This document shows, one piece after another, positions 1 to 64,000 of a stretch of DNA of 64,000 nucleotides. The notes under the pieces are model-generated. The model was not told where the DNA came from. It searched no databases and saw only the letters and a program-made list of their open reading frames with translations. A program made the translations under genes and the position numbers. The first letter of the stretch is position 1, and each line of letters starts with the position of its first letter. The DNA lies in NCBI GenBank assembly GCA_963575745.1, contig CAUYUJ010018060.1, positions 731,032-795,031 on the forward strand, in the 5' to 3' direction. The stretch comes from Prorocentrum cordatum. Lineage: Eukaryota; Sar; Dinophyceae; Prorocentrales; Prorocentraceae.

Positions 1-300
1 CCCTGACAAAGTTGTTGAATCGTTTGGTCGTGCAGTCGGTGGGTCGCGGGGATGGGGCACGAAGTCATAGGAGGAAAAGGCACCGATGCCGCCGCCCTTC
101 CCTCCTGTTTCCCTTTTGGGGCCTCCTGGGAGGCCCTCGTCGCCACGGCTGGGTTCGCCTCGCAATGTCTGGACAGAATGCACCCGAGGGAGGTCCTGGG
201 AGTGGCGGTATCGGCATCTTTCGGTTTGCCCACGAAGGGTGGACCAGGCCATCGGCACGATCGAAACGGAACGGAAAGAATGGGAGCGAAGGCCAGCAGC
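1..300. repeat. Dispersed repeat, copy 1 of about 3
   Basis: No gene seen. The stretch from about 60 to 240 shares word order with 10,200-10,345 (GCCCTCGTCGCCACGGCTGG) and with 16,240-16,425 (GGAGGAAAAGG, CTTCCCTC, TTTTGGGGCCTC). It is therefore a diverged dispersed repeat and not unique coding sequence. The frames open here are short and have no recognisable domain. Confidence 0.5.
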
Positions 301-307
301 AGTTTGT

Positions 308-1685
308 TGTTCCCCACCATTCTGTGGTGTTGGGTCCTCGTTTTGAAGAGACGGTGCCCTGCGTCTCCTTCTCCTCCCGCTGCCCCCTCCCTCCTCCCTC
401 CTCCCCATCCTTGCCTCTGCTCTCGGTATACCCCTCACACGTTTCGTAGCCCCATAGGGAGTTCCACCGAAGGTCCCAGTGGCACAGCCCGCATGCGGTT
501 CCCCCACCCAGGGCAGCGTTTCGTAGCCCCATAGGGAGCTCCACCGAAGGTCCCAGTGGCACAGCCCGCATGCGGTTCCCCCGCCTGGGCAGCGCTTCGT
601 ACCCCCATATGGAGCTCCACCGAAGGCCCCAGTGGCAAAGCCCGCATGCGGCTCCCCCACCCAGGGCAGCGCTTCGTAGCCCCATAGGGAGCTCCACCGA
701 AGGTCCCAGTGGCACAGCCCGCATGCGGTTCCCCCGCCCAGGGCAGCGCTTCGTACCTCCATAGGGAGCTCCACCGAAAGTCCCAGTGGCAAAGCCCGCA
801 TGCGGTTCCCCCACCCAGGGCAGCGTTTCGTAGCCCCATAGGGAGCTCCACCGAAGGTCACAGTGGCACAGCCCGCATGCGGTTCCCCCACCCACGGCAG
901 CGTTTCGTAGCCCCATAGGGGGCTCCACCGAAAGTCTCCGTGGCACAGCCCGCATGTGGTTCCCCTGCCCAGGGCAGCGCTTCGTGGCCCCATAGGGAGC
1001 TCCACCGAAGGTCCCAGTGGCACAGCCAGCATGCGGTTCCCCCACCCAGGGCAGCGCTTCGTGGCCCCATAGGGAGCTCCACCGAAGGTCCCAGTGGCAC
1101 AGCCCGCATGCGGTTCCCCCACCCAGGGCAGCGTTTCGTAGCCCCATAGGGAGCTCCACCGAAGGTCCCAGTGGCACAGCCCGCATGCGGTTCCCCCACC
1201 CAGGGCAGCGTTTCGTAGCCCCATAGGGAGCTCCACCGAAGGCCCCAGTGGCACAGCCCGCATGCGGTTCCCTCACCCAGGGCTGCGTTTCGTGGCCCCA
1301 TAGGGAGCTCCACCGAAGGCCCCAGTGGCGCAGTTCGCATGCGCCCCCCCCCCACCCAGGGCAGCGTTTCGTGGCCACATAGGTAGCTCCCCCGAAGGTC
1401 CCAGTGGCGCAGTTCGCATGCGCCTCCCCCACCCATTACACTGTTTCGTGGCCCCATAGGGGGCTCCACCGAAGGTCCCAGTGGCGCAGTTCGCATGCGT
1501 CCCCCCCGCCCAGTACAGCGCTTCGTGGCCCCATACGGGGCTCCACCGAAGGTCCCAGTGGCGCAGTTCGCATGCGTCCCCCCCGCCCAGTACAGCGTTT
1601 CGTGGCCCCATACGGGGCTCCCCCGAATGCGATACCCACAACTGCATACGGTTGGGTCCTTCGCCAGGCTAATTCATTTTGGGCA
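308..1685 (+). mobile_element. Composite minisatellite-bearing element A
   Basis: Starts with a leader containing GTGTTGGGTCCTCGTTTTGA followed by AGAGACGGTG. It continues with a pyrimidine-rich stretch and a 77-bp tandem array. It ends with a tail containing ACTGCATACGGTTGGGTCC and TTCGCCAGGCTAATT. The same leader, array and tail order recurs at 28,540-30,175 (inverted) and 61,884-63,028, and without the tail at 63,368-64,000. The conserved outer ends and variable core make this a dispersed element family and not a local satellite. No transposase or RT is present, so it would be non-autonomous. The mobile nature is inferred from the copies; no target-site duplication was identified. Confidence 0.6.
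440..1640 (+). repeat. 77-bp tandem array of element A (about 16 units)
   Basis: Successive TTCGTRGCCCCATAGGGAG words lie 76-78 bp apart from about 443 to 1,600. Each unit has a conserved core (CCCCATAGGGAGCTCCACCG, then AAGGTCCCAGTGGC) and a more variable part holding GCATGCGGTTCCCCCACCCA. Because 77 is not a multiple of 3, one open frame makes all three open, which explains the long minus-strand open frame (65-1432). No protein is inferred. The last units drift toward GCGCAGTTCGCATGCGTCCC. Confidence 0.9.
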
Positions 1686-1689
1686 GGCT

Positions 1690-2990
1690 CGCTGTCGGTG
1701 CCACCGCGGGCGTTGCTCATTTTAGACGGAAGGCCACCTCGTGAGCATGTACCCCGTGCCGATTTGGGGCGTGTCCAATACTGGCGCGCTTCCATGTGCC
1801 CGTGGTTCCGAAACAGCGGGGGTTTTCTGCCTCTGATAGATTGAGGCGAAGCGCATTCGAGTCAGAAGCGAGACTCGAAAGGCGCACAATTGTAGATGCG
1901 GTGGGTGCGAATTAGTTCTCGGCCCAGGTGGGGCGAATGGTACTATTTGGAACTTCTTTCTTGATCGTGGGATCATATCATATGTGGGAACAGTTGCGTG
2001 CCCTCAGCGCTTGCCGCAATGGTGGGGCACAGCCGCGATCCAGAGGGCGTCAGTCTAGAATTGCCTTGAGCATGAATGCGGGATGACCAGTCGAGCCATA
2101 CGCATTTCAAGGTTCAGAGGCCACCGGAGTTGGCTATCAGAATGAATTGGGCGTTGGCTATAAGAATATTAATGAGCGCGCCGATGCGCGAAGCATCATT
2201 ACCGTTGAAGGTCGGAACAGGATGATCCCGTCGACGGGCCAACCCTGTAGGAGCATCTTTGTTTTTAGTACTGTGATATCACATCGGCGTTTGCGAGTCC
2301 TCCAAGTGGCACGAACGTCATATCCACGGCATCAAAATCCTTCTGTGACCTGAGTGGCTTCTGGGAGGCGCCTGGCGAACCTCGACAGGCGTTGAGTCGA
2401 TCATGCGCGGCTGCAATGCGTTCCTTCTGCACAACACGTGCTCTACTTTAGTTGTGCGGCTTTGCCCTTGACCCTTTCCATCCAGCACGTCCTTCGCCTT
2501 TCTGTTACGCCGTCGTCAAAGGCCATGCGTGTGACCTTGGAGCCACTTGAAGTTTCACATGGTCTGGAAGCTCTCTGGCCGTTCCGCGGCTGCTCCCTCC
2601 TTCCTTCTTGCCCCTCTTCTGCTTTCGCCGTAATTGAGTGCGGACGCGCCCCGCCGTTAGCCCGACCGCTTGTTGGACCCAACTCGCCGCAGACCAAACA
2701 AGTGTGCCTCGCATGCCTGCGCTCCTCTTGGATGTCCCCTATGCGCTTCCACTTAACGTTATTACCGAAGCTCCCTTGACGAAGGACCTCGATACGCTTC
2801 AAGAAATCATCCATCCACTTCCTCCTCTATCAGTTATCTCTTTCACGGACTACGGTGTAGAGGCCCTCTCTCCTTGCATCTCCTCTCGCCATTCGCCGTC
2901 CAATCGGAGTTGAATACACCTGTTGCCCTCACATCAGCTGATCGGGGCGACGGAGTTCCGCTCACGCGCGTCTATCTCACATTACACACG
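1690..2990. other. Low-repeat intergenic stretch
   Basis: Base composition is more balanced than in the neighbours and no tandem repeat is seen. Apart from one short minus-strand open frame (2,443-2,814, listed separately), nothing recognisable is present. It could be intergenic DNA or intron of an unseen gene. Confidence 0.4.
2443..2814 (-). CDS. Hypothetical 123-aa open frame
   Basis: An ATG-initiated frame in low-repeat sequence with mixed composition (start MDDFLKRIEVLRQGSFGN). It contains a single CLVCGE pair of cysteines in its N-terminal half and a basic C-terminal half. I do not recognise a family. It is neither low-complexity nor repeat-derived, so it is kept as a weak candidate exon or retroelement relic. 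There is no supporting neighbour and no visible promoter. Confidence 0.15.
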   Translation of the reverse strand: MDDFLKRIEVLRQGSFGNNVKWKRIGDIQEERRHARHTCLVCGELGPTSGRANGGARPHSITAKAEEGQEGRREQPRNGQRASRPCETSSGSKVTRMAFDDGVTERRRTCWMERVKGKAAQLK

Positions 2991-2994
2991 TGTT

Positions 2995-4690
2995 GGCTGG
3001 GGAGGGGGGCGGCGAAGAGAAGTGAAGCGAACACCAGAGTCGTGCGCGCTCCAAAGGGGAGCCAGCCCGTACCCCCAGTAGGGCGTGGCGTGGAGGCCGC
3101 TTCTTTGAATAGCGTGATGCGCGTTCGGATTCGTGTGATCACCATAAGTCGGGAAAGCCGTCGATGCCGATCTTGTTCTTGTGCGTTCCTCCGCCTCGCT
3201 CCGGGGGGGGGGGAGGGGCGGGGCTCGCTGGCAAACATGGCAATCACAATCGCAGCCCCGAGATCGCAGGGTGCTCACCATCGGCGCTCGCGACGGGCCC
3301 TTTTCATGTTGGTAAGACCTCTGAGTCCAGAGCGGGCCCCTCGCTCCGATCCGCGCCTGCGCCTGCGGGGGCCACTTGTGGCGCGCACTCTCCTCGCTCC
3401 GCCTGCTCACCCCCCCTCCCGTTCCTCCACCGCGCCTCCCCGCCTCCTCGCTCTGTCCCCCCCGCCCTGTGCGCTCCGCTCCGCTCTCCCCGTGCCTCGC
3501 CCTCTGCTTATGCTCGCCTCCCTCTCTTCGTCTGCCCGCCTCCTTCCCCGCTGCTCGGGCGGCCCCCCCGAGCCGGCTCTCCCACCGTCCCATTTTCTCG
3601 CTCCCTCGCTGCTGGTTGCGCCCGCAGCTCTCGCGTGCTGCGGGGCGCGGTGCCCCACCCGGAGGCCCGCAGCGCGCAGCAGGCAGGACGAGGCAGCTTG
3701 AGCAGCAGCATGGCGATTATCCCGCCCGCCTAGTCGCAATGTGATCGGTTTCTCATTGTCTTGCCCATCGGCGTGGGCCCTCGCACCCTCCCTCCCCCCG
3801 AGTAGATCTTGGCAGTTTTGGGCGCCTGTTTCGAGCAGGCGGGGTCTCCCCCAGTGGGCGCCCTGTTACACACAGTGGCATGAAGCAGAGGTCCGCAGCC
3901 AGACCCGTCCCCCTTCCCCCCCCCCGCCCCCTTCCGCCCAATGCCGAAGCGTCGAACAGGAAAACGTTAACAATCCCGCACCCCGGGTGCCTCGCCACTC
4001 TCCTCCCTCACCGCCGCTGATCGCGCAGGCGAAGCCGCCAGCGCCGGCCGATGCCTCAGTCCCGACGGCGCCCGCAGCACGGCGGGCGGGGCGACGACGC
4101 CCGAGGACGAGGGGGCAGAGCCAGCCCAGCAGAGACCACGCCATCCGCACCGCCCCGCCATCCCGCCTGGTTCGTTTCCATGGAGCTGGTCGCGCACGCA
4201 GCTCCGTCGCCGCCAGGCCGCAGCGATGCACCTGGCGTCGTCTGGCGCGCGGCGGTCAGACGTGGAGTGGGCCAGGGGGAGCGAGAGGGGCGAAGTCGAC
4301 GGCGTCGCGACTGTCTGTTTGGAGGTCGCGAGGGCCTTTGTCGACTGCGGAGCACGGGACCACACGCAGAGTCCTTCCTTGGGTGGGGCTTCGCGTGCGC
4401 CCACCAGCCCAGTCATAATGAGTCACGGTCGACTTGCCGTGAGAAGCGGAGCGTTGGAGCACGAGCGAGTCGAGAGGGGGACACCCCCTGGAGTGCCAGT
4501 CGAACCAACGCAGACACGTGGTGGTCCGGGAAAAGAGCCGTCTGCGCGGCAAATCCGCCAGCATGTCAGAGAAATTTGCTGTGTGGTGGCCATGCGATCA
4601 CCGCCAGGAAGGCCGTCACATGGGACAATTCGCGCCTCCACCACTTGAGAAGTTTCCATGGCTTATTTGGTCCGTGTTGGTGCTGTATTG
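2995..4690. other. GC-rich stretch without recognisable gene
   Basis: Contains a pyrimidine-rich block (about 3,400-3,560) and many short overlapping open frames in all six phases, as expected from GC above 60 percent with few stop triplets. None shows a conserved domain or consistent codon pattern. Confidence 0.4.
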
Positions 4691-4885
4691 CGCTCGTGTG
4701 GGGCAGTCTTCGGGGTCCTCTGCGGCCCTATAGGGCCATCTTGGGGCCCTCTTGGGCCATCTTCGGGGTCTCTTCAGCCGTCTTGGGGCACTCTTTGGGC
4801 CGCCTGGAGGCCCTCTTAGGCCGTCTTGGGTTGGGGCTCTTGTTGCCCTCTGGGGTGCACTCTTGGGGCTCTCAGTGTTGTTCCA
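4690..4885 (+). repeat. Degenerate GGGCCNTCTTGGGG tandem repeats
   Basis: Repeated short words of the type GGGCCATCTTGGGG or GGCCGTCTTGGG about 15-20 bp apart. The same words, or their complement CCCAAGACGGCCC, recur at 7.4-7.9, 20.4-21.0, 21.6-22.2, 30.2-30.7, 58.5-58.9, 59.3-59.6, 61.3-61.7 and 63.1-63.3 kb. Translation gives artefactual LGPSWG-type peptides. Confidence 0.7.
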
Positions 4886-5940
4886 CGCTGCCCTTCTCGT
4901 TGTCCTTTCTCCAAGTCGTCCTCCCCGTCGCCCTTGTCATGTCCCTCCTCGTCCTACTCGTCATCCTCGTGATCATTTTCCTCCCTGCGAGCCTCGTCCT
5001 CCCCCTCATCCACCATGTTCTCGTCTTCCACATTGCCGCCCTCCTACACCCTCCTCGTCGTCATTGTCGTTTTCCTCCTCCTCATCCTCTTCCTCATCCT
5101 CATCCCCCTCCTTCTCGTGCTCGCCTTCCTTGTCGGCTTTCTCCTTGTTCTCGTGCTTGCCGTCCTCCTCGCGTAGTCCACCTGGTCCTCCTTTCTTCCC
5201 CCCGTCCGCCGCCTTGCCACCCTCCGCTCCCTCCTCGCCTTCGCCCTACGAGCCCCGTGCGCTGACGCGGCGCTTCCCGCCCCTGCACTGCCAGGTTCGG
5301 CCACGCCGCGACGTGCCAGAGGGGGCACGGTGGCGGATTCGTGCCTCCTGGAGGGTGTCGCGAAACATCAAGCGTGGACCAGAACTGTCGGCCCCAGTCT
5401 TCTTGCCCGACGTTTAGCCCGCTTTTTATATATCGCGACGCCGCCACTTTGTGTGAGGGCCCCGCCCCTCTCGCCGTCGCTCCCCTGTCCCCCTCCCCCC
5501 CCCCGCCAGGGTGGCTCCCTTCTTCACTGCGGCTCCCCTCGCTGCCCCCCCCCTCCCGCGCGCCGTCGCTCCCCCTCGCCCCTCCCGACGCCCCCCCCCC
5601 TTGTCTGGGAGGCCTCCTTGGGCACCTCTCGGGCAGGTCTTGGGCCGTCTTGGAGGCTTCCTGGGCGGACTTGGACATGTCTTGGGCCCTTTTGGGCCGA
5701 GCGCCCCCCCCCCCCTTCCCTCCCACCTTTGCCGGCAGCGTGCTGCCAGCGACGCAGTCGGGCGCCGCGTATACTGGAGGGGGGGGGGGGGGGGCGAGTG
5801 TGGGGGGCGAAGGCACGTGCACCTCGGGTGCCCCAAAAGGGGCTCCCCTTGGGTCCCAACAGGGGGACGGGGCACGCTACTTCGCCCTCCCCACTTCTCG
5901 CCCCCCCCCAGGGCAACGCCCAACACGAACTGAGTGAACA
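4886..5940. other. Pyrimidine-rich low-complexity stretch
   Basis: Dominated by CT-rich sequence with CTCCTCGTC-like words, runs of C, a G-run near 5,780, and a few CTTGGGCCGTCTTGG repeats near 5,640-5,700. No gene is supported; the open frames are low complexity. Confidence 0.45.
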
Positions 5941-5944
5941 GGTG

Positions 5945-6103
5945 TTAAGTCGGACCTGCCCCTCTACAGGAGGAGCATTCAAAAATAGCAAAAAATAGTC
6001 TGGGGACTGTTGTTTGATATTTTTTTGCCTATTTGGCGGTCGTTTTTTGGTATTTTCAATGTTTCGCCCAAAATCCGCCTGTAGGGGGACACGCCCGACT
6101 TAA
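5945..6103. mobile_element. MITE-1 copy 1 (inverted-repeat element, about 159 bp)
   Basis: Left end TTAAGTCGGACCTGCCCCTC followed by TACAGGAGGA faces, as an inverted repeat, the right end GTAGGGGGACACGCCCGACT followed by TAA. The interior is AT-rich with runs of T (ATTTTTTTGCC, CGTTTTTTGG), unlike the GC-rich surroundings. Related copies lie at 10,396-10,553 and 48,750-48,920. There is no coding capacity, so it would move only with help in trans. Confidence 0.7.
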
Positions 6104-6635
6104 TGTTGGTGCGGAAGCACCCGTCCCAGCCTCTCGCCATCAGGTCTGGCCGCCGAAGCCTTCCATCTTCCTGTCCTCCCACCCCTTCTTCCATGCCCCT
6201 GGTTTTCAGGTCATGGCTCGGCTCTATGCGGGGTCCGTGCGGGGCGACCGGGGCACACCCAGAACGCACTCGGCGTGGCGCAGATGCTGGAAAGCAGCCC
6301 GAGGCTGCAAAACCTCCGAGTACCGACGAACACGTATCCTCGAGTCCGAAACTCTCCCCCGCCCGCCAAATCCAAGCAGAATGACCAGAGCCCCGGACCC
6401 CATCTCTCTGCGGCTCTCTTCGGGGGCGGCCAAGAGGGGGGTGATGACTAGAGGGGGGTGGATAGCATGGCCTGGGCCATGATATCTCCCCAGATGTCAT
6501 GGCGCCTCATCTGGTTTCACGACGTCCCTGGCCCCCCCCCATGGGCCGCGCACATGTCACCGGCCATGGTTTGTGCCCCCCCCTCTTGGACGCCCCCCTC
6601 TTTGCCGCCCCCGACCCTCCCGAGCGGGACCGATC
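6104..6635. other. Unassigned stretch
   Basis: No recognised gene or tandem repeat. The open frames carry no domain I recognise. Confidence 0.35.
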
Positions 6636-6636
6636 T

Positions 6637-6844
6637 CCTCCTCCTCCTCCTCCTCCTCCTCCTCCTCCTCCTCCTCCTCCTCCTCCTCCTCCTCCTCCTC
6701 CTCCTCTTCCTCCTCCTCCTCCCCCTCCTCCTCCTCCTCCTCCTCCTCCTCCTCCTCCTCCTCCTCCTCCTCCTCCTCCTCCTCCTCCTCCTCCTCCTCC
6801 TCCTCCTCCTCCTCCTCCTCCTCCTCCTCCTCCTCCTCCTCCTC
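6637..6844 (+). repeat. (CCT)n microsatellite, about 208 bp
   Basis: Continuous CTC/CCT triplets with two short interruptions near 6,707 and 6,720. Homopurine on the minus strand. Gives only poly-Pro, poly-Ser or poly-Leu (+) and poly-Gly, poly-Arg or poly-Glu (-) frames. Confidence 0.95.
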
Positions 6845-7315
6845 GTGATGGCCCCGGCGCCCGACACCTGGGCGAAAGCGCCCGCTGCGAAAGAAACTGC
6901 AGCGCCTGGATCTGAGGGCCCCACGCCTCGCGCGCCGTCCGCCCGTCAGAGGCGCCCTCTGGGGGAGGTGCCCGGGGCGGGGGGGGCGTCTCGTCGTCGT
7001 TCTCCGCAGTGAGGTGGGCGCCTCCGTCCCCAGACCCCCTCGCGCTGTGAAAAAAAACGCGACGGGAGGCTTTTGCTATTTTTCGGCCTCCAGGGGCCCT
7101 CACCGGGCCCCAGGACCGTCAACCAGGATGAAGAACCAGTCCGAGGCAAGGGCTCCAGACCTCTCGGGGTCGATGTCGTGAACAAAATCACGACGTCGGG
7201 GCTCTGGGTCGCCGTTCCGTGAGATCCTGTCTTCTCATTCCCCGACCTTGCGGCGTGGTGCCCGTGGTGTGTTCCCCTTGGGGGGTTTGGGGGGTACCCC
7301 CCCTCCAGCCCCCAC
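6845..7315. other. Unassigned stretch
   Basis: Mixed GC-rich sequence with no recognised gene. The part around 7,085-7,180 (GGCCCTCACCGGGCCCCAGG) resembles other dispersed sequence but was not assigned to a family. Confidence 0.3.
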
Positions 7316-8190
7316 TCGGCCACGGGCGGAACGCCGGCGGAAGTCGACCGCAATTTGGCAGACGCGCTTTCGGACGGCACGCACGGCCCCAAGATGGTCC
7401 GCAAGATGGTCCAAGAGGGCCACGAGTCGCCGAAGGACCAGTCCAAGACGCCCAAGATGGCCTCAATATGGCTTCAGTATGGCCCAAGAAGCCCCCAAGA
7501 CGCCCCGGGAGGCCTCCAAGAGTCCACCCAAAAAAGCTCCAAGAGTCAACATTCATCGATGTTCCTTAGATTTTCAAGGTTTTTAGCGCTTTCGCCTTTT
7601 CGGCTTCCCGACGCTGCAAGACGGCCCAAGAGGCCCTACAGATCGCCCCAACACGGTCTGAGACGCCCCCAAGTGAGCGCACAGACGGCCCAAGAGGCCT
7701 CCAAGACGGCCCAAGAGGCATCCGAGATGGCTTAAGAAAGCCACAGGAACGCCCCAAGGAGGGCCCCAGAGGGGGAACACGGACCGGCATTTTGGGTTCT
7801 CCGTCCAAGAAACCCGCCAGGAGGCCCCAAGAGGCCCCCTAAGAGGCTCGTAGAAGCTTCCAAGAAGCCCCCAGGAAGCCCCCAGAGACCCCCAAGAGGG
7901 CCCCAAGACTGCTTAAGACGGCCCCGAGATGGTCGTCGGAGACGCCCGAGGGCCCGAAGGCTGCCCAACAGGGCTGCAAGATGGTCGGAGGCGCCCCGAC
8001 AAAGTGGCACAGCGTCAAACGGATAACACGGGAACCAGCACAATGCGCCTTAAAGCGGAACAGCGTCAAACGGACAATCTTGGAATCAGCATCATGCACC
8101 TTATAGACATCCTCTTCTTTGGTTTTCTCTTCCTCGCAAGTCATGGCCACTTGTCCTCAAAGGTCGGGATCCGTGGCTACATTCGTTATT
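7316..8190 (+). mobile_element. Dispersed composite repeat E, copy 1
   Basis: Three blocks match 20,366-21,212 in the same order. They are a left block (GAACGCCGGCGGAAG, then CCGCAAGATGG), a middle block near 7,560-7,640 (CCCGACGCTSCAAGACGGCC) and a right block from about 7,960 (AGTGGCACAGCG, TGCGCCTTAAAGCGG, CATCCTCTTCTTTG). Between them lie degenerate CCCAAGAGGCCTCCAAGACG repeats that differ between copies. Conserved ends around a variable repeat core indicate a non-autonomous dispersed element. No coding sequence is seen. Confidence 0.6.
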
Positions 8191-8800
8191 TTTCGCGCCC
8201 GGCGTGTTCGCTTTTTTCCAGGCCCAGGGATCTTCGCAGATCGATCCGGCTCGAAAACATGGTCGCGATGCCGCATTTTTCCAACATCGAATCTCAGGGT
8301 TGTCGTCGTCGAAGGCGTCGTCTACGGAGGCGGCGTCGGCGTCGCCCAGACACCCTCTGCTAAGACGTTTTCGATCCGCGGTCCCACAGGTCCCGACCCC
8401 TTCCCCAGGGATGGCATTTCATCCCGGATACGTTTTTGACGGGCCCCGGTCACCGCAGCCCGAAAGCGAGGAAAAGCCGCCGGATTGACTATCCGTGATG
8501 CACAATCGACGGAACAAAAACGCACACAAGGCCGAAATCAGCGAAAACTTCATGCCGTCTGAGCTTGGGGCAGGCGCCGCCGCCCTCGGGCGCGGCGGCT
8601 GGCGGCGCGGCGCCGCGGCGCGCGCGCGGCGAGGCGGCCAGCAGCGCGCAGGCGCGGGGCGCGGCGAGGCGCAGCAGCGGCGACGCTGCGGCGCCGGCCG
8701 CAGCGCTGCTGCCACGCAGGAGCTCCGCCGCGGCAGGGCTCGGAGGGGGATCGGGGCAACGAGAGACTCGAGTACGCCAGGCCGTCATCGGGCATGTGGT
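8191..8800. other. GC-rich unassigned stretch
   Basis: Contains CGTCGTC-rich sequence (8,300-8,350) and a GCGGCG-rich block (8,570-8,720). No gene is supported. Confidence 0.35.
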
Positions 8801-8804
8801 GATG

Positions 8805-8960
8805 GGCCTGTTTTCCACCACCACCACCACCACCATAAGTCGGAGGGGGGAAGGAGGAGGAGGACGAGGAGGAGGAGGAGGAGGAGGAGGAGGAGGAGGA
8901 GGAGGAGGAGGAGGACCCCCTCCCCCTCCAACTTGCGGTGGTGGTGGTGGAAGCCAGGCC
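8805..8960. repeat. Foldback flanking a (GGA)n tract
   Basis: The left arm (GGGCCTGTTTTCCACCACCA, then CCATAAGTCGGAGGGGG) pairs with the right arm (CCCCCTCCAACTTGCGGTGG, then TGGTGGAAGCCAGGCCC). The (GGA)n run at about 8,848-8,912 forms the loop. It is an imperfect inverted repeat with arms of about 35-40 bp. Confidence 0.6.
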
Positions 8961-9640
8961 CTTCACAGGGGGACCATCAGACGCAGGTCCAGAACGAGAG
9001 GCTCCCCCGGGGGAAGGGTTTTGGGCCTATGGAGGCCGCGCATGTTGAAGACTCACACCGTCGGATGTCTGGGATGTCTGGGATGCTGTCCACAGCCGTG
9101 GAAGCCTCCGTGGGGTGCCAGCCTCGGGGAGACGTTAGACTCGAGTATGCCAGGGCTCGGGATTTCCGGCGCTTTTTGACGAGCGCGTCTTGGGTGTGGA
9201 CGGTCCAGTTTGCGTGGGCTGTTTGCAGCGGGAGCTCGCATCGAAGTTTCAGACTGGGTGTCGTCCGTTTCATGATGGCCCCGTCAGGCCAACCCGACTT
9301 CCCGAACTCGAGCACTACGTCTCCCCGAGAGGAGGGGAGCTAGGCAGTAAGTCACGGGAGCTTCCGCTCGTCTTGGGTTGGACGTATATCGGCGAGTGGC
9401 GCCCAAACGCAACTCAATAGCGCCCGATAGCGACCAAGAGCGCCGAAAGGAAGCGTTCAAGTAGCGCCCAATAGCGACCAACAGCGCCCAACAGTGCCAC
9501 GCGGAGATGCATTGCGTCCGCTTTGCGCGCGATTGAACGCTCTATTATGCGCCATTGGGACGACCAAAAGCTTCCGTGAATTGATTCCTGAGGATAGGGA
9601 ATCTGAACGGTTCGTTAGGATGCAACTCCTGGGAGGTTGC
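8961..9640. other. Unassigned stretch with a short repeat at 9,415-9,500
   Basis: No recognised gene. From 9,415 to 9,500 the words AGCGCCCAATAGCGACCAAC and diverged versions repeat about four times at roughly 20-25 bp spacing. Confidence 0.4.
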
Positions 9641-9870
9641 GGTCGGCACATTTTGGATAGTGCGCCGCTCCGCCAGATTTGGCCCACAGCGCCTCGGTGC
9701 GACATTCTACGCACTTCCCGGTCCCCAGGCGCCAACCTCCCGAGCTTTCCCGAGCCTGCCGCCCCGCGGAGCGGAGCGACACGATATCCGCTTGTCAGAC
9801 AAGCCGTGTCGCCGAGGCCGCCGCGGCAACACGCTAAGCAAAAGCTTCTCACCGTAAGCCCTGAGATCCG
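9641..9870 (+). repeat. Dispersed family F, copy 1 (about 220 bp)
   Basis: Shares a long ordered block with 16,430-16,595, 53,255-53,455 and 56,575-56,795. Landmarks are GCCGCTCCGCCAG, TTGGCCCACAGCGCCTCGG, GGTCCCCAGGCG, CCCCGCGGAGCGGAGCGACA, GCCGCGGCAACACGCTAAGC and CACCGTAAGC. Dispersed single copies of similar length suggest a SINE- or MITE-like unit. No tRNA-like head was recognised. Confidence 0.6.
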
Positions 9871-10108
9871 GGCGCTGCAGTTTTTTCCATGCTGGGCCGT
9901 TCGCCGGGTCTCGAGCCCCGGGACCCTCATGGATCGATCCGGTTCGAACAACGCAGCAGACAAATGGGGTCCACAGGGCTCTGGTCGTGATGTTTGACTG
10001 CGATCCACTGTTTGCTCGCAACGTAGGGTCACAGGGGATGGCGCCACGAAGACAGTTCCGAGGGAGTAGGATGCCGACGCCGCTGCGCGTCCTGGAGATC
10101 CGACGAAG

Positions 10109-10195
10109 GCATCTATACACCACCACCGTGCCAGACCAGGGCCATCCTAGGGCCCAGGATGGCCCTGGCCTGGCACGGTGGTGGTGTATAGATGC
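10109..10195. repeat. Near-perfect 87-bp palindrome
   Basis: A 40-bp left arm (10,109-10,148, starting GCATCTATACACCACCACCG) and a 40-bp right arm (10,156-10,195, ending GGTGGTGGTGTATAGATGC) are exact reverse complements except for one T/C difference. They surround a 7-base AGGGCCC centre. It would form a strong cruciform or RNA hairpin. There is no coding content. Confidence 0.95.
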
Positions 10196-10199
10196 TTTC

Positions 10200-10345
10200 T
10201 GCGTATGGAGAGCCCTCGTCGCCACGGCTGGATTCTCTTCGAAGTTCTGGTCGAACCTCGGACCTCCAGGAGGCGTCCGGGGAGCGGCGGCACCGGTCCC
10301 TCGAGAAGGGGGTCCGGGAGGACAGGCGGCCTGGAGGTTTTTGTT
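10200..10345. repeat. Dispersed repeat related to 60-240
   Basis: Shares GCCCTCGTCGCCACGGCTGG and following words (TCGAA..., CGTCCGGGGAGCGGCGGCAC) with the start of the window. It directly follows the 87-bp palindrome. Confidence 0.4.
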
Positions 10346-10395
10346 TTGCCGCTCTCGGGGTCCCCCCCGGGCCCCGGGGCTGTCAGGCACTAAGT

Positions 10396-10553
10396 TTAAG
10401 TCGGGCGTGTCTCTCTGCAGGAGGAATATTCAACAGTAGTCTAAAAAATAGTCTGGGGCGATTGTTTTATTATTTTTGAGCATTTTTGGGATTTGTTGGG
10501 GTCATTTTTTATTTTTCGCCCAATTCCTCTGGAGGGGCACAGGCCCGACTTGT
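10396..10553. mobile_element. MITE-1 copy 2 (about 158 bp)
   Basis: Left end TTAAGTCGGGCGTGTCTCTC then TGCAGGAGGAA. Right end TTCCTCTGGAGGGGCACAGG then CCCGACTTG. These are inverted repeats of each other. The AT-rich interior holds AAAAAATAGTCTGGGGCGAT and runs of T, closely matching copy 1. Confidence 0.7.
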
Positions 10554-10613
10554 TGAGATGAACATGTGGTCTTGGGGGGAGCTCCAGGTTCCAGGCCCCG
10601 CTTCCATCAGAGC

Positions 10614-10800
10614 CCCCGTCTCACACGAGGCGTTCCAGGGAGAAAGCTTGGCTCTCGAGGGTCGAAGGAGTTGCACTCTCTTCTGCTGCGGAAGGACGGC
10701 GGAAGGCGGCGGAAGTAAAACGGGGGCGGCTCCGCCGGCGGAAGCCGGCTGAAGGCTAGCGGAAGGCGGCGGACGCAAACGTCGATTCCTCGAGGTGAGC
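10614..10800 (+). repeat. Dispersed family G, copy 1
   Basis: Landmarks GTCGAAGGAGTTG, CTGCGGAAGGACGGCGGAAG, CTCCGCCGGCGGAAG and TTCCTCGAGG occur in the same order at 35,216-35,460. It is rich in GGCGGAAG words and contains an internal inverted repeat (GGCGGCTCCGCCGGCGGAAG). No gene. Confidence 0.5.
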
Positions 10801-11084
10801 ACACTGTTGGGTTCAGGGTTTCCGTCATCCGCCACATGCCAAGACACACTGGTGCCGACGCTGCACTCCCCTCTCGTTTTCGCACCCCTGGGCCTCTCAG
10901 GGGGCCACTCCGTCGTCACGGCCCCATTGGTCTCGGAGTCCTGGCCAGAGCGCGCCCCCGCGAAGTCCAGGGGCAGCGGGGCTGGCATGATTTAGCATAT
11001 CCAGGGGCGGCTCCAGAGTAGCACCTTGCGCCGCCTCCTTGCGTCGACCTGGTCGCCCGCAGGGTCGCGGGTATCACCGCCATG

Positions 11085-11275
11085 CCCGCTCCGCGTCGAG
11101 CGAGGGGGGAACGAGAAGGTGAAGGCCTTCTCAGAAGGCGGCGGGGCTTCTAAGAGGCCCTCGCGCCTTCTGAAGACTTCTTTGTCCTCGGGGAAGGCTT
11201 AGGAAACTTCTCAGACGGGCAGAGGGCTTCCAAGCCTTCTGAGAAGGCCTTTTGCTTCTCACTTCCCCCCCGCTC
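11085..11275 (+). repeat. Dispersed family H, copy 1
   Basis: Built from GGCCTTCTCAGAAGGC-type words in both orientations, so it can fold on itself (AAGGCCTTCTCAGAAGGCGG against CCTTCTGAGAAGGCCTTTTG). A diverged copy with the same ending (CTTCTCACTTCCCCCCC) lies at 33,975-34,160 inside intron 1 of the kinase gene. Confidence 0.55.
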
Positions 11276-11569
11276 GCCGCCGAGTCTTGCCAGGGAGTGG
11301 TTTCACTCGAGAGGGTTGCGCGAGATCGAGGAGATATGTCCGGGCTTCGCTCGCTGCCCAGCGCGGAGCACGAAGCCGAGGGACCAATTCTATGCCGGTA
11401 GGGGTTGCAAACGAAGCTCCCGACGGAAGTGGGCCTTGCGAGTCAAAGGGACGCACTTTTTTACCAGCGCAAGCGAGCCCCGTGGCGCCAACGAAGGAGA
11501 AGGGAGGGGGAGGAGGAGAGGGGAGGGGGTGAAACAGGCAGCCCTACCCCTGGGTTGCGCCGCATTAGC
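11276..11569. other. Unassigned sequence downstream of LINE-A
   Basis: GC-rich with a GGGAGG purine run at 11,500-11,530. It may include the 3' untranslated end of LINE-A, whose last stop is near 11,570, but no boundary could be fixed. Confidence 0.3.
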
Positions 11570-12502
11570 CTAGTCCGGCGGCCCTGGCCGCGCCTCGAGC
11601 CGCCTGCGCAGCGCCGCGCGCCAGCTCGCCTCGCTGCCCCCCGCACGCACCGCGGGCACCAGCAGGAGCGCCGCCGCGCGAGGAGGCAGCACGCTCGCCC
11701 ATCCCAGGCAGGGCCGTGCCGTCAGCGCTCGCCAGCGCGGAGCGGCGCTGCCGCAGCAGAGGCACGCGACCCAGCCAGGGCCCTGCGAAGCCGCGTGTGG
11801 CGCCCACGCGCCGCCCTCGAAGAGGGCGCGGGCGGCCTCGGCGGCACCGCGCTGAGGCAAACCCGTGCCGACCGCCCACGGCCGCCGAGCGCGCCTCTGC
11901 AGCTGTGGTTGCGGGTCTGCCGCCAGCGCCTGCTGTTGTTGCTGCTGCGCCCGTTGCCCGCAAGGACTCGCAGCCTGTGCCAGCCGTAAGCCGCTCGCCC
12001 AACGCCTGCGCACCCTGGGCCCAGCCGGCCCGGAGCCCTCGTGGTTGGCGCGCAGCGCGGCCAATTCAACGGCAGCCAGCAGCCGCTGAAGGGCGCGCAG
12101 CGCGTGTAGCTGCACCTGCCGCCCGTCGCAGAGCCCACGTTCGGGCAAGCATGCGCGCGCGGCGGCGCTAGCCAGCTGGTCGGCGGTCTCGTTGCCAGCG
12201 TGGTCCTCGGGCGCGATCCCGCGGCCCGCCGCCGCAGCGGCGTCGAGGTGCCTCTTGACCCAGCGCGCCTCGATGAAGCCGCTGTCGCAGTGCGGCCGTA
12301 TCAGCTCCCACAAGTCTGCGTGTGACCACTCGGTGAGAGAGGCCCCGGCGCGTAAGGCCGCAACCCCGTGGACCACATAGTGCGAATCAGAGACCAGCTC
12401 GAGGGGTGCCCCAACCGCGCTGACCGCGTGCACCGCCGCAGTGAGCTCGGCCCGTTGCGCGGTCTGGGACCCGCCCACGGGCCCGTTACGGCGCCGCAAC
12501 AC
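11570..12502 (-). pseudogene. LINE-A RNase H domain and C-terminal tail
   Basis: Shows AQRAELTAAVHAVSAVGAPL, LVSDSHYVVHGVAAL, HADLWELI, ARWVKRHLD and DHAGNETADQLASAA. These are RNase H elements with the catalytic Glu (RAEL), Asp (SDSHYV) and last Asp (ETADQL). The first Asp of the fold is not clearly readable; it should lie near 12,540, where the frame changes. A low-complexity Ala/Gln/Arg tail follows to the stop. Confidence 0.8.
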
Positions 12503-12601
12503 GCCGTTGGGCCGTCTCCAACAGAGACCCCACCCTGCTCGAGAAAGAAGAGGGTCTGTGGGGTGCTTGCAGGTTCCGTCACTCCAGGCCCGCAGCCGAG
12601 C

Positions 12602-13669
12602 TTACCCAGTGCCGACCGCGGGGGGCGGCAGCGGCGGCGGCGGCAACTCCTGCTTAGCCTGCGCTGCCAGCGCGGCCAGGCGCGAGTCCAGCGCCAGCAC
12701 CCCGGTCAGCGGAACGCCAGCGGGGAGGCGCGCAAGCAGGGCTACCTGATTCAGACCCGCTCTCTGCAGCTCGGCGCGGCGAGCCGGTGCCCACTGGGGG
12801 CACTCCCAGAAGCGGTGCTCCTTGGTTTCCGCCGCGGCGCCGCAGTGCGGGCAGCAAGCGGGCTGGCCCCACTTGGCGGCAACCGTCTCCGTGACGACGT
12901 TTCCTGTGAGCACTGTGCACAGGGCTCCTGCCGCGACGGGCGCCAGCTCCCCGCTTTCGAGCAGGTGGCGGGTGGCCCAACGGTCGATGCCGCCACCGAC
13001 ATGCCCGAGGTCGGCACGCCGCCCAGCCACCACGCGGGCTTCGCGCCGCGCCCACGCGTCGAGCAGCGCCGCTTGAGTGTCCTGCAGCGGCCTGTGCTGC
13101 GGCCGCCATCCGCCCGGAGCCCACGGGACACCCTGCCAGAGCGTGATGTCGTCGCCCAGGCCCAGGTCTGCCATGCTGCGCCTGGCAGCGCGTAGGGGCC
13201 CCTGCCGCCGCCCGTGCCCAGCGTCCACCGCGCCCGCCACGTCGCGCCAGAGCTCGAGCGGGAAGCGCTGGCGTCTCAGCGCCTTAGCCGCCTGCCACAG
13301 CGGGGCTAAGGTGGCAACCGCGGCCGGATCGAGGCGCCAGCTCGGGCTGAGCACGCCGAAGGCAACCTCGGCGGCGGCGCGCAGCCCTCCCGGCAGACAG
13401 CCTGGCGCGCGGCAGCCCGCAAGCCAGCCAGCTCGCGTGCCAGGGGGGCGGCCGCAGGAGGCGCCGTGCATGCCTGCGGACGTGCCCGCCGCCGCGCCGA
13501 GGAGGCACCTCTGCCGGAAGCCTACCGGCAGCCGAGCGATGCGGGTGAAACGCCCCGCCGCTGCCCGCGCTCGCGCGCCAGCGACCGCGCAGCGACGTGC
13601 CCGCCCCGCGGTGGACACCACGCCAAGGTCGCGAATGTCGCAGCCAGCCGCGACCCCCGGGGTCTGCAC
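12602..13669 (-). pseudogene. LINE-A post-RT region with CCHC-type zinc motif
   Basis: One open frame of 355 codons downstream of RT. It ends with a GQPACCPHCGAAAETKEHRF then WECP segment near 12,810-12,880, a C-x2-C-x(n)-H-x4-C arrangement common after the RT of these LINEs. The N-terminal part contains LPVGFRQRC and ITLWQGVPWAPGGW-type sequence typical of the RT thumb/connection region. Confidence 0.65.
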
Positions 13670-13881
13670 GCGGAGCCAACTGCGGAGACTGGCGGAATTC
13701 GCGAACTGCTGGCTCTTGTTCAGAGCGTGAATTACCTACCCCGCTTTCGCTTCCAGGCAAAGCCAAGTCATGCCACGCGCTTCCTCGTCAAGCGGCCTGA
13801 CCAGTACAGGCCGTAGTTTGGCATCGCTTGGTATCTCTTGGAAGTGAGGGTGGTCAGAAGCGAGGTAGGTTTGTGTGCCCC

Positions 13882-14883
13882 CTACTTGTCTCTGTTCAAG
13901 CGCCAGTACATGGCCGCCTCAAAGAGCGACGTCACCCGAAGAGCCTCGCGCACAGCTTCGCCGATCTCGGCCGCCTCGTGACCCGGCCCGCGAGCCCAGA
14001 GAGTGAAGTCGTCGACGTACACCCTTTGTTGGAGACGGTCGTCGAGTGCGCCGACGCGACGTTGCCAGGGCCGCGTGAGCACGCCGAGGAAGAAAACGGC
14101 CAACGGGCACCCAGGCAGCATGCCACTAGACGGCGCCCATGGATCGCCCATGGCCCTGCCGACTCGGACCCGCCGCTGTGCGGCGTAAGCTGCCATAGCT
14201 GGCTCTAGCACCTACCTCGGCACCCCCGCCGCCCGCGCCTGGATGGACGGCAGGGACTGGAGATCGACGTGGTCGTACGCTTTTCGCCAGTCCAGGGCGG
14301 CACCGGCGATGCTCGGCCTCCGCTGCCTCGAGCTCCAAGGCGAGTTCCCATGCCAACTCCTCCGAGCCGCGCCTCGCGGCAGCGCCGTCCCAGCTAAGCT
14401 GCCACTGCGCGAACAGACGCGCGCGCCCCACGGCCCACAGGCGGTACATCATGGGCAGCAGCCAGATGGGGCGCCGGTCGAGGGGCCCTGCTCCGCCGTC
14501 GGGCTTTGGTAGCAAGAGGGCCGTTCGCTCACCGTCCACCCGTCGAGCCCTGGCTTTTTCCTCTTCGGCATGCGCCTCAATATGCCCGCCACGAGGTCGG
14601 CGGTCCAGGGCACCCTTTGAGGGAAGGGCGGGAGGCTGTCCAACTCCTGCAACCACTCCTCCTCAAGCGCCACCCGCGGCTGCCGCTGCCACAACGCGCG
14701 CCATGGGCCTTCGAAGAAGCGGAGCTGCGCAGCGGGCCCGCAGCCAAGCGCGAGCAACCACGGCTCGCTGCCAACCGGCGCACACGCGCCGCCAGCGGCG
14801 ACCGACGGGTCGGGCACGAGCGCGGCATCCACAACGCCCCCGCCACGGATCCACCTGTAGAGCCGCCCCTGTCGGTTCGTCAA
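13882..14883 (-). pseudogene. LINE-A reverse transcriptase domain (three frames)
   Basis: Motifs appear in order across frameshifts. They are an N-terminal finger motif RRMPKRKKPGLDGWT; LLPKPDGGAG...RPIWLLPMMYRLWAVGRARL; a motif-A-like ALDWRKAYDHVDL (near 14,255-14,320); GMLPGCPLAVFFLGVLTRPW; and QQRVYVDDFTLWA with the catalytic YVDD box at about 14,006-14,030. A stop falls in the frame after motif A (near 14,205). The active-site aspartates survive but the frame does not. Confidence 0.85.
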
Positions 14884-14895
14884 ACAATCGTGGAC

Positions 14896-15489
14896 TCATT
14901 GCCGCCAGCCGTCACGGCGTCGCGCCCTGGCCGCAGCGCTGGCTTGCCGCCAATCCCCCTCCGCGCGCTCCAACAAGCCCTGCGGGAGGCCGTGCGCCGT
15001 CGAGATTGCAGCGAGCGCATGCGACCAGGTTGCATCAGTAGCATCGGCGGCGCGCAGGGCGGCCAACGTGGCCTGCGCGACGCGTTGGGCCACCTCCACG
15101 GGGCGCTGGCAGGCGTGCTGAAAGCCGCGCAGCCGCCGAAGCCGGAGCAGCGCTGCATCAGCGGCGACTTCAGCCGCCTCGCCGCCGCCTCGGGTAGTGG
15201 GGGGACAGTCGGTCTGCCAAGCTGCCGCCGCGTGCGGGCGCTCTGGCGCGGCCAACAGCCCGCGCCGCACCGCCAGCCACTTCCTCATGGCTGCATGGAG
15301 CTGCTGCCAGGCTGCTGGAAAATCAGGGCGGGCCAACGCGCTCTGGAAAGCCTCCCCCCGGCTGGCCCGCACAGCCACGGTGGTCGCGCGCGCCGCCTCC
15401 GCGCTCCAGCCATCCACGGCACGGCCATCTTGGGCCTCGACGCGCTGCCGAAGAAGTGCCAGCTCAGGCGCCGCTACGCGCAACTCCAC
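14896..15489 (-). pseudogene. LINE-A linker between endonuclease and RT
   Basis: An open Ala/Arg-rich frame of about 197 codons. It contains helical, charged segments (AAWQQLHAAMRKWLAVRRGL) of the kind found between the endonuclease and RT domains of dinoflagellate LINE ORF2. No catalytic motif is expected. Adjacent frames are joined by frameshifts. Confidence 0.5.
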
Positions 15490-15780
15490 CAGCAGCGCCG
15501 CATGCGTGGCCAGCCCTGGTCACCAGCGCCTGGGCCTCGGCATTGGCCAGGACGTAGACGATCCGCGAGGGGGCGCCATGTGAAGGTATGCACGTGGGGC
15601 CGGCGGCGGCGAGGAGGTCCCTCCAGCCCGCCATCCCAAGGAGGCCCTCCGGCCCAGAATCACGGAGGCCGAAGCTCAGGTCGCCGGCCAGGAGCGCAGG
15701 CGCCCCCCCCAGCCCTCGCAACCACTCCAGCCCTTCCAGTAGCAGATGGGCGACGCACGACGATGCAGTACAGTTGCCAC
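15464..15780 (-). pseudogene. LINE-A endonuclease C-terminal part
   Basis: The frame reads LLLEGLEWLRGLGGAPALLA then GDLSFGLRDSGPEG, and ends with THGAPSRIVYVL-type residues (seen as HGAPSRIVYVLANAEAQAL). These match the GDfN and S-x-I-DYv motifs of APE-type LINE endonucleases. The Asn of GDFN reads Ser here and the expected Asp of IDYV reads Val, so the enzyme looks inactive. The N-terminal half with the catalytic Glu is not found. Confidence 0.65.
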
Positions 15781-15935
15781 TGGGTGTTGTAGTGCGCGAG
15801 TGGATGATGAGACTGATGAAGACCCGACTCGACACCGAGATACATACAGCATTCCTGCTGGCCGACCAGCGTCCATCGTAGACATCTCGCAGACCTTCCC
15901 GCGGAGGGTCTGTGAGTCTGACCTCCCACATGTGC

Positions 15936-16240
15936 GCCCAGCATCACATCTCCTGAGTGTTCGGGGAGCGTCGATGTGGAGGAGAAGATATGGGAGTGCA
16001 CCTGGGGAGGAAGAGGAGGAAGAGGAAGGGCAGGAGGAGGAGGAGGAGTGGCCACGGTCAAGCGCGGAAGCCAGAGGAGAGGCGGGGAGGTCGCCCAGCC
16101 TTGCCGCATCCTATGCTGATGAGCAGTGTCGCCTGCCCCCCACCGAGGGCCGGCGGTCCTCCGCTGCAGGGCATGGGCGCAGCGGTCAGCGCAGGTCACA
16201 GGCGACACCTTCTACTTTGCACTGCTCCATGGGCGCGGGG
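15936..16240. other. Unassigned, with a (GGA)-rich patch at 16,005-16,050
   Basis: No gene seen. Contains GAGGAGGAGG words and a short stretch similar to other dispersed sequence. Confidence 0.3.
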
Positions 16241-16425
16241 CCAAAACTCAGAGGAGGAAAAGGTTCCCATACCTCTACCCTTCCCTCGTTTTCCAATTTT
16301 GGGGCCTCGAGACTCTAGTCACGACGCACCCCGGAAGAGGTCTGAGTAGTAGCGGTATTGGGTATCTGTTCGTTTTGGCTTCCCCCAAAGCATGCCGTTT
16401 TCCATTTCGGGTGCCCCTTTCACGG
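16240..16425 (+). repeat. Dispersed repeat related to 60-240
   Basis: Shares GGAGGAAAAGGTTCCC, CTTCCCTCGTTTTCCAATTT then TGGGGCCTC, and GCGGTATTGGGTATC with the start of the window. It sits directly upstream of a family F copy. Confidence 0.4.
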
Positions 16426-16429
16426 TCGG

Positions 16430-16595
16430 GAACTTTTGGATGGCGTGTCGCTCCGCCAGTTCTGGCCCACCGCGCCTCGGTGCGGCACTCTGTCCATAGC
16501 ACGGTCCCCAGGCGTCAACGTCCCGAGCTGTCCCGAGCCATCAGCCAAGCGGAGCGGAGTGACACGCTACCCGCTGTACAACAGTTCCTGATCGT
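16430..16595 (+). repeat. Dispersed family F, copy 2
   Basis: Contains TCGCTCCGCCAGTTCTGGCC, CACCGCGCCTCGGTGCGGCA, GGTCCCCAGGCGTCAACGTC and AGCGGAGCGGAGTGACACGC in family order. It is truncated at its right side relative to copies at 9.6 and 56.6 kb. Confidence 0.6.
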
Positions 16596-17284
16596 AGCCA
16601 GGCAAGCATGGCCCCGTTCAGAGGAAATTGCCGCAGCCTTCAGTTGTTCCCGTCGCTCGTTGTGGCTGGCGCTTCGTTCAAGTGCTCGGTCGTTATTCCT
16701 GTGCTGGGTTGTGTACGTGAGTGGTGCGCTCCTAAGGGACGCTGAGATTGTCAATGACATTGCGTAGTTGCATGCGCTGTTGCAGGCCCGTATGCACCAT
16801 ACCATCTAAGGTGTTGATGTCGGTGGTATCATATGACGGACCGTTCGGTGGCCTACCTTGAGACAACCGATAGCCAGTACATTAATCGTGCTGTGTTGCG
16901 TCCATAGTGTCATGGCCTGCGGTCTAACTCGTGGCAGAATTTCATTATGCCATGGCCCATGCTCGTTCGATCCGACTGGTCTGCAACCAGAGTTAAACTG
17001 TGTGTCTCACTCCCGATAGTTGGATGGACCATCGCGCCAATTTCTTCGCCGTGTCTGCTGCCGTTAGCACTTGTTCGCTTACTGTTCTTCCGTCATGGCG
17101 TTGGACACCCGCCATCACCATTGATATGTCATCGGCCAGGCATGAGTAATTCTTGACTCTTCGCGCATCCCCGCCAGCCCATCCAGGATCGAATGTTTGT
17201 TTGCTCCCATATCCGTAGATGGGGTTCTTGCTATTACTTGGACGCCTCCTGCTCCTCCTTGCTCCTCCTTCCTCTTCTCCAGAC
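16596..17284. other. Low-repeat stretch without recognisable gene
   Basis: Composition is more balanced than the rest of the region and there is no tandem repeat. Several short open frames carry no domain. Confidence 0.35.
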
Positions 17285-17395
17285 CAGCTCAGATTCAGAC
17301 GTACTCATACTCAGACTTACCCATGCTGAGACTCACTCATACCCAGACTTACTCATACTCAGACCTTCCCATTTTCTGATTTACTCAACACACAG
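17285..17395 (+). repeat. Short tandem repeat, ACTCATACTCAGACTTAC type
   Basis: About five diverged copies of an 18-20 bp unit (ACTCATACTCAGACTTACCC, ACTCATACCCAGACTTACTC). Confidence 0.6.
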
Positions 17396-17398
17396 CAG

Positions 17399-17835
17399 AT
17401 TGTGAGGATGTCTCAGGCGGGGCGCTGGTTTCAGCACCCCTAAGGGGAGCCGCCAAGGGGTATGGCACGGTCCCGTTCGCGGCCGTTTTGTGGGGATGTC
17501 CGAAGCGGTTTGCTTGTTTTCTGTCCCAGCATCTTTCGCTTGGAGGGCAGATTGTGAGGATGTCTCAGGCGGGGCGCTGGTTTCATCACCCTTGAGAGGG
17601 GGCCGCCGAGGGGTATGACACGGTCCCGTTAGCGGCCGTTTTGTGGAGATGTCTCGAGCGGCTTGCTTGTTTTATGTCTCAGCATAATTCGCTTGGAGAG
17701 CAGATTGTGAGGATGTCTCAGGCGGGGCGCTGGTTTCAGCACCCCTAAAGGGAGCCGCCAAGGGTGTTTTCACTGCTCCGTTCGTCGCCGTTCCGTGGGG
17801 ATGTCTCCAGCGGTTTGCCTGTTTTCTGTTTTTGC
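17399..17835 (+). repeat. About 152-bp tandem repeat, 2.9 copies
   Basis: TTGTGAGGATGTCTCAGGCG begins units near 17,400, 17,551 and 17,704. Each unit runs through AGCACCCCTAAGGGGAGCCG, GCGGCCGTTTTGTGG and GCGGTTTGCTTGTTTTCTGT. An internal palindrome (CCCCTAAGGGG) is conserved. There is no coding frame across units. Confidence 0.85.
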
Positions 17836-17974
17836 GTTGTGTCCCGACTGGCTCTCCCCGTTGCGTACGGCGGTCAAGGAGGAGTGACCGCGTGTTGCTT
17901 GCGCAGAGCTTGTGTCACCGTGGGATGTTGCTTTCTCTCCCCGTGGTGCTTTCCAATCTTGTCGTCGTCAGCGG

Positions 17975-18470
17975 GAGAGGGAACTTGAGAAGGTTCATTC
18001 TCCCGCGTGCGTTTTGGGTTGGGGAGGGAGCTTGAAAAGGTTCACTCTCTAGCTGCGGGAGAGGGAACTTGAAAAGGCTCACTTTCCCGCTTGTGGTCGA
18101 ACTGGAGAGGGAACTCGAAAAGGTTTACTCTCCAGGCAGGGACAGGGAACTTGAAAAGGTTCACTCTCCCTCGCGTGGTCGGACTGAAGGGGGAACTTGC
18201 AAAGGATCACCCTTCAGTCGCGGGAAAGGGAACTTGCAAAGGTTCACGTTCCCGCGTGCGATCGAACTGGGGAGGGAACTTGAATAAGTTCACTTTCCAG
18301 GCGGGGGAGCGGGAAGTTGAAAAGGTTAACTTTCCCTCTTGTGGTAGGACTGAAGGGGGAACTTGAAAAAGGTTCACGCTTCAGCCGCGGGAAGGGGAAC
18401 TTGCAGAGGTTCACTTTCTCGCTGACGTTCGAACCGGAGAGGGAACTTGAAAAGGTTCTCTCTCCCTACG
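17975..18470 (+). repeat. Array 1 of hairpin-forming 40-45-bp units
   Basis: About eleven units of the form GGGAGAGGGAACTTGAAAAG then GTTCACTCTCCC. Each unit is itself an imperfect inverted repeat (GGAGAGGGAACTT / AGGTTCACTCTCC) around a GAAA centre. Alternate units carry compensating changes in both arms (CTGAAGGGGGAACTT with TTCACGCTTCAG), so the stems are kept while sequence varies. Confidence 0.8.
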
Positions 18471-18493
18471 AGTAGGGCGATTGAGGGATGCGA

Positions 18494-18815
18494 GAGGAGG
18501 AGGAGGAGGAGGAGGAGGAGGAGGAGGAGGAGGAGGGAGGAGGAGGAGGAGGAGGAGGAGGAGGAGGAGGAGGAGGAGGAGGAGAGGAGGAGGAGGAGGA
18601 GGAGGAGGAGGAGGAGGAGGAGGAGGAGGAGGAGGAGGAGAGGAGGAGGAGGAGGAGAGGAGGAGGAGGAGGAGGAGGAGGAGGAGGAGGAGGAGGAGGA
18701 GGAGGAGGAGGAGGAGGAGGAGGAGGAGGAGGAGGAGGAGGAGGAGGAGGAGGAGGAGGAGGAGGAGGAGGAGGAGGAGGAGGAGGAGGAGGAGGAGGAG
18801 GAGGAGGAGGAGGAG
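18494..18815 (+). repeat. (GGA)n microsatellite, about 320 bp
   Basis: AGG/GAG triplets with four or five single-base phase changes. Homopurine on the + strand. Open frames through it are low complexity only. It lies between the two hairpin-unit arrays. Confidence 0.95.
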
Positions 18816-19132
18816 AGAGGAGCTTTGCTTCGTGTCTGGTAGTATTGGGAACTAACGCAATTTTTTGTTTGGCGTTCCAGGGGTTGGGATGATAATTCCC
18901 CCCTCCGGGGCGGAACAGGACTTGAGTCGTTGAAAGCTGGCTCAAACCAGTATAGTTTGCGATACAAAATCGTCACGAGACGCGCCGGATGGCCCCGGGA
19001 CGGTGAACAAATTGTTTTGGGTTTGTTTCTGGCGGCTCCGGGAATTCAGAAAGGACCTCCGGGACGGGAAACATGGAAGGGATGTCATAGAAAGGCATTC
19101 GGCCAAATCCGCCACCGTGCTTGGGTAATGGG
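18816..19132. other. Spacer between arrays
   Basis: Non-repetitive sequence between the (GGA)n tract and array 2, with no recognisable gene. Confidence 0.35.
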
Positions 19133-19518
19133 CAGGAGAGGGAACTCGGACAGGTTCACTTTCCCGCTTGCGGTCGAACTGGAGAGGAAACTTGAAAAGG
19201 TTCACTCTCCAGGCAGGGACAGGGAACATGACAAGGTTCACTCTCCCTCGTGGTCGGGCGGAAGGGGGAACTTGAAAAGGTTCAACCTTCAGTCGCGGAA
19301 AAGTGAACTTGCAAATATTCACTTCCCCGCATGCGATCGAACTGGGGAGGCAACTTGAAAAAGTTCATTTTCCAGGCGGGGGAGCGGGAAGTTGAAAAGG
19401 TGAACTTTCCCTCTTGTGGTAGGATTGAAGGGGGAACTTGGAAAAAAAGATTCACGCTTCAGCCGCGGGCAAGGGAACTTGCAGAGGTTCACTTTCTCGC
19501 TGACGTTCGAACTGGTGG
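19133..19518 (+). repeat. Array 2 of hairpin-forming units (copy of array 1)
   Basis: The units match those of array 1 (about 18,060-18,440) one by one and in the same order, through to the shared ending TTTCTCGCTGACGTTCGAAC. The block was therefore duplicated as a whole of about 385 bp and then diverged. Confidence 0.8.
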
Positions 19519-20365
19519 TGCGCCCATGTTGCTGTGGACATGTTGCTAGTGCGCCCGCCGCCTCGTTTTTGGAAAGAGGTCCGCCAGTGTCATTGACGCG
19601 CGCTCTTCGACGCTTCGCGGCGTCTGAGGATTCGACGGTGGCGAGAGCCGCCATACTTGCCAGGGAGTACGGCATAACGCTGCCAGAGGAAGAGCGACGG
19701 CCCGTATTCTTTCTTGCCCGGGGCCCAGTACGGACGGCATTTTTGTTGCCCAGATCCCTCTGCCGCTTGCCTGGCACTGCAAAGCCCGACGCCCAGTGCA
19801 AGCGGCCCGCGCTCAGCTATTTCCACGCTTTCGCGCTGAGCCAAACCTGGTCCGATTCCAAGCGCGGGCGGCCAATGCGCGAACGTATTCACTTTGCCCC
19901 ATCATCTTACGTTTTTCTTAGACGCTCGCCCAAGCATTGCCCGATGCCAAGTGCGGACGGCACTCCACGTGAATTCCTCACTGGGCTCTTATTATTAGGT
20001 CGCCCCCTCTTGGCGTGGACGGCACAAGCGAACGAAGTCTGCCACGGTGCTTGCGACGCAGTGCACATGAATTCTTTGCTTTGACAAAAAAAGATGCATT
20101 GAGATATGCCTGCGGATGAACATATACATTTGTTGGATGTGCAGCCGGGCTGCGCGCGCGTGTGCTCATCGCTCACGTAGACGCGCTCTTAGAACAAAAC
20201 TGGCATAGACATATGCTCGCCATAACACTACCCTGCACTATGAGATGCACATCGGGCTCATATGGCTAGACGCTCATTTCAATAGCCCAAATACAATATT
20301 ACCTTGTCGAATGGATGCACATATGTGGAGCTTCGCGCAGTGAGAAATGTGGTTTCATGTAGGCA
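19519..20365. other. Unassigned stretch with loose GCGGACGGCA repeats
   Basis: No recognisable gene. Words such as CAGTACGGACGGCA, AAGTGCGGACGGCA and GGCGTGGACGGCA recur between 19,720 and 20,030. From 20,100 to 20,340 the sequence is less GC-rich, with many CACATATG-type words. Confidence 0.35.
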
Positions 20366-21212
20366 GTGGTCACGGGCTGAACGCCGGCGGAAGGAGACCC
20401 CATGTTTGCAGCCGCGCTTCCGAAAAAGGCACAGGCGGCCCCAAGACGGTCCGCAAGATGGCCCAGGAGCGCCGCGAGTCGCCAACGCGTCGATCCAGAC
20501 GGTCCAAGATGGCTTCTAGACGACCCTGGAAGTTCCCAAAGCGCCCCCAGAGGCCTTCAAGAGGCCCCCAAAAAGAGGCCCAATAGTCAAAGCTCATGCG
20601 TGTTTCTCTTTGGTTTTTTGAGGTTCTTCACGTTCTCGCCGCATCGCCCACCCGACGCTCCAAGACGGCCCAACAGGCCCCAGCTATCACCACAAAGCGG
20701 CTCAAGAGGCTCCCAGGAGGGGACCCTGACGGTCCAAGACGCCCCCCAATACGGCCCAAGAGGCTTCCAAAACGGCCGACGAAGGCCCCAGGAATGCCCC
20801 AAAAGAAACTCCAGAGGGGAGGCAGGGACCCACATGTTGGGGCTTCCGTCCAAAAAAGCTCCCCAGGGGGTCCCGAGAGGCCACGAGGAGGCCCCAAGAA
20901 AGCTTCCAGGAGGTCTCCAAAAAGCCCCAAGAGGGCCCCAAGACTGCCTACGAGGGCCCCGAGATGGCCGGCGACGTCCCAGGGCCCGAAGACCGCCCAA
21001 CAGGGCTCCAAGATGGTCGGAGACGCCCCGACTAAGTGGCACAGCGCTAAGCGGATAACATGGGAACCAACTCCATGCGCCTTAAAGCGGCGCAGTGCTA
21101 AACGGACAGCATTGCAATCAGCATTCTGTCTTCTATAGGCATCCTCTTCTTTGTGTTTTTCTTCCTCGCACGTCGCGCCCACTTGCCCTCCAAGGTCGGG
21201 GTTCGTGGCAAT
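20366..21212 (+). mobile_element. Dispersed composite repeat E, copy 2
   Basis: Matches 7,316-8,190 at the left block (TGAACGCCGGCGGAAG, GGTCCGCAAGATGG), the middle block (20,600-20,680) and the right block (AAGTGGCACAGCGCTAAGCG, TGCGCCTTAAAGCGGC, GGCATCCTCTTCTTTG, CTCCAAGGTCGGG). The core of CCCAAGACGGCCCAAGAGG-type repeats differs in length and order. No gene is visible. Confidence 0.6.
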
Positions 21213-21569
21213 ATCAGTTTGGTATCTTGGCTTCAGATAGGCCGCGCAGAAGCATGCAGTGCAAGAGACAGTGTGGATGCCTTCTTGTCGGCGGTGTTGG
21301 GAGGGCGGCAACATGTGTTGTGTGGTTCGGGACCTGTCTACCTGCCACGCTGGTGTCATCGGGGGGCGGCCACGACGCGGGGCCCCCAAATGCTGCAAAT
21401 TCTGCTACGACCGAGTTCAGACACACATTGGCCCATCCAGCAACGATGCCCTTGGCGAACACGTCGGCCTCGCGCCGTGTTGGCGCTGTTGGGCCGTGCG
21501 CGCAGGCGCGCGGTTTCCTGCTCGCCCGCGTTCTGGACTGCGCGCCCGCGCGTTCTGAAGTCGGGGGCA
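21213..21569. other. Unassigned stretch
   Basis: No gene or clear repeat. A few overlapping frames have no domain. Confidence 0.3.
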
Positions 21570-22195
21570 TTTCTTGGGCCCGTCTTGGCCCCGTGGCTCC
21601 AAGAGGGCTCCCCTTCGGGGCCTTCAAGATGGCCTCTTGGGGGCCTCGTGGGCCGCTCTTTGGCGCCTCTTGAGCGCTCTTGTGGCAGTCTCGGGGCCGT
21701 CGCGGGCCCCTCGTGGGTTTCTTTTGGGGCCATCTCGGGGCCATATTGGAGGAGATCGATCGCAGAAGGGCAGGGGGCAATTCAGCCCCCCCCCCCGCCC
21801 GCGGAAGCTCCAAGATGGCCTCTTTGGGGCCTCTTGGGCCGTTCTTGGGCGCTTCTCGGGCGCTCTTGGGGCCATTCAGGGTCCGCCCTGGGCCCCTACT
21901 GGGCCTGCCCATGGCCATCTTGGAGCCAGCATGCGGCCCAAGAAACTCATCGGGAACGAAAACACGAGAATCCCAACCACCGTCATCTTCTTGTGGTTGA
22001 AGGGTTTGGGCTTCTTGGGGGGTGCCTCGGGAGGCGGAAGTGGCACGTGGTACCTTCTGGGGGTGCTTTGGGTGTCTTGGAGGTTTGTCGGAGGCTATCT
22101 TGAGCGATGTTGAGGTACTTTGGGCCATCTTGGAGGCCCTCTTGGGCGGCCTTGGGCCCTCTTGGAGCAATATGGCGCCTTCCTGGGCGCTCTGA
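21570..22195 (+). repeat. Degenerate CTTGGGGCC repeats
   Basis: Repeated TCTTGGGGCCTCTTGGGCCG-type words at about 15-20 bp spacing, interrupted at 21,745-21,810 and 21,930-22,000. Long frames here read as LGASWG-type peptides and are repeat artefacts. Confidence 0.65.
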
Positions 22196-22534
22196 CGGCT
22201 CAGCGGTCGAGGGGGATGGGGGTGCACCCTTCCCCCGAGCAGGGGAGGGGGGGATTGTGGCGGGGAGCTCCGTTAGACCACTCAGCCCAGAGGGCTGGTG
22301 GGATTAAGCGGGGGTGCTGGCATCGTTTTTAAGCTACAGGCTCGGAAGTATTCTCCGAACGCCACGCCAATGCCCCAACAACGCCCGAAAGACTAAGATG
22401 GCTTCTGCGTCCAAACCCAATCCGCATCAGCGGGCGCGCGGTCCAAACGCCCCCATAGCATTCTGAACGTGTTTCTGCTTGCGGGCCCCCTCTGGGGTGA
22501 TCCGCCCTCTCAAGGAAAGCTGGGTCGATGGAGT
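22196..22534. other. Unassigned stretch
   Basis: GC-rich without recognisable gene or repeat. Confidence 0.3.
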
Positions 22535-22895
22535 CTGGTATCGGCGATTCTGCTTGGGGCGTCCTCAGGATGTGCCTGGGTTGGCCTGGTTTGGCCTGGT
22601 TTGGCCGCGCGCCCCGCCTGAGGCATCCTCAACATCAGCCTGGTTTGGCCCGTGGTGTCGCCTGGTTCGCCCCACGGTTTCGATTTGGACGTCCTCGAAA
22701 TTTGCACGGTTTGGCTTATGTTTTGGCCAGTTCCGCTTGAGACGTCCTCACAAGCTGCCTGGCGTGGCCCTGGTGTGGCATGGTTTGAGCCCGATTCCGC
22801 TTGAGATGTTATCGCTTTTCCCTGGTTTGGCCTTGGTTTGGTTTGGTGTTCGCTCAGTTCCGCTTGAGATGTCCTCGCAATGTGCGGTGGCGATT
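22535..22895 (+). repeat. Tandem repeat of about 67 bp, 5 units
   Basis: Units start with TTCCGCTTGAGATGTCCTCG (22,728, 22,794 and 22,858, with diverged starts near 22,546 and 22,610) and continue with GCCTGGNNTGGCCTGGTTTGGC-like sequence. Confidence 0.7.
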
Positions 22896-23914
22896 CGAAA
22901 TGGGGCACTGCGCAAGAGGAATAATCTCAACTCGCCTGGGCCACATTCTCTTCGACACGGCCTGGATGATTCACACAGGTCGTGGTAGGCGTTCAATGGC
23001 ACTGTGCGCAGTAAAGAACCGTTGTTGTCCACAAGTAGCACGACCGCGCTACAGAACAACGAGCGAGATGTGCGTGGACATTCCCAGCGCGCTGTGGGTT
23101 TTCATGGGCGCGTGTGGCGGCGTTCGGAGAAAATCGTTCCGAGCCTGCAGGGCGCCTCGCGGCATGTCCCCGCTACCAAAGTTCAATGGTCGGTCACGCG
23201 TGCGACGCGGTTTGCGGGCGACGCCGAAAGACATGAAGTGGGTTGCTTCGGCACCGACATCCGACACCTTGGGGTGCGGGGACGCCGACACTGCGTTGGC
23301 AAAGTTCGCTGCCAGCTCAGCGAGGGATGCAGTTGCTGGCTGCCTCCGGGGGCCTCCAACCGTTTCCAGGGGCAGCGCATCAAACTGCCCTGACATTCCA
23401 GAAGGGCTCCGCGAGTCTCCAGTGCCATCGGGCGGTTCGCACTGGCCCCCCCCCCCCGCCAGCGATCCTCCACGGGGGGCCCGCAGGGCCCTCGCCTGTG
23501 CTCCAGGTCCCCAGGCCTCCCATGCAGGCGGCGTGCATGTTTGCACGCTCGGGCCTCGGAATTCCGCAGTCCGCAGGGCCTCACGCCCCTCTCCTGGACC
23601 TTCTCGGGGACTTCCCAGGCGTGGGCTTGTTCCCTGACCTTGCGGACAGGGTTCCCGTGAGGTGGGTCTGGGGGGTGCTCTCGAAAGTTGGCCCCGAACA
23701 TGGGCATACCAACGGCAGAAGACAGCAGAAGACGGCCATCGTTTGCAGTTGTGGCCCGCGGTCGAGCTTCCAACAGGCCCACGAGGGCCTATTCAGTGGG
23801 GAACGAATTTGTGGAACCAAGCTTGCAGATATTCAGCTAGTGCACGATATGCCCGGCCCGATTCTCACGTTTCTTGATTTACAAGACGTGTGTTTCACGA
23901 TGTTAAGTCATGTG
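22896..23914. other. Unassigned stretch upstream of the copia element
   Basis: No recognised gene. The open frames (for example 23,243-24,334) run into the copia LTR region and show no domain. Confidence 0.3.
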
Positions 23915-23929
23915 TTGCACGTGCGCTTG

Positions 23930-24021
23930 TCTGTTATGTTGAGTTCGTTTGTACCGAAACCGTGTTGGCTCAAGGCACTGAGCTGGAAAATTATCAAACC
24001 AGATTCAGATTCTATCTACGT
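23930..24021 (+). repeat. Putative 5' LTR segment of the copia element
   Basis: Matches 27,538-27,629 with TGAGTTCG, CCGAAACCG, GGCTCAAGGCAC, GAGCTGGA, AAACCAGA and GATTCTATCTAC in the same order. It is followed at once by TGGTAGGCGGAGC, reminiscent of a tRNA primer-binding site (plant copia elements use TGGTATCAGAGC). The outer LTR start was not fixed. Confidence 0.6.
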
Positions 24022-24248
24022 GGTAGGCGGAGCTTCTGCCGCCAGTCGCTCGTCTTGGGGCATCGTTGGTGCGAGTTCTGAGGAGGGGAATCTCGCAATC
24101 TTCGAGTGCTGGAGGCGCTACACTTCATACGTCAGGAGGTGTGCGTTCAAACGACGCTGCTGGGCTCACATCGGACAGTTGCTACTGGAGAAGCAGAAGT
24201 TGACGGAGAGATACAGCAAGGAGATCGAACGGGAGCTCTTGAACCAGG

Positions 24249-25121
24249 ATGGAGGAGCTCGCTCAGCAGATTCGTCAACTCGTCCAGTTGCAACAACAGT
24301 CCCAAACAGAGATCCAGCGGCTAGCGGCGAATAATCAGCGTCTGCAGCAATCAGTACAACAGCAACGAAAGGCACCACGAGCAGCAGGAGGCGAAGGGGG
24401 TCGCACCGCGCTCGTGGAACTACTTCACCAAAACCTGGCGAATCGACCCCCATCGAGTTCCAGACTGGTAGACACGAGGGGTATCGGCAAACCATCAAAC
24501 TATGGTGGAGATGACAATTGGTGGCGAGAGTGGCAGGCTAAGTTTGAATGCGACGTTTGGAGAGGATGTTCGAGATGTTCTTGATTCGGCCTGCCAGCAG
24601 CAAGCGACGATCACCGACACAGATATTGATCTTAAATGGTTTTTGTTGGAGATGTAGCTGAGCAGGTGAACGAGATAGAGAGCAATAACATTCAGTTGCA
24701 TGCAGCCCTTCAGCAGTTGACGTCGAAAGAACCGCCTGAGTTGGCCATGAATTCCCCGGAAGAAAATGGTTCAGAGGCGTGGGGGAATCTCGGCAGACGC
24801 TTCGATCCGTCGACGGGAGCCCGAAAACTCAATCTACTTCGCTCGATTCTCACGCCTGCACGCAGCGCAATCGACAACCTGGCTCAAGCCCTGCAGAGAT
24901 GGGAGGATCAAGTTTCTCAGTGTGAAAGACGCAAGGATGCTCTAGGCAATAGCGATCAGATCAAGAGTGCAGCCTTGGGGAGTCTCTTACCTGAGGAGCT
25001 GGATCAGCACATTCTTTTGAACAAGTCTCGCATCCGAGACTATGAGGCTCTGAGGAAGGAGGTCGCGTTTTTTGTAGAGGCTCGCATAGAGATCCTGATT
25101 CGATGGACGTCGGCTCCATGA
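24249..25121 (+). pseudogene. copia gag (two frames)
   Basis: The first frame (24,249-24,584) starts MEELAQQIRQLVQLQQQSQT. It is Gln-rich and probably coiled, and ends in LVDTRGIGKPSNYGGDDNWW then REWQAKFE, the conserved start of dinoflagellate copia Gag. After a frameshift the second frame (24,636-25,121) carries AWGNLGRRFDPSTGARKLNL, LAQALQRWEDQVSQ and LLPEELDQHILLN, typical of the Gag helical core. The frame break near 24,580 inactivates it. Confidence 0.75.
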
Positions 25122-25666
25122 GCTACGGCAAAGGCAACACCTCCGACGGCAAGGGCAATAACCAAGGAGGCAAGAGCAGAGGGCACGACGGCAAGGGCAA
25201 GGGTAAGTCCGGCTCGAAGGGGAAGCCCAAGACCGATCACCCCGGCACCAGTCTTGTCTGCTGGAGCTGCAACCAGCCTGGCCACAAGGCAGAAAAATAT
25301 TGGAAGTCCCAGCGCCCCCACGGTGGCAAGTCCGACTCGAAGGGCAAATCCAAGGGCAAGGGCGCCAAGGCCAGCGAGTGGGGACCGAGATCAGCGAATC
25401 AATTTGGCACAGCAGAAGAGGAGCAGCCTGCTCAACCTGAACCAGAAGATTGCGGTGTACTTGAGTTGTGCCCCCTCAGTCTTTGCGCGGCCTATGGCAA
25501 GAAGAAGTGCGTCGACGAAAGCTGTTGTCCACCGCCGCCCAAGCTGTGCAGCAACATGCGCTCGTTGGGTAGCTGGGTCAAGTCGAATTTCGACACGGGC
25601 GCGGCGGCCGCGGTCCTTCCTACAGGGTGGGCTCCAGCGACGTCACCGCCGATAGGGTGTCAGTAA
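25103..25666 (+). pseudogene. copia nucleocapsid knuckle and protease start
   Basis: A Lys/Gly/Ser-rich basic stretch precedes VCWSCNQPGHKAEKYW. This is a C-x2-C-x4-H-x4-C zinc knuckle in which the last Cys has become Tyr. A second basic KSDSKGKSKGKG run follows. About 100 residues later the frame has FDTGAAAAVLP, the aspartic protease active-site motif (D-T-G-A). The frame then stops at 25,664. Confidence 0.75.
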
Positions 25667-26149
25667 CGCGCACATCGCGGACATCGGCTTCGGCGAGATC
25701 TGCGGCAAGGACGAGTGCGACCGTCCGGCTCGAGTGAAGGGGGGATCGTATCGGAGTTTTGAACGGGTCACAGGGCGTCGTCTTGGACGTCGAGAGCGAG
25801 CCCGCAAGGAAGGTGACCCAGTGCATGAAGAAGTTATCAGAGTGGCATCCCAATGACGGCATTGGCCTTTGGCAGGAGAAGGGCGTCTAAAACATGCGCA
25901 TGAAGGTCGACAGCGACGCCCAGAGGCGCATCTACGACTCCGGCAAGAAGGTCGGCGTGCTGGACATCGCCCTTTCAGGAGGGCGGCTCGTCGGGCTCGG
26001 GGGGCCCCCGGCAGGCCAGCCGGCTGCAAGTCCGGCCCTTGAGTCACCAGAGGACGAGTTCCTGGGCCAGTAGGAGGCCGGCAGAGGCCCCATGGCCCGG
26101 GCGCCGCGTTCACCCTCGGCGCCTACCAGGGCCGAGGTGGGCGAACGCG

Positions 26150-27060
26150 AACACGAAGCCGCCGGTCACGCAGTTTTTCGTCAGTGGTGCAATGCTTGCG
26201 TGGACGGCAAGGCGCGAACCGCATCGCCGATTGACCTCTGCTTCCGCTAACTCAGAGCTCGCCGTCCCGCATGTCAGCCTGGACTGCGGATTTTTAAGTC
26301 CGACCGAGACAAAGTCAAGTCAGGCCGAAGGACTGACCAAGAGAACCCCCTTCATCATGTTGTGTAGGAAGCGTGCAGTCTATGGAGCTACTACTGCACT
26401 TGATGAAGGTTTTCAGGATTTCTCGGTCAGGTCCAGGAAGGATATGGAAGGATTTCATCGAGTCTTGCGGGCGCAAAGGTCTAGTGCTAAAGTCCGATGG
26501 GGAATCCTCTATCCTAGCCCTGAAGAAGGAGATTGGCAAGTCATTACCTGTTTGCGACATCATTTTCCCGGGGGGGCCCGTAGGCGATCGTAAAGCAGGT
26601 GGAGCATCTGAAAATGCAGTCATACAAATCAAAGGTCAAGTACGTGTTTTGGTTTTCGCCGGTCAGAATCATTGGGGGAGGAAGTTACCATTCAATCATC
26701 CTCGTATAGCGTGGGCACCTCGCGCGGCAGCTACCGTCATCACTCGCTTTCGCGTTTGCCCTGGCGGTCGCACTGGCGAGGAGAGACGCACAGCGCGCAA
26801 GTGGGAGAAGTCCAATGCGTCGCCCGGAGAGCGAGTTCGAGTTCGTCTTTTCCGGGCCGAGCTCAACCAGAAGGAAGATCTGGAGCCACGTGTGGTAGAA
26901 GGCCTCTACCTCGGGCATGCCAGCAGAAGTGCGACGGTTCTAGTCATGACGACCACCGGTATCCGACGTGGTACTTCTTCGACTCGGTTAGATCCAGTTG
27001 CCCGCTGGGTGTGGCAGGGCGATGTTCTCATTGTGACGGCCGGCGTCGTTCAGAAAACCA
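26150..27060 (+). pseudogene. copia integrase (frame-broken, DDE triad present)
   Basis: Near 26,165-26,215 one frame reads GHAVFRQWCNACVDGKAR, the HHCC zinc-binding part of integrase. The catalytic triad can be traced: Asp in VSLDCGF (codon 26,282), Asp in LKSDGESS (codon 26,496) and Glu in GGASENAV (codon 26,610), with copia-like spacing of about 71 and 38 codons. The first Asp is in a different frame from the other two. Downstream HPRIAWAPRAAATVITRFRV and VEGLYLGHASRS belong to the integrase C-terminal region. Confidence 0.8.
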
Positions 27061-27300
27061 ACGCGCCACTCACGCCACTCAGGGCCAGTCAGCGCCGCTT
27101 TGCGCCACTCAGCGCCACTTCGCGCCACTCGGCCATTGAATGGCGCAGAGCGGCGCTCTGTGGTGCTGAGTGGCGCAGAGTGGCGTTGAGTGGCGCAGAG
27201 TGGCTCAGAGTGGCGCTGAGCGGCGGCGTCGTGTGGCGGCGCGTCGGTGGCGCGAACTGGCGCTGAGTGGCGTTGAGTTGCGCTGCGCGGCGCTGAGGGG
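27060..27300 (+). repeat. GTGGCGC-type minisatellite replacing the RT region
   Basis: Words GCGCCACTCAGCGCCACT then, on the same strand, GAGTGGCGCAGAGTGGCG repeat every 9-18 bp. The first third is in one orientation and the rest inverted, so the block can fold back. It begins where integrase ends. Confidence 0.75.
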
Positions 27301-27500
27301 AGAAGGGGTGCGAGGCGGAGCGGGAGGATGATGAGGATGAGGATGGGGGGGGGGGGGGGGATGAGGAGGAGAAGGAGGCGGACCAGGGGGAGAATGCGGA
27401 AGCGGAGGAGGGACAGGAGGGCGAGGAGGAGGAGGAGGGCGAAGAGGGCATGGAGGAAAACGATGAGGAGGGGGGCGATAACGGATGAGGCGGCGAGCAG
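27301..27500 (+). repeat. Purine-rich GGA/GGC low-complexity tract
   Basis: GAGGATGAGGATGAGG, a G-run at 27,346-27,360, then GGAGGA/GGCGAGG triplets. No gene. Confidence 0.7.
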
Positions 27501-27537
27501 GAACGATGAAGCATGCGACGCGGCCCTCTACATCGCA

Positions 27538-27629
27538 CAATATGATGGTGAGTTCGCTTGTTCCGAAACCGTTTCGGCTCAAGGCACCGAGCTGGACAAG
27601 GATTAAACCAGAGTCCGATTCTATCTACA
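27538..27629 (+). repeat. Putative 3' LTR segment of the copia element
   Basis: Direct-repeat partner of 23,930-24,021 (TGAGTTCGCTTGTTCCGAAA, GGCTCAAGGCACCGAGCTGG, GATTCTATCTACA). The copies are clearly diverged, so the insertion is old. Confidence 0.6.
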
Positions 27630-27798
27630 AAGCTGCTCCTGCGGGATCCGACTGATGAGGTGGCCTGTTTTGCAAGACCTCAACCGCAACCAGAACATTG
27701 GTGCTGTGGTTGGCAGCGCTGTGGCTACGGTCACTTTCAGTGCAGCCATGAGCCCCCCTAGCTTGCTCGCTATGACAGCTGGCTCTGCTGCCTAGTAT

Positions 27799-28041
27799 TT
27801 GGGATGTTGCTTGTCAATTCCTTATGCAGGCGCGTTCGTTGGTGCAAATGGGGCTGGGGAGCACATGGATGGTGTCCTTGCTGTGGCAGGCTTGGCTACG
27901 CTCGAGAATGCGGCAGTGGGCCTTGCTGGTGCCTTCGCAGCGAACGCAGCCTCGCCTCCGACGGCGGAAGTTGGACCGGTTGGAGAGCTCCCTCCATTGC
28001 CTCCAGTGCCTCTTCCTTGGGAGAAACCGAAGCCTAAGTAA
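27799..28041 (+). CDS. Hypothetical 80-aa open frame
   Basis: Starts at ATG with MGCCLSIPYAGAFVGANG, is Ala/Gly-rich and hydrophobic in the middle, and ends in a Pro-rich PPLPPVPLPWEKPKPK tail. It lies in low-repeat sequence of balanced composition. I recognise no family. It could be an exon of a longer gene or chance. Confidence 0.2.
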   Translation: MGCCLSIPYAGAFVGANGAGEHMDGVLAVAGLATLENAAVGLAGAFAANAASPPTAEVGPVGELPPLPPVPLPWEKPKPK

Positions 28042-28535
28042 TTGATCCGACGAACGTCGCCTGCAGCATTGGTAGGTTTGGTGTTCGGCCATGCAGATTG
28101 GTGAAGTGCTGTGTTAAGCAGCTCCATGATACTCGCTGAAGGCTTGTTGGTTGAAGTCGCATTGCTTTTGCGGTGCTAGCGACCTGCGCCCGTCTCTTTG
28201 GCGTGCTTGGGGTCCGTGGGAATGCCGAGTGATTGATTGGAATTCGAAATGCACACATGCATCCTGTCATGATTGGCGCACTCTCGGCTTACTTCCTTGA
28301 GCAAGTCTTGCATGGGGGACAAGGATCTGGATCATTTTCTCATCGTACATTTTCCGAAGAGCGTTGCCTACAGCAGGGTTGATCAGATCTTGAGTCATGC
28401 GGAGTGATGAAGTGATGTGTTGGGCAGATGCTTGCTTCTCGCTGATGACTTCGTCTTGGTTGGGATCGTGACGCCATTGTGGCGCTTACCAATGTACCCT
28501 CTCCGTACGAGATGTGCCCGAGTGGTCGCGCCAGG
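28042..28535. other. Low-repeat stretch
   Basis: No recognisable gene or repeat. Composition is balanced compared with the surrounding GC-rich DNA. Confidence 0.35.
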
Positions 28536-28689
28536 AGAAAATTAGCCCGACGAAGGACCCAACCATATGCAGGTGTGCGTACTGCAATTGTGATTCAATT
28601 TTCCGGCGGTGGTCCTTATGGGGCAACGAACCGTGCCAGGAATGTGCCGAAATGAGTGGCGTGGTACACGACGCGAGCGAAAACTAACA

Positions 28690-29625
28690 ACACAATGTGG
28701 ACTTCGCCACGGGGACCTTCGGTGGGGCTCCATATGGGGCCACGAAACGCTGTACTGGGTGGGGGGGACGCATGCGGACTGCGCCACGGGGACTTTCGGT
28801 GGAGTTCCCTATGGGGCCACGAAGCGTGTGAGGGGTGCGCCGGCATGAGTGGCTGGGGCGCATGCGGACTGTGCCACTGGGACCTTCGGCGGGGCTTCTA
28901 TGGGGCCACGAAGCGTGTGAGGAGTGTGCCGAAATGAATGGCGGGGACGCATGCGAACTGTGCCACTGGGACCTTCGGCGCGGCGGAGCTCCTATGGGGC
29001 CACGAAGCGTGTGAGGGTGTGTCGAATTGGGCGGCGGGGGCGCACGCGAACTGTGCCACTGGGTTTTTTTCGGCGGAGCACCTATGGGGCCACGAAGCGT
29101 GTGAAGGGTGTGCTGGAATGAGTGGCGGGGACGCATGCGAACTGTGCCACTGGGACCTTCGGAGGGCTCCTATGGGGCCGCGAAGCGTGTTGGGGGCGTG
29201 CCGAAATGAGTGGCGGGGACGCGTGCGAACTGTGCCACGTGGACCTTCGGCGGAGTTCCTATGGGGCCACGAAACGTGTGAGGGGTGTGCCGGAATGAGT
29301 GGCGGGGACGCATGCGAACTGTGCCACTTTCGGCGGAGCTCCTATGGGGCCACGAAGCGTGTGAGGGGTGTGCCGGAATGAGTGGCGGGGACGCATGCGG
29401 ACTGTGCCACTGGGACCTTCTGCGGAGCTCCGATGGGGCAACGCACCGTGCCAGGGTGTGCCGAAATGAGTGGCGGGGGCGCATGCGAACTGTGCCACTG
29501 GGACCTTCGGCGGAGCTCCTATGGGGCCACGAAGCGTGTGAGGGTGTGCCGACGGCGGGGGCGCATGCGAACTGTGCCACTGGGGCTTTTTTCGGCGGAC
29601 CCCCCATGGGGCCACGAAGCGTGTG
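28690..29625 (-). repeat. Tandem array of element B (about 11-12 units of 78-90 bp)
   Basis: On the + strand units read GAGTGGCGGGGACGCATGCG, AACTGTGCCACTGGGACCTT, CGGCGGAGCTCCTATGGGGC, CACGAAGCGTGTGAGGGGTG. The CCTATGGGGCCACGAAGCG core is the complement of the core in arrays A, C and D. Unit length varies through small deletions. Confidence 0.85.
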
Positions 29626-29626
29626 A

Positions 29627-29627
29627 C

Positions 29628-29724
<97 letters not shown>

Positions 29725-29844
29725 CTGATGCTGATGCTGATGCTGATGCTGATGATGATGATGATGATGTGATGGTGATGGTGATGGTGATGGATGGTGA
29801 TGGTGATGGTGATGGTGATGGTGATGTGATGGTGATGGTGATGG

Positions 29845-29875
<31 letters not shown>

Positions 29876-29897
29876 GATGTGATGGTGATGATGGTGG

Positions 29898-29980
<83 letters not shown>
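29627..29980 (+). repeat. (GAT)n/(GATGGT)n microsatellite
   Basis: GAT triplets with GCT, GGT and GTG variants (29,720-29,890) between purer GAT runs on both sides. Translation gives poly-Asp or poly-Met only. Confidence 0.95.
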
Positions 29981-29981
<1 letters not shown>

Positions 29982-30189
29982 GAGGAGGGGAGGGGAGGAG
30001 GGAGGAGGAGGAGGAGGATGAGAAGACGCAGGGACCGTCTCTTCAAAACGATGACCCAACAACACAGGTTGGTTGGGAAAATGAAAGGAGGGGAGGAGGA
30101 AGGAAGAGGAGGAAACGCGGGGACCGTCTCTTCAAAACGAGGACCCAACAACACAGGTTGGTTGGGAAAAAAAAGAGGCCCATAGGGCC

Positions 30190-30735
30190 CAACGACAGTC
30201 CAAAAGCGCTCAAAGAGCCCCCGAGGTTGCTTCAAGACGGCCCCAGAGGCCCCCAAGATGTCCCAAGAAAACCTTAAGCGGACCCCGAAAAGCGAGAATC
30301 ATGCCATTCCCTCCAGATGACGTGCGGTTGCAGGGTGTGTCTTTCATTGTCTTCACAGCGTCCACATCGGCCCAAGAGGTCCCCAAGATCGGCCCAAGAC
30401 TGCCCAAGAGGTCCCCAAGAGAGCCCGAAGACGGTCCCAGAGGGCTCTAAGACAACCCAAAGAGAGCCCCAACGCAGCTCAGAAGGGGCTCCAGAGGGCT
30501 CCAAAAGGCTCCCGAGAGAGCCCTCGGATCGGTCCAAGATGGCCCAAGGAGGCCCCCAAGTGCCCGACGACGGTCCAAAAGAGGCTCCAGTTGGCTCGAA
30601 AGGCGCCCGCGAGCCCCTAAGAGCCCTCCAGAAGACCCCCAGGGGGGTCCAAGAGATCCTTCAGAGCGTCCCAAGACGGTCCCAGCCCCCCAAGACGGCT
30701 CAAGAGGGCCCCAGGCAGCCCAGAGGGGCCCGAGT
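30190..30735 (+). repeat. Degenerate CCCAAGAGGTCCCC repeats
   Basis: Repeated words such as GGCCCAAGAGGTCCCCAAGA and GAGCCCGAAGACGGTCCCAG at about 15-20 bp spacing, interrupted at 30,290-30,360. Same type as the interior of composite E. Confidence 0.65.
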
Positions 30736-31612
30736 CTCTTCTCGCCCTGCCTCACTCTCCTTTCTCTCGTGCCCGCTCTGTGCCTCGCTACCCTCTTTTC
30801 AGAGACCTCGTCGAGGCTTCAATCAGGCAAGGCTTCATGCAGGAAGCGGACAACGCGGGAGCGATCATACGACTCCTTGTTTCCAGCTATCTCCTGACAA
30901 GTCTCTGTCTAGCGGGTCAGGCCCACCGCAAAGGGAAGCTTGAGAAGCACCGCTGAATTTTTGGGCACCTTTTTCGATACGTCCGAAGCGCAGCCCGCAG
31001 GCCCCACACTAGCCCCGCTTCACACGTCCCCAACGCGCATTCCAGAAACACAGCCGCACAGACAAAGCCCTCGGGTGAACACAGCGATTGCACGAGCTTC
31101 CAAGACAGCCTTTCACGCAGCTCCGAGCGGCTTATTTCGGCCCTCAAATTGAATCCCATAGCGCGGGGGCCCACATTTCTCTAAGGTCGGGGCTCGTGTC
31201 TCTATGAGGTTCGCCCTCTGGGCCACAACGCGCTTTCTTCCTCCCTCCCTCCCCACCCATGACGTGACGCTTCCCCCCGAGTGCGCCCACGGCACTGCCG
31301 CCGTACGTCAGGCACCAGTCTGTGGTGCTGGACCCACACGGCGGGGGGGGGGAGGAGGGGGCCTTTCATTATGACCCCCCCCCCGCGCTCCCTCTGCCCC
31401 CCCCCTGTGATGCCCGCAGTCGCCGCGAATGTAAAAGACTGCGCTCTCCCGGGAGTTCTCGTCCGGCATTCCAGGCAGGGGCCCCGCAGGCCCCCGAGCT
31501 CGGTCAGCGGCAGTCCTCCCTAACGCTTCGGGAGACCACCAGAAGGCCTCCGGGAGCGCGAGCGGCCCCCCATGGCTGCAGGGTACCTCGGAAAACCTCG
31601 AGGAGCTGGACG
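30736..31612. other. Unassigned stretch
   Basis: Mixed sequence; part near 30,780-31,180 is low-repeat. No recognisable gene. A G-run at 31,342-31,352 and a C-run at 31,376-31,384 bracket a short segment. Confidence 0.35.
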
Positions 31613-31732
31613 AGAGAGGGGGAGGGGGCGGGGGCATGGGGGGGGGGCGAGGGAGGGGGCGAGGGAGGGGGCAAGGGGGGGGGGCAAAGGGAGGGGGCAA
31701 AGGGAGGGGGCGAGGGGAGGGAGTACGATCCA
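31613..31732 (+). repeat. G-rich GGGGGCNAGGGA repeats
   Basis: GGGGGCGAGGGAGGGGGCGA-type words repeat from 31,613 to 31,725. Potential G-quadruplex sequence on the + strand. Confidence 0.75.
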
Positions 31733-31734
31733 AG

Positions 31735-31815
31735 AAAGATCCGGCGCAGATCCATGGCGGGGGTTCCAGTGCAGATCCAAGAAGTCCGCGCGGAGCGCCA
31801 AAAGTTTATGCTTAT
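31735..31815 (+). repeat. Partial copy of the hairpin element
   Basis: Contains GCAGATCCAAGAAGTCCGCG then CGGAGCGCCAAAAGTTTATG. This is the right arm of the hairpin element that is complete at 45,388-45,504. The left arm is broken or replaced. Confidence 0.55.
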
Positions 31816-32948
31816 CGTGTTTGCCTTCTTTTAGGGGGGGGGAGTACGGAGTCCGCCGCGTGCAGCTGGTTTCGCCCCAGGCATGCTCGTCGAGGCGTGG
31901 CCGCCTCCAGCGCCGCACAAGACAGGTGCGGGGCGGGAGGCGCCAGGAGACGCGGGGAGACTCGAGGGCTGCCAGGTTCGGACCAGCAGGGCTGGGATCG
32001 CCCTCGGATTCCAGGCTCCTCGAGCCAATGGCACGCGACGGCTGGCCTGCACAGGTCTGGGCCAGGGGCCTTCTTCCCTCCGTGCCCCGGGATGCGCGCA
32101 GAAGCGACCGATGCGCGCAGTTTTTGCGAAGGTAGGTGCCGAGTGCTCCGTGCCCCTCGGATGAGGAGAGGCGGTGCGACGGAGACTTGAGCACACACGA
32201 GCGCAAGGCAGGTAGAGCAGGACCTGGTCGGACGGGGTCCGCAGGAGAGGCCCATACCGCAAGAGAAAGTGTGCTGAGTTAGAGGCCCAGTGGAAGACCG
32301 AAGTTACCAACAGCTTCGCAAGGCTTGACCAGAGCTGTCCCCAACGTTGCCATAGGCTCTGTCGTCCCGGCGTGGCGAACATGTTTCAGCACTTGTTCAT
32401 GGCCTCCCTTGAAAGTACCTCCTCTTGGAGCTCCCAGGGTGCTTGGAATCTGGCTGGCCCTCTGTTGCCAACGGTGCCGAGGGCTGCTGGCTGGACATGC
32501 CAACGCTCCGCATGCCGAGCTCTCTTGCTCAGGACTCTGAGTCGCTGGACTGATGGGCGGATTGTGGGTGTGAGAGCGTGGAACATGCGCATGTTGATTG
32601 GCACGCACGTTCGGCCTGAAGCCTCGATTTGTTTGTGTGGTTGTGGGCTCTTCTTTTTCTTCTTTTCCGAAGGAAGGTAGGTTACCACCCTTCCCCAAGC
32701 GGTTCAAACCCACCTGGCGCTCCCGTTTTTGGTTTCAGGGACGGATGTCCCCCTCAAATTTTTGGACAGTGCAGGTGCGTCCCTCCAGTTCGCTGCGCGC
32801 TTGCTTCCCATCGAACAGTCACACATTTCAACATTCGGACTGTGCTTCTGGGCGACCCTTGGGTGTTCAGCTGGCCAGCTTGCTGGAATGTCATGACGTG
32901 CATCTGACCTTTGACTCCACCTGCCTCTACAGCCGTCTACTGGCTCAG
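31816..32948. other. Region upstream of the first recognised kinase exon
   Basis: Balanced composition and no tandem repeats, particularly 32,280-32,940. It may hold the promoter, 5' untranslated exon or intron of the kinase gene. No coding similarity is recognised here and no dinoflagellate promoter motif could be assigned. Confidence 0.35.
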
Positions 32949-33257
32949 GCGGCATGTCGGGGGCACCTCAGAGAGATGGCGCTGGCACACAGAGATGTGG
33001 CCGGGGTGCTAAAGCGGCACAATTATGTAGAGATCAAGAAGATCGGCGAGGGTAGCTTCGGCCGTGCCCTGTTAGTTGCGACAAGCGATGGAAACAGGCT
33101 CGTCTGCAAAATGGTGGACGTCAGCCAGGCGTCGCCCAAGGAGACGCATGACGCGGTGAAGGAGAGCCGGCTCTTGGCCCACTTCAAGCACCCCTACATC
33201 GTGCGGTACCGCGAGAGTTTCACAGACAGTGGTTGGCTCTGCATCCTCATGGAAGCC
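32949..33257 (+). CDS. NEK kinase exon 1: P-loop to hinge
   Basis: Encodes [13 protein letters not shown] (glycine-rich loop GEGSFG at 33,045-33,062), [10 protein letters not shown] (ATP-binding Lys codon 33,108), [20 protein letters not shown] (alpha-C Glu codon 33,162) and WLCILMEA, the hinge. A Met at 32,976 ([20 protein letters not shown]) could start the protein, giving a kinase domain right at the N-terminus as in many NEKs. An AG|G acceptor at 32,947-32,948 also fits an internal exon. The exon ends after GCC of MEA, where the intron begins GACGGG (GA donor, known in dinoflagellates). Confidence 0.85.
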
Positions 33258-36200
33258 GACGGGGCCAAATATCATTCAGTTTGCACCCACAAGCCTTGCG
33301 TGGGAAGAGCGTCCTCTATAAACGCTGGCAGGGTGTAGGTTCTGACGGGTACCCTCCCCCCAAAGTTTCTGGCACTCTCTAACATCATTCCCACCCAAAA
33401 GTGTGCAGGAGAGGGTCGAACCTCCCCCCTCCCTTGAAAACGGACACGACGACGAGGAGCACGACGATGAACGCGACGACGAACACGACGAAGACGCTGA
33501 CAACGAAGATTCTGCTCACGACGACGACGAATGCCATCTCCATCACACTCGTCCCGTCAACGAGCGATCTTACTGTCCCGCCCGCCCGCCCGCTTCAATG
33601 TCCCGCCCGACCGACCGACCCGCCCGCTTCAATGCCCCGCCCGCCTGGCCCGCCCGACTCTGTCAGGTTCCACCCTCCTGGCCGGTGATCGCCGGACTTC
33701 GGTCGTCTCCGTCAGCGTCAGTGCCGCCGCCGTTGTCGTCTTCGTCGTCGTGGTCGTTGTCGTCGTGGTTGTGGTCGTGGTCGTGTTTGTCGTCGTCGTC
33801 GTCGTGTTCGTCGCCGTCTGCCGGCGCGAGAGGAGGGCGGGGCTAGACTCCCCCAGCGCTTTCGGAGGGGGATGGGGGAGCATTGGTTCCGGGGGAGGGA
33901 GGGGTGATTTCCGGGCGAGGAGAAGCGGTTCCAGCGCTGAGAGGGTCAAGTTTGGATCTTGTTCGGTGGCGCGCCTAGGGTGGAAGAGAGGGGGAGCAGG
34001 CTTTCTCAGAAGACGGCGGGGCTTCTCAGCAGCATTCCAGCCTTGTGAGAAGTTTTCAGCGTCCTCGTGGAATGCTAAGAAAATTTCTTTCAGAAGGCCG
34101 GACGACCTCTCAACCTTCCGAGAAAAGGCCCGCCCCCTCTCACTTCCCCCCCGGGCTGGCCGTCGATTTTTTTTTTGGAGGGGGTTCTGCTTCTGTGAAG
34201 CCCTGGGGCCGGCTTAGATCTTGCGCAGCACAGCGCCCGCGAAAAGCGCTCTCTCCTGACATGCTTGTGGACGGTTCCTGCGTGGTTGGCGTTGTTGGCG
34301 CACCATTCTCGCCTGCGGATGTTGTTGCCTCTCGGACCCTTGGCATCGACCAACCGAGTGGCTCCAGGGCCGCCATGCGGGCGCAAGGTTATTCATGGTT
34401 CGCGGTGCGCGATTCTTCCTCCTCGGCCTCTTCGTGCTCCTCTCGGGGGGGGGGCGGAGCGAGAGCGAGAAGCTGTTCGCGACTCGCGCAGCGCGAGGCT
34501 CGGACACAGCTGCCCTCTGGGATTTCGGCAGCCAGGCGAGTTTGGTGTGGGTCGAGGCAGCCTCGTGCCCGGAGGTCGGGCAGGAGGGGGGGCCTGGGAG
34601 CGGCAGAACGCTCGGGAACCTGGGGCCCCGCGGGCGGCGGGGAGTGCAGGCATGGAGCAGGGCGCGGGGACGAGCCACTTCCATCCAGGATGTGGGCGCT
34701 CCGCCTTCAAATAATTAGGCTTTCACTGGCTCTACGTTTCGAGGGCCAATTTCTCTCCCCTGTCCATGGGCCTGGCGCCCACGCGCAAGATGCTCGGGTG
34801 GACACGTAGTCCATGTCAGCGCGTGCCCGGGGGAGGCGGGAGGGTGCGAGGTCGGAGCGCCCACAGTCTGTCGATCTGGGCACCTTGCCCCCAGGACTAC
34901 TGCGAGGGCGGTGACCTCACGAAGCAGATCGAGGCTCACGGGGCTGGAGCCTGCACGCCTTCCAGCCCGTCGGGCGTTGCGTATTGGGGGGCGATAAAGG
35001 GGGGAGAAGACTGGTGCACCATTTGTTCCACGAAAAGTGCACGTTTCCAGCCCCCCCCCAAACCCCACTTACCGCCCCCTCTTTTATGAACGCCCAAGTC
35101 CGCCCAACGCAGGGGAGAAGGTGGGGCGTGGGCGCGGGAGTGGAGCGAGGAACAGGACGCGGGAGGAGGTGTCCAGAGGCGGGGGAAGGAGGGCAGCGGA
35201 GAGGATGGGCGGCAGGAAACACATGAGGTTTTCCAGGAAGGGCCGCGTCTTCCAGGATCGAAGGAGTTGTCACGAATTTCTCTGCGGAAGGCGAGGGAAG
35301 GGCAGCAAAAGCCCCGGGGAAGTAAAGCGAGACCGCCTCCGCCGGCGGAAGACGGCGGAAGGCCACGGAGTAAAGTGGCGGAGGACGGCGGAAGACCGCC
35401 TCCGCCAGCGGAAGACGGCGGCAGTTGTCGGAAGTAAGGAATACACCTCCAAGATATGATTAGATGGCAGCACTCTTGGGCTCTGCGTTTCCGGGATCGG
35501 CCACGTGCTCGGCCGTGTTCGGCTCCGAGCGGTTTTGAGTGTGGCACGGCTTTTGTCCGGGGCCACCCTCGATGGGAGAGGGGGTGCAGCCGCAAGAGTA
35601 CGCGAGCAAGACTCTTCCTCCTCCTCCTCCTCCTCCTCCTCGTCATCCTTCTCCTCCTTGTCCTCCTGCTCCTCCTCCTTCTCCTCCTCCTCCTCCTCCT
35701 CATCCGCCTCCTCTTCCGTAGTCATTTTGGCTCAAAGTTTTGAGTTCCCATGTGAAACAAGTTGATACCGCAAGTCCGCGGCTAGACCTCTGTTCTTTCA
35801 ACGCACCGCTGCGTGAGCTGCCAAGCGGCGCAGCATACTGTGAGCTCCTGGAGGAGCAATTTCGTGCTGACGATTTCATGGCAAATGGCCTGCCTTCTCG
35901 TGCCGCAGCCGCGGGCAAGCCTTCGGCCAAAGGTGGGGAGCGCAAGGCGTGGGCGGCGCCATGGCTATGCAGGTGGTGCGCTCATGAACACACGGGCGCC
36001 AAATGGTGGAACCGAGGCGATTGCCAAGCTTGCACCAGCTGCAGTGTCGCCAAGGGTGCCAGTTTCGGGGGGCATAAGCCGCTGGATGGGCCGCCGAGCC
36101 AGCGCTCGCCTGAGGCCTCTGCAGAGCGCCGCCGTGCTGGAGCTGCGGCCGCAGACGCCCTTGCCGAGAAGGACCGCGAGATCGCCAAGCTACGCGAGCA

Positions 36201-39200
36201 GAACAAGGCGGCGAGTGGACCAGCTCCTCCCAGAGAAGATCCACCACCAGCAAATGCTGACCAGGAGAGGCTGTCCGAGATCGCGGGTTTGTTGCGCACC
36301 CTCGGTACATCCACCGACCTTGTCTTCGTGGCGGCGAGGGACGCGCTCTGGAAGGAGCGCGACGCCATCAAAGCCAAGATCGTGGAGGCCAAGCCGTATG
36401 CTGGACAGCTCCATCATTATACCACACGCATCAACACCTTGACGCAGGCCAAGGGTCAGCGACAGAACGTGTTGGATGGCTACAAAGAGCAACGGGTGCA
36501 ACTGGATGCCAAGATCGCGGGGGCGGAGGCCCAGATCAGCGAGCTGTCGGCTGACCTCCAGGAGCTGGAGGCGCTGCGCTGGAAGGTCTCAGCCAAGGCG
36601 CCCACGGCAGCGCCTGGAGACTGCTCGCTACGCACGCTCGTCCCCGCGATGGACCCTTCCGTTGAGAAACTGGGCCAGATGCTGCAGGGTCTGGGAGCCG
36701 ACGACGAGCTGTCCGAGTCTGTGTCTACCTGTTTCGGCCAGCTGCGGGCCCTGGCTGGCAAGGCTGACGCTGCTGAGAAGGAGAGGTCGGCTGCCAAGGA
36801 AGCCGAGCCTGATCGAGGAGCGGCACCAGCCGGCAGTGGGACCCTACCAGGGATGCCGACTACTGGCCAGCAACAAGCAGCTCAGGATCGCGCCGTACCC
36901 ATGGACACTGACGACATCACCGAGCTGCGCGACTTCCTGCGCACGGCGACTGGCCAGGACCCACCGCAGGAGGAACAGCAGGCCAGGGAGGCCATCAAGC
37001 GCTTCGCCAATGCAGCGGAGGCCCTGCACGCCAAGAAGCAACGCACAGGGCCGTCTGCCTGAAGTACCTGACATCATATATGATGTGCAATTACCTGCAG
37101 GGTCGCCTAAGCCTAGCTTGTCGTATGTGTGCCTGCAGGTGTATCACGTTGCCTTTTGGCGGAGTTTCTTTCTGGTAAAGTTCACGAAGCATTACTTCCG
37201 TAAGGCGTGCAGCGGCGCGTCACTTACCTCATGGACGCCTGAGACCGAACTGTCTAGGCTTGATTACGGTTTTCCTTTCGCTGGAAGCTGTCATTCTTGG
37301 CTCTATAGAGATTACCGCATGTACGTTTCTAAATTTGCACTGGACATCTCGTGGAGATGTGGATCACGGATAGCAGGTATATCAGCAACGGAGGCCAGGT
37401 CATGGTGCCGAATGCTGCCCAGCTGGGCTACGTGGACGTGCTGCGCCCCCCTCTACTCCATCGCATCTGGCATAGTGTGCGTGCTGAGGAGGTCAGGTCA
37501 AGTGCTGTTGACTGGCTCTCCTGGTAGCCGCGCGGATGCGGGCTTAAAAGTCGTTCGGCCTTCCCCAAGGCTTGCACCTCGAGAGTCTAGGGGTCCCGCA
37601 TGCCGACGTCGACCTGCAATGACTTCGACCTCGAGTACGCTGCAGGAACGGGAAGCTGATCCTGTAACAGAGGATCGGAGAGGTCAGCCAAGCGTCATGA
37701 GTCTTCGATATGGGATCCACTTCGCGGTCATGCTGCCACTGCTTTCAACGCAGACAACTGGCGCTCCAGCCACCGCCAATGGCGCGCTGACCTCCAACAT
37801 TACCTCGTGCGGTTTCAGGAAGGACGTGCTCACGCTGCCTCCATGTCGCGGTGCCATTACTTGCTTACACGAACATCCTGGCGACGGGCAGAAGATGCCT
37901 GGGCTTCAGCACACAGCGCGGCAATTGGGGCTACATGGAGTTTGGACGGCGGCCATCTCTATTGGGCGAGGAGGCACCACGGGTGGTTGCGCAATTGTGG
38001 CTCCGAAGCATCTACGCGTTGGGCTGGGCCCGCATCTCGCCTCTCCCACGCTGGTGCCTGGGCGTGTTACTGCTGGGCACGCGTCTTGGGGGCCTCGAAG
38101 AGGGGTGGTCCTCCTTGCAATATACTCGGTGGGCTCTGTTGGACCCAATGGGGAGAATATGAAGATACTTACGCAGACTGCAACTCATGAAGGGCAGTTC
38201 AATTATGCAGGCCACAAGTGGATCATTACAGGTGACTGGCATAGGGACCCCACGCTTATATTGGGACGGCTGCACTCCATCCATGGGCTGCAGAAGGCGC
38301 CCCTTCAACCTACCTGCAACGCGGTGCAGCCTGGGGCGGTGCGGGACTACTAGTTTGTGTTATGTTCTTTGGTGCAATGGCTAGCTGAATGTTCGTATTG
38401 TGTAACCGCTACCTCCCCGCACCAGCCCGTAATTTTGGGGCTTCAGATTCAGGGGCATCCGCAGTGGGCCCGCGTCCCATCGGTGCCCAAGAAGCCACCT
38501 ACCGTGCCAGTCGTAAGACGTTCGGTCCCCACCCGCAGCACAATGGCGACGGGTGCAGAGCCTTGTCAGCGCAGCCAGCGATGGACCTGCCCTTGCCCAT
38601 CGAGAAGGAGATCCTGGACCGCAACGATGTCATGGATCCGAAGATGCGCCGACAATCTCAAGGACGCGCTGGACCCAGCCAGTGGGAGTGGAAGCAGTCT
38701 GCGTCGATTGCCCCGCCACAGCCCCAACGACTACGAGCACGCAAGCTCCCTGGGAGGTGGCGCCGACACCTGCGATCCACATATACGCGAATGCTACTTG
38801 CCATGGAACGGGTTGTGGGACAAGGGTATGGCAGGGTATTTCCTGCGAGATTGCTGCCCGACATATTTGGCACATATGGACAGTCTGTATTGCACGATCA
38901 ACCAGCGGGTGGGCGCATATTGCTTGCCAAACTTGCTTGGGACCTCCAGGGCTTCTTTGCCAGGCTCGGGCGCACTACATGAGTGCCGCCTCTGTTGGGC
39001 GGCGAGGGCCAGCGCGTGTTCTTGCAGCTCCCCGGCCTCTTCTACCAGCCGGGTTTCCCTGAGGTGGTCGATCGGGCCGTCGAGAAAGTCACCGAGGTGG
39101 TGGATGCCATTAATAAATATGCTAGTATTGGTCGGGCTAACGGGTCCAAGCAAGTTTCCAGAATGGGGCCGGCAAGGCGCGCAGATACACAACAGTGCGG

Positions 39201-42200
39201 GGGCTGCAGGAGACATTACAAGATGCGGGGTCTCGTGGGCAGCCCTGCCAAATTGCAGATGGCTGCCTGGGTTTTTGGAGCGGCATATGGACCTTGCACG
39301 GTGATCAGGCCTTGGATAGACCAGTGGACTACGACCAACGGGAAGGACTACCTGCAATCACGGGGTTGGAGATACGGCGTACCATACGGAGGTCCAAGGC
39401 CACGACAGCATTGGGTCAAGTGCAGATTCAGCCGCGAGCATTGGAGCAGGTGTCCGACTTAGGCTTGGACACGTTAGGCCAATTACTCATGATCTGTGAG
39501 TCATTGGGTTGTTGGCCTACACAACGCGTCGCTACTACCATGGCGCGATTTCCTAAGCCGACAGGAGGGCACATACGAATAACGTTAATCGACGCAATTG
39601 TTAGGATCTGGAGCCGAGTACGAAGACCGATTTCCAAGCGGTGGGAGTTGGCCAACCCATCGCCGTCTTTCTGGGGATCACGACCAGGGGCCACTTCAAC
39701 GGACGCGGCAGTTCAGCACAATCTTGCGGTGGAGACGGCAAAGCACACGGGCATGCACTCAGTCAGTGCGCCCATTGACATGTTCAAGCGCTTTGAAACC
39801 ATTCGGTTCTCGGAGCTGGTCAGCCACGCTAGAAAGTTGCAGTTCCCGCTGCGCTTGCTCTGGCAACGCGTGCAAGTATATCAGGCACCACGCCTTGTGC
39901 GCCCATGCGGCTCCATACCATCCCCCTTTTACTTCCACCCAAGGCATTTTGGCTGGCTGTTCGCATGCGTGCGCCATGATTCATCTTCTCTTACACAAGA
40001 TGCCCGAAGACTTGAAGGCAAGATGCGAAGAGGTGGTCCCGCGTGCTCTGATTGATTGTGTTAGTTTCCAATGGATTGGGAATGACCCCGGGCGATCAGT
40101 GGATCTTTTTCATGCGGTGCGATGGTTTATACGACGAGTACAGCCTTTGGGGCACATTACGCAAGCGGACGCGAGTGGCTGCGTGGCAAGTACTAAGCCA
40201 GCTACCAAGGTCGCACAGAAGTTGGGTACGATAATGAATTTGCAATGCCGCAAGCACATGCGTAATCTGGGATGTGAACTGGCTGGTGTTCGATTGCGGC
40301 ATATACAGGAGCGACGACGACTACTTGGGATCAAAGCTCGACGGGGGGGGGGGCTACAATCACTACGGCGTGGGCAAGGCAAGGTGCACGCGCTGTTGCG
40401 AACGGGACTTCTCCCTGCAGCTGCACATGGTGCTGGAGCAAGTGGAGTAGTGCCATCCACCTTGGCCCAGCTACGCCACCTGGCTGGAGCCCTCGTGGGG
40501 GCCAAAGCCCATGCTAGCGCCACAGCTCGGTTGGCTACAGAGTCAGATGAATGGCATGATCCTATATTTGATGTCGCTACAGATGTAGTATGCAGATATG
40601 CAACGGGTATATGGGATTCACAGGTGTCCCTCGGACCACTGCCGAGGGCGTGGCCGGCCATGAAGGCAGCATGGGGTGGTGAATTCTCTTGGGCCAGATG
40701 CAATAGGCCCGTTGTCTGCAGTGGCGCTTTCCTTGCACCGAGTGGATTGGATGATGACATCGGCCCATGCTCTACAAGACGATCAAGGGACATCGATCAG
40801 TTCACTGCAGACACCACCGTGGGAGCTGAAGCAGCTACTTCGACACAGTATTGGGCGATGGCAGATGCGACGTATCGTTTCTCACATGCAACCGATTGTT
40901 GGCAACCCGAATGGCATCTGGAGGAGCGCCCCGCCGCGCCATCTTGAACCTGAAAGTTCCAATGAGTAATGGCTGCGCCAGACGTTTGATTGGTTCCGCC
41001 CTGTGGCCCCCTGCGCGTAAGAAGGCCCTTGGGCTCCTGTGAAAGCGATCGAAGTGAGTTTTGTGATTCTCTTGAGCCTGGCACCAAGGGCTCCTGCAGC
41101 CGCCCAGTGAGCTCCCTGTTGAACCAATGCCTGAGGACGTCTTGGAATGCAGGGCTTTAAAAAATTTGGGGTGGGGCTGCGGGGTCTTGGGGGCAATGGA
41201 CTGGGCGCGCCTGAGTGGCGCGCGCTCGAGCTTGCCTACGGTCTGCCGTCTCACCTTATACAGTTAGCGCCCCAGCCCCTGCAGTGCCTGGTGTTCCACT
41301 GGGGGGCTACGCACCTTCCCCGGGGTCGGCAGATCTACGCTGACGGCTTGGGGCTCGCGAGTGCGAGCCCAGAACTGCGTGGGCGTGGGTGGGCCGCGGT
41401 GGAGCTTTCGGATTCGGGCCTGCCCTTGAGGGCGGTGCACGGGCCTCCCCCTGGGCGCCAGTCGGTGCCGCGCGCGGGGAGGCATGCGGGCCTGACGGCG
41501 ATGAAAGTAGCCCCCCAGGTAGACACCATATATAATGACCATCTAACGTTTGTGAGAGAGGGTGATACCTGGAGTCGCAAGCTGGGAGGCGGCGCGGCAA
41601 GGCATGCAGACATCTGGAGGCAGACCCCTCAGCTCCGCAAGCCTGACCCCCCCCCCCCCCCCCCCCGCACACACGCACACGCCACAAAACAATACAGTTT
41701 GAGTGGGTCTCTGCTCACAGAGACACCGAGGGAGTGATGATGCTGGAGCAGGGGCAGGCCACCTGCTACTTAGGCAACCACTGGGCCGATGTTTTCCCGC
41801 GTCTGGGGGGGGGCAGGGCCACCAGCATGCGCAGGCGGTTGTAGATGTCGAGGGGGGCGGTTTGAATGCCTGTAAGCAAAACTGGAGTTTCTTGGCGCGT
41901 GCGGTCCAGATATTTGGGGGGTGATCTGAAGCTTTCGAGAGGTCCGAGAAGATGCCCCCCGGGCTTGAGAAGACTGACCGTCCCACTTTGCTTTCCCACG
42001 AGGTCTACTACCCCCCCTCGCGACAGGAGTGGAGATGCAAATGTTGCAACGTTGCGGCCAAGAGCGAGTTGACTCTCAGATCCATCGTCAGCGGGGCCGC
42101 GAGGCACTGCCACGGTGGAGAGTTAGAGCGCTGCCGCGCAGCCATTTTGATCACCGCCGACCCTGATGCCCACCCCTACGCGGCGCAGGGTCCAGCGGTG

Positions 42201-45200
42201 ACTGGTAACCTCGCTCCTCCTCGGGCCGTGGACCCCCATCCCCTTTTTACCACTGGTGCTGCGGTGGGCCCAGGGTTGAACGCTTTTGCTAATCTAGGTC
42301 ATCGCCCAGGGCGGCATGGCAGAGTTATCATTTGTCGGTTCTGTGCGGGGTACTGGGTGCTCCCTGATGGCCCATGGCGCAAGCTGAGATCGAGCTGGGC
42401 CAACTCAGGTTGCCAGCACGCTTGAGAGTCATCGTATGTATTGGCGCAACGCAGAGGTAGGCCGTCACCCTAAAATGGGGGTTGCCCCGGAACCGTGGGG
42501 CGGCGATTTTGTTTCTGCCGTTGGTTCGTTGGGCCCCGTTGGAGATCCCAGGGGCCTCCAGGACCAGGTGCTAGCTCTGCAAGCAGCGCCGAGCCTGTGC
42601 GACCAGTGCTTGTGGAGGGTGTGTGTCGTCCCGTCGTGACGTCGGCGAGTTCCCCAACCCCTCCCAGGCCCAGCAATGCCTCCACGCTCGAGCAGCGAGC
42701 GAATGTGGCACCGTCAAGCGCGGAGGCGGCGCAGCTCCGACAGGAGCCTGACAGCAGGCCCCTCCCCGCGTTGGTTTCTTCCGACGACTCTGACTGACAT
42801 TGGGCCATTCCTTGTGTCGTAACTGTGGCGGGCCGTCTGCTCTAATTCACCCGTGACAGGTGGCCCCTACCGTTTTGGTGCCGAAGGCACCCCTCTTGCC
42901 AGGCTTTCCGCCCTGGCCCACCGCACGGCGCTTGTCACCGACATGCGTCGCCGCGGCAGAATCCCATAATCCCTCCGCCTCCTCTTCGTATTCCTACATT
43001 CCTTCTCTTAATAGATAACTTTTCCTTGTCGCACCCCGAGGCCAGTTGTTAGGGCGGGCCCGGCGTTTCGCCTGAGACTTCCTCGCAATTTATGACCCTG
43101 AAACTTCAAAAGTTGACAACAGCTTCAGAGATGGAGGGTGGGTGGTTTTCAAAATATGGATTTCGCCTTTGCATCGCGCACATTCGTTTTCAAAATTTGC
43201 AGGAAGGCTTCACGGATTGAAGGCGGGTCGTTTTCCGTTTTCAAAATGTGGGTCTCGCCTTAGCGCCGCGCATATTCGTTTTCGAAATTCGCAAAAGTAT
43301 GACGGATTGGGGGCGGGTGGTCTTCAATTTGTGGTTCTCGCCTTAACGCCGCGTACATTCGTTTGCAAAAGTTGCAAGAGCTTCACGGATTGAGCGCGGG
43401 TCGTTTTCAAATGTGGTTCTCGCTGTAGTGCCGCGTGTATTCGTTTTCAAAATTTGCAAGAATTTCACGGATTGAGGGCGGCTCCATTTCAAAATGTGGT
43501 TCTCGCCCTAGCGCCGCGCACAGTCGTTTTCAAAATTCGTCAGGTTTCACAGAGTTCCATCATCAGCGCACCAGAAATTGTGTTCTGGAAGGACTCAGGA
43601 TTTTGCGGGTGCAACAGTTATGTTGATTCGCGGTGTTGAGATTTGACAAACGGCGTCATGGCACGGTTCTGGACCGTCAAAACGCAGCAGTCAGGTTGAT
43701 ACGTGGCGTTGAAATCCCGAGAACAATGTTTTGGCATGGTGCATGCTCTTCGAACGGTTGTCTTCCAACGAGGCAGTTCCCTCAATGGAAATGAAGCGTT
43801 GTAGGGGCCGACGAAGAAGGGGCTTGAAGGGAAGGTTAATTCCAACATCGTTGATGACCCTTGGGTTGACACTGGTCTTACTCCTCCTCCTCCTCCTCCT
43901 CCTCCTCCTCCTCCTCCTCCTCCTCCTCCTCCTCCTCCTCCTGGGGGCGGGCTGGGATGCAGAAGGGGCGGGGCCAGGCTGCGGGCCCAGGGCGAGAATG
44001 GCCAGATGGTCGGAGGGGGCGGGGCCTCGTGGAGGAGAGCCCCGGAAACGCAGCACCGGGGTGGAGGCGCGTGGCTCCGGGCCGGGTCCCGCTTCTGTGC
44101 GGAGGCGGGCCGCTCCGGCGCCATGCCAGGCGGCGCTGGCTCTGCGTTTCCGCGGCTGACGGTCGGGGTCTTTGGCTCAGCCCACCCCGCTTCGGCGCGA
44201 CCCGCTATCCACGTCCACGGCCCTGAGCGTCAGTGCCCCCAGCTTTTCCCCAGCCCTTGCAAACGGGGTGTTCGTAAACGGGGTGGTAGCTAAGGGACCT
44301 CTACGAGAGAGTACAGGGCGACATGACATTTACTTCGCACTAGCACGTGATAAACAGGGACGACAAATTCGTCGACACATCATCAAAACCCTGGGCGCGG
44401 GGGAATACCTTGCACTTGCGCGCGGCGAATCGATTTTTCGAAGGCACAATGGAAAACGAACCCTTAGCTACCGCCCTGTTTACAAACACCCCGTTTGCAG
44501 GAGCTTGGTTTCCCAGCCTCCCGCCCCGTGAAGACAGCGCTACATCCGCTTGCAAGGCACAGCGCGTCGCCAGGGCCCCGGCCTCGACGCGCTCGGCGGA
44601 AATTCCCGACGGGATAAGCCTTCCCCGATCCGTGGATCCGGCGCCTGCGCGCCAGATCCAAGCATCTCTACTCCACGTTAGCGCGTGCCCGAGAGAAGGC
44701 CTTGAACAAACATCGGCAAACAAACAGTAACGCCACACTCATCTGCCAACGCCCCCCCACAATGATCCACAGTTGGCCCGTAGATTCGATGCGCTGCACG
44801 TCGACCGCAGTCTTCCCCGCGCGTGCCGACTTTGGGGCGAGAGCACCAGTCTCAACGACGGGAGCAAAGCGCCGATCGGAAAATGAGGTCAACGCTGCAG
44901 CAGGGGCAACAGTTTGAGAAAGCGAAGAAAACTGGGAAAATCAATGTTTGACATCCGCCGACCCAGTCGCCGTGTGCGAGAAGCTGTCGTCGTCTTCGTC
45001 GTCGTCTTCGTCGTCGTCGTCGCCAGTTCCGAGGGAATCTAAAAACGAGCGTGCCTGAGGGCGGGGCGCGGGCCGGATGCTGGCGGGCATGCCCCCCCCC
45101 CCCCCCCCGCAGGCGGCGCGCAGGGCGCGGCGCACGATCGCGGAGGACCAGATCCTCCAGTGGATGACGCAGGCGCTGCTGGCCCTGAAGTAGCCGCGGA

Positions 45201-48200
45201 GCCTCGGGGGCCTCCCGCCGCCTCGCCCCCCGCGGCCTGGTGTGGCGCCCAAGGGTCGGCGCCACGCGCGAGGGAGCGTGTCTTGGCTCGCCCTCGGGGC
45301 CACAACGCGCGTTGTGCCCCCCCCCCCCCCCCCCCCCAATACCCCTCCATCCCCTGCCCTCGAAGAGAAGAAAAGACGGCATCAGCCTAAACTTGTGGCG
45401 CTCCGCGCGGATTTCTTGGATCCGCGTTGGGGCCTCCCCGGCGGCGCCTCTGGCGCCGCCCTTGGCGCAGATCCAAGAGATCCGCGCGGAGCGCCGAAAG
45501 TTTATTTGTTGCGTTATTTCTTCTTCTATTCCCCCCCCCATGAAAACGTACCGCTCCCCCCTCCCCCAGTGCGTCCCCGGCAATGCCGCAGTGTGTTCAG
45601 CACCGCAGACGTTGATGCGGGACCGTCACGGCGGAAGGGTGTTGGGGGCGTCACGTTGTCCCCCCCTCTTCCCCCCCAATAACGCCCACTACCGCCGCGA
45701 ACAAGGACATGCTCACTAAGAAGAACCCGCCGCCGAAGTGATCTTTTGGAAACCGGTTTTTTATTCCCTGGCAGTCACGGGCGCAACCGGGGGCGGAGGG
45801 GGGAGGGAGAGAGGGAGGTGAGGGGGAGGCATGGCGAGCCGGTCATTGGCGACATAGTGAATAGTTACGCAGTTTGATCTAGGGGTGCCCCTAGCCCTGG
45901 CTTGCGCGCCTGGATTTGGCTTATCCGCGGGCCCCCCTCAGCCGGGCAGCAGAGGTCACTCTTGCCGAGGGTCACTCTGCCCGCCCGCGGACAGTGACAC
46001 CATGAAAGAGGTTCAGAGGAGGAAGAGTTGAGACATCCCCGCCCGCGGCCAGTGACACCCTGAAAGATGCTCAGATTAGGGCGATTTGAGGCAACGGTAA
46101 TTGGCCTTCGTAAGGGCTCCTCATCGCCACGGCGGAACGGTGCTCGGATAACATCTGCGGTTGGACCTCTGGAAGGGGTTTGGGGACAGTTTGTAAGCTG
46201 CCGTTGTTTCGACTCGCCCTGCTCCGAAAAGAGGCGACGCAGAATGCAACCATTGGATGCCATCGGTTCTGGGCAACCTGAACGCCTGGATGCATGTCTG
46301 GTTGGCTCTGACCATGCAGCCGACCTTGCTTCTGCTGTGCAGCGATTTTGTGGGGGTGTGATGCTGCTGCAGCCGATGTCTTGCATCCCTCGGAAGTTGA
46401 AGGCTTCATCTTGGGGGTCCGGGGGGTCTCGCTGGGCATTCGTTGGGCATCTCTCGAGGCCTCGGGCCCGCATGTCGCCCCTCCCGGGAATGTTCTTACA
46501 CAGCCTCATGGCTTCGTCTCGGGGTCTTCGGTGCGAGCCAGGGTGCCGCGCATCTCGTACCCCTGGGAGCTCTCATCTGCTGTTGGGGGTCACGATCGCA
46601 TGAATTCGAATGTGTCTCCAGAGATGTGGACTTCGGGGGGCGCTCCCTGGAAGGGGCGGTAACTACAAGGCCTAGCTCATGAGGAACAGGGAGAGCGGTG
46701 ACAGGACAGTCCTCTTTTGGGGGACGCCATTCTCCATGCGACAGTATCGTGGTTCCCCCCGGGCCTCGCAAGGGGGGACGGCGGATATACACGACAAGCA
46801 CGTGCTGCACCGCGATTTGAAGGTTGCCAGACTCTTCCTATCCAAATGCGAAGAGTCTTTGTGGTGGTTCGCGTTGCTTGCAATACACATGTTGTCCGTT
46901 CCTCCCACGCAGAGCAAACCGGTATGTTATAGACCAGCCCTAAGTGTGAGAGTTAGCGACCCTACTTAATAATCCAGCCCTATAGTATAGTCCAGACTTA
47001 GTTGTGCAGCTCACTCACCCGCCCCTGTTGTGAGAGTTTTGAGCGGAGAGCCCATGCCACGTCAGCGCTGCAGTTGAGGATGACCCCATTGAGGCCCTCA
47101 CTTCTTATCTGTCGCACGACGCCAGATCGTGGCATGACACTGGCTTGACCCCACTGACGCTTTATGGGCTAGGGTAGGGCGCCAGAAGAGGCTCGCCGCA
47201 ACGTTTTGGTTATGAGTTGTCTTTGGCGATCTTGCCGTCTTGTCCCTGTCCTTGCCCCGTGCTTTGCTAGATTCGTACCTTGAGTGGATCGATCTGTGAG
47301 AGCGAGAGAGAGAGAGAGAGTGCGTGTGGCAGGCAGGTACTTCTATCCCACATGCTGCGGCCTTGCGGCTGAGTCCGTACACAAACGAGGGACAACATGT
47401 GTGCGAAGGGGGGTGTTTGTTGTGAGAAATTCTTTGCGTAAGACCAGGCTGCCAACTTGTTCCTCTCGAAGAGCGGAAACCTGAAGCTGGGAGATTTCGG
47501 CATCGCGAAGGTGCTTTCGTCCACAGCAGCATGTGCAAGGACTCAGATCGGAACTCCATATTACCTCAGTCCCGAGGTGTGTCGGGAGCTCAGCGTCCCG
47601 CCGCCACGTGGCCGTCGTCTCTTATGTCGTTAGTACTTCGCTCAGTTGCGAGCTGCGCTGTTTTATATATGGAGGCACTCGCCTTCTGCCGCTTGTGTTG
47701 CAAGAGGTGCCCGAGGTAGGTTGAAAGGCAAACCAGGAAGTCCAGCTCGCAACAGGGAAGTCCGTCCCCGAACGGAGACATGCTCTCTGGTCGAACGTTT
47801 TCTGGGCCGAGCGCAGTACTTCTGCACGGCGCGGCCAGGAAATTCTCCCGGGTGAGCAGGGCAATTTTCGCGTGTCTGTAGTTGAACAGGGGGTGGCTCT
47901 TTCCCAGTGATCAGCTTCGGTGTAATTTGCGCTTCAGGGGCTGTCTTGCCAGTCGTATTCCTGGTTGGTGATGGCCTGCTCCTATGCTTCTGACCTGACG
48001 TTGTGGGGCGGGGCCTCAACTTATGCCTTCGATGTGTGGTGGTTGCAGGTTTTCTGGGTTCCTTTTCCGATCGAGGAGTGTCTTTCACACCTGCCTTCGT
48101 GGCGTTGTGGCTGCCTGGACGCGGCGCTTGATCATAATGTCTTCGGTTTTTTTGGCTGCCTGGCCGTGGACGCGACGCGGCCCTTTGGCCTGCCTTGGAA

Positions 48201-49643
48201 CCCTGGAATGTAGATCTAGGTGCACGGCTGCTCGGCTGTCCCGAGCAGAAGTTCTGAACTGAAGGGCGGGCGAGTCTTGTGAGTTACGTTTTACATGATC
48301 GTTGCTTTCACGCCCTCCCCTGTCTTGCATCTGGCTGACAGCATGTTGGGTTGCTTTCTTTTTCCCTATTTGAAACGTTTTCACTTTCGTATGCCCTCGA
48401 CTTCTGTTGCTTGCAGTTGCCTCAGGTGTGCTTGGCCGTCGGTGAGTGTAGTTCACTCCTGCTTTCGTCGCGTTCGGGCGCTCTGGAGGCTTCAGTTCAC
48501 TTGCTGGGAACTTGTTGCAATTCGTACATGCAGCTCTTGCGGTCGCAGTGCTCTCGAGGCGGAGAGGCTGCTCGCGCCTGCTGTGCGTTGCGTCGGTGCA
48601 GCTGCTCTCATGGCAGAGCTGTGTTGAGAAGCTGTGCGATTGTTCATCGTTTGGCATCGTAGTCGTCATCATCGCGCTGCGGCTTTGGATCCTCGTTCTT
48701 GCGCTCCAGGCCCTTCGCGAAGCAGCCCCGTGCTTGCGAATCCTCTGCCGATATCATTCGGTCGGGCATGTCCTCCTACAGGCGGATTTGGAAAGCAACA
48801 TGAAAAATAATCAAGCACATTTTCAAAGAGTCAATAATAGTAAACAAAGTTTCCCCATACTATGTTTGACTGTCTTTGGATCTTCCTCCTGTAGAGGAGC
48901 ATGCCCGACTGAACGATATCAACGGATCCCACCCTAAGACTGAGAGCCCGGGTTGGCCGAGGCTCCTTCGCCAACTTGTCGAGCTGTCGAGGTTTGAATA
49001 CAGGCGTCTTGCATTGAGGTGTCTCATTGTGGTCCGTGGGGCAAGCTCTGGATGAACGCCTCCCTCGGCTTCTCCACAGCTCCGTTGTACATCGACATAG
49101 GGGGGCTTCAAGGGGGAGGGGGGTCGGACAAGGGCTTTTGTTCACAGATGGGCGCTGGATTTTCACTGTCAGCGATGGGATCAGGCCTTCATGGGAACTC
49201 TCCAGCCCTTTCCTGCGTTCGGAGGTTCCGTGCAGGAGCGTCTGGAAATGCGCTCTTCCGCCCTGGGAACGTTTCGCCGTTCGCCTGGGCGCGGTTTCCA
49301 GGCTCGCCCTGCCAAATTTCTTCGCTGGGGAAAATGAAGCTCTCCGCCCGCGCGCCGAAACTTCCTCACTTGACCAGAAAAAATGTCCTTTCGCCAGTCG
49401 ACCCCTCAAGGTCCCCCAGCTTGACCAGGGAGGTCCAGATGGCATCCAGGGCACTACTCACGAGGCGCAAAAGGCCTGGGGGACCCAACATGTTCAGGGA
49501 AAGCTTGTGGCAGCTGGAGCCAGAATCATGCCGTGAAACCCGCGGGCTCTGATGGAGTAGAGACTGAGGGGGCAGTTTGGTTCAACATGAACGTGGGCTG
49601 TCTTGGGCCCTCCTCCTCCTCCTCCTCCTCCTCCTGCTCATTG

Positions 49644-49713
<70 letters not shown>

Positions 49714-51423
49714 CATCCTCATCCTCATCCTCCTCCTCCTCCTCCTCCTCCTCCTCCTCCCCGCAGGGGGCGTCTTCTGCAATGCTGAGGCTTCCCAGGG
49801 TAACACTGGGGCCATGCCGCGGCCGTCTTTAGGTCGTCTTGCGGCTTTGCTGTGCCATCCCACCTGCATTGCTGACACACAGCGTATCGGACTTACCTTT
49901 GGGCCCACTATTAGATGTTGGCCCAACCTCCGGGGGATAGCTTGTGGCCTCTTGGGGGCATCCTGTGGCCATCTTGGAGCCCTAGTGGGTACTGTCCGGA
50001 CATACTGGGAGCATCACGACGCCTTTGGGGTCCGTCGTTCTGGGTGTCAAGTTGTCTTCAGGTCCTCTCAGGGCCTTTTGGGAGCAAATCGTTCGACAGG
50101 CAGGATGCACTGGGACACCACAATGTTATTTGTATGAGATTTCAATATTTTGGGATGGCAGCGTTGTATGACACAATGGGCAATCTTGGAATGCCATCTT
50201 GATTGGTTGTGCCTCGACTGTTATCTTGATCCTTCCCACGGCATAACAAGGTATCTTGCAGGCGTCTGCGACATTGGGACCCGCCTGCGCCGTCGGGAAC
50301 ATGGTCGGTCTTGTGACCTGTTCGACGGTGCACTCTCAAAGGTTTATTATAGTGCATAGGGGTACGTTTCACTAGCAGCGCCGACTCCTCACATGCTGGA
50401 ACCAGTACAGATGGCCTCCTTGGATTTTCTGGCGGAAACCGATCAGATCTGCACGCTGGCCCACTTGCAAGAAGCACGGCCGCATACCTTTCATTTCATC
50501 CAGTTTGCAGGGAGATCTTACGCACACACGTGCCGCTTGAACAGGAACCTACGCTCCGCGCCCTGATGGCCGAACAAGTGTCCAGCTCTTTGGCACGATT
50601 CTCACTCGCGGCCGGGCTGCGCTGTTCAATACACGCGCCGTTAGCGGGGTTGGTTTCCGAGGCCAAGAGAAGCCGTACACGTGGCCCTCCGACATCTGGG
50701 CCATGGGGTGCATCCTCTACGAGCTGTGTACCCTCAAGGTGCCATTCGACGCCCCAAACATTTCGACGCTCGTGCAGAAGATCTGCCGCGGGCCATTACC
50801 TACCATCCTGGAAGAACAAAAGACGGAATTAACATAACCCCTCGAAGTCCCGCGCGGATTTCTTGGATCGGCGCTGGACCCTTCCTGACCCGCGGAGCGC
50901 GCCAGGGGCGGCGCCAGCCGATACGAGAAATCCGTGCGAAGTTCCAAAAGTTTCTTCGGTCCAGCGCTGTTTGGAAAGGTGGCGGAGAGTGTGTGTTGGG
51001 ACGGGGGGGGATGCTCTGCTCGAGTAGATGAGGTCAAGGATCGCTCCACATCGCCGATGCATCGGCGATGCGGCTCGATGTGGATCCCCTTTTGCTTCAC
51101 GTCGACGTCGCCGATGCCTCGTCGATGCGGCGCGATCCTCCGACCCCGTCTGCTCGGACCCCCTCTGGGAGGCCTCTGGTTTTTTGTTCCTCCGCATCCC
51201 CAACACATTCTCCGACTTCACGCGGGAGCTGTGCTCCCAGATGCTCAGCCGGAGCCCCACCAGCCGCCCCACGGCGGAGGAGGTGCTTCAGCGGCCCCGG
51301 ATCCAGGGTTTCGTCAAGCAGATGCTCGAGAAGGCCCAGGCCCAGCAGGAGTGCAGGGGGCGGGAGGGCGGCGCGGTGCGTCTGGGCCGTCTGCCCAGCG
51401 CAGGAGAATCGAGGAGGATCTAG
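32949..51423 (+). CDS. NEK-family protein kinase gene, at least 7 exons (whole gene)
   Basis: A NIMA-related Ser/Thr kinase assembled by eye from exons at 32,949-33,257, 34,895-34,933, 45,113-45,190, about 46,785-46,822, 47,448-47,580, 50,662-50,807 and about 51,199-51,423. Kinase subdomains come in the right order with no missing block. NEK hallmarks are HRDLK followed by [31 protein letters not shown], and [20 protein letters not shown]. NEKs phosphorylate Ser/Thr and act in cell-cycle, centrosome and cilium control; the role here is unknown. Four acceptors are AG|G, with donors GA, GC, GT and GT. Introns 3 and 6 lack AG at the best junction. Whether the copy is expressed is unknown. Total coding length seen is about 0.9 kb in 18.5 kb. 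Confidence 0.85.
33445..33830 (+). repeat. (GAC)n ... (GTC)n inverted microsatellites
   Basis: GACGACGAGGAGCACGACGA-type triplets at 33,445-33,535 face GTCGTCGTGGTTGTGGTCGT-type triplets at 33,715-33,820, forming a large imperfect foldback. Between them are CCCGCCCGCCCGCTTCAATG repeats (three copies, 33,578-33,650). Confidence 0.7.
33975..34165 (+). repeat. Dispersed family H, copy 2
   Basis: GCTTTCTCAGAAGACGGCGG then GGCTTCTCAGC parallels 11,100-11,150. The end TCTCACTTCCCCCCCGGGCT matches the end of copy 1. Internal arms complement each other (CTTTCAGAAGG, CCTTCCGAGAAAAGG). Confidence 0.5.
34895..34933 (+). CDS. NEK kinase exon 2: 39-nt micro-exon
   Basis: Thirteen codons, [13 protein letters not shown], the alpha-D segment that follows the hinge (YCEGGDL is characteristic of NEKs). 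It is preceded by CCCCCAG|G and followed by GCTCACGG, a GC donor. Phase 0 on both sides. It joins in frame to exon 3, giving [17 protein letters not shown]. Confidence 0.85.
35216..35460 (+). repeat. Dispersed family G, copy 2
   Basis: Shares GATCGAAGGAGTTG, CTCTGCGGAAGGCG, CCGCCTCCGCCGGCGGAAGA and CGGAAGTAAGGAATACACCT with 10,614-10,800. The GACCGCCTCCGCCNGCGGAA block is repeated twice here (35,330 and 35,393). Confidence 0.55.
35612..35712 (+). repeat. (TCC)n microsatellite at the LINE-B insertion site
   Basis: TCCTCC triplets with TTC and GTC variants. Its last bases (TCCGCCTCCTCTTC, 35,703-35,716) form the left copy of the LINE-B target-site repeat. Confidence 0.85.
35715..35736 (+). other. 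Relic of the dinoflagellate spliced leader (dinoSL)
   Basis: Reads TCCGTAGTCATTTTGGCTCA followed by AAG. Compared with the 22-nt dinoSL it differs by one C-to-T change and one extra A near the 3' end. DinoSL is added to mRNA by trans-splicing and is not normally found at gene ends in the genome. Its presence here shows that the sequence downstream was copied from a mature mRNA. It lies exactly at the 5' end of LINE-B. Confidence 0.85.
35740..37062 (+). CDS. LINE-B ORF1: zinc-ribbon and coiled-coil protein
   Basis: Open from just after the SL relic to TGA at 37,060. The frame opens with TTG, so translation may begin at ATG 35,878 ([15 protein letters not shown]) or be non-AUG. The N-terminal part has [20 protein letters not shown] then CQACTSC, a four-cysteine zinc-ribbon-like motif known from ORF1 of dinoflagellate LINEs. 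A long charged helical region follows ([37 protein letters not shown]), likely a coiled coil for RNA-particle assembly. It is the only intact frame of the element. Confidence 0.75.
   Translation: MSSHVKQVDTASPRLDLCSFNAPLRELPSGAAYCELLEEQFRADDFMANGLPSRAAAAGKPSAKGGERKAWAAPWLCRWCAHEHTGAKWWNRGDCQACTSCSVAKGASFGGHKPLDGPPSQRSPEASAERRRAGAAAADALAEKDREIAKLREQNKAASGPAPPREDPPPANADQERLSEIAGLLRTLGTSTDLVFVAARDALWKERDAIKAKIVEAKPYAGQLHHYTTRINTLTQAKGQRQNVLDGYKEQRVQLDAKIAGAEAQISELSADLQELEALRWKVSAKAPTAAPGDCSLRTLVPAMDPSVEKLGQMLQGLGADDELSESVSTCFGQLRALAGKADAAEKERSAAKEAEPDRGAAPAGSGTLPGMPTTGQQQAAQDRAVPMDTDDITELRDFLRTATGQDPPQEEQQAREAIKRFANAAEALHAKKQRTGPSA
37570..38353 (+). pseudogene. LINE-B ORF2 endonuclease domain
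   Basis: APE-type nuclease pieces in order: [13 protein letters not shown] (LQEHH-type, Glu present), [20 protein letters not shown] then [30 protein letters not shown] then [32 protein letters not shown] (GDWN with Asn to His), [15 protein letters not shown] stop (TAG, 38,351) cuts the frame where YFV is expected. Together with the changed Asn this implies loss of nuclease function. Upstream, 37,063-37,570 is the ORF1-ORF2 spacer without recognisable motif. Confidence 0.75.
38389..39195 (+). pseudogene. LINE-B ORF2 linker between endonuclease and RT
   Basis: Two or more frames without catalytic motif. One reads [11 protein letters not shown]-like and [20 protein letters not shown]; a later one reads [20 protein letters not shown]. 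This is the expected position of the variable linker. Frameshifts near 38,980 and 39,190. Confidence 0.5.
39195..40320 (+). pseudogene. LINE-B ORF2 reverse transcriptase
   Basis: Reads [58 protein letters not shown] (template-grip region with PKP), [20 protein letters not shown] (motif A position, Asp in PIDMF), and [18 protein letters not shown]. Where the YVDD/FVDD box should follow, the sequence runs directly to [21 protein letters not shown] see no DD pair, so the active site appears deleted. Then [18 protein letters not shown] and [18 protein letters not shown] mark the thumb region, in another frame. Confidence 0.75.
40320..41150 (+). pseudogene. LINE-B ORF2 post-RT connection region
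   Basis: Continues open in the same frame as the RT thumb to 40,945. It has [40 protein letters not shown] and [20 protein letters not shown], typical of the LINE segment between RT and RNase H. It stops at 40,945. The next 200 bp are broken. Confidence 0.6.
41150..41930 (+). pseudogene. LINE-B ORF2 RNase H domain
   Basis: [20 protein letters not shown] carries the first Asp (YADGLG). [20 protein letters not shown] corresponds to the VPRAELYA helix with the Glu replaced by Gly. [15 protein letters not shown] has Asn-Asp in place of SD. The final Asp is seen in a shifted frame ([13 protein letters not shown]). A C-run of about 18 at 41,649-41,666 and a frameshift interrupt the domain. Confidence 0.7.
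41950..42800 (+). pseudogene. LINE-B ORF2 C-terminal zinc motifs
   Basis: [20 protein letters not shown] then [20 protein letters not shown] gives C-x2-C plus H. Later [20 protein letters not shown] gives a second C-x2-C. The frame is interrupted by stops near 42,425 and resumes to a stop at 42,795 (ending SSDDSD). This tail type follows RNase H in dinoflagellate LINEs. Confidence 0.65.
43110..43555 (+). repeat. Minisatellite of about 85-90 bp, 5 units
   Basis: Unit: TTTTCAAAATTTGCAAGAAG, CTTCACGGATTGAGGGCGGG, TCGTTTTCAAAATGTGGTTC, TCGCCTTAGCGCCGCG. Lies in intron 2 downstream of LINE-B and is less GC-rich than its surroundings. Confidence 0.85.
43881..43942 (+). repeat. (TCC)n microsatellite
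   Basis: About 20 uninterrupted TCC triplets, in kinase intron 2. Confidence 0.95.
44258..44499. mobile_element. MITE-2: 242-bp element with 39-bp terminal inverted repeats
   Basis: Left end TGCAAACGGGGTGTTCGTAA (44,258 on) through GCTAAGGG at 44,296. Right end 44,461-44,499, starting CCCTTAGCTACCGCCCTGTT and ending CCCCGTTTGCA. The arms match at 36 of 39 positions. The interior has no transposase. Similar words flank both sides (AGCTTTTCCCCAGCCCT before, AGCTTGGTTTCCCAGCCT after), which may be a blurred target duplication. Located in kinase intron 2. Confidence 0.85.
45113..45190 (+). CDS. NEK kinase exon 3: alpha-E helix
   Basis: After CCCCCGCAG|G the frame reads [13 protein letters not shown] then [13 protein letters not shown], the helix E region that precedes [13 protein letters not shown] in NEKs. 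The next codons in the genome are TAG, so the exon must end at or just after AAG (45,190). The precise donor is unclear. TA|GCC would supply the Tyr codon with exon 4 and give a GC donor. Confidence 0.8.
45388..45504. repeat. 117-bp hairpin element (complete copy)
   Basis: Left arm 45,388-45,426 (TAAACTTGTGGCGCTCCGCG, then CGGATTTCTTGGATCCGCG). Right arm 45,466-45,504 is its reverse complement at 35 of 39 positions. The loop itself contains a second palindrome (GGCGGCGCC TCT GGCGCCGCC). Related copies lie at 31,735-31,815 (half), 50,840-50,955 and 53,490-53,610. Confidence 0.9.
45965..46080 (+). repeat. Two-copy tandem repeat of about 60 bp
   Basis: CCCGCCCGCGGACAGTGACA and CCCGCCCGCGGCCAGTGACA each start a unit ending in GAAAGANGNTCAGA. 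Confidence 0.6.
46785..46822 (+). CDS. NEK kinase exon 4: catalytic loop start
   Basis: Codons from ATA 46,787 read [12 protein letters not shown], with the catalytic HRD at 46,808-46,816. A GT donor follows at once (AAG|GTTGCC). The first codon would be Tyr if exon 3 supplies TA and this exon starts with T. The upstream open frame reads GGTAD before IHDKH and has no counterpart in NEKs. It joins to exon 5 as [13 protein letters not shown]. Confidence 0.75.
46823..47447 (+). other. Kinase intron 4 (625 bp, GT-AG)
   Basis: Begins GTTGCCAGACTCTTCCTATC and ends GCGTAAGACCAG. The first 24 bases still read VARLFLSK, a diverged duplicate of the start of exon 5 (AANLFLSK). No other repeat is evident; a short (GA)n run is at 47,303-47,320. 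Confidence 0.75.
47448..47580 (+). CDS. NEK kinase exon 5: DFG and activation segment
   Basis: Frame [20 protein letters not shown] then [25 protein letters not shown]. It has the Asn of the catalytic loop, DFG (Asp codon 47,493) and the NEK-type [10 protein letters not shown] Thr/Ser-rich activation loop offers the usual phosphorylation sites. Acceptor ACCAG|G; donor GT at 47,581 after one base of the Cys codon, completed by GC at the start of exon 6. Confidence 0.9.
48750..48920. mobile_element. MITE-1 copy 3 (in kinase intron 5)
   Basis: Left GATATCATTCGGTCGGGCAT then GTCCTCCTACAGGCGGA. Right TTCCTCCTGTAGAGGAGCAT then GCCCGACTGAACGATATC. Ends are inverted repeats with an AT-rich interior. 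Here the similarity of the ends reaches out to GATATC on both sides. Confidence 0.75.
49612..49762 (+). repeat. (TCC)n-(ATC)n-(TCC)n compound microsatellite
   Basis: CTCCTCC at 49,612-49,635, ATC triplets at 49,644-49,712, CATCCTCATCCT then CTCCTCC to 49,762. In kinase intron 5. Confidence 0.95.
50662..50807 (+). CDS. NEK kinase exon 6: helices F to H
   Basis: After CCGAG|GC the frame reads [20 protein letters not shown], then [35 protein letters not shown] holds the conserved helix-F Asp. The sequence aligns without gaps to what NEKs show here. The match to exon 7 ([11 protein letters not shown]) requires the exon to end after ATC (50,807). No GT, GC or GA starts exactly there; GA comes three bases later after CTG. 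Confidence 0.85.
50840..50955. repeat. Hairpin element copy in kinase intron 6
   Basis: GAAGTCCCGCGCGGATTTCT then TGGATCGGCGCTGG faces GGCGCCAGCCGATACGAGAA then ATCCGTGCGAAGTTCC. The word order and arms correspond to the complete copy at 45,388-45,504. Confidence 0.75.
51030..51135 (+). repeat. GCGATG-rich short inverted repeats
   Basis: CATCGCCGATGCATCGGCGA then TGCGGCTCGATGTGGATCC, followed by CGTCGCCGATGCCTCGTCGA. Two self-complementary blocks about 60 bp apart within intron 6. Confidence 0.5.
51199..51423 (+). CDS. NEK kinase exon 7: helix I and C-terminus
   Basis: Frame [20 protein letters not shown] then [39 protein letters not shown] is the conserved subdomain XI Arg. After the domain the frame runs on as a basic, low-complexity tail to TAG at 51,421, where a (GGA)n tract starts. 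The true C-terminus may instead lie beyond a donor in this tail. The start at 51,199 is set by protein continuity with exon 6. Confidence 0.8.
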   Translation, partial: PNTFSDFTRELCSQMLSRSPTSRPTAEEVLQRPRIQGFVKQMLEKAQAQQECRGREGGAVRLGRLPSAGESRRI

Positions 51424-51424
51424 G

Positions 51425-51760
51425 ATCGAGCAGGAGGAGGAGGAGGAGGAGGAGGAGGAGGAGGAGGAGGAGGAGGAGGAGGAGGAGGTGGAGGAGGAGG
51501 GGGAGGGGGGGAGGAGGAGGAGGAGGAGGAGGAGGAGGAGGAGAGGAGGAGGAGGAGGAGAGGAGGAGGAGGAGAGGAGGAGGAGGAGGAGGAGGAGAAG
51601 AGACTCGAGGCGGAGGATCGAGGAGGAGAGTAAGGAGGAGGACCGATGAGGAGGAGGAGGAGGAGGATGAGGATCGAGGAGGAGGATGAGGATCGAGGAG
51701 GAGGAGGACGATCGAGAAGGAGGAGAAGGAGGAGGAGGAGGAGCAGGATCGAGGCCTGCA
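51425..51760 (+). repeat. (GGA)n tract with GATCGA interruptions
   Basis: AGGAGG triplets to 51,600, then GAGGATCGAGGAGGAG-type units to 51,755. Homopurine-rich on the + strand. Confidence 0.9.
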
Positions 51761-52030
51761 GCGGGCGCGCTGCACTTGAGCTGGGAGAGCGGGGCGCAGG
51801 GATCTACATGTGAGATGCCCGTCTCCAGGGGCACTGCCCTGCCGATGGGCCCCCTGGCCATCCTCCCCGAGCATCCCTGCCCCGAGCGGTCGACGCGGGT
51901 CGCGGGCTCGTGCTGCTGCGTCGGCCAGCACCGGCACTCTGGGCCCGAGGCAAGGCCCCGGAGGTCAGAACAGCGATGAGGTGGCCATGCGTTACGGACT
52001 GGAGCGATGGGCTGCCGCTGGGGAGGGGAC
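51761..52030. other. Short unique stretch between microsatellites
   Basis: GC-rich sequence without recognisable gene. Some frames (for example GCAGTGCCCTGCCGATG region) are open but featureless. Confidence 0.3.
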
Positions 52031-52145
52031 GAGCGAGGATGGGGAGGAGGAGGAGGAGGAGGAGGAGGAGGAGGAGGAGGAGGAGGCAGGAGGCGGAAGA
52101 GTGGGGGGGAGGAGGGGAAATGGAGGGAAGGGAGAGAGGGGCTAA
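52030..52145 (+). repeat. (GGA)n tract
   Basis: AGGAGG triplets at 52,037-52,090 followed by GGAGGCGGAAGAG-type purine sequence. Confidence 0.85.
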
Positions 52146-52480
<335 letters not shown>

Positions 52481-53254
52481 GAGGAGCAAGAAGACCACGC
52501 GAACCCGATTGTCTCCACCGGCGCAAAAAGGGAGCCACGGTGCACGATGTGTGAGGCGGGGCCCCGCGGCCCCGAGGGGCAAGAGGGACGACAGGAGGAG
52601 AAGGGCGAAGTGCGGAGCAGACGACGGTGACTTACTGTGCATCTTCGGGGGACCTTTCCTGTCCTGTGAATGGCCGTTTTCTCCTTTGCCTTCGACGTCG
52701 CTTTGGCCGTGATGCGACGTGCATTCGGCACGGATTCCACACTGATTCGACGTGGCCGACGTGGACCCGACGCGGATTCGACAAGCGGATGGTTGCCGCG
52801 ACGGGACAGACGGGGTCCCCTCGACATGCAACACAGGGTGCGCATGCAGTATCGTTGGTGCCCCCCCCTCTGGCGAGCAGACTGCCAGGAGCCACCGGCC
52901 ACAGCGGACGGCTCCGACCACGCCGGCCAGGCACCGCCGCACAACAGCGCCAGCCTGTCTCCGCCCGGCAGGCCTGCGGAGGCTGCCCCGCCGGCTCAGG
53001 AGCCGGGCGGCCGAGGGCCCACCCGGCCGGCGCAGCAGCAGGTGGGAGCCAGAGGGGCACGCGGTGGGGCTCTGGCCGGGCGTGTCGCTCCGCCCGGTTG
53101 CCGCCCGGTTGCCGCCTCGTTGCCGTCTTCTGCGCCCCGTGGGTCCGGCGAGGTCCCGCCGCAGATTGCCGCCCGTTGCCGCTTCGTTGCTGCCCCCGGT
53201 TTGCACCTTCGTGTGCAGGACCACATAGCTCGCAGCGCACAGATTCCCCCGCAT
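52481..53254. other. GC-rich stretch without recognisable gene
   Basis: Short direct repeats such as CGCCCGGTTGCCGCCTCGTT (53,090-53,115) and CGACGTGGCC (52,749-52,770). The open frames lack domains. Confidence 0.35.
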
Positions 53255-53455
53255 AGCTGCGCCGACTCTGGCCCACCGCGCGCGTCGGCACGACACGCTG
53301 TCCACGTCCCCATCTCCCGAGCGTCAACGTCCCGAGCTGTTCCCAGCCTGCCTCCTTGCGGAGCGGAGCGGCGCGCTATCAGCTCGCTGGGCACAGCGTG
53401 CCGCTGGAGCCGCCGCCGCGACACGCGGAGCATAAGTTCCTGACCATCTACTGCA
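53255..53455 (+). repeat. Dispersed family F, copy 3
   Basis: GCCGACTCTGGCCCACCGCG, GCGTCAACGTCCCGAGCTGT, GCGGAGCGGAGCGGCGCGCT and GCCGCCGCGACACGCGGAGC, then AAGTTCCTGACC, follow the order of copies at 9.6, 16.4 and 56.6 kb. Confidence 0.6.
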
Positions 53456-53489
53456 TTGGGCGCTCCAGGAATGGCCTCACCTGTGGAGA

Positions 53490-53610
53490 AAGAAGAGCTC
53501 GGATCGGCGCTGGCCCCCACCTGGCGGCGCCTCCGGCGCCTCCCCATGCGCGCTCCGCGCGCCAGGGACGGGGTTCCAGCGCCGATCCAGGAAGTTCGCA
53601 CGGGCTTGGG
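53490..53610. repeat. Hairpin element copy 4 (diverged)
   Basis: AGCTCGGATCGGCGCTGGCC faces CCAGCGCCGATCCAGGAAGT then TCGCACGG, with GGCGGCGCC TCC GGCGCC in the loop. Same architecture as the copies in introns 3 and 6. Confidence 0.65.
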
Positions 53611-53848
53611 GCATTTGGGGAGCCGTTTTTGGAGGGTTTCGCCTTGGAGGGCGCGTCTTGGCGCTTGCGGAGTTGTTCCTCCACTGGGGCGGTTTTTGGA
53701 GGGCTTTGCCCTTGAGGAGTCGAGGCGCTGACCTGCCCTTAGTCGGAGGAAGGGGGCGTCGGAGGCAGAGGGGCGGCTCCACCAGCGGGAAGTCTTCGAC
53801 AGCAGAATGCGTCCTCCCAGACACGTCAAGGCCAACAATGATAACACC
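53611..53848. other. Unassigned stretch
   Basis: GC-rich, with loose repeats of GGAGGGCTTTGCCCTTGAGG-type words at 53,625-53,720. No gene. Confidence 0.3.
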
Positions 53849-54047
53849 GATAACAGCGATCATTGTTTTTCTCCTGCTGTACCCAGTGGGAGGACGTGAC
53901 ACTGGATGGAAAAAAGGCTCGCCGAGCAAGTTTAGCCGCCGAGTTCACACCGCGGGGCGGCAAAGTTATCGGCGAGCCTTTTTTCATCCCGTGTCATGTG
54001 CTCTCTCTGAGTAACTGCAGCAGGAGAGAAGCACTGACCGCTGTCAG
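53849..54047. mobile_element. Large foldback element (about 200 bp)
   Basis: Strongest arm pair: GGATGGAAAAAAGGCTCGCC (53,903 on) against GGCGAGCCTTTTTTCATCC (ending 53,989). Pairing continues outward through GACGTGACAC / GTGTCATGTG, TCTCCTGCTG / CAGCAGGAGA and ACAGCG / CGCTGT, and inward through TTTAGCCGCC / GGCGGCAAAG. No coding sequence. It is the size of a MITE but has no identified relatives in this window. Confidence 0.75.
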
Positions 54048-54915
54048 CCTTAAATCTGGTTTTGCGGAGCAGGCCGTGCCGTGTGGACGACGTCACCTTG
54101 ACTAGGGCTGGCCGGAGGGTTGGTTGGGTTCGGGAGGAGGGCAAGCCAACACAGCTCTTCGCCACGAAGTGCGGGCGAGACCAGCACCACCTCCGCTGGA
54201 GCTCGGACATGGCAGCGCAGTAACCATGCGGGGATCAAATCCTGAACATGGCGGTGCCAATGCTGAGACATGATTTGGCTCTAGGACGGTGTTTTGGCAG
54301 CTGGTCGTGCAAACGTATCGCAGCAGTTGCTCGAGCATTTGACATGGTGGCGAAGCTTGGCGAGCACCCAGCATACAATTACATTGATGTTGGGCAGGCT
54401 GATCTCGGGCCCAGGATCCAGGGTCCATGCTGATCCGATCGATCCGATAATATATCGGCTCCAGCTGGCCCGATCCGACCCGTGCCGATACGATCCGATG
54501 CGACGCACATGTTGATTCGATCACAGTTCCAGATTTGATGGTGTCTGATTCTGGGATTGGCCTGTCCAGGATCGGTGCAGGTGTACACCTGGAGGCCGTC
54601 TAGAGTCTAGAACAAGTGCGTTTGGGGCTACTTGCTTTGGCATGCGCGCTTGAGCGTTCGAGGGTGTGGCTGCCTCTGCGCTGAGATTTCTCATGGCGCA
54701 CACACGCCTCATTGTGTCCCCTGCTCCCTGTAGATCGATCCGCCTCGATCATGATCCATTTCCTCTCCTCTCTCCGCAAAGATCGTCTTCTGTCGATCCC
54801 GAAGCCTCCTCGATCCGGAATCCTCCTCTCTCGATCGTTGACGATATTCCAGGATCAGCCTCGGTCTTCATCTTTTCTCCTCGTCCTCTTCCTCCGCCTC
54901 CTGTTCCTCTCTCCC
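54048..54915. other. Unassigned stretch with CGATCCGA repeats
   Basis: Balanced composition. Between 54,425 and 54,530 the word GATCCGATC and variants recur about eight times. No recognisable gene. Confidence 0.4.
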
Positions 54916-55060
54916 CCTCCCCTCGATCATGATATGCGATCCTTCTCTCTCTCCGTCTCCCTCTCCTTCTCCTTCTCCCCAGCTTCTCCCTCCTCCTCCT
55001 CCTCCTCCTCCTCCTCCTCCTCCTCCTCCTCCTCCTCCTTGTCTTCCCCCTCACTGATCA
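54916..55060 (+). repeat. Pyrimidine tract with (TCC)n
   Basis: CTCTCTCCGTCTCCCTCTCC, then TCC triplets at 54,988-55,038. Confidence 0.85.
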
Positions 55061-55184
55061 TCCTCCCTCCCCCGCTCGATCGCTCATGCTCATCCTCATC
55101 CTCACTCTCCATCCCTCGCCTCCCATCCCGCAGCCAGGCGGCGGCTAAGCGCACGGGCGAGCGAGGGGGGGAGCCTCTCCCCTC

Positions 55185-55545
55185 CCTTGAGGAGGAGGAG
55201 GAGGAGGAGGCGGAAGAAGAGGAGGAAAAAAGGAGGAGGAGGAGGAGGAGGAAAGGAGGAGGAGGAGGAAAGGAGGAGGAGGAGGAGGAGGAGGAGGAGG
55301 AGGAGGAGGAGGAGGAGGAGGAGGAGGAGGAGGAGGAGGAGGAGGAGGAGGAGGAGGAGGAGGAGGAGGAGGAGGAGGAGGAGGAGGAGGAGGAGGAGGA
55401 GGAGGAGGAGGAGGAGGAGGAGGAGGAGGAGGAGGAGGAGGAGGAGGAGGAGGAGGAGGAGGAGGAGGAGGAGGAGGGGAGGGAGGAGGAGGAGGAGGAG
55501 GAGGAGGGAGGGAGGGAGGGAGGGAGGGAGGGAGGGATGGAATGA
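55185..55545 (+). repeat. (GGA)n tract ending in (GGGA)n
   Basis: GGA triplets with few interruptions from 55,185 to about 55,505, then GGGAGGGAGGGAGGGA to 55,536. Homopurine over about 350 bp. Confidence 0.95.
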
Positions 55546-55965
55546 GTGGGAGAGGATGAGGAGGGGAGGAGGAGACGGAGGAGGGGGAGGAGGAGGGAGA
55601 ACCAGGAAGAGCAGAAAGGAGGAGGAGGAGGAGGAGGAGAAGGAGGACGAGGAGGAGGAGAAGGGAGGAGGAGGAGGAGCAGGAGGAGGAGCAGGATGAG
55701 AAGGATGAAGAAGAGGAGGAGAAGAGCAGGGAGGGAGGAGGAGGAGGAGGAGGAGGAGGAGGAGGAGGAGGAGGAGGAGGAGGAGGAGGAGGAGGAAGCG
55801 GAGAAGAAGGAGGCGCAAGGAGGTCGATGGAGCGATGCATGATGAGAGGAGGGAGAAGAGAGGAGGGACCAGGAAGAAGCGACGGAGGAGGGAGGGCCGG
55901 AAGAGGAGGGAGGACGGCGGAGGAAGGGGGGGATGGGGGGGAGGGAGGGAGGGAGGGCAGCAGCT
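55546..55965 (+). repeat. Purine-rich GGA/AGA low-complexity region
   Basis: GAGGAGGAGAAGG-type sequence with a pure GGA run at 55,735-55,795. No gene. Confidence 0.85.
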
Positions 55966-56300
55966 GGCCCACAAGGACGCTGGCCTGGCGCCCGCCGTGC
56001 CGCCGCTGCTCGCCCGGGGGCCCTTCGCAGAGCAGCCCGCAGCCTTCGCTCCGGAGGTCTTTCGCTTGCAGGGCGGCCGAGGGCCGTCCGAGGGCCGTCC
56101 GAGGGCCGCCGAGGGCCGCCGACGGCCGCCCGAGGCCGGCCCAACGTCCGCCCGAGGGCCGCCCGAGGGCCGCCCGAGGGCCGCCGAGGTGCCGCCCTAC
56201 GGGCGGGGGCAGCCCCCGCGGGCGGTGGGCCCGTTCGCGGAGCAGGCCGCGTTCTCAGCGGGGGGGGGCGGATGAGCAGCGGCGTCCCTCCTCCTCCTTT
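55966..56300 (+). repeat. GC-rich with GGGCCGNCCGAGG minisatellite
   Basis: From 56,070 to 56,195 GGCCGTCCGAGGGCCGTCCG, then AGGGCCGCCGAGGGCCGCC-type words repeat every 11-14 bp. Flanking 55,966-56,070 is GC-rich without gene. Confidence 0.7.
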
Positions 56301-56304
56301 TTCT

Positions 56305-56430
56305 GCTCTCGCCTCCTCCTCCTCCTCCTCCTCCTCCTCCTCCTCCTCCTCCTTCTCCTCATTCCCTCCTGCTATCGTCTCTCTCCTCCTCCTCCTCCTC
56401 CTCCTCCGCCTCCTCCTCCTCATCCTCCTC
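56305..56430 (+). repeat. (TCC)n tract
   Basis: TCC triplets with a break at 56,350-56,385. Pyrimidine-rich sequence continues to 56,540. Confidence 0.9.
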
Positions 56431-56574
56431 CTCCCTTTCTCCTCTTCCGCCTTTTCCTTCTCTTCCTCCCTCCTCCTTCATCCTTTTTCCTACCCCACTC
56501 AACCACCCACTTCCCCCTTCTGTCTCTTCCCTCTTTATCCCAGGAGCAGCCTGTAACGGAAGCCGGTCAGCAAT

Positions 56575-56800
56575 ACGGTCGGGAATGTTGGCTTAGCGTG
56601 TCTTGCCGCCAGTTCTGGCGCACCACACTTCGGCGCGACACGTTATCCACATCTTGGTCTCCAGGCGTCATCGTCCCATCTCCCGCCCCGCGGACCGGAG
56701 CGATACGCCATCCACTCGCAGGGCATAGCGCGTCACTGGGGCTGCCGCCGCGACATGATAAGCAGAAGGTCCTGACCGTAAGCTCCGAAACAAAACACTA
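56575..56800 (+). repeat. Dispersed family F, copy 4 (longest)
   Basis: ACGGTCGGGAATGTTGGCTT, TTGCCGCCAGTTCTGGCGCA, TCCAGGCGTCATCGTCCC, CCCCGCGGACCGGAGCGATA, CTGCCGCCGCGACATGATAA and GGTCCTGACCGTAAGCTCCG match copy 1 along its length. Confidence 0.65.
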
Positions 56801-56979
56801 AAACAAATGCCACGCTTGCACTTGTGCGTGCGCGGAGCAGCCCCAGACCAGAGTCGCAAAACTGGGTTTGTAGTTGCCCATGTTTTCTCTCGGCTACTGG
56901 CGATGCCAGTCAGTGGGACGGATAAAACTGAGAGGGGTGAGGGCGATAATGCACAGGAGGAGGATGAGGAGGAGGCAAG

Positions 56980-58210
56980 CTTGGTGCGCTCGCGCCATAT
57001 CTGACATCCCCCCCTCCCACCCATCCTTTCCCCGTTCGCAGAATTACTTTGCCTCCGCCGACTGGAGTGTCCTAGAGGAACGTGATCCTGAAAGTGACCC
57101 CATCGTGTGATGGGAATCTTCGGCTGGCCGCTGCGAACCGCTCACCGCGGAACTCTTCCACTTCTGAGCGCCGTCCTCTTCCTCCTCTCGCGCGGCCGCC
57201 CTCGTCTTCATCTCTCTCTCTCTCTCTTTGTCTTGCACGCCGGACAATCTGCCCATCGGTTGCCCCGATTTGCCCCACGCTGGTGCGGACTGTTTCTTCC
57301 TCGCCGCCGACGAAAAAAGTGTTGGGAATTTGCATGGTCGGTGGTACATTGGAGGAGTAGGAGGGGGAGGAGGAGGGGGTGGCGGATGAGCAGGAAGATG
57401 ATCAGTGGAAACGGAGGACACTGAGTAAGGAGAGGGAGGAGGAGGGGGACGAGGAGGAGGAGGCGGAGGAGGAGGGGCAGCAGCATCAGCCGCAGCAACA
57501 GCAACAGCAGCACGAGCAGGATCAGGAGTAGGAGGAGGATGATAAGGAGCTGGAAAACCAGAGGACGGAAAAGGAGGGGAAACGATGAAATAATGCGATC
57601 CAGAAGTGTGGCCCGCGCTGGGGCGAGAGTGTAATTTTGGACCACGGGTTCCAAGCACCGATTTTGAATGTGGATGACACTGCAGTGGGAACGCCGTTCA
57701 TGAGGACTGACAACGCTCCCATCGGAAGCAAATGTCGACCATCAATGTTTAAAACAACCTGCCTGTGTGTGGTAGGCAACACGTAGGAGCGGCGCCCCTC
57801 CGCACAGGAAAGAGTCAGGGCAGACACGAGGAGTAGGACTCAGATCAAACCAGGTACTTCGGCGCCATATCTGACATCCTGCCACTTCAACCCATCCCAA
57901 TTGCGACGAATTGGTTTTTATCCGCCCACTGGAGCGTCCCAGAAAACATCCATCGATCTTCAAATGGCAGTTGCAGGATTTTACTCACCCTTTGCTGTGA
58001 AATCTGGGAAGGGCGGCTTTCGTACATTAGAAGAGGAAGTGGACGATGAGCAGGGCGAGCAGCAAGGTCAGGGGAAGGCGGGGGAGGGGAATGGTGGCGG
58101 ACGGCAACGGCGAAGAAGGAGGAATTCGATCCAGAAGTGCGGCCTGCGCTGGGCGAAGGCGCCTTTCCAGACGGTGGGGGGCCAAGCGCTGTGTCCGAAG
58201 CGTGGCAACA
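56980..58210. repeat. Three partial copies of a local duplicated segment
   Basis: CGCCATATCTGACATCC starts blocks at 56,993 and 57,870, both continuing to CCCACTGGAGTGTCC-like and CCACTGGAGCGTCCCAGA sequence. ATGCGATCCAGAAGTGTGGC then CCGCGCTGGGGCGA at 57,595 matches ATTCGATCCAGAAGTGCGGC then CTGCGCTGGGCGA at 58,125. Between are GGA-rich tracts (57,355-57,480). A minus-strand frame at 57,522-57,827 is low confidence and not called. Confidence 0.5.
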
Positions 58211-58449
58211 CTGCAGGGAGAGCTCCATGTTTGAAGGACGGGGAACCTTCCTGTCGAACACACGCACGTACATACACATATGCTTCATGTTTTCACACTC
58301 CTCGGTGCACACGCACACTTCTCCACCAACATTGGCTCTGCCCAGGGGGTCTCCTTTGTGTGTGAAGAAGGCGCCGGGTGCTGGACGCAGTGGCGCACAG
58401 GTTCCCCGCGGGGTTCCCCGGGCCTGCTTCCTCAGAGGGGCGCTACATG
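58211..58449. other. Unassigned stretch
   Basis: Contains ACACGCACGTACATACACAT. No gene. Confidence 0.3.
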
Positions 58450-58965
58450 GGGACCCCTCCTAGGGCCCTCTTGGGCCGTCGAGGGGGCCTCCTATGGCCC
58501 CCTTGGGGCTCCCTTGGGACTCCTCTTGGACCCTCTGGGGCCCCTCTTGGCCGTCATTGGGCTCTCTTGGGCCGTCTTGGAGCCCTCTTGGGCCGTCTTG
58601 GGGCCCTCTTGGCGGCCTCTTGGGCCGTCTTGGGGCGATATCGGGGGCATCTTGGGCAATTTTGGGCGCTGTTAGAACCGAAGAAGCGAATATGCAAACC
58701 ATGTCGGTTTCCCAAATCGAATTGGGCGAGTTTTGCCTCTTGGGTACCCTGCGGGGGGCCTCTTGGCCGCCTTGGGTCCTCTCTGAGCGCTCTCGGGCCG
58801 TCTTGGGGCCGTATCGGGTCTTTCTGAAGCCGTCTGGGAGGTGCCTTTTGCCGTCTTGGGGGCCAGATGTAGGCCTCGGGGCGCTCTCTTCGGGGTTTCT
58901 TGGGCCGTCTCATATGGAGCTCTCTTGGAGGCCTCTTCGACCATCAGGGAGGCCGCCGGCGTATA
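58450..58965 (+). repeat. Degenerate CTCTTGGGCCGTCTTGGGG repeats
   Basis: GGCCGTCTTGGAGCCCTCTT-type words at about 15-20 bp spacing with an interruption at 58,675-58,735. Same repeat type as the cores of composite E. Confidence 0.7.
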
Positions 58966-59295
58966 CCTGGGGGCCCGGGGGTTGGGGGAACGGTGACATG
59001 GCGTTTTTTTGTAATTGCACAGGGGGTGGGGATCGACATATACATTTAAACATACGTATACGCATGCACATACAAGTGTGTATAGGTTGCTTGGCCGTGC
59101 TTGGAAATTCCTTGGCATTTCTATAACTTGCTTGGCATTGATTCGCCTAGCTTTGCATCGCTTGGCATCGCTTGGCGCTGCTTTGCATGTCTATGACTTG
59201 CTGAGCACGGCTTCGAACATAAACATTGTTTAATTCAACGATGTATCACAACAAACATGTTCAACCCGGGTAACCCGAGGAAAGCCCGACTTCCA
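58966..59295. other. Unassigned, with CTTGGCATCGC repeats
   Basis: GCTTTGCATCGCTTGGCATC-type words repeat about six times at 59,085-59,210. No gene. Confidence 0.4.
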
Positions 59296-59640
59296 AAACA
59301 TGAACGGAACCATACTCAAGGCCCCCCCGGGAACCCAAAGATCCTCGAGGAACGTCGGCGTTTAAAGAAAAACAAGACCGGGGCACCAAGACGGTCCAAG
59401 AAAGCTCCAGGACGGTCCGAGAGGACACCCAGCCGGCCCAAAAGAGTTCCAAAAGTATTCCCAAAAAGGGCGGAGAGGCCCCCACAGACCCCCAAATGCT
59501 TCCAACAGGCTCCCAGGAAGCTTGCCAAGCCTTCAAGAGGCCCCCGATTCACGATCCATCTCAGGGCTTCAAGAGGCCCTTCAGAGAAACGCCGCCAGGT
59601 CCCGAGAGGCACCGAATACGCCCCGAACTCGCGATCCAGG
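59296..59640 (+). repeat. Degenerate CCCAAAAGAGTTCC repeats
   Basis: Words such as ACGGTCCAAGAAAGCTCCAG and AGGCCCCCACAGACCCCCAA recur at about 15-20 bp spacing. Confidence 0.6.
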
Positions 59641-59649
59641 TCAGGGGTG

Positions 59650-59970
59650 GGCCGACATGGGCGAGGCGGCGGGATGCAAACCTTGGATTTGGGACCGTCG
59701 GTGCAACTCCTTGTGGGATGCAATCCCTGTGAGGACAGTCGGCATACGCGGGGGGACGTTATGCGAATCCTCCCACTGTGGCCGCACGTGAAGCGACATC
59801 CCTCTGGGACACCATCCGTGTAATGGGTGTGCCGGGATGGGCGGAGGCACGCTGTGCGAATTTTGTTCCAGGATCCGCAAGTGCAGCTCCTTGGGGGGCA
59901 CGATCCGTGTGAGTGCCGTGCCGAAATTGGCGGGGGGACGCTATGTGAACCCTTCCGTCCTATGGGGCCG
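59650..59970 (-). repeat. Diverged relative of the composite arrays (about 4 units of 80-90 bp)
   Basis: On the + strand: GTGTGCCGGGATGGGCGGAG, GCACGCTGTGCGAA, GTGCAGCTCCTTGGGGGGCA, CGATCCGTGTGAGTGCCGTG. The layout parallels array B (GTGTGCCGGAATGAGTGGCG, GGGACGCATGCGAACTGTGC, GAGCTCCTATGGGGCCACGA, AGCGTGTGAGGGG). A degraded copy of the same repeat family. Confidence 0.55.
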
Positions 59971-60024
59971 TAGCATCTTCGCTTCCACTCGTTCTCAGTT
60001 GTCCCACAACCCACTTCTCCTCTT

Positions 60025-60135
60025 CCCCTCCCACCTCCTCCTCCTCCTCCTCCTCCTCCTGCTCCCTCTCTGCACCCTTTACCCCCGCCTCGCCCGCCTC
60101 GTGCTCCTCCTCCTCGTTGCCTCCCTCCTCCCCCT
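60025..60135 (+). repeat. Pyrimidine-rich (TCC)n tract
   Basis: TCCTCC at 60,030-60,060 and CT-rich sequence to 60,135. Confidence 0.8.
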
Positions 60136-60340
60136 CCTTGTGGTATTTTTGCTCCAGCGACCTCAGGAACCAACATCTAATTTTCAGTTTCCCTTCAAGC
60201 TGTTTCCTCCTTCTCCACCTTCTGCTTGCCATCCTCGGCCGGCAGAGGAGGAGAAGATGAGGAAAGGCAGGAGCAGGAGGGGGCAGAGGAAACGAAGAAA
60301 AGAGAAGGAGAAGGTGGGGGGCACGAAGAAGAAAGAGGAC
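60136..60340. other. Unassigned, purine-rich from 60,240
   Basis: No gene. GGAGAAGATGAGGAAAGGCA-type sequence. Confidence 0.35.
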
Positions 60341-60344
60341 GGAT

Positions 60345-60905
60345 TTCAGTGGGACAGGTGCTCTCGCTGCGGCGCCGGCCACATCCCTCATTCAGCATGG
60401 TGCTGCCGGTTCACTCGCGCGGTTTGCAATATTTCGGCAATGGTGCTCTCGCCCATCCATGGCCGCATCCTGATCCAGAATTGGTACAGCCACCCCAGCG
60501 CTGACCACACTCCAATACGAGCGGTACTGTCGCCTTAGAGCCAGCCACACCCCTCATTGTTGCCGGTTGTGCACAAGCTCCATTTCTGGTTGGGATTGGC
60601 GCTCTCGCCCGAGCGTTGGCCACATCCCTGTCTGGGAGTTATGCTGCCGTCTGCCCGCTGGCCAAATCCTTCATGGAGTGTGGCACTCTTTCCGCAGCGC
60701 CGGCCACATCCCTGACTGACCATTGTGATGCCGCTCCGCTCGCACGGTTCCGATGGCCCTCATGAGAGAAAGGTGTTCCACCCAAGCGCCAGCCGCATCC
60801 ATTTCCAGATGCGTGCTACCACCCAGGCGCCGGCCGCATTGGTGAGAGAGAATGGTGCTCTCGTCTGATCCTCGGCTACATCCGCCTTTTGCGAGCGCCA
60901 CCTCC
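60345..60905 (+). repeat. Degenerate tandem repeat, GCGCCGGCCACATCCCT type
   Basis: GGTGCTCTCGCTGCGGCGCC then GGCCACATCCCTCATT recurs in diverged form near 60,357, 60,440, 60,505, 60,545, 60,600, 60,690, 60,780, 60,825 and 60,860. Spacing about 40-90 bp. Confidence 0.65.
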
Positions 60906-61295
60906 AGCGCGAGACAACTCTCGACCGCAGCTGCCTTCACTTCGTACTGGGCGAGTGCCGAAACTGGCGTTCGGTTTGGACGGAACGCGTCGGGTCCGTT
61001 CTTCTCGGGGCTGCGCCAGGTTAGCTTTCCAGACGGCAGGTTACGGGAGTGATCGTAGCAACATTGCGGCTACATCAACATGCGAACCGCAGAATCAATA
61101 AAGCATGCAGGTGCAAGGATCACGATTAGAAGGCGAAGCGTAAGGAGGCAAAACATCTGAATACACATATATATATACACATACATATACATATGTGTGT
61201 ATATATAAATTATATATATATAGAAATACCGCCCCCCCGGCCCCTGGTCCCACACCTCCCTGTGACATCTCGGCAGGCGCCCCCAGAATGCGAAA
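60906..61295. other. Unassigned, with AT microsatellite at 61,160-61,225
   Basis: ACATATATATATACACATAC and TATATATAAATTATATATAT form the only strongly AT-rich patch in the window. No gene. Confidence 0.5.
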
Positions 61296-61800
61296 GGATG
61301 GTCAAAGACTCTCCCAAGCAGCCCAAGGCAGCCTTCCGACGGCTTTCGAGGCTCCCAGGTGGCCTCCAAGAGACCCCAAGAGAGGTCCGAGAGGCGCCCC
61401 CAGACGGCCCAAAGAGGCCAGCATCGTTGATTTAGAATTGTTTTTTCTGTGCGTTTGGCCGTCTCGCGTTTTCGAGCTTCCAACGCTCCAAGAACGCCGA
61501 AGAGCCGCCCAAGACCGCCCCAAGACGGCCCCAAGACGGGCCAAGAAGGCTCCAAGACTGCCGAAGAGGCGCCCATGACAGCCTCAGACCACCGCAGAGC
61601 ACCCAAGATGGGCCCAAGTGCGGGAGCAGGAGGCTTCCAGAGACCTCCGAGAGGCCTCCGGGACCCCCCAGAGGCCCTCAACACCCTCCCGATCCTTCAG
61701 AGACCCCAGAAAGACTCCGACGAGGCTCCAAGAACAGCCCAAGAGAGCTGCGAGAGCCGTCCCGAGAGAGCCAACGATGGTAAAATCGTTGATTTCCAAT
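61296..61800 (+). repeat. Degenerate CCCAAGACGGCC repeats
   Basis: GACCGCCCCAAGACGGCCCC-type words, with a short unique piece at 61,420-61,480 (TTTAGAATTGTTTTTTCTGT) that resembles the middle block of composite E and the sequence at 61,790-61,850. Confidence 0.65.
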
Positions 61801-61883
61801 GGTTTCTCTAATGTTTTTCGCCTTCTCACGTTTCCGACCCTCAAAGATCGAGGATTTCGAACAAATCGAACTCCCAGATGTTT

Positions 61884-63028
61884 TTCCCAACCATCCTGTA
61901 GTGTTGGGTCCTCGTTTTGAAGAGACAGCGCCCCGCGTTCACTCCTTCCTTCCTTCCTTCCTCCCGCTGCCCCTCCCTCGTCACCGCACCCATTTCAGCA
62001 CACCCCTCACACGCTGCGTGGCCCCATAGGGAGCTCCACCGAAGGCCCCAGTGGCTGCGTTCGCATGGCGGCGCCGCATCCATTTCAGCACACCGCTCAC
62101 ACGTTTCGTGGCCCCATAGGGAGCTCAACCGAAGGTCCCAGTGGCTGCGTTCGCATGGCGGCGCCGCACCCATTTCGGCACACCCCTCACACGTTTCGTG
62201 GCCCCATAGGGAGCTCCACCGAAGGCCCCAGTGGCTGCGTTCGCATGGCGGCGCCGCACCCATTTCGGCACACCCCTCACACGTTTCGTGGCCCCATAGG
62301 GAGCTCCACCGAAGGCCCCAGTGGCTGCGTTCGCATGGCGGCGCCGCACCCATTTCGGCACACCCCTCACACGCTTCGTGGCCCCATAGGGAGCTCCACC
62401 GAAGGCCCAGTGGCTGCGTTCGCATGGCGGGCTTTCGGCACACCCCTCACACGTCGTGGCCCCATATGGAGCTCCACCGAAGGCCCCAGTGGCTGCGTTC
62501 GCATGGCGGCGCCGCACCCATGTCGGCACACCCCTCACACGTTTCGTGGCCCGATAGAGAACTCCACCGAAGGCCCCAGTGGCTGCGTTCGCATGGCGGC
62601 GCCGCACCCATTTCGGCACACCCCTCACACGTTTCGTGGCCCCATCACACGCTTCGTGGCCCCATGGGGAGCTCCACCGAGGGCCCCAGCGGCTGCGTTG
62701 GCATGGCGGCGCCGCGGCCATGTCGGCACACCCCTCACACGTTTCGTGGCCCCATAGGGAGCTCCACCGAAGGCCCCAGTGGCTGCGTTCGCATGGCGGC
62801 GGCGCCGCGCCCATTTCGGCACACCCCTCACACGTTTCGTGGCCCCATAGGGAGCTCCACCGAAGGCCCCAGTGCTACCGCCCTCATGCGTCCCGTACGC
62901 CCAGGACAGCGTTTCGTGGCACGCCTTTCGTGGCCCCATAAGGAGCCCCACCGAAAGCGGCACCCACAAAGCGTTATTCACAATTGCATATGCTTGGGTT
63001 GTTCGCCAGGATATTCTTTTTGGGTTCT
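61884..63028 (+). mobile_element. Composite minisatellite-bearing element C
   Basis: Leader TTTTTCCCAACCATCCTGTA then GTGTTGGGTCC, GTTTTGAAGAGACAG; pyrimidine stretch; array of 90-bp units; tail CACAATTGCATATGCTTGGG then TTGTTCGCCAGGATATTC. Same plan as elements A and B, but the unit is 90 bp and not 77. Confidence 0.65.
62005..62945 (+). repeat. 90-bp tandem array of element C (about 10-11 units)
   Basis: Unit: GTTTCGTGGCCCCATAGGGA, GCTCCACCGAAGGCCCCAGT, GGCTGCGTTCGCATGGCGGC, GCCGCACCCATTTCGGCACA, CCCCTCACAC. Since 90 is 30 codons, a 415-residue repeat frame stays open. This is a consequence of the period, not evidence of a protein. One unit (near 62,640) has a partial internal duplication. 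Confidence 0.9.
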
Positions 63029-63089
63029 TCAAAGTGGGATTCCTACTCGGAGATCCCACACATCCCCTGACATCTGGCCGGTACCGCGC

Positions 63090-63262
63090 CTCGCGGCTTC
63101 TCGGGGGGCCACCAAGACGCCCAAGGACGGCCCAAGACGACCCCAAGGAGCCCCCAGAACGTGAAGAACGGCCCAACACGCTCCTGCGCAGCCCGAAACA
63201 CCCTTCCGACGGCTCTCCAGGCCTCCAGGAGGCCTGCAGAACCCCCAGGGGGTCCGGAAGAT
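63090..63262 (+). repeat. Degenerate repeats between elements C and D
   Basis: AAGGACGGCCCAAGACGACC then CCAAGGAGCC and similar words. Same type as elsewhere. Confidence 0.5.
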
Positions 63263-63367
63263 CACACACCCCTGAGGGGCCCGGCTAACAAAACCCCGAG
63301 GCACAAACAAAAAACAGCGCCGAACAGCGCCGACGAACAGGGAAAACATTGAAATCCCACAATTCCA

Positions 63368-64000
63368 TGTTTCCCAACCACCCTGTGGTGTTGGGTCCTC
63401 GTTTTGAAGAGACGGTCCCCGCGTCTCCTTCTCCTCCTCCTCCTCCTCCTCCTCCTCCTCCTCCTCCTCCTCCTCCTCCTCCTCCTCCTCCTCCCTCTTC
63501 GTGCCCCCCCCGCCCCCAGTGGGGTGTACCACATGCGTCCGCCACACCAAGCACGGCGCTTCGTGGCCCCATAGGGAGGTCCACCTAAGGCCCCACTGGT
63601 GTGTACCACATGCGTTTCCCCCACCCATCACAGCGCTTCGTGGCCCCATACGGAGGTCCACCTAAGGCCCCAGTGGTGTGTACCATATGCGTCTCCCCCA
63701 CCCATCACAGCGCTTCGTGGCCCCATTGGGGCTCCGCCGAAGGTCCCCGTGGCGCAGTCTGCATGCGTCTCCCTCACCCAGTACACCGCTTCGTGGCCAC
63801 ATAAGGATCTCCGCCTAAGGTCCCAGTGGCGCAGTCCGCATGCAACTCCCCCACGCAGTACACCGCTTCGTGGCCCCATTGGGGCTCCGCCGACGGTCCC
63901 CGTGGCGCAGTCCGCATGCGTCTCCCCCACCCAGTACAGCGCTTCGTGGCCCAATAGGGGCTCCGCCGGAGGTCCCTGTGGCGCAGTCCGCATGCGTCTC
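63368..64000 (+). mobile_element. Composite minisatellite-bearing element D (cut by window end)
   Basis: Leader TTTCCCAACCACCCTGTGGT then GTTGGGTCCTCG, GTTTTGAAGAGACGG; (TCC)n at 63,427-63,494; then 77-bp units (TTCGTGGCCCCATANGGAGG, TCCACCTAAGGCCCC, CACATGCGTTTCCCCCACCC) from 63,555 to the window end. The unit length equals that of element A. The tail is outside the window. Confidence 0.65.

Follow-up and report, generated by a model that had tools for sequence, protein, structure and literature searches.

Why should a LINE begin with the spliced leader of its host? LINEs normally must keep a promoter at the 5′ end that is copied with every insertion, and dinoSL is a short leader sequence that the host cell joins to its mRNAs. 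The two come together in a 64,000-nucleotide stretch of the Prorocentrum cordatum genome (the window), in which a LINE seems to owe its 5′ end to host trans-splicing. On the strength of the DNA sequence, we regard it as highly probable that this LINE has the host leader as its 5′ end and that its relatives were trans-spliced, copied to the first nucleotide and inserted leader-first.

The sequence TCCGTAGTCATTTTGGCTCAAA at positions 35,715–35,736 (+ strand) differs from the 22-nucleotide dinoSL by two mismatches, and an ORF1 lies downstream, as a first-pass annotation of this DNA had claimed in placing a near-exact leader here. It is the sole match in the window at three or fewer mismatches, and none of 100 shuffles gave one. 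The same annotation described an identical 14-bp repeat at both ends of the LINE, and TCCGCCTCCTCTTC does form an exact pair on the + strand (35,703–35,716 and 42,974–42,987) that has no other exact occurrence in the window; five more sites match at one mismatch because the sequence is CTC-rich. We interpret the pair as the two copies of a target-site duplication and give its length as 12–14 bp, because the last two nucleotides of the left copy are shared with the start of the leader. The CTC-rich pyrimidine tract upstream (35,612–35,714), where other copies have different tracts, is assigned to the host target flank, and the leader is followed by a 5′ UTR module (35,737–35,859, + strand) that comparison with other copies found to be common to several LINE families.

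The window copy is a dead full-length LINE with the host spliced leader at its 5′ end, an ORF1, and an ORF2 for an APE-type endonuclease, reverse transcriptase and RNase H. It had been described as having an intact ORF1 followed by ORF2 domains. ORF1 is open (35,878–37,062, + strand; ATG at 35,878, 394 codons plus stop) and 63% identical to that of a relative, L028, whereas ORF2 is broken by stops and frameshifts, which is why we call the copy dead. A tblastn search with the ORF2 of L028 aligned in ten pieces, some with internal stops. With domains taken from the Pfam matches of L028, the decayed ORF2 comprises an endonuclease region (37,412–38,515), a frameshifted pre-reverse-transcriptase region and reverse transcriptase (38,599–40,930), in which the catalytic MDD of L028 reads IDC, and an RNase H region (41,210–41,811), all on the + strand; Pfam on the window copy itself gave RVT_1 at E 0.018 only. 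The 3′ UTR (42,798–42,973, + strand) has no poly(A) tail and ends in AATCCCATAATCCC. The sequence downstream of the leader thus matches LINE proteins and is not the copy of a host parental gene that would define a retrogene. The element lies between two + strand exons with Pfam Pkinase matches, an upstream N-lobe exon (33,024–33,257, profile 1–79, E 1.6e-11) and a downstream exon (47,451–47,585, profile 127–170, E 4.8e-15), which supports its annotated place inside a kinase intron in sense orientation. A 5′ ribozyme of an Rfam family was considered and rejected, as a scan of 35,600–43,100 found no known 5′ ribozyme and two sub-threshold matches only. No DNA match turned up in the phage collection, and no protein relative of ORF1 in the viral contigs.

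We surveyed the 4.13-Gb genome of P. cordatum, the window's own, for relatives of this element. The leader forms a precise 5′ boundary: all 20 fetched relatives start with dinoSL (17 exact, three with one edit). BLAST of the window against these loci found similarity upstream of the leader in simple CTC-type tracts only, and inspection by eye of 110 nucleotides upstream of the leader in the relatives likewise bore out the boundary proposed in the first pass, as copies have only simple tracts in common there and share no sequence unique to the window. Eighteen of the 21 loci (window included) were found with a query that contained the leader. With a leaderless query, the 5′ UTR without dinoSL, 40 of 391 candidates were scored, and the leader lies directly upstream in 19 of the 20 best-ranked new copies (11 exact, six with one edit, one with two and one with four); the remaining match, L097, has no leader upstream. 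Target duplications, classed by eye, are informative and flush with the leader in seven of the 21 copies (L013, L022, L024, L027, L028, L029 and the window), uninformative simple repeats in eight and not found in six. That of L013 measures 16 bp. No poly(A) was present at those LINE 3′ ends that were read.

Three near-identical elements, L027–L029 (98.6–99.4% identical over 6.9 kb), are the best preserved copies and were found through ORF1 similarity, without use of the leader. ORF1 and ORF2 are both open in each, and each is leader-first, with a target duplication (18 bp in L027, 15 bp in L028 and 16 bp in L029) flush with the full 22-nucleotide leader. In L029 the leader is followed by CGTGAGG, and in L027 and L028 by TCCGTAG and then CGTGAGG; to judge from these joints, the trio shows two different acceptor sites for the leader. 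Pfam places RVT_1 of L028 above the cut-off (1.1e-7), while Exo_endo_phos (4.6e-5) and RNase_H (9.8e-5) each fall slightly short of it. With a reverse transcriptase and an APE-type endonuclease apparently in one ORF, together with target-site duplication, these elements class as APE-type non-LTR LINEs, and their anatomy points to target-primed reverse transcription.

Exact dinoSL occurs 14,218 times in the genome. Among 40 sampled loci, selected for an exact leader so that the intactness of the outer leader is not evidence, 23 leaders are tied to LINEs, nine by downstream protein similarity and 14 only by the stretch shared behind the leader, and 17 are unclassified. All nine leaders that were followed for 4.4–5.8 kb have, downstream and in the same orientation, similarity to LINE proteins (seven clear, L052 moderate and L055 weak). 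In this genome, a dinoSL upstream of an ORF, the tag by which the field recognizes retrogenes, is thus often the start of a LINE.

The insertions favour simple tracts. Twelve pyrimidines precede 4,110 of the 14,218 leaders (28.9%, versus 1.3% of window positions) and twelve purines precede 1,371 (9.6%, versus 2.2%). The relatives strongly prefer CTC tracts, with L013, L080, L094 and L098 as exceptions, and several LINE families favour them. Some sampled leaders are preceded by purine tracts, by CA or TA repeats or by no repeat, so a pyrimidine tract is not required in general; the idea that one is always present to make an acceptor was rejected on the first 20 sampled leaders, which already included purine, CA/TA and repeat-free flanks.

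Leaders also stack. An older relic lies directly behind the leader in 15 of the 40 sampled leaders, versus 1.6% at other offsets in the same loci, under edit-distance limits that were set after some of the 40 had been viewed, and an exact leader followed by a 15-nucleotide relic occurs 1,202 times genome-wide. Relic joints fall exactly at leader nucleotides 7/8 or before nucleotide 1. Tandem relics truncated after nucleotide 7 were seen in L019 and L047 and are absent from the window copy itself. The leaders of the window copy and of its relatives are dinoSL relics in the usual sense, a genomic dinoSL that stands where transcript-derived sequence begins. Because the relics stack, leader-bearing copies appear themselves to have served again as templates, and as the DNA reads, leaders are added more than once.

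Could the leader have been captured a single time and then inherited as plain element DNA, with transcription starting at the leader or immediately upstream and without further trans-splicing? Its position is the same in nearly all copies examined, and the conserved 5′ UTR stretch behind it could contain an internal promoter, but we consider this history very improbable given the exact joints of the stacked relics and the two different leader joints among copies as similar as the trio. The mean pairwise difference across 18 copies (all from the leader-bearing query, with one relic removed and one base padded) is 2.1% in the leader, whereas it reaches 13–14% in the UTR and 23% in the stretch immediately behind the leader, and LINE families whose bodies barely align as DNA have an identical leader, neither of which fits a single capture. 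Many copies, the window copy included, are broken, and the literature (PMC6050394) takes relic leaders as marks of retroposed mRNA, as would suit one-off retrocopies of trans-spliced LINE mRNA, dead on arrival, made by active but leaderless masters with normal upstream promoters. We judge this likewise very improbable, as the leader also heads the three copies that are best preserved and have open ORFs, the stacked relics point to re-use of leader-bearing copies as templates, and the leader is carried by 29 of the 30 copies examined among the 40 listed UTR matches. It is more improbable still, to the point of being barely credible, that the upstream tract belongs to the element and that the leader is internal. 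Pyrimidines do make up at least 85% of the 60 nucleotides upstream in 20 of the 21 copies, but the tract varies in sequence and length between copies, the 3′ target duplications repeat the individual tract (GCCACTCCCCCCCCCCCC in L027), the duplication of L013 is non-CTC, and sampled leaders also stand behind purine, CA or TA repeats.

From the shared boundary, the flush duplications and the stacked relics, we infer that LINE RNA was repeatedly trans-spliced and copied to the cap. This agrees with the first-pass proposal of a trans-spliced LINE RNA, reverse transcribed to its 5′ end, that gave its lineage the host leader as 5′ end; a leader-first LINE lineage stands, although it spans several LINE families and not one. 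In the cycle that we propose, a genomic LINE copy would be transcribed, perhaps by read-through from the host sequence upstream, and its RNA trans-spliced so that it begins with the cap and the 22-nucleotide dinoSL. The reverse transcriptase of the element would then copy this RNA to the first nucleotide at a microsatellite target, frequently a CTC tract, by target-primed reverse transcription, and the new copy would therefore start with the leader. On re-transcription, the AGs of the leader itself (nucleotides 6–7 and 21–22) may serve as acceptors, perhaps aided by the target tract: splicing at the last leader AG would restore the leader exactly, splicing at the first would leave a 15-nucleotide relic behind the new leader, and splicing at a flank AG would leave the whole old leader behind the new one. 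The conserved 5′ UTR stretch could act as an internal promoter.

A bolder and rather doubtful extension is that an assemblage of LINE families lives without a 5′ end of its own, relying on read-through transcription and taking a host cap and leader in each cycle. Insertion into pyrimidine tracts would put the leader AG behind a ready polypyrimidine tract, so that many insertions would create an acceptor of their own and would not require a promoter. The frequent survival of retrocopied host mRNAs in dinoflagellates would follow from the same machinery, and the majority of genomic dinoSL relics would mark LINE starts, not retrogenes. If general, leader-first insertion would offer a candidate source of reverse transcriptase for dinoflagellate mRNA recycling, and the several types of leader joint a marker for counting rounds of retrotransposition.

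Known LINEs that target microsatellites include Dong, Kibi/Koshi in TC repeats, and Waldo. The elements described here similarly insert into short tandem repeats but combine that preference with a host leader and use CTC, GAG, CA or TA repeats. With APE-endonuclease LINEs they share two ORFs, similarity to Exo_endo_phos, RVT_1 and RNase_H, and 15–18-bp target duplications (L013 and L027–L029), whereas their 5′ end is host-derived and the 3′ ends read have no poly(A). The trypanosomatid L1Tc/ingi elements with Pr77 likewise have a short 5′ module common to elements in a protist that trans-splices and transcribes polycistronically. Pr77 is reported to activate transcription of unspliced transcripts and to contain an HDV-like ribozyme, whereas here Rfam found no ribozyme family in the window copy and the terminus is the leader itself. 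In the portions of the open-licence PMC literature that were available, we found no description of LINEs that begin with dinoSL, which is not proof of absence; the passages on retroposition name retroelements as the likely source of reverse transcriptase and not as carriers of the leader. A close parallel is the dinoSL-tagged retrogenes of 'mRNA recycling' (Slamovits & Keeling 2008; cited in passages of PMC6050394 and PMC3229502), in which trans-spliced RNA is likewise reverse transcribed and inserted, and re-splicing at the AG after leader nucleotide 7 leaves tandem truncated relics (PMC3229502, in the same passages). Unlike those retrogenes, the LINEs are themselves the templates and have the leader as a regular 5′ terminus; relative to what these passages describe, exact restoration of the leader and retention of a full relic seem to be further outcomes of re-splicing.

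The LINE at window positions 35,715–42,973 begins with the near-exact dinoSL that the first-pass annotation described, which differs from the 22-nt leader at 2 positions. It is bracketed by the reported 14-bp repeat, and kinase exons lie on both sides on the strand of the LINE, in agreement with the proposed sense insertion within a kinase gene. ORF1, described there as intact, is open; ORF2 is decayed, with ten tblastn pieces, internal stops and a changed RT motif. Each end of the window (354–1732 and 61911–64000) carries a tandem array; the units, of 77 and 90 bp, have the motif CGTGGCCCCATAGGGAGCTCCACCGAAGG in common.

A query beginning at the leader returned 276 candidates in the P. cordatum assembly, the best 40 of which were scored. 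We fetched 20 loci: 17 with a match starting at query position 1–6, and L027–L029, found through ORF1 only. All 20 carry a dinoSL within one edit, including the three found by the ORF1 search that the first-pass annotation had proposed, and the leader is exact in 17 of the 21 copies (window copy included). Upstream of it, the 110 nt read by eye are pyrimidine-rich simple sequence (L013 excepted) that varies from copy to copy, apart from L016 and L017, whose common flank was counted as a single insertion. These LINEs comprise group A (window, L010–L012; 79–89% identical), group A′ (L027–L029; 98.6–99.4% identical, 65–69% to group A), group B (L014, L019–L021, L025), group C (L016, L017, L022, L023, L026) and group D (L018, L024); L013 and L015 fall outside groups A–D.

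Approximately 120 nt of 5′ UTR are common to groups A–D, and no body alignment between these groups over 400 nt was listed, except in repeats beyond the 3′ ends. This stretch (window 35737–35859, also in L010–L026), common to LINE groups with bodies that hardly align as DNA, folds with a conserved stem (columns 94–121 of alignment A1) with few covarying pairs; candidate roles include promoter, packaging signal or splicing aid. With 121 nt of UTR from behind the leader as a leader-free query, we obtained 391 candidates and scored the best 40. Among the 20 best-ranked matches outside loci already fetched, 19 have the leader directly upstream (11 exact) and one, L097, has none; ten further matches among the best 40 were loci fetched earlier, all leader-bearing.

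Target duplications place the leader inside the insertion. L027, L028, L029 and L013 are flanked on either side by GCCACTCCCCCCCCCCCC, CCTCCTCCTCCTCCG, CCTCCTCATCCTCCTC and CTCTCGCTGCCGCGCC, respectively, and in each the left duplication is followed by T and then the 21-nt leader core; with T as the leader base D, the entire 22-nt leader lies within the inserted sequence. Duplications of a similar kind flank the window copy, L022 and L024. In 8 of the 21 copies the flank match is a simple repeat and uninformative, and no convincing duplication was found in six (L011, L012, L014, L015, L018 and L023). The 3′ ends are group-specific (GCCGCAAG, GGTGAT, CCGCCCAT and AATCCC), without poly(A) in the loci whose ends were read; group A′ has a short variable repeat (GCCGCAA) there.

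Over 60 nt upstream, pyrimidines make up at least 85% in 20 of 21 copies (L013, 72%), and at least 80% of the upstream bases read in 16 of the 19 leader-bearing UTR matches. The assembly contains 14,218 exact leaders. With one free base between, 12 pyrimidines precede 28.9% of them (1.3% of window positions) and 12 purines 9.6% (2.2%); among the leaders sampled, others sit behind CA, TA or minisatellite repeats, or no repeat.

We sampled 40 leaders (every fifth of the first 100 listed, in two sets, L019 being replaced by the next item) and followed nine for 4.4–5.8 kb, picked mainly because their first 450 nt lacked a match to the LINEs collected by then. Seven have clear LINE endonuclease/RT matches downstream (L050, L051, L053, L054, L076, L077 and L078), L052 a moderate match (5.8e-25 to the LINE protein P0007) and L055 a weak one (3e-6 over 57 residues). 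Fourteen more are linked to LINEs solely by a common stretch of ~70–125 nt comprising the leader and the sequence behind it, giving 23 of 40; no host retrogene was demonstrated in the sample, in which the other 17 leaders are unclassified. One LINE family (L032/L050, L036, L042, L049) has GCCATGAACCG or a variant immediately behind the leader. Its copies are not in CTC tracts but in TA repeats, CA repeats, minisatellites or non-repetitive flanks, and in L050 an ORF with EN and RT is open. The leader loci L041 and L067, 8.3 kb apart on contig C39, are a duplicated locus: they share 99.6% identity across 451 nt and resemble each other upstream as well.

Older relics directly follow the leader in 15 of 40 systematically picked leaders, under edit-distance limits fixed after sight of some loci; elsewhere in the 40 loci, 1.6% of offsets fall within these limits. 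L019 has one 15-nt relic with its last base altered, L047 has two, and 1,202 exact leaders in the assembly are followed by an exact one, a pattern that a passage of PMC3229502 puts down to splicing at the AG after nucleotide 7. The nearly identical L027–L029 differ at this joint, reading leader, TCCGTAG and UTR in L027 and L028 and leader and UTR in L029, which is consistent with the use of two acceptors. Whole-leader relics in L034, L040 and L059 look as though a flank AG had served as acceptor.

These sequence patterns support a cycle in which a LINE copy would be transcribed, its RNA trans-spliced, copied to the cap and inserted at a simple repeat. We infer that transcription may occur by read-through and that the tract and the AGs of the leader may form the acceptor; purine-flanked loci disfavour a pyrimidine tract as a general need. 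Since L027–L029 are nearly identical with open ORFs, the leader is part of copies that possibly still encode working proteins. On the reverse strand of an IMG/VR contig (L001; 7,157 bases), two exact dinoSLs lie 147 nt apart, the second immediately before an ORF starting MASLTFSVQRF; this contig could be host DNA or belong to a virus that mimics the leader. We found no description of LINEs that regularly start with the leader in the open-licence literature searched; dinoflagellates were already known to carry dinoSL relics and LINEs and to recycle mRNA.
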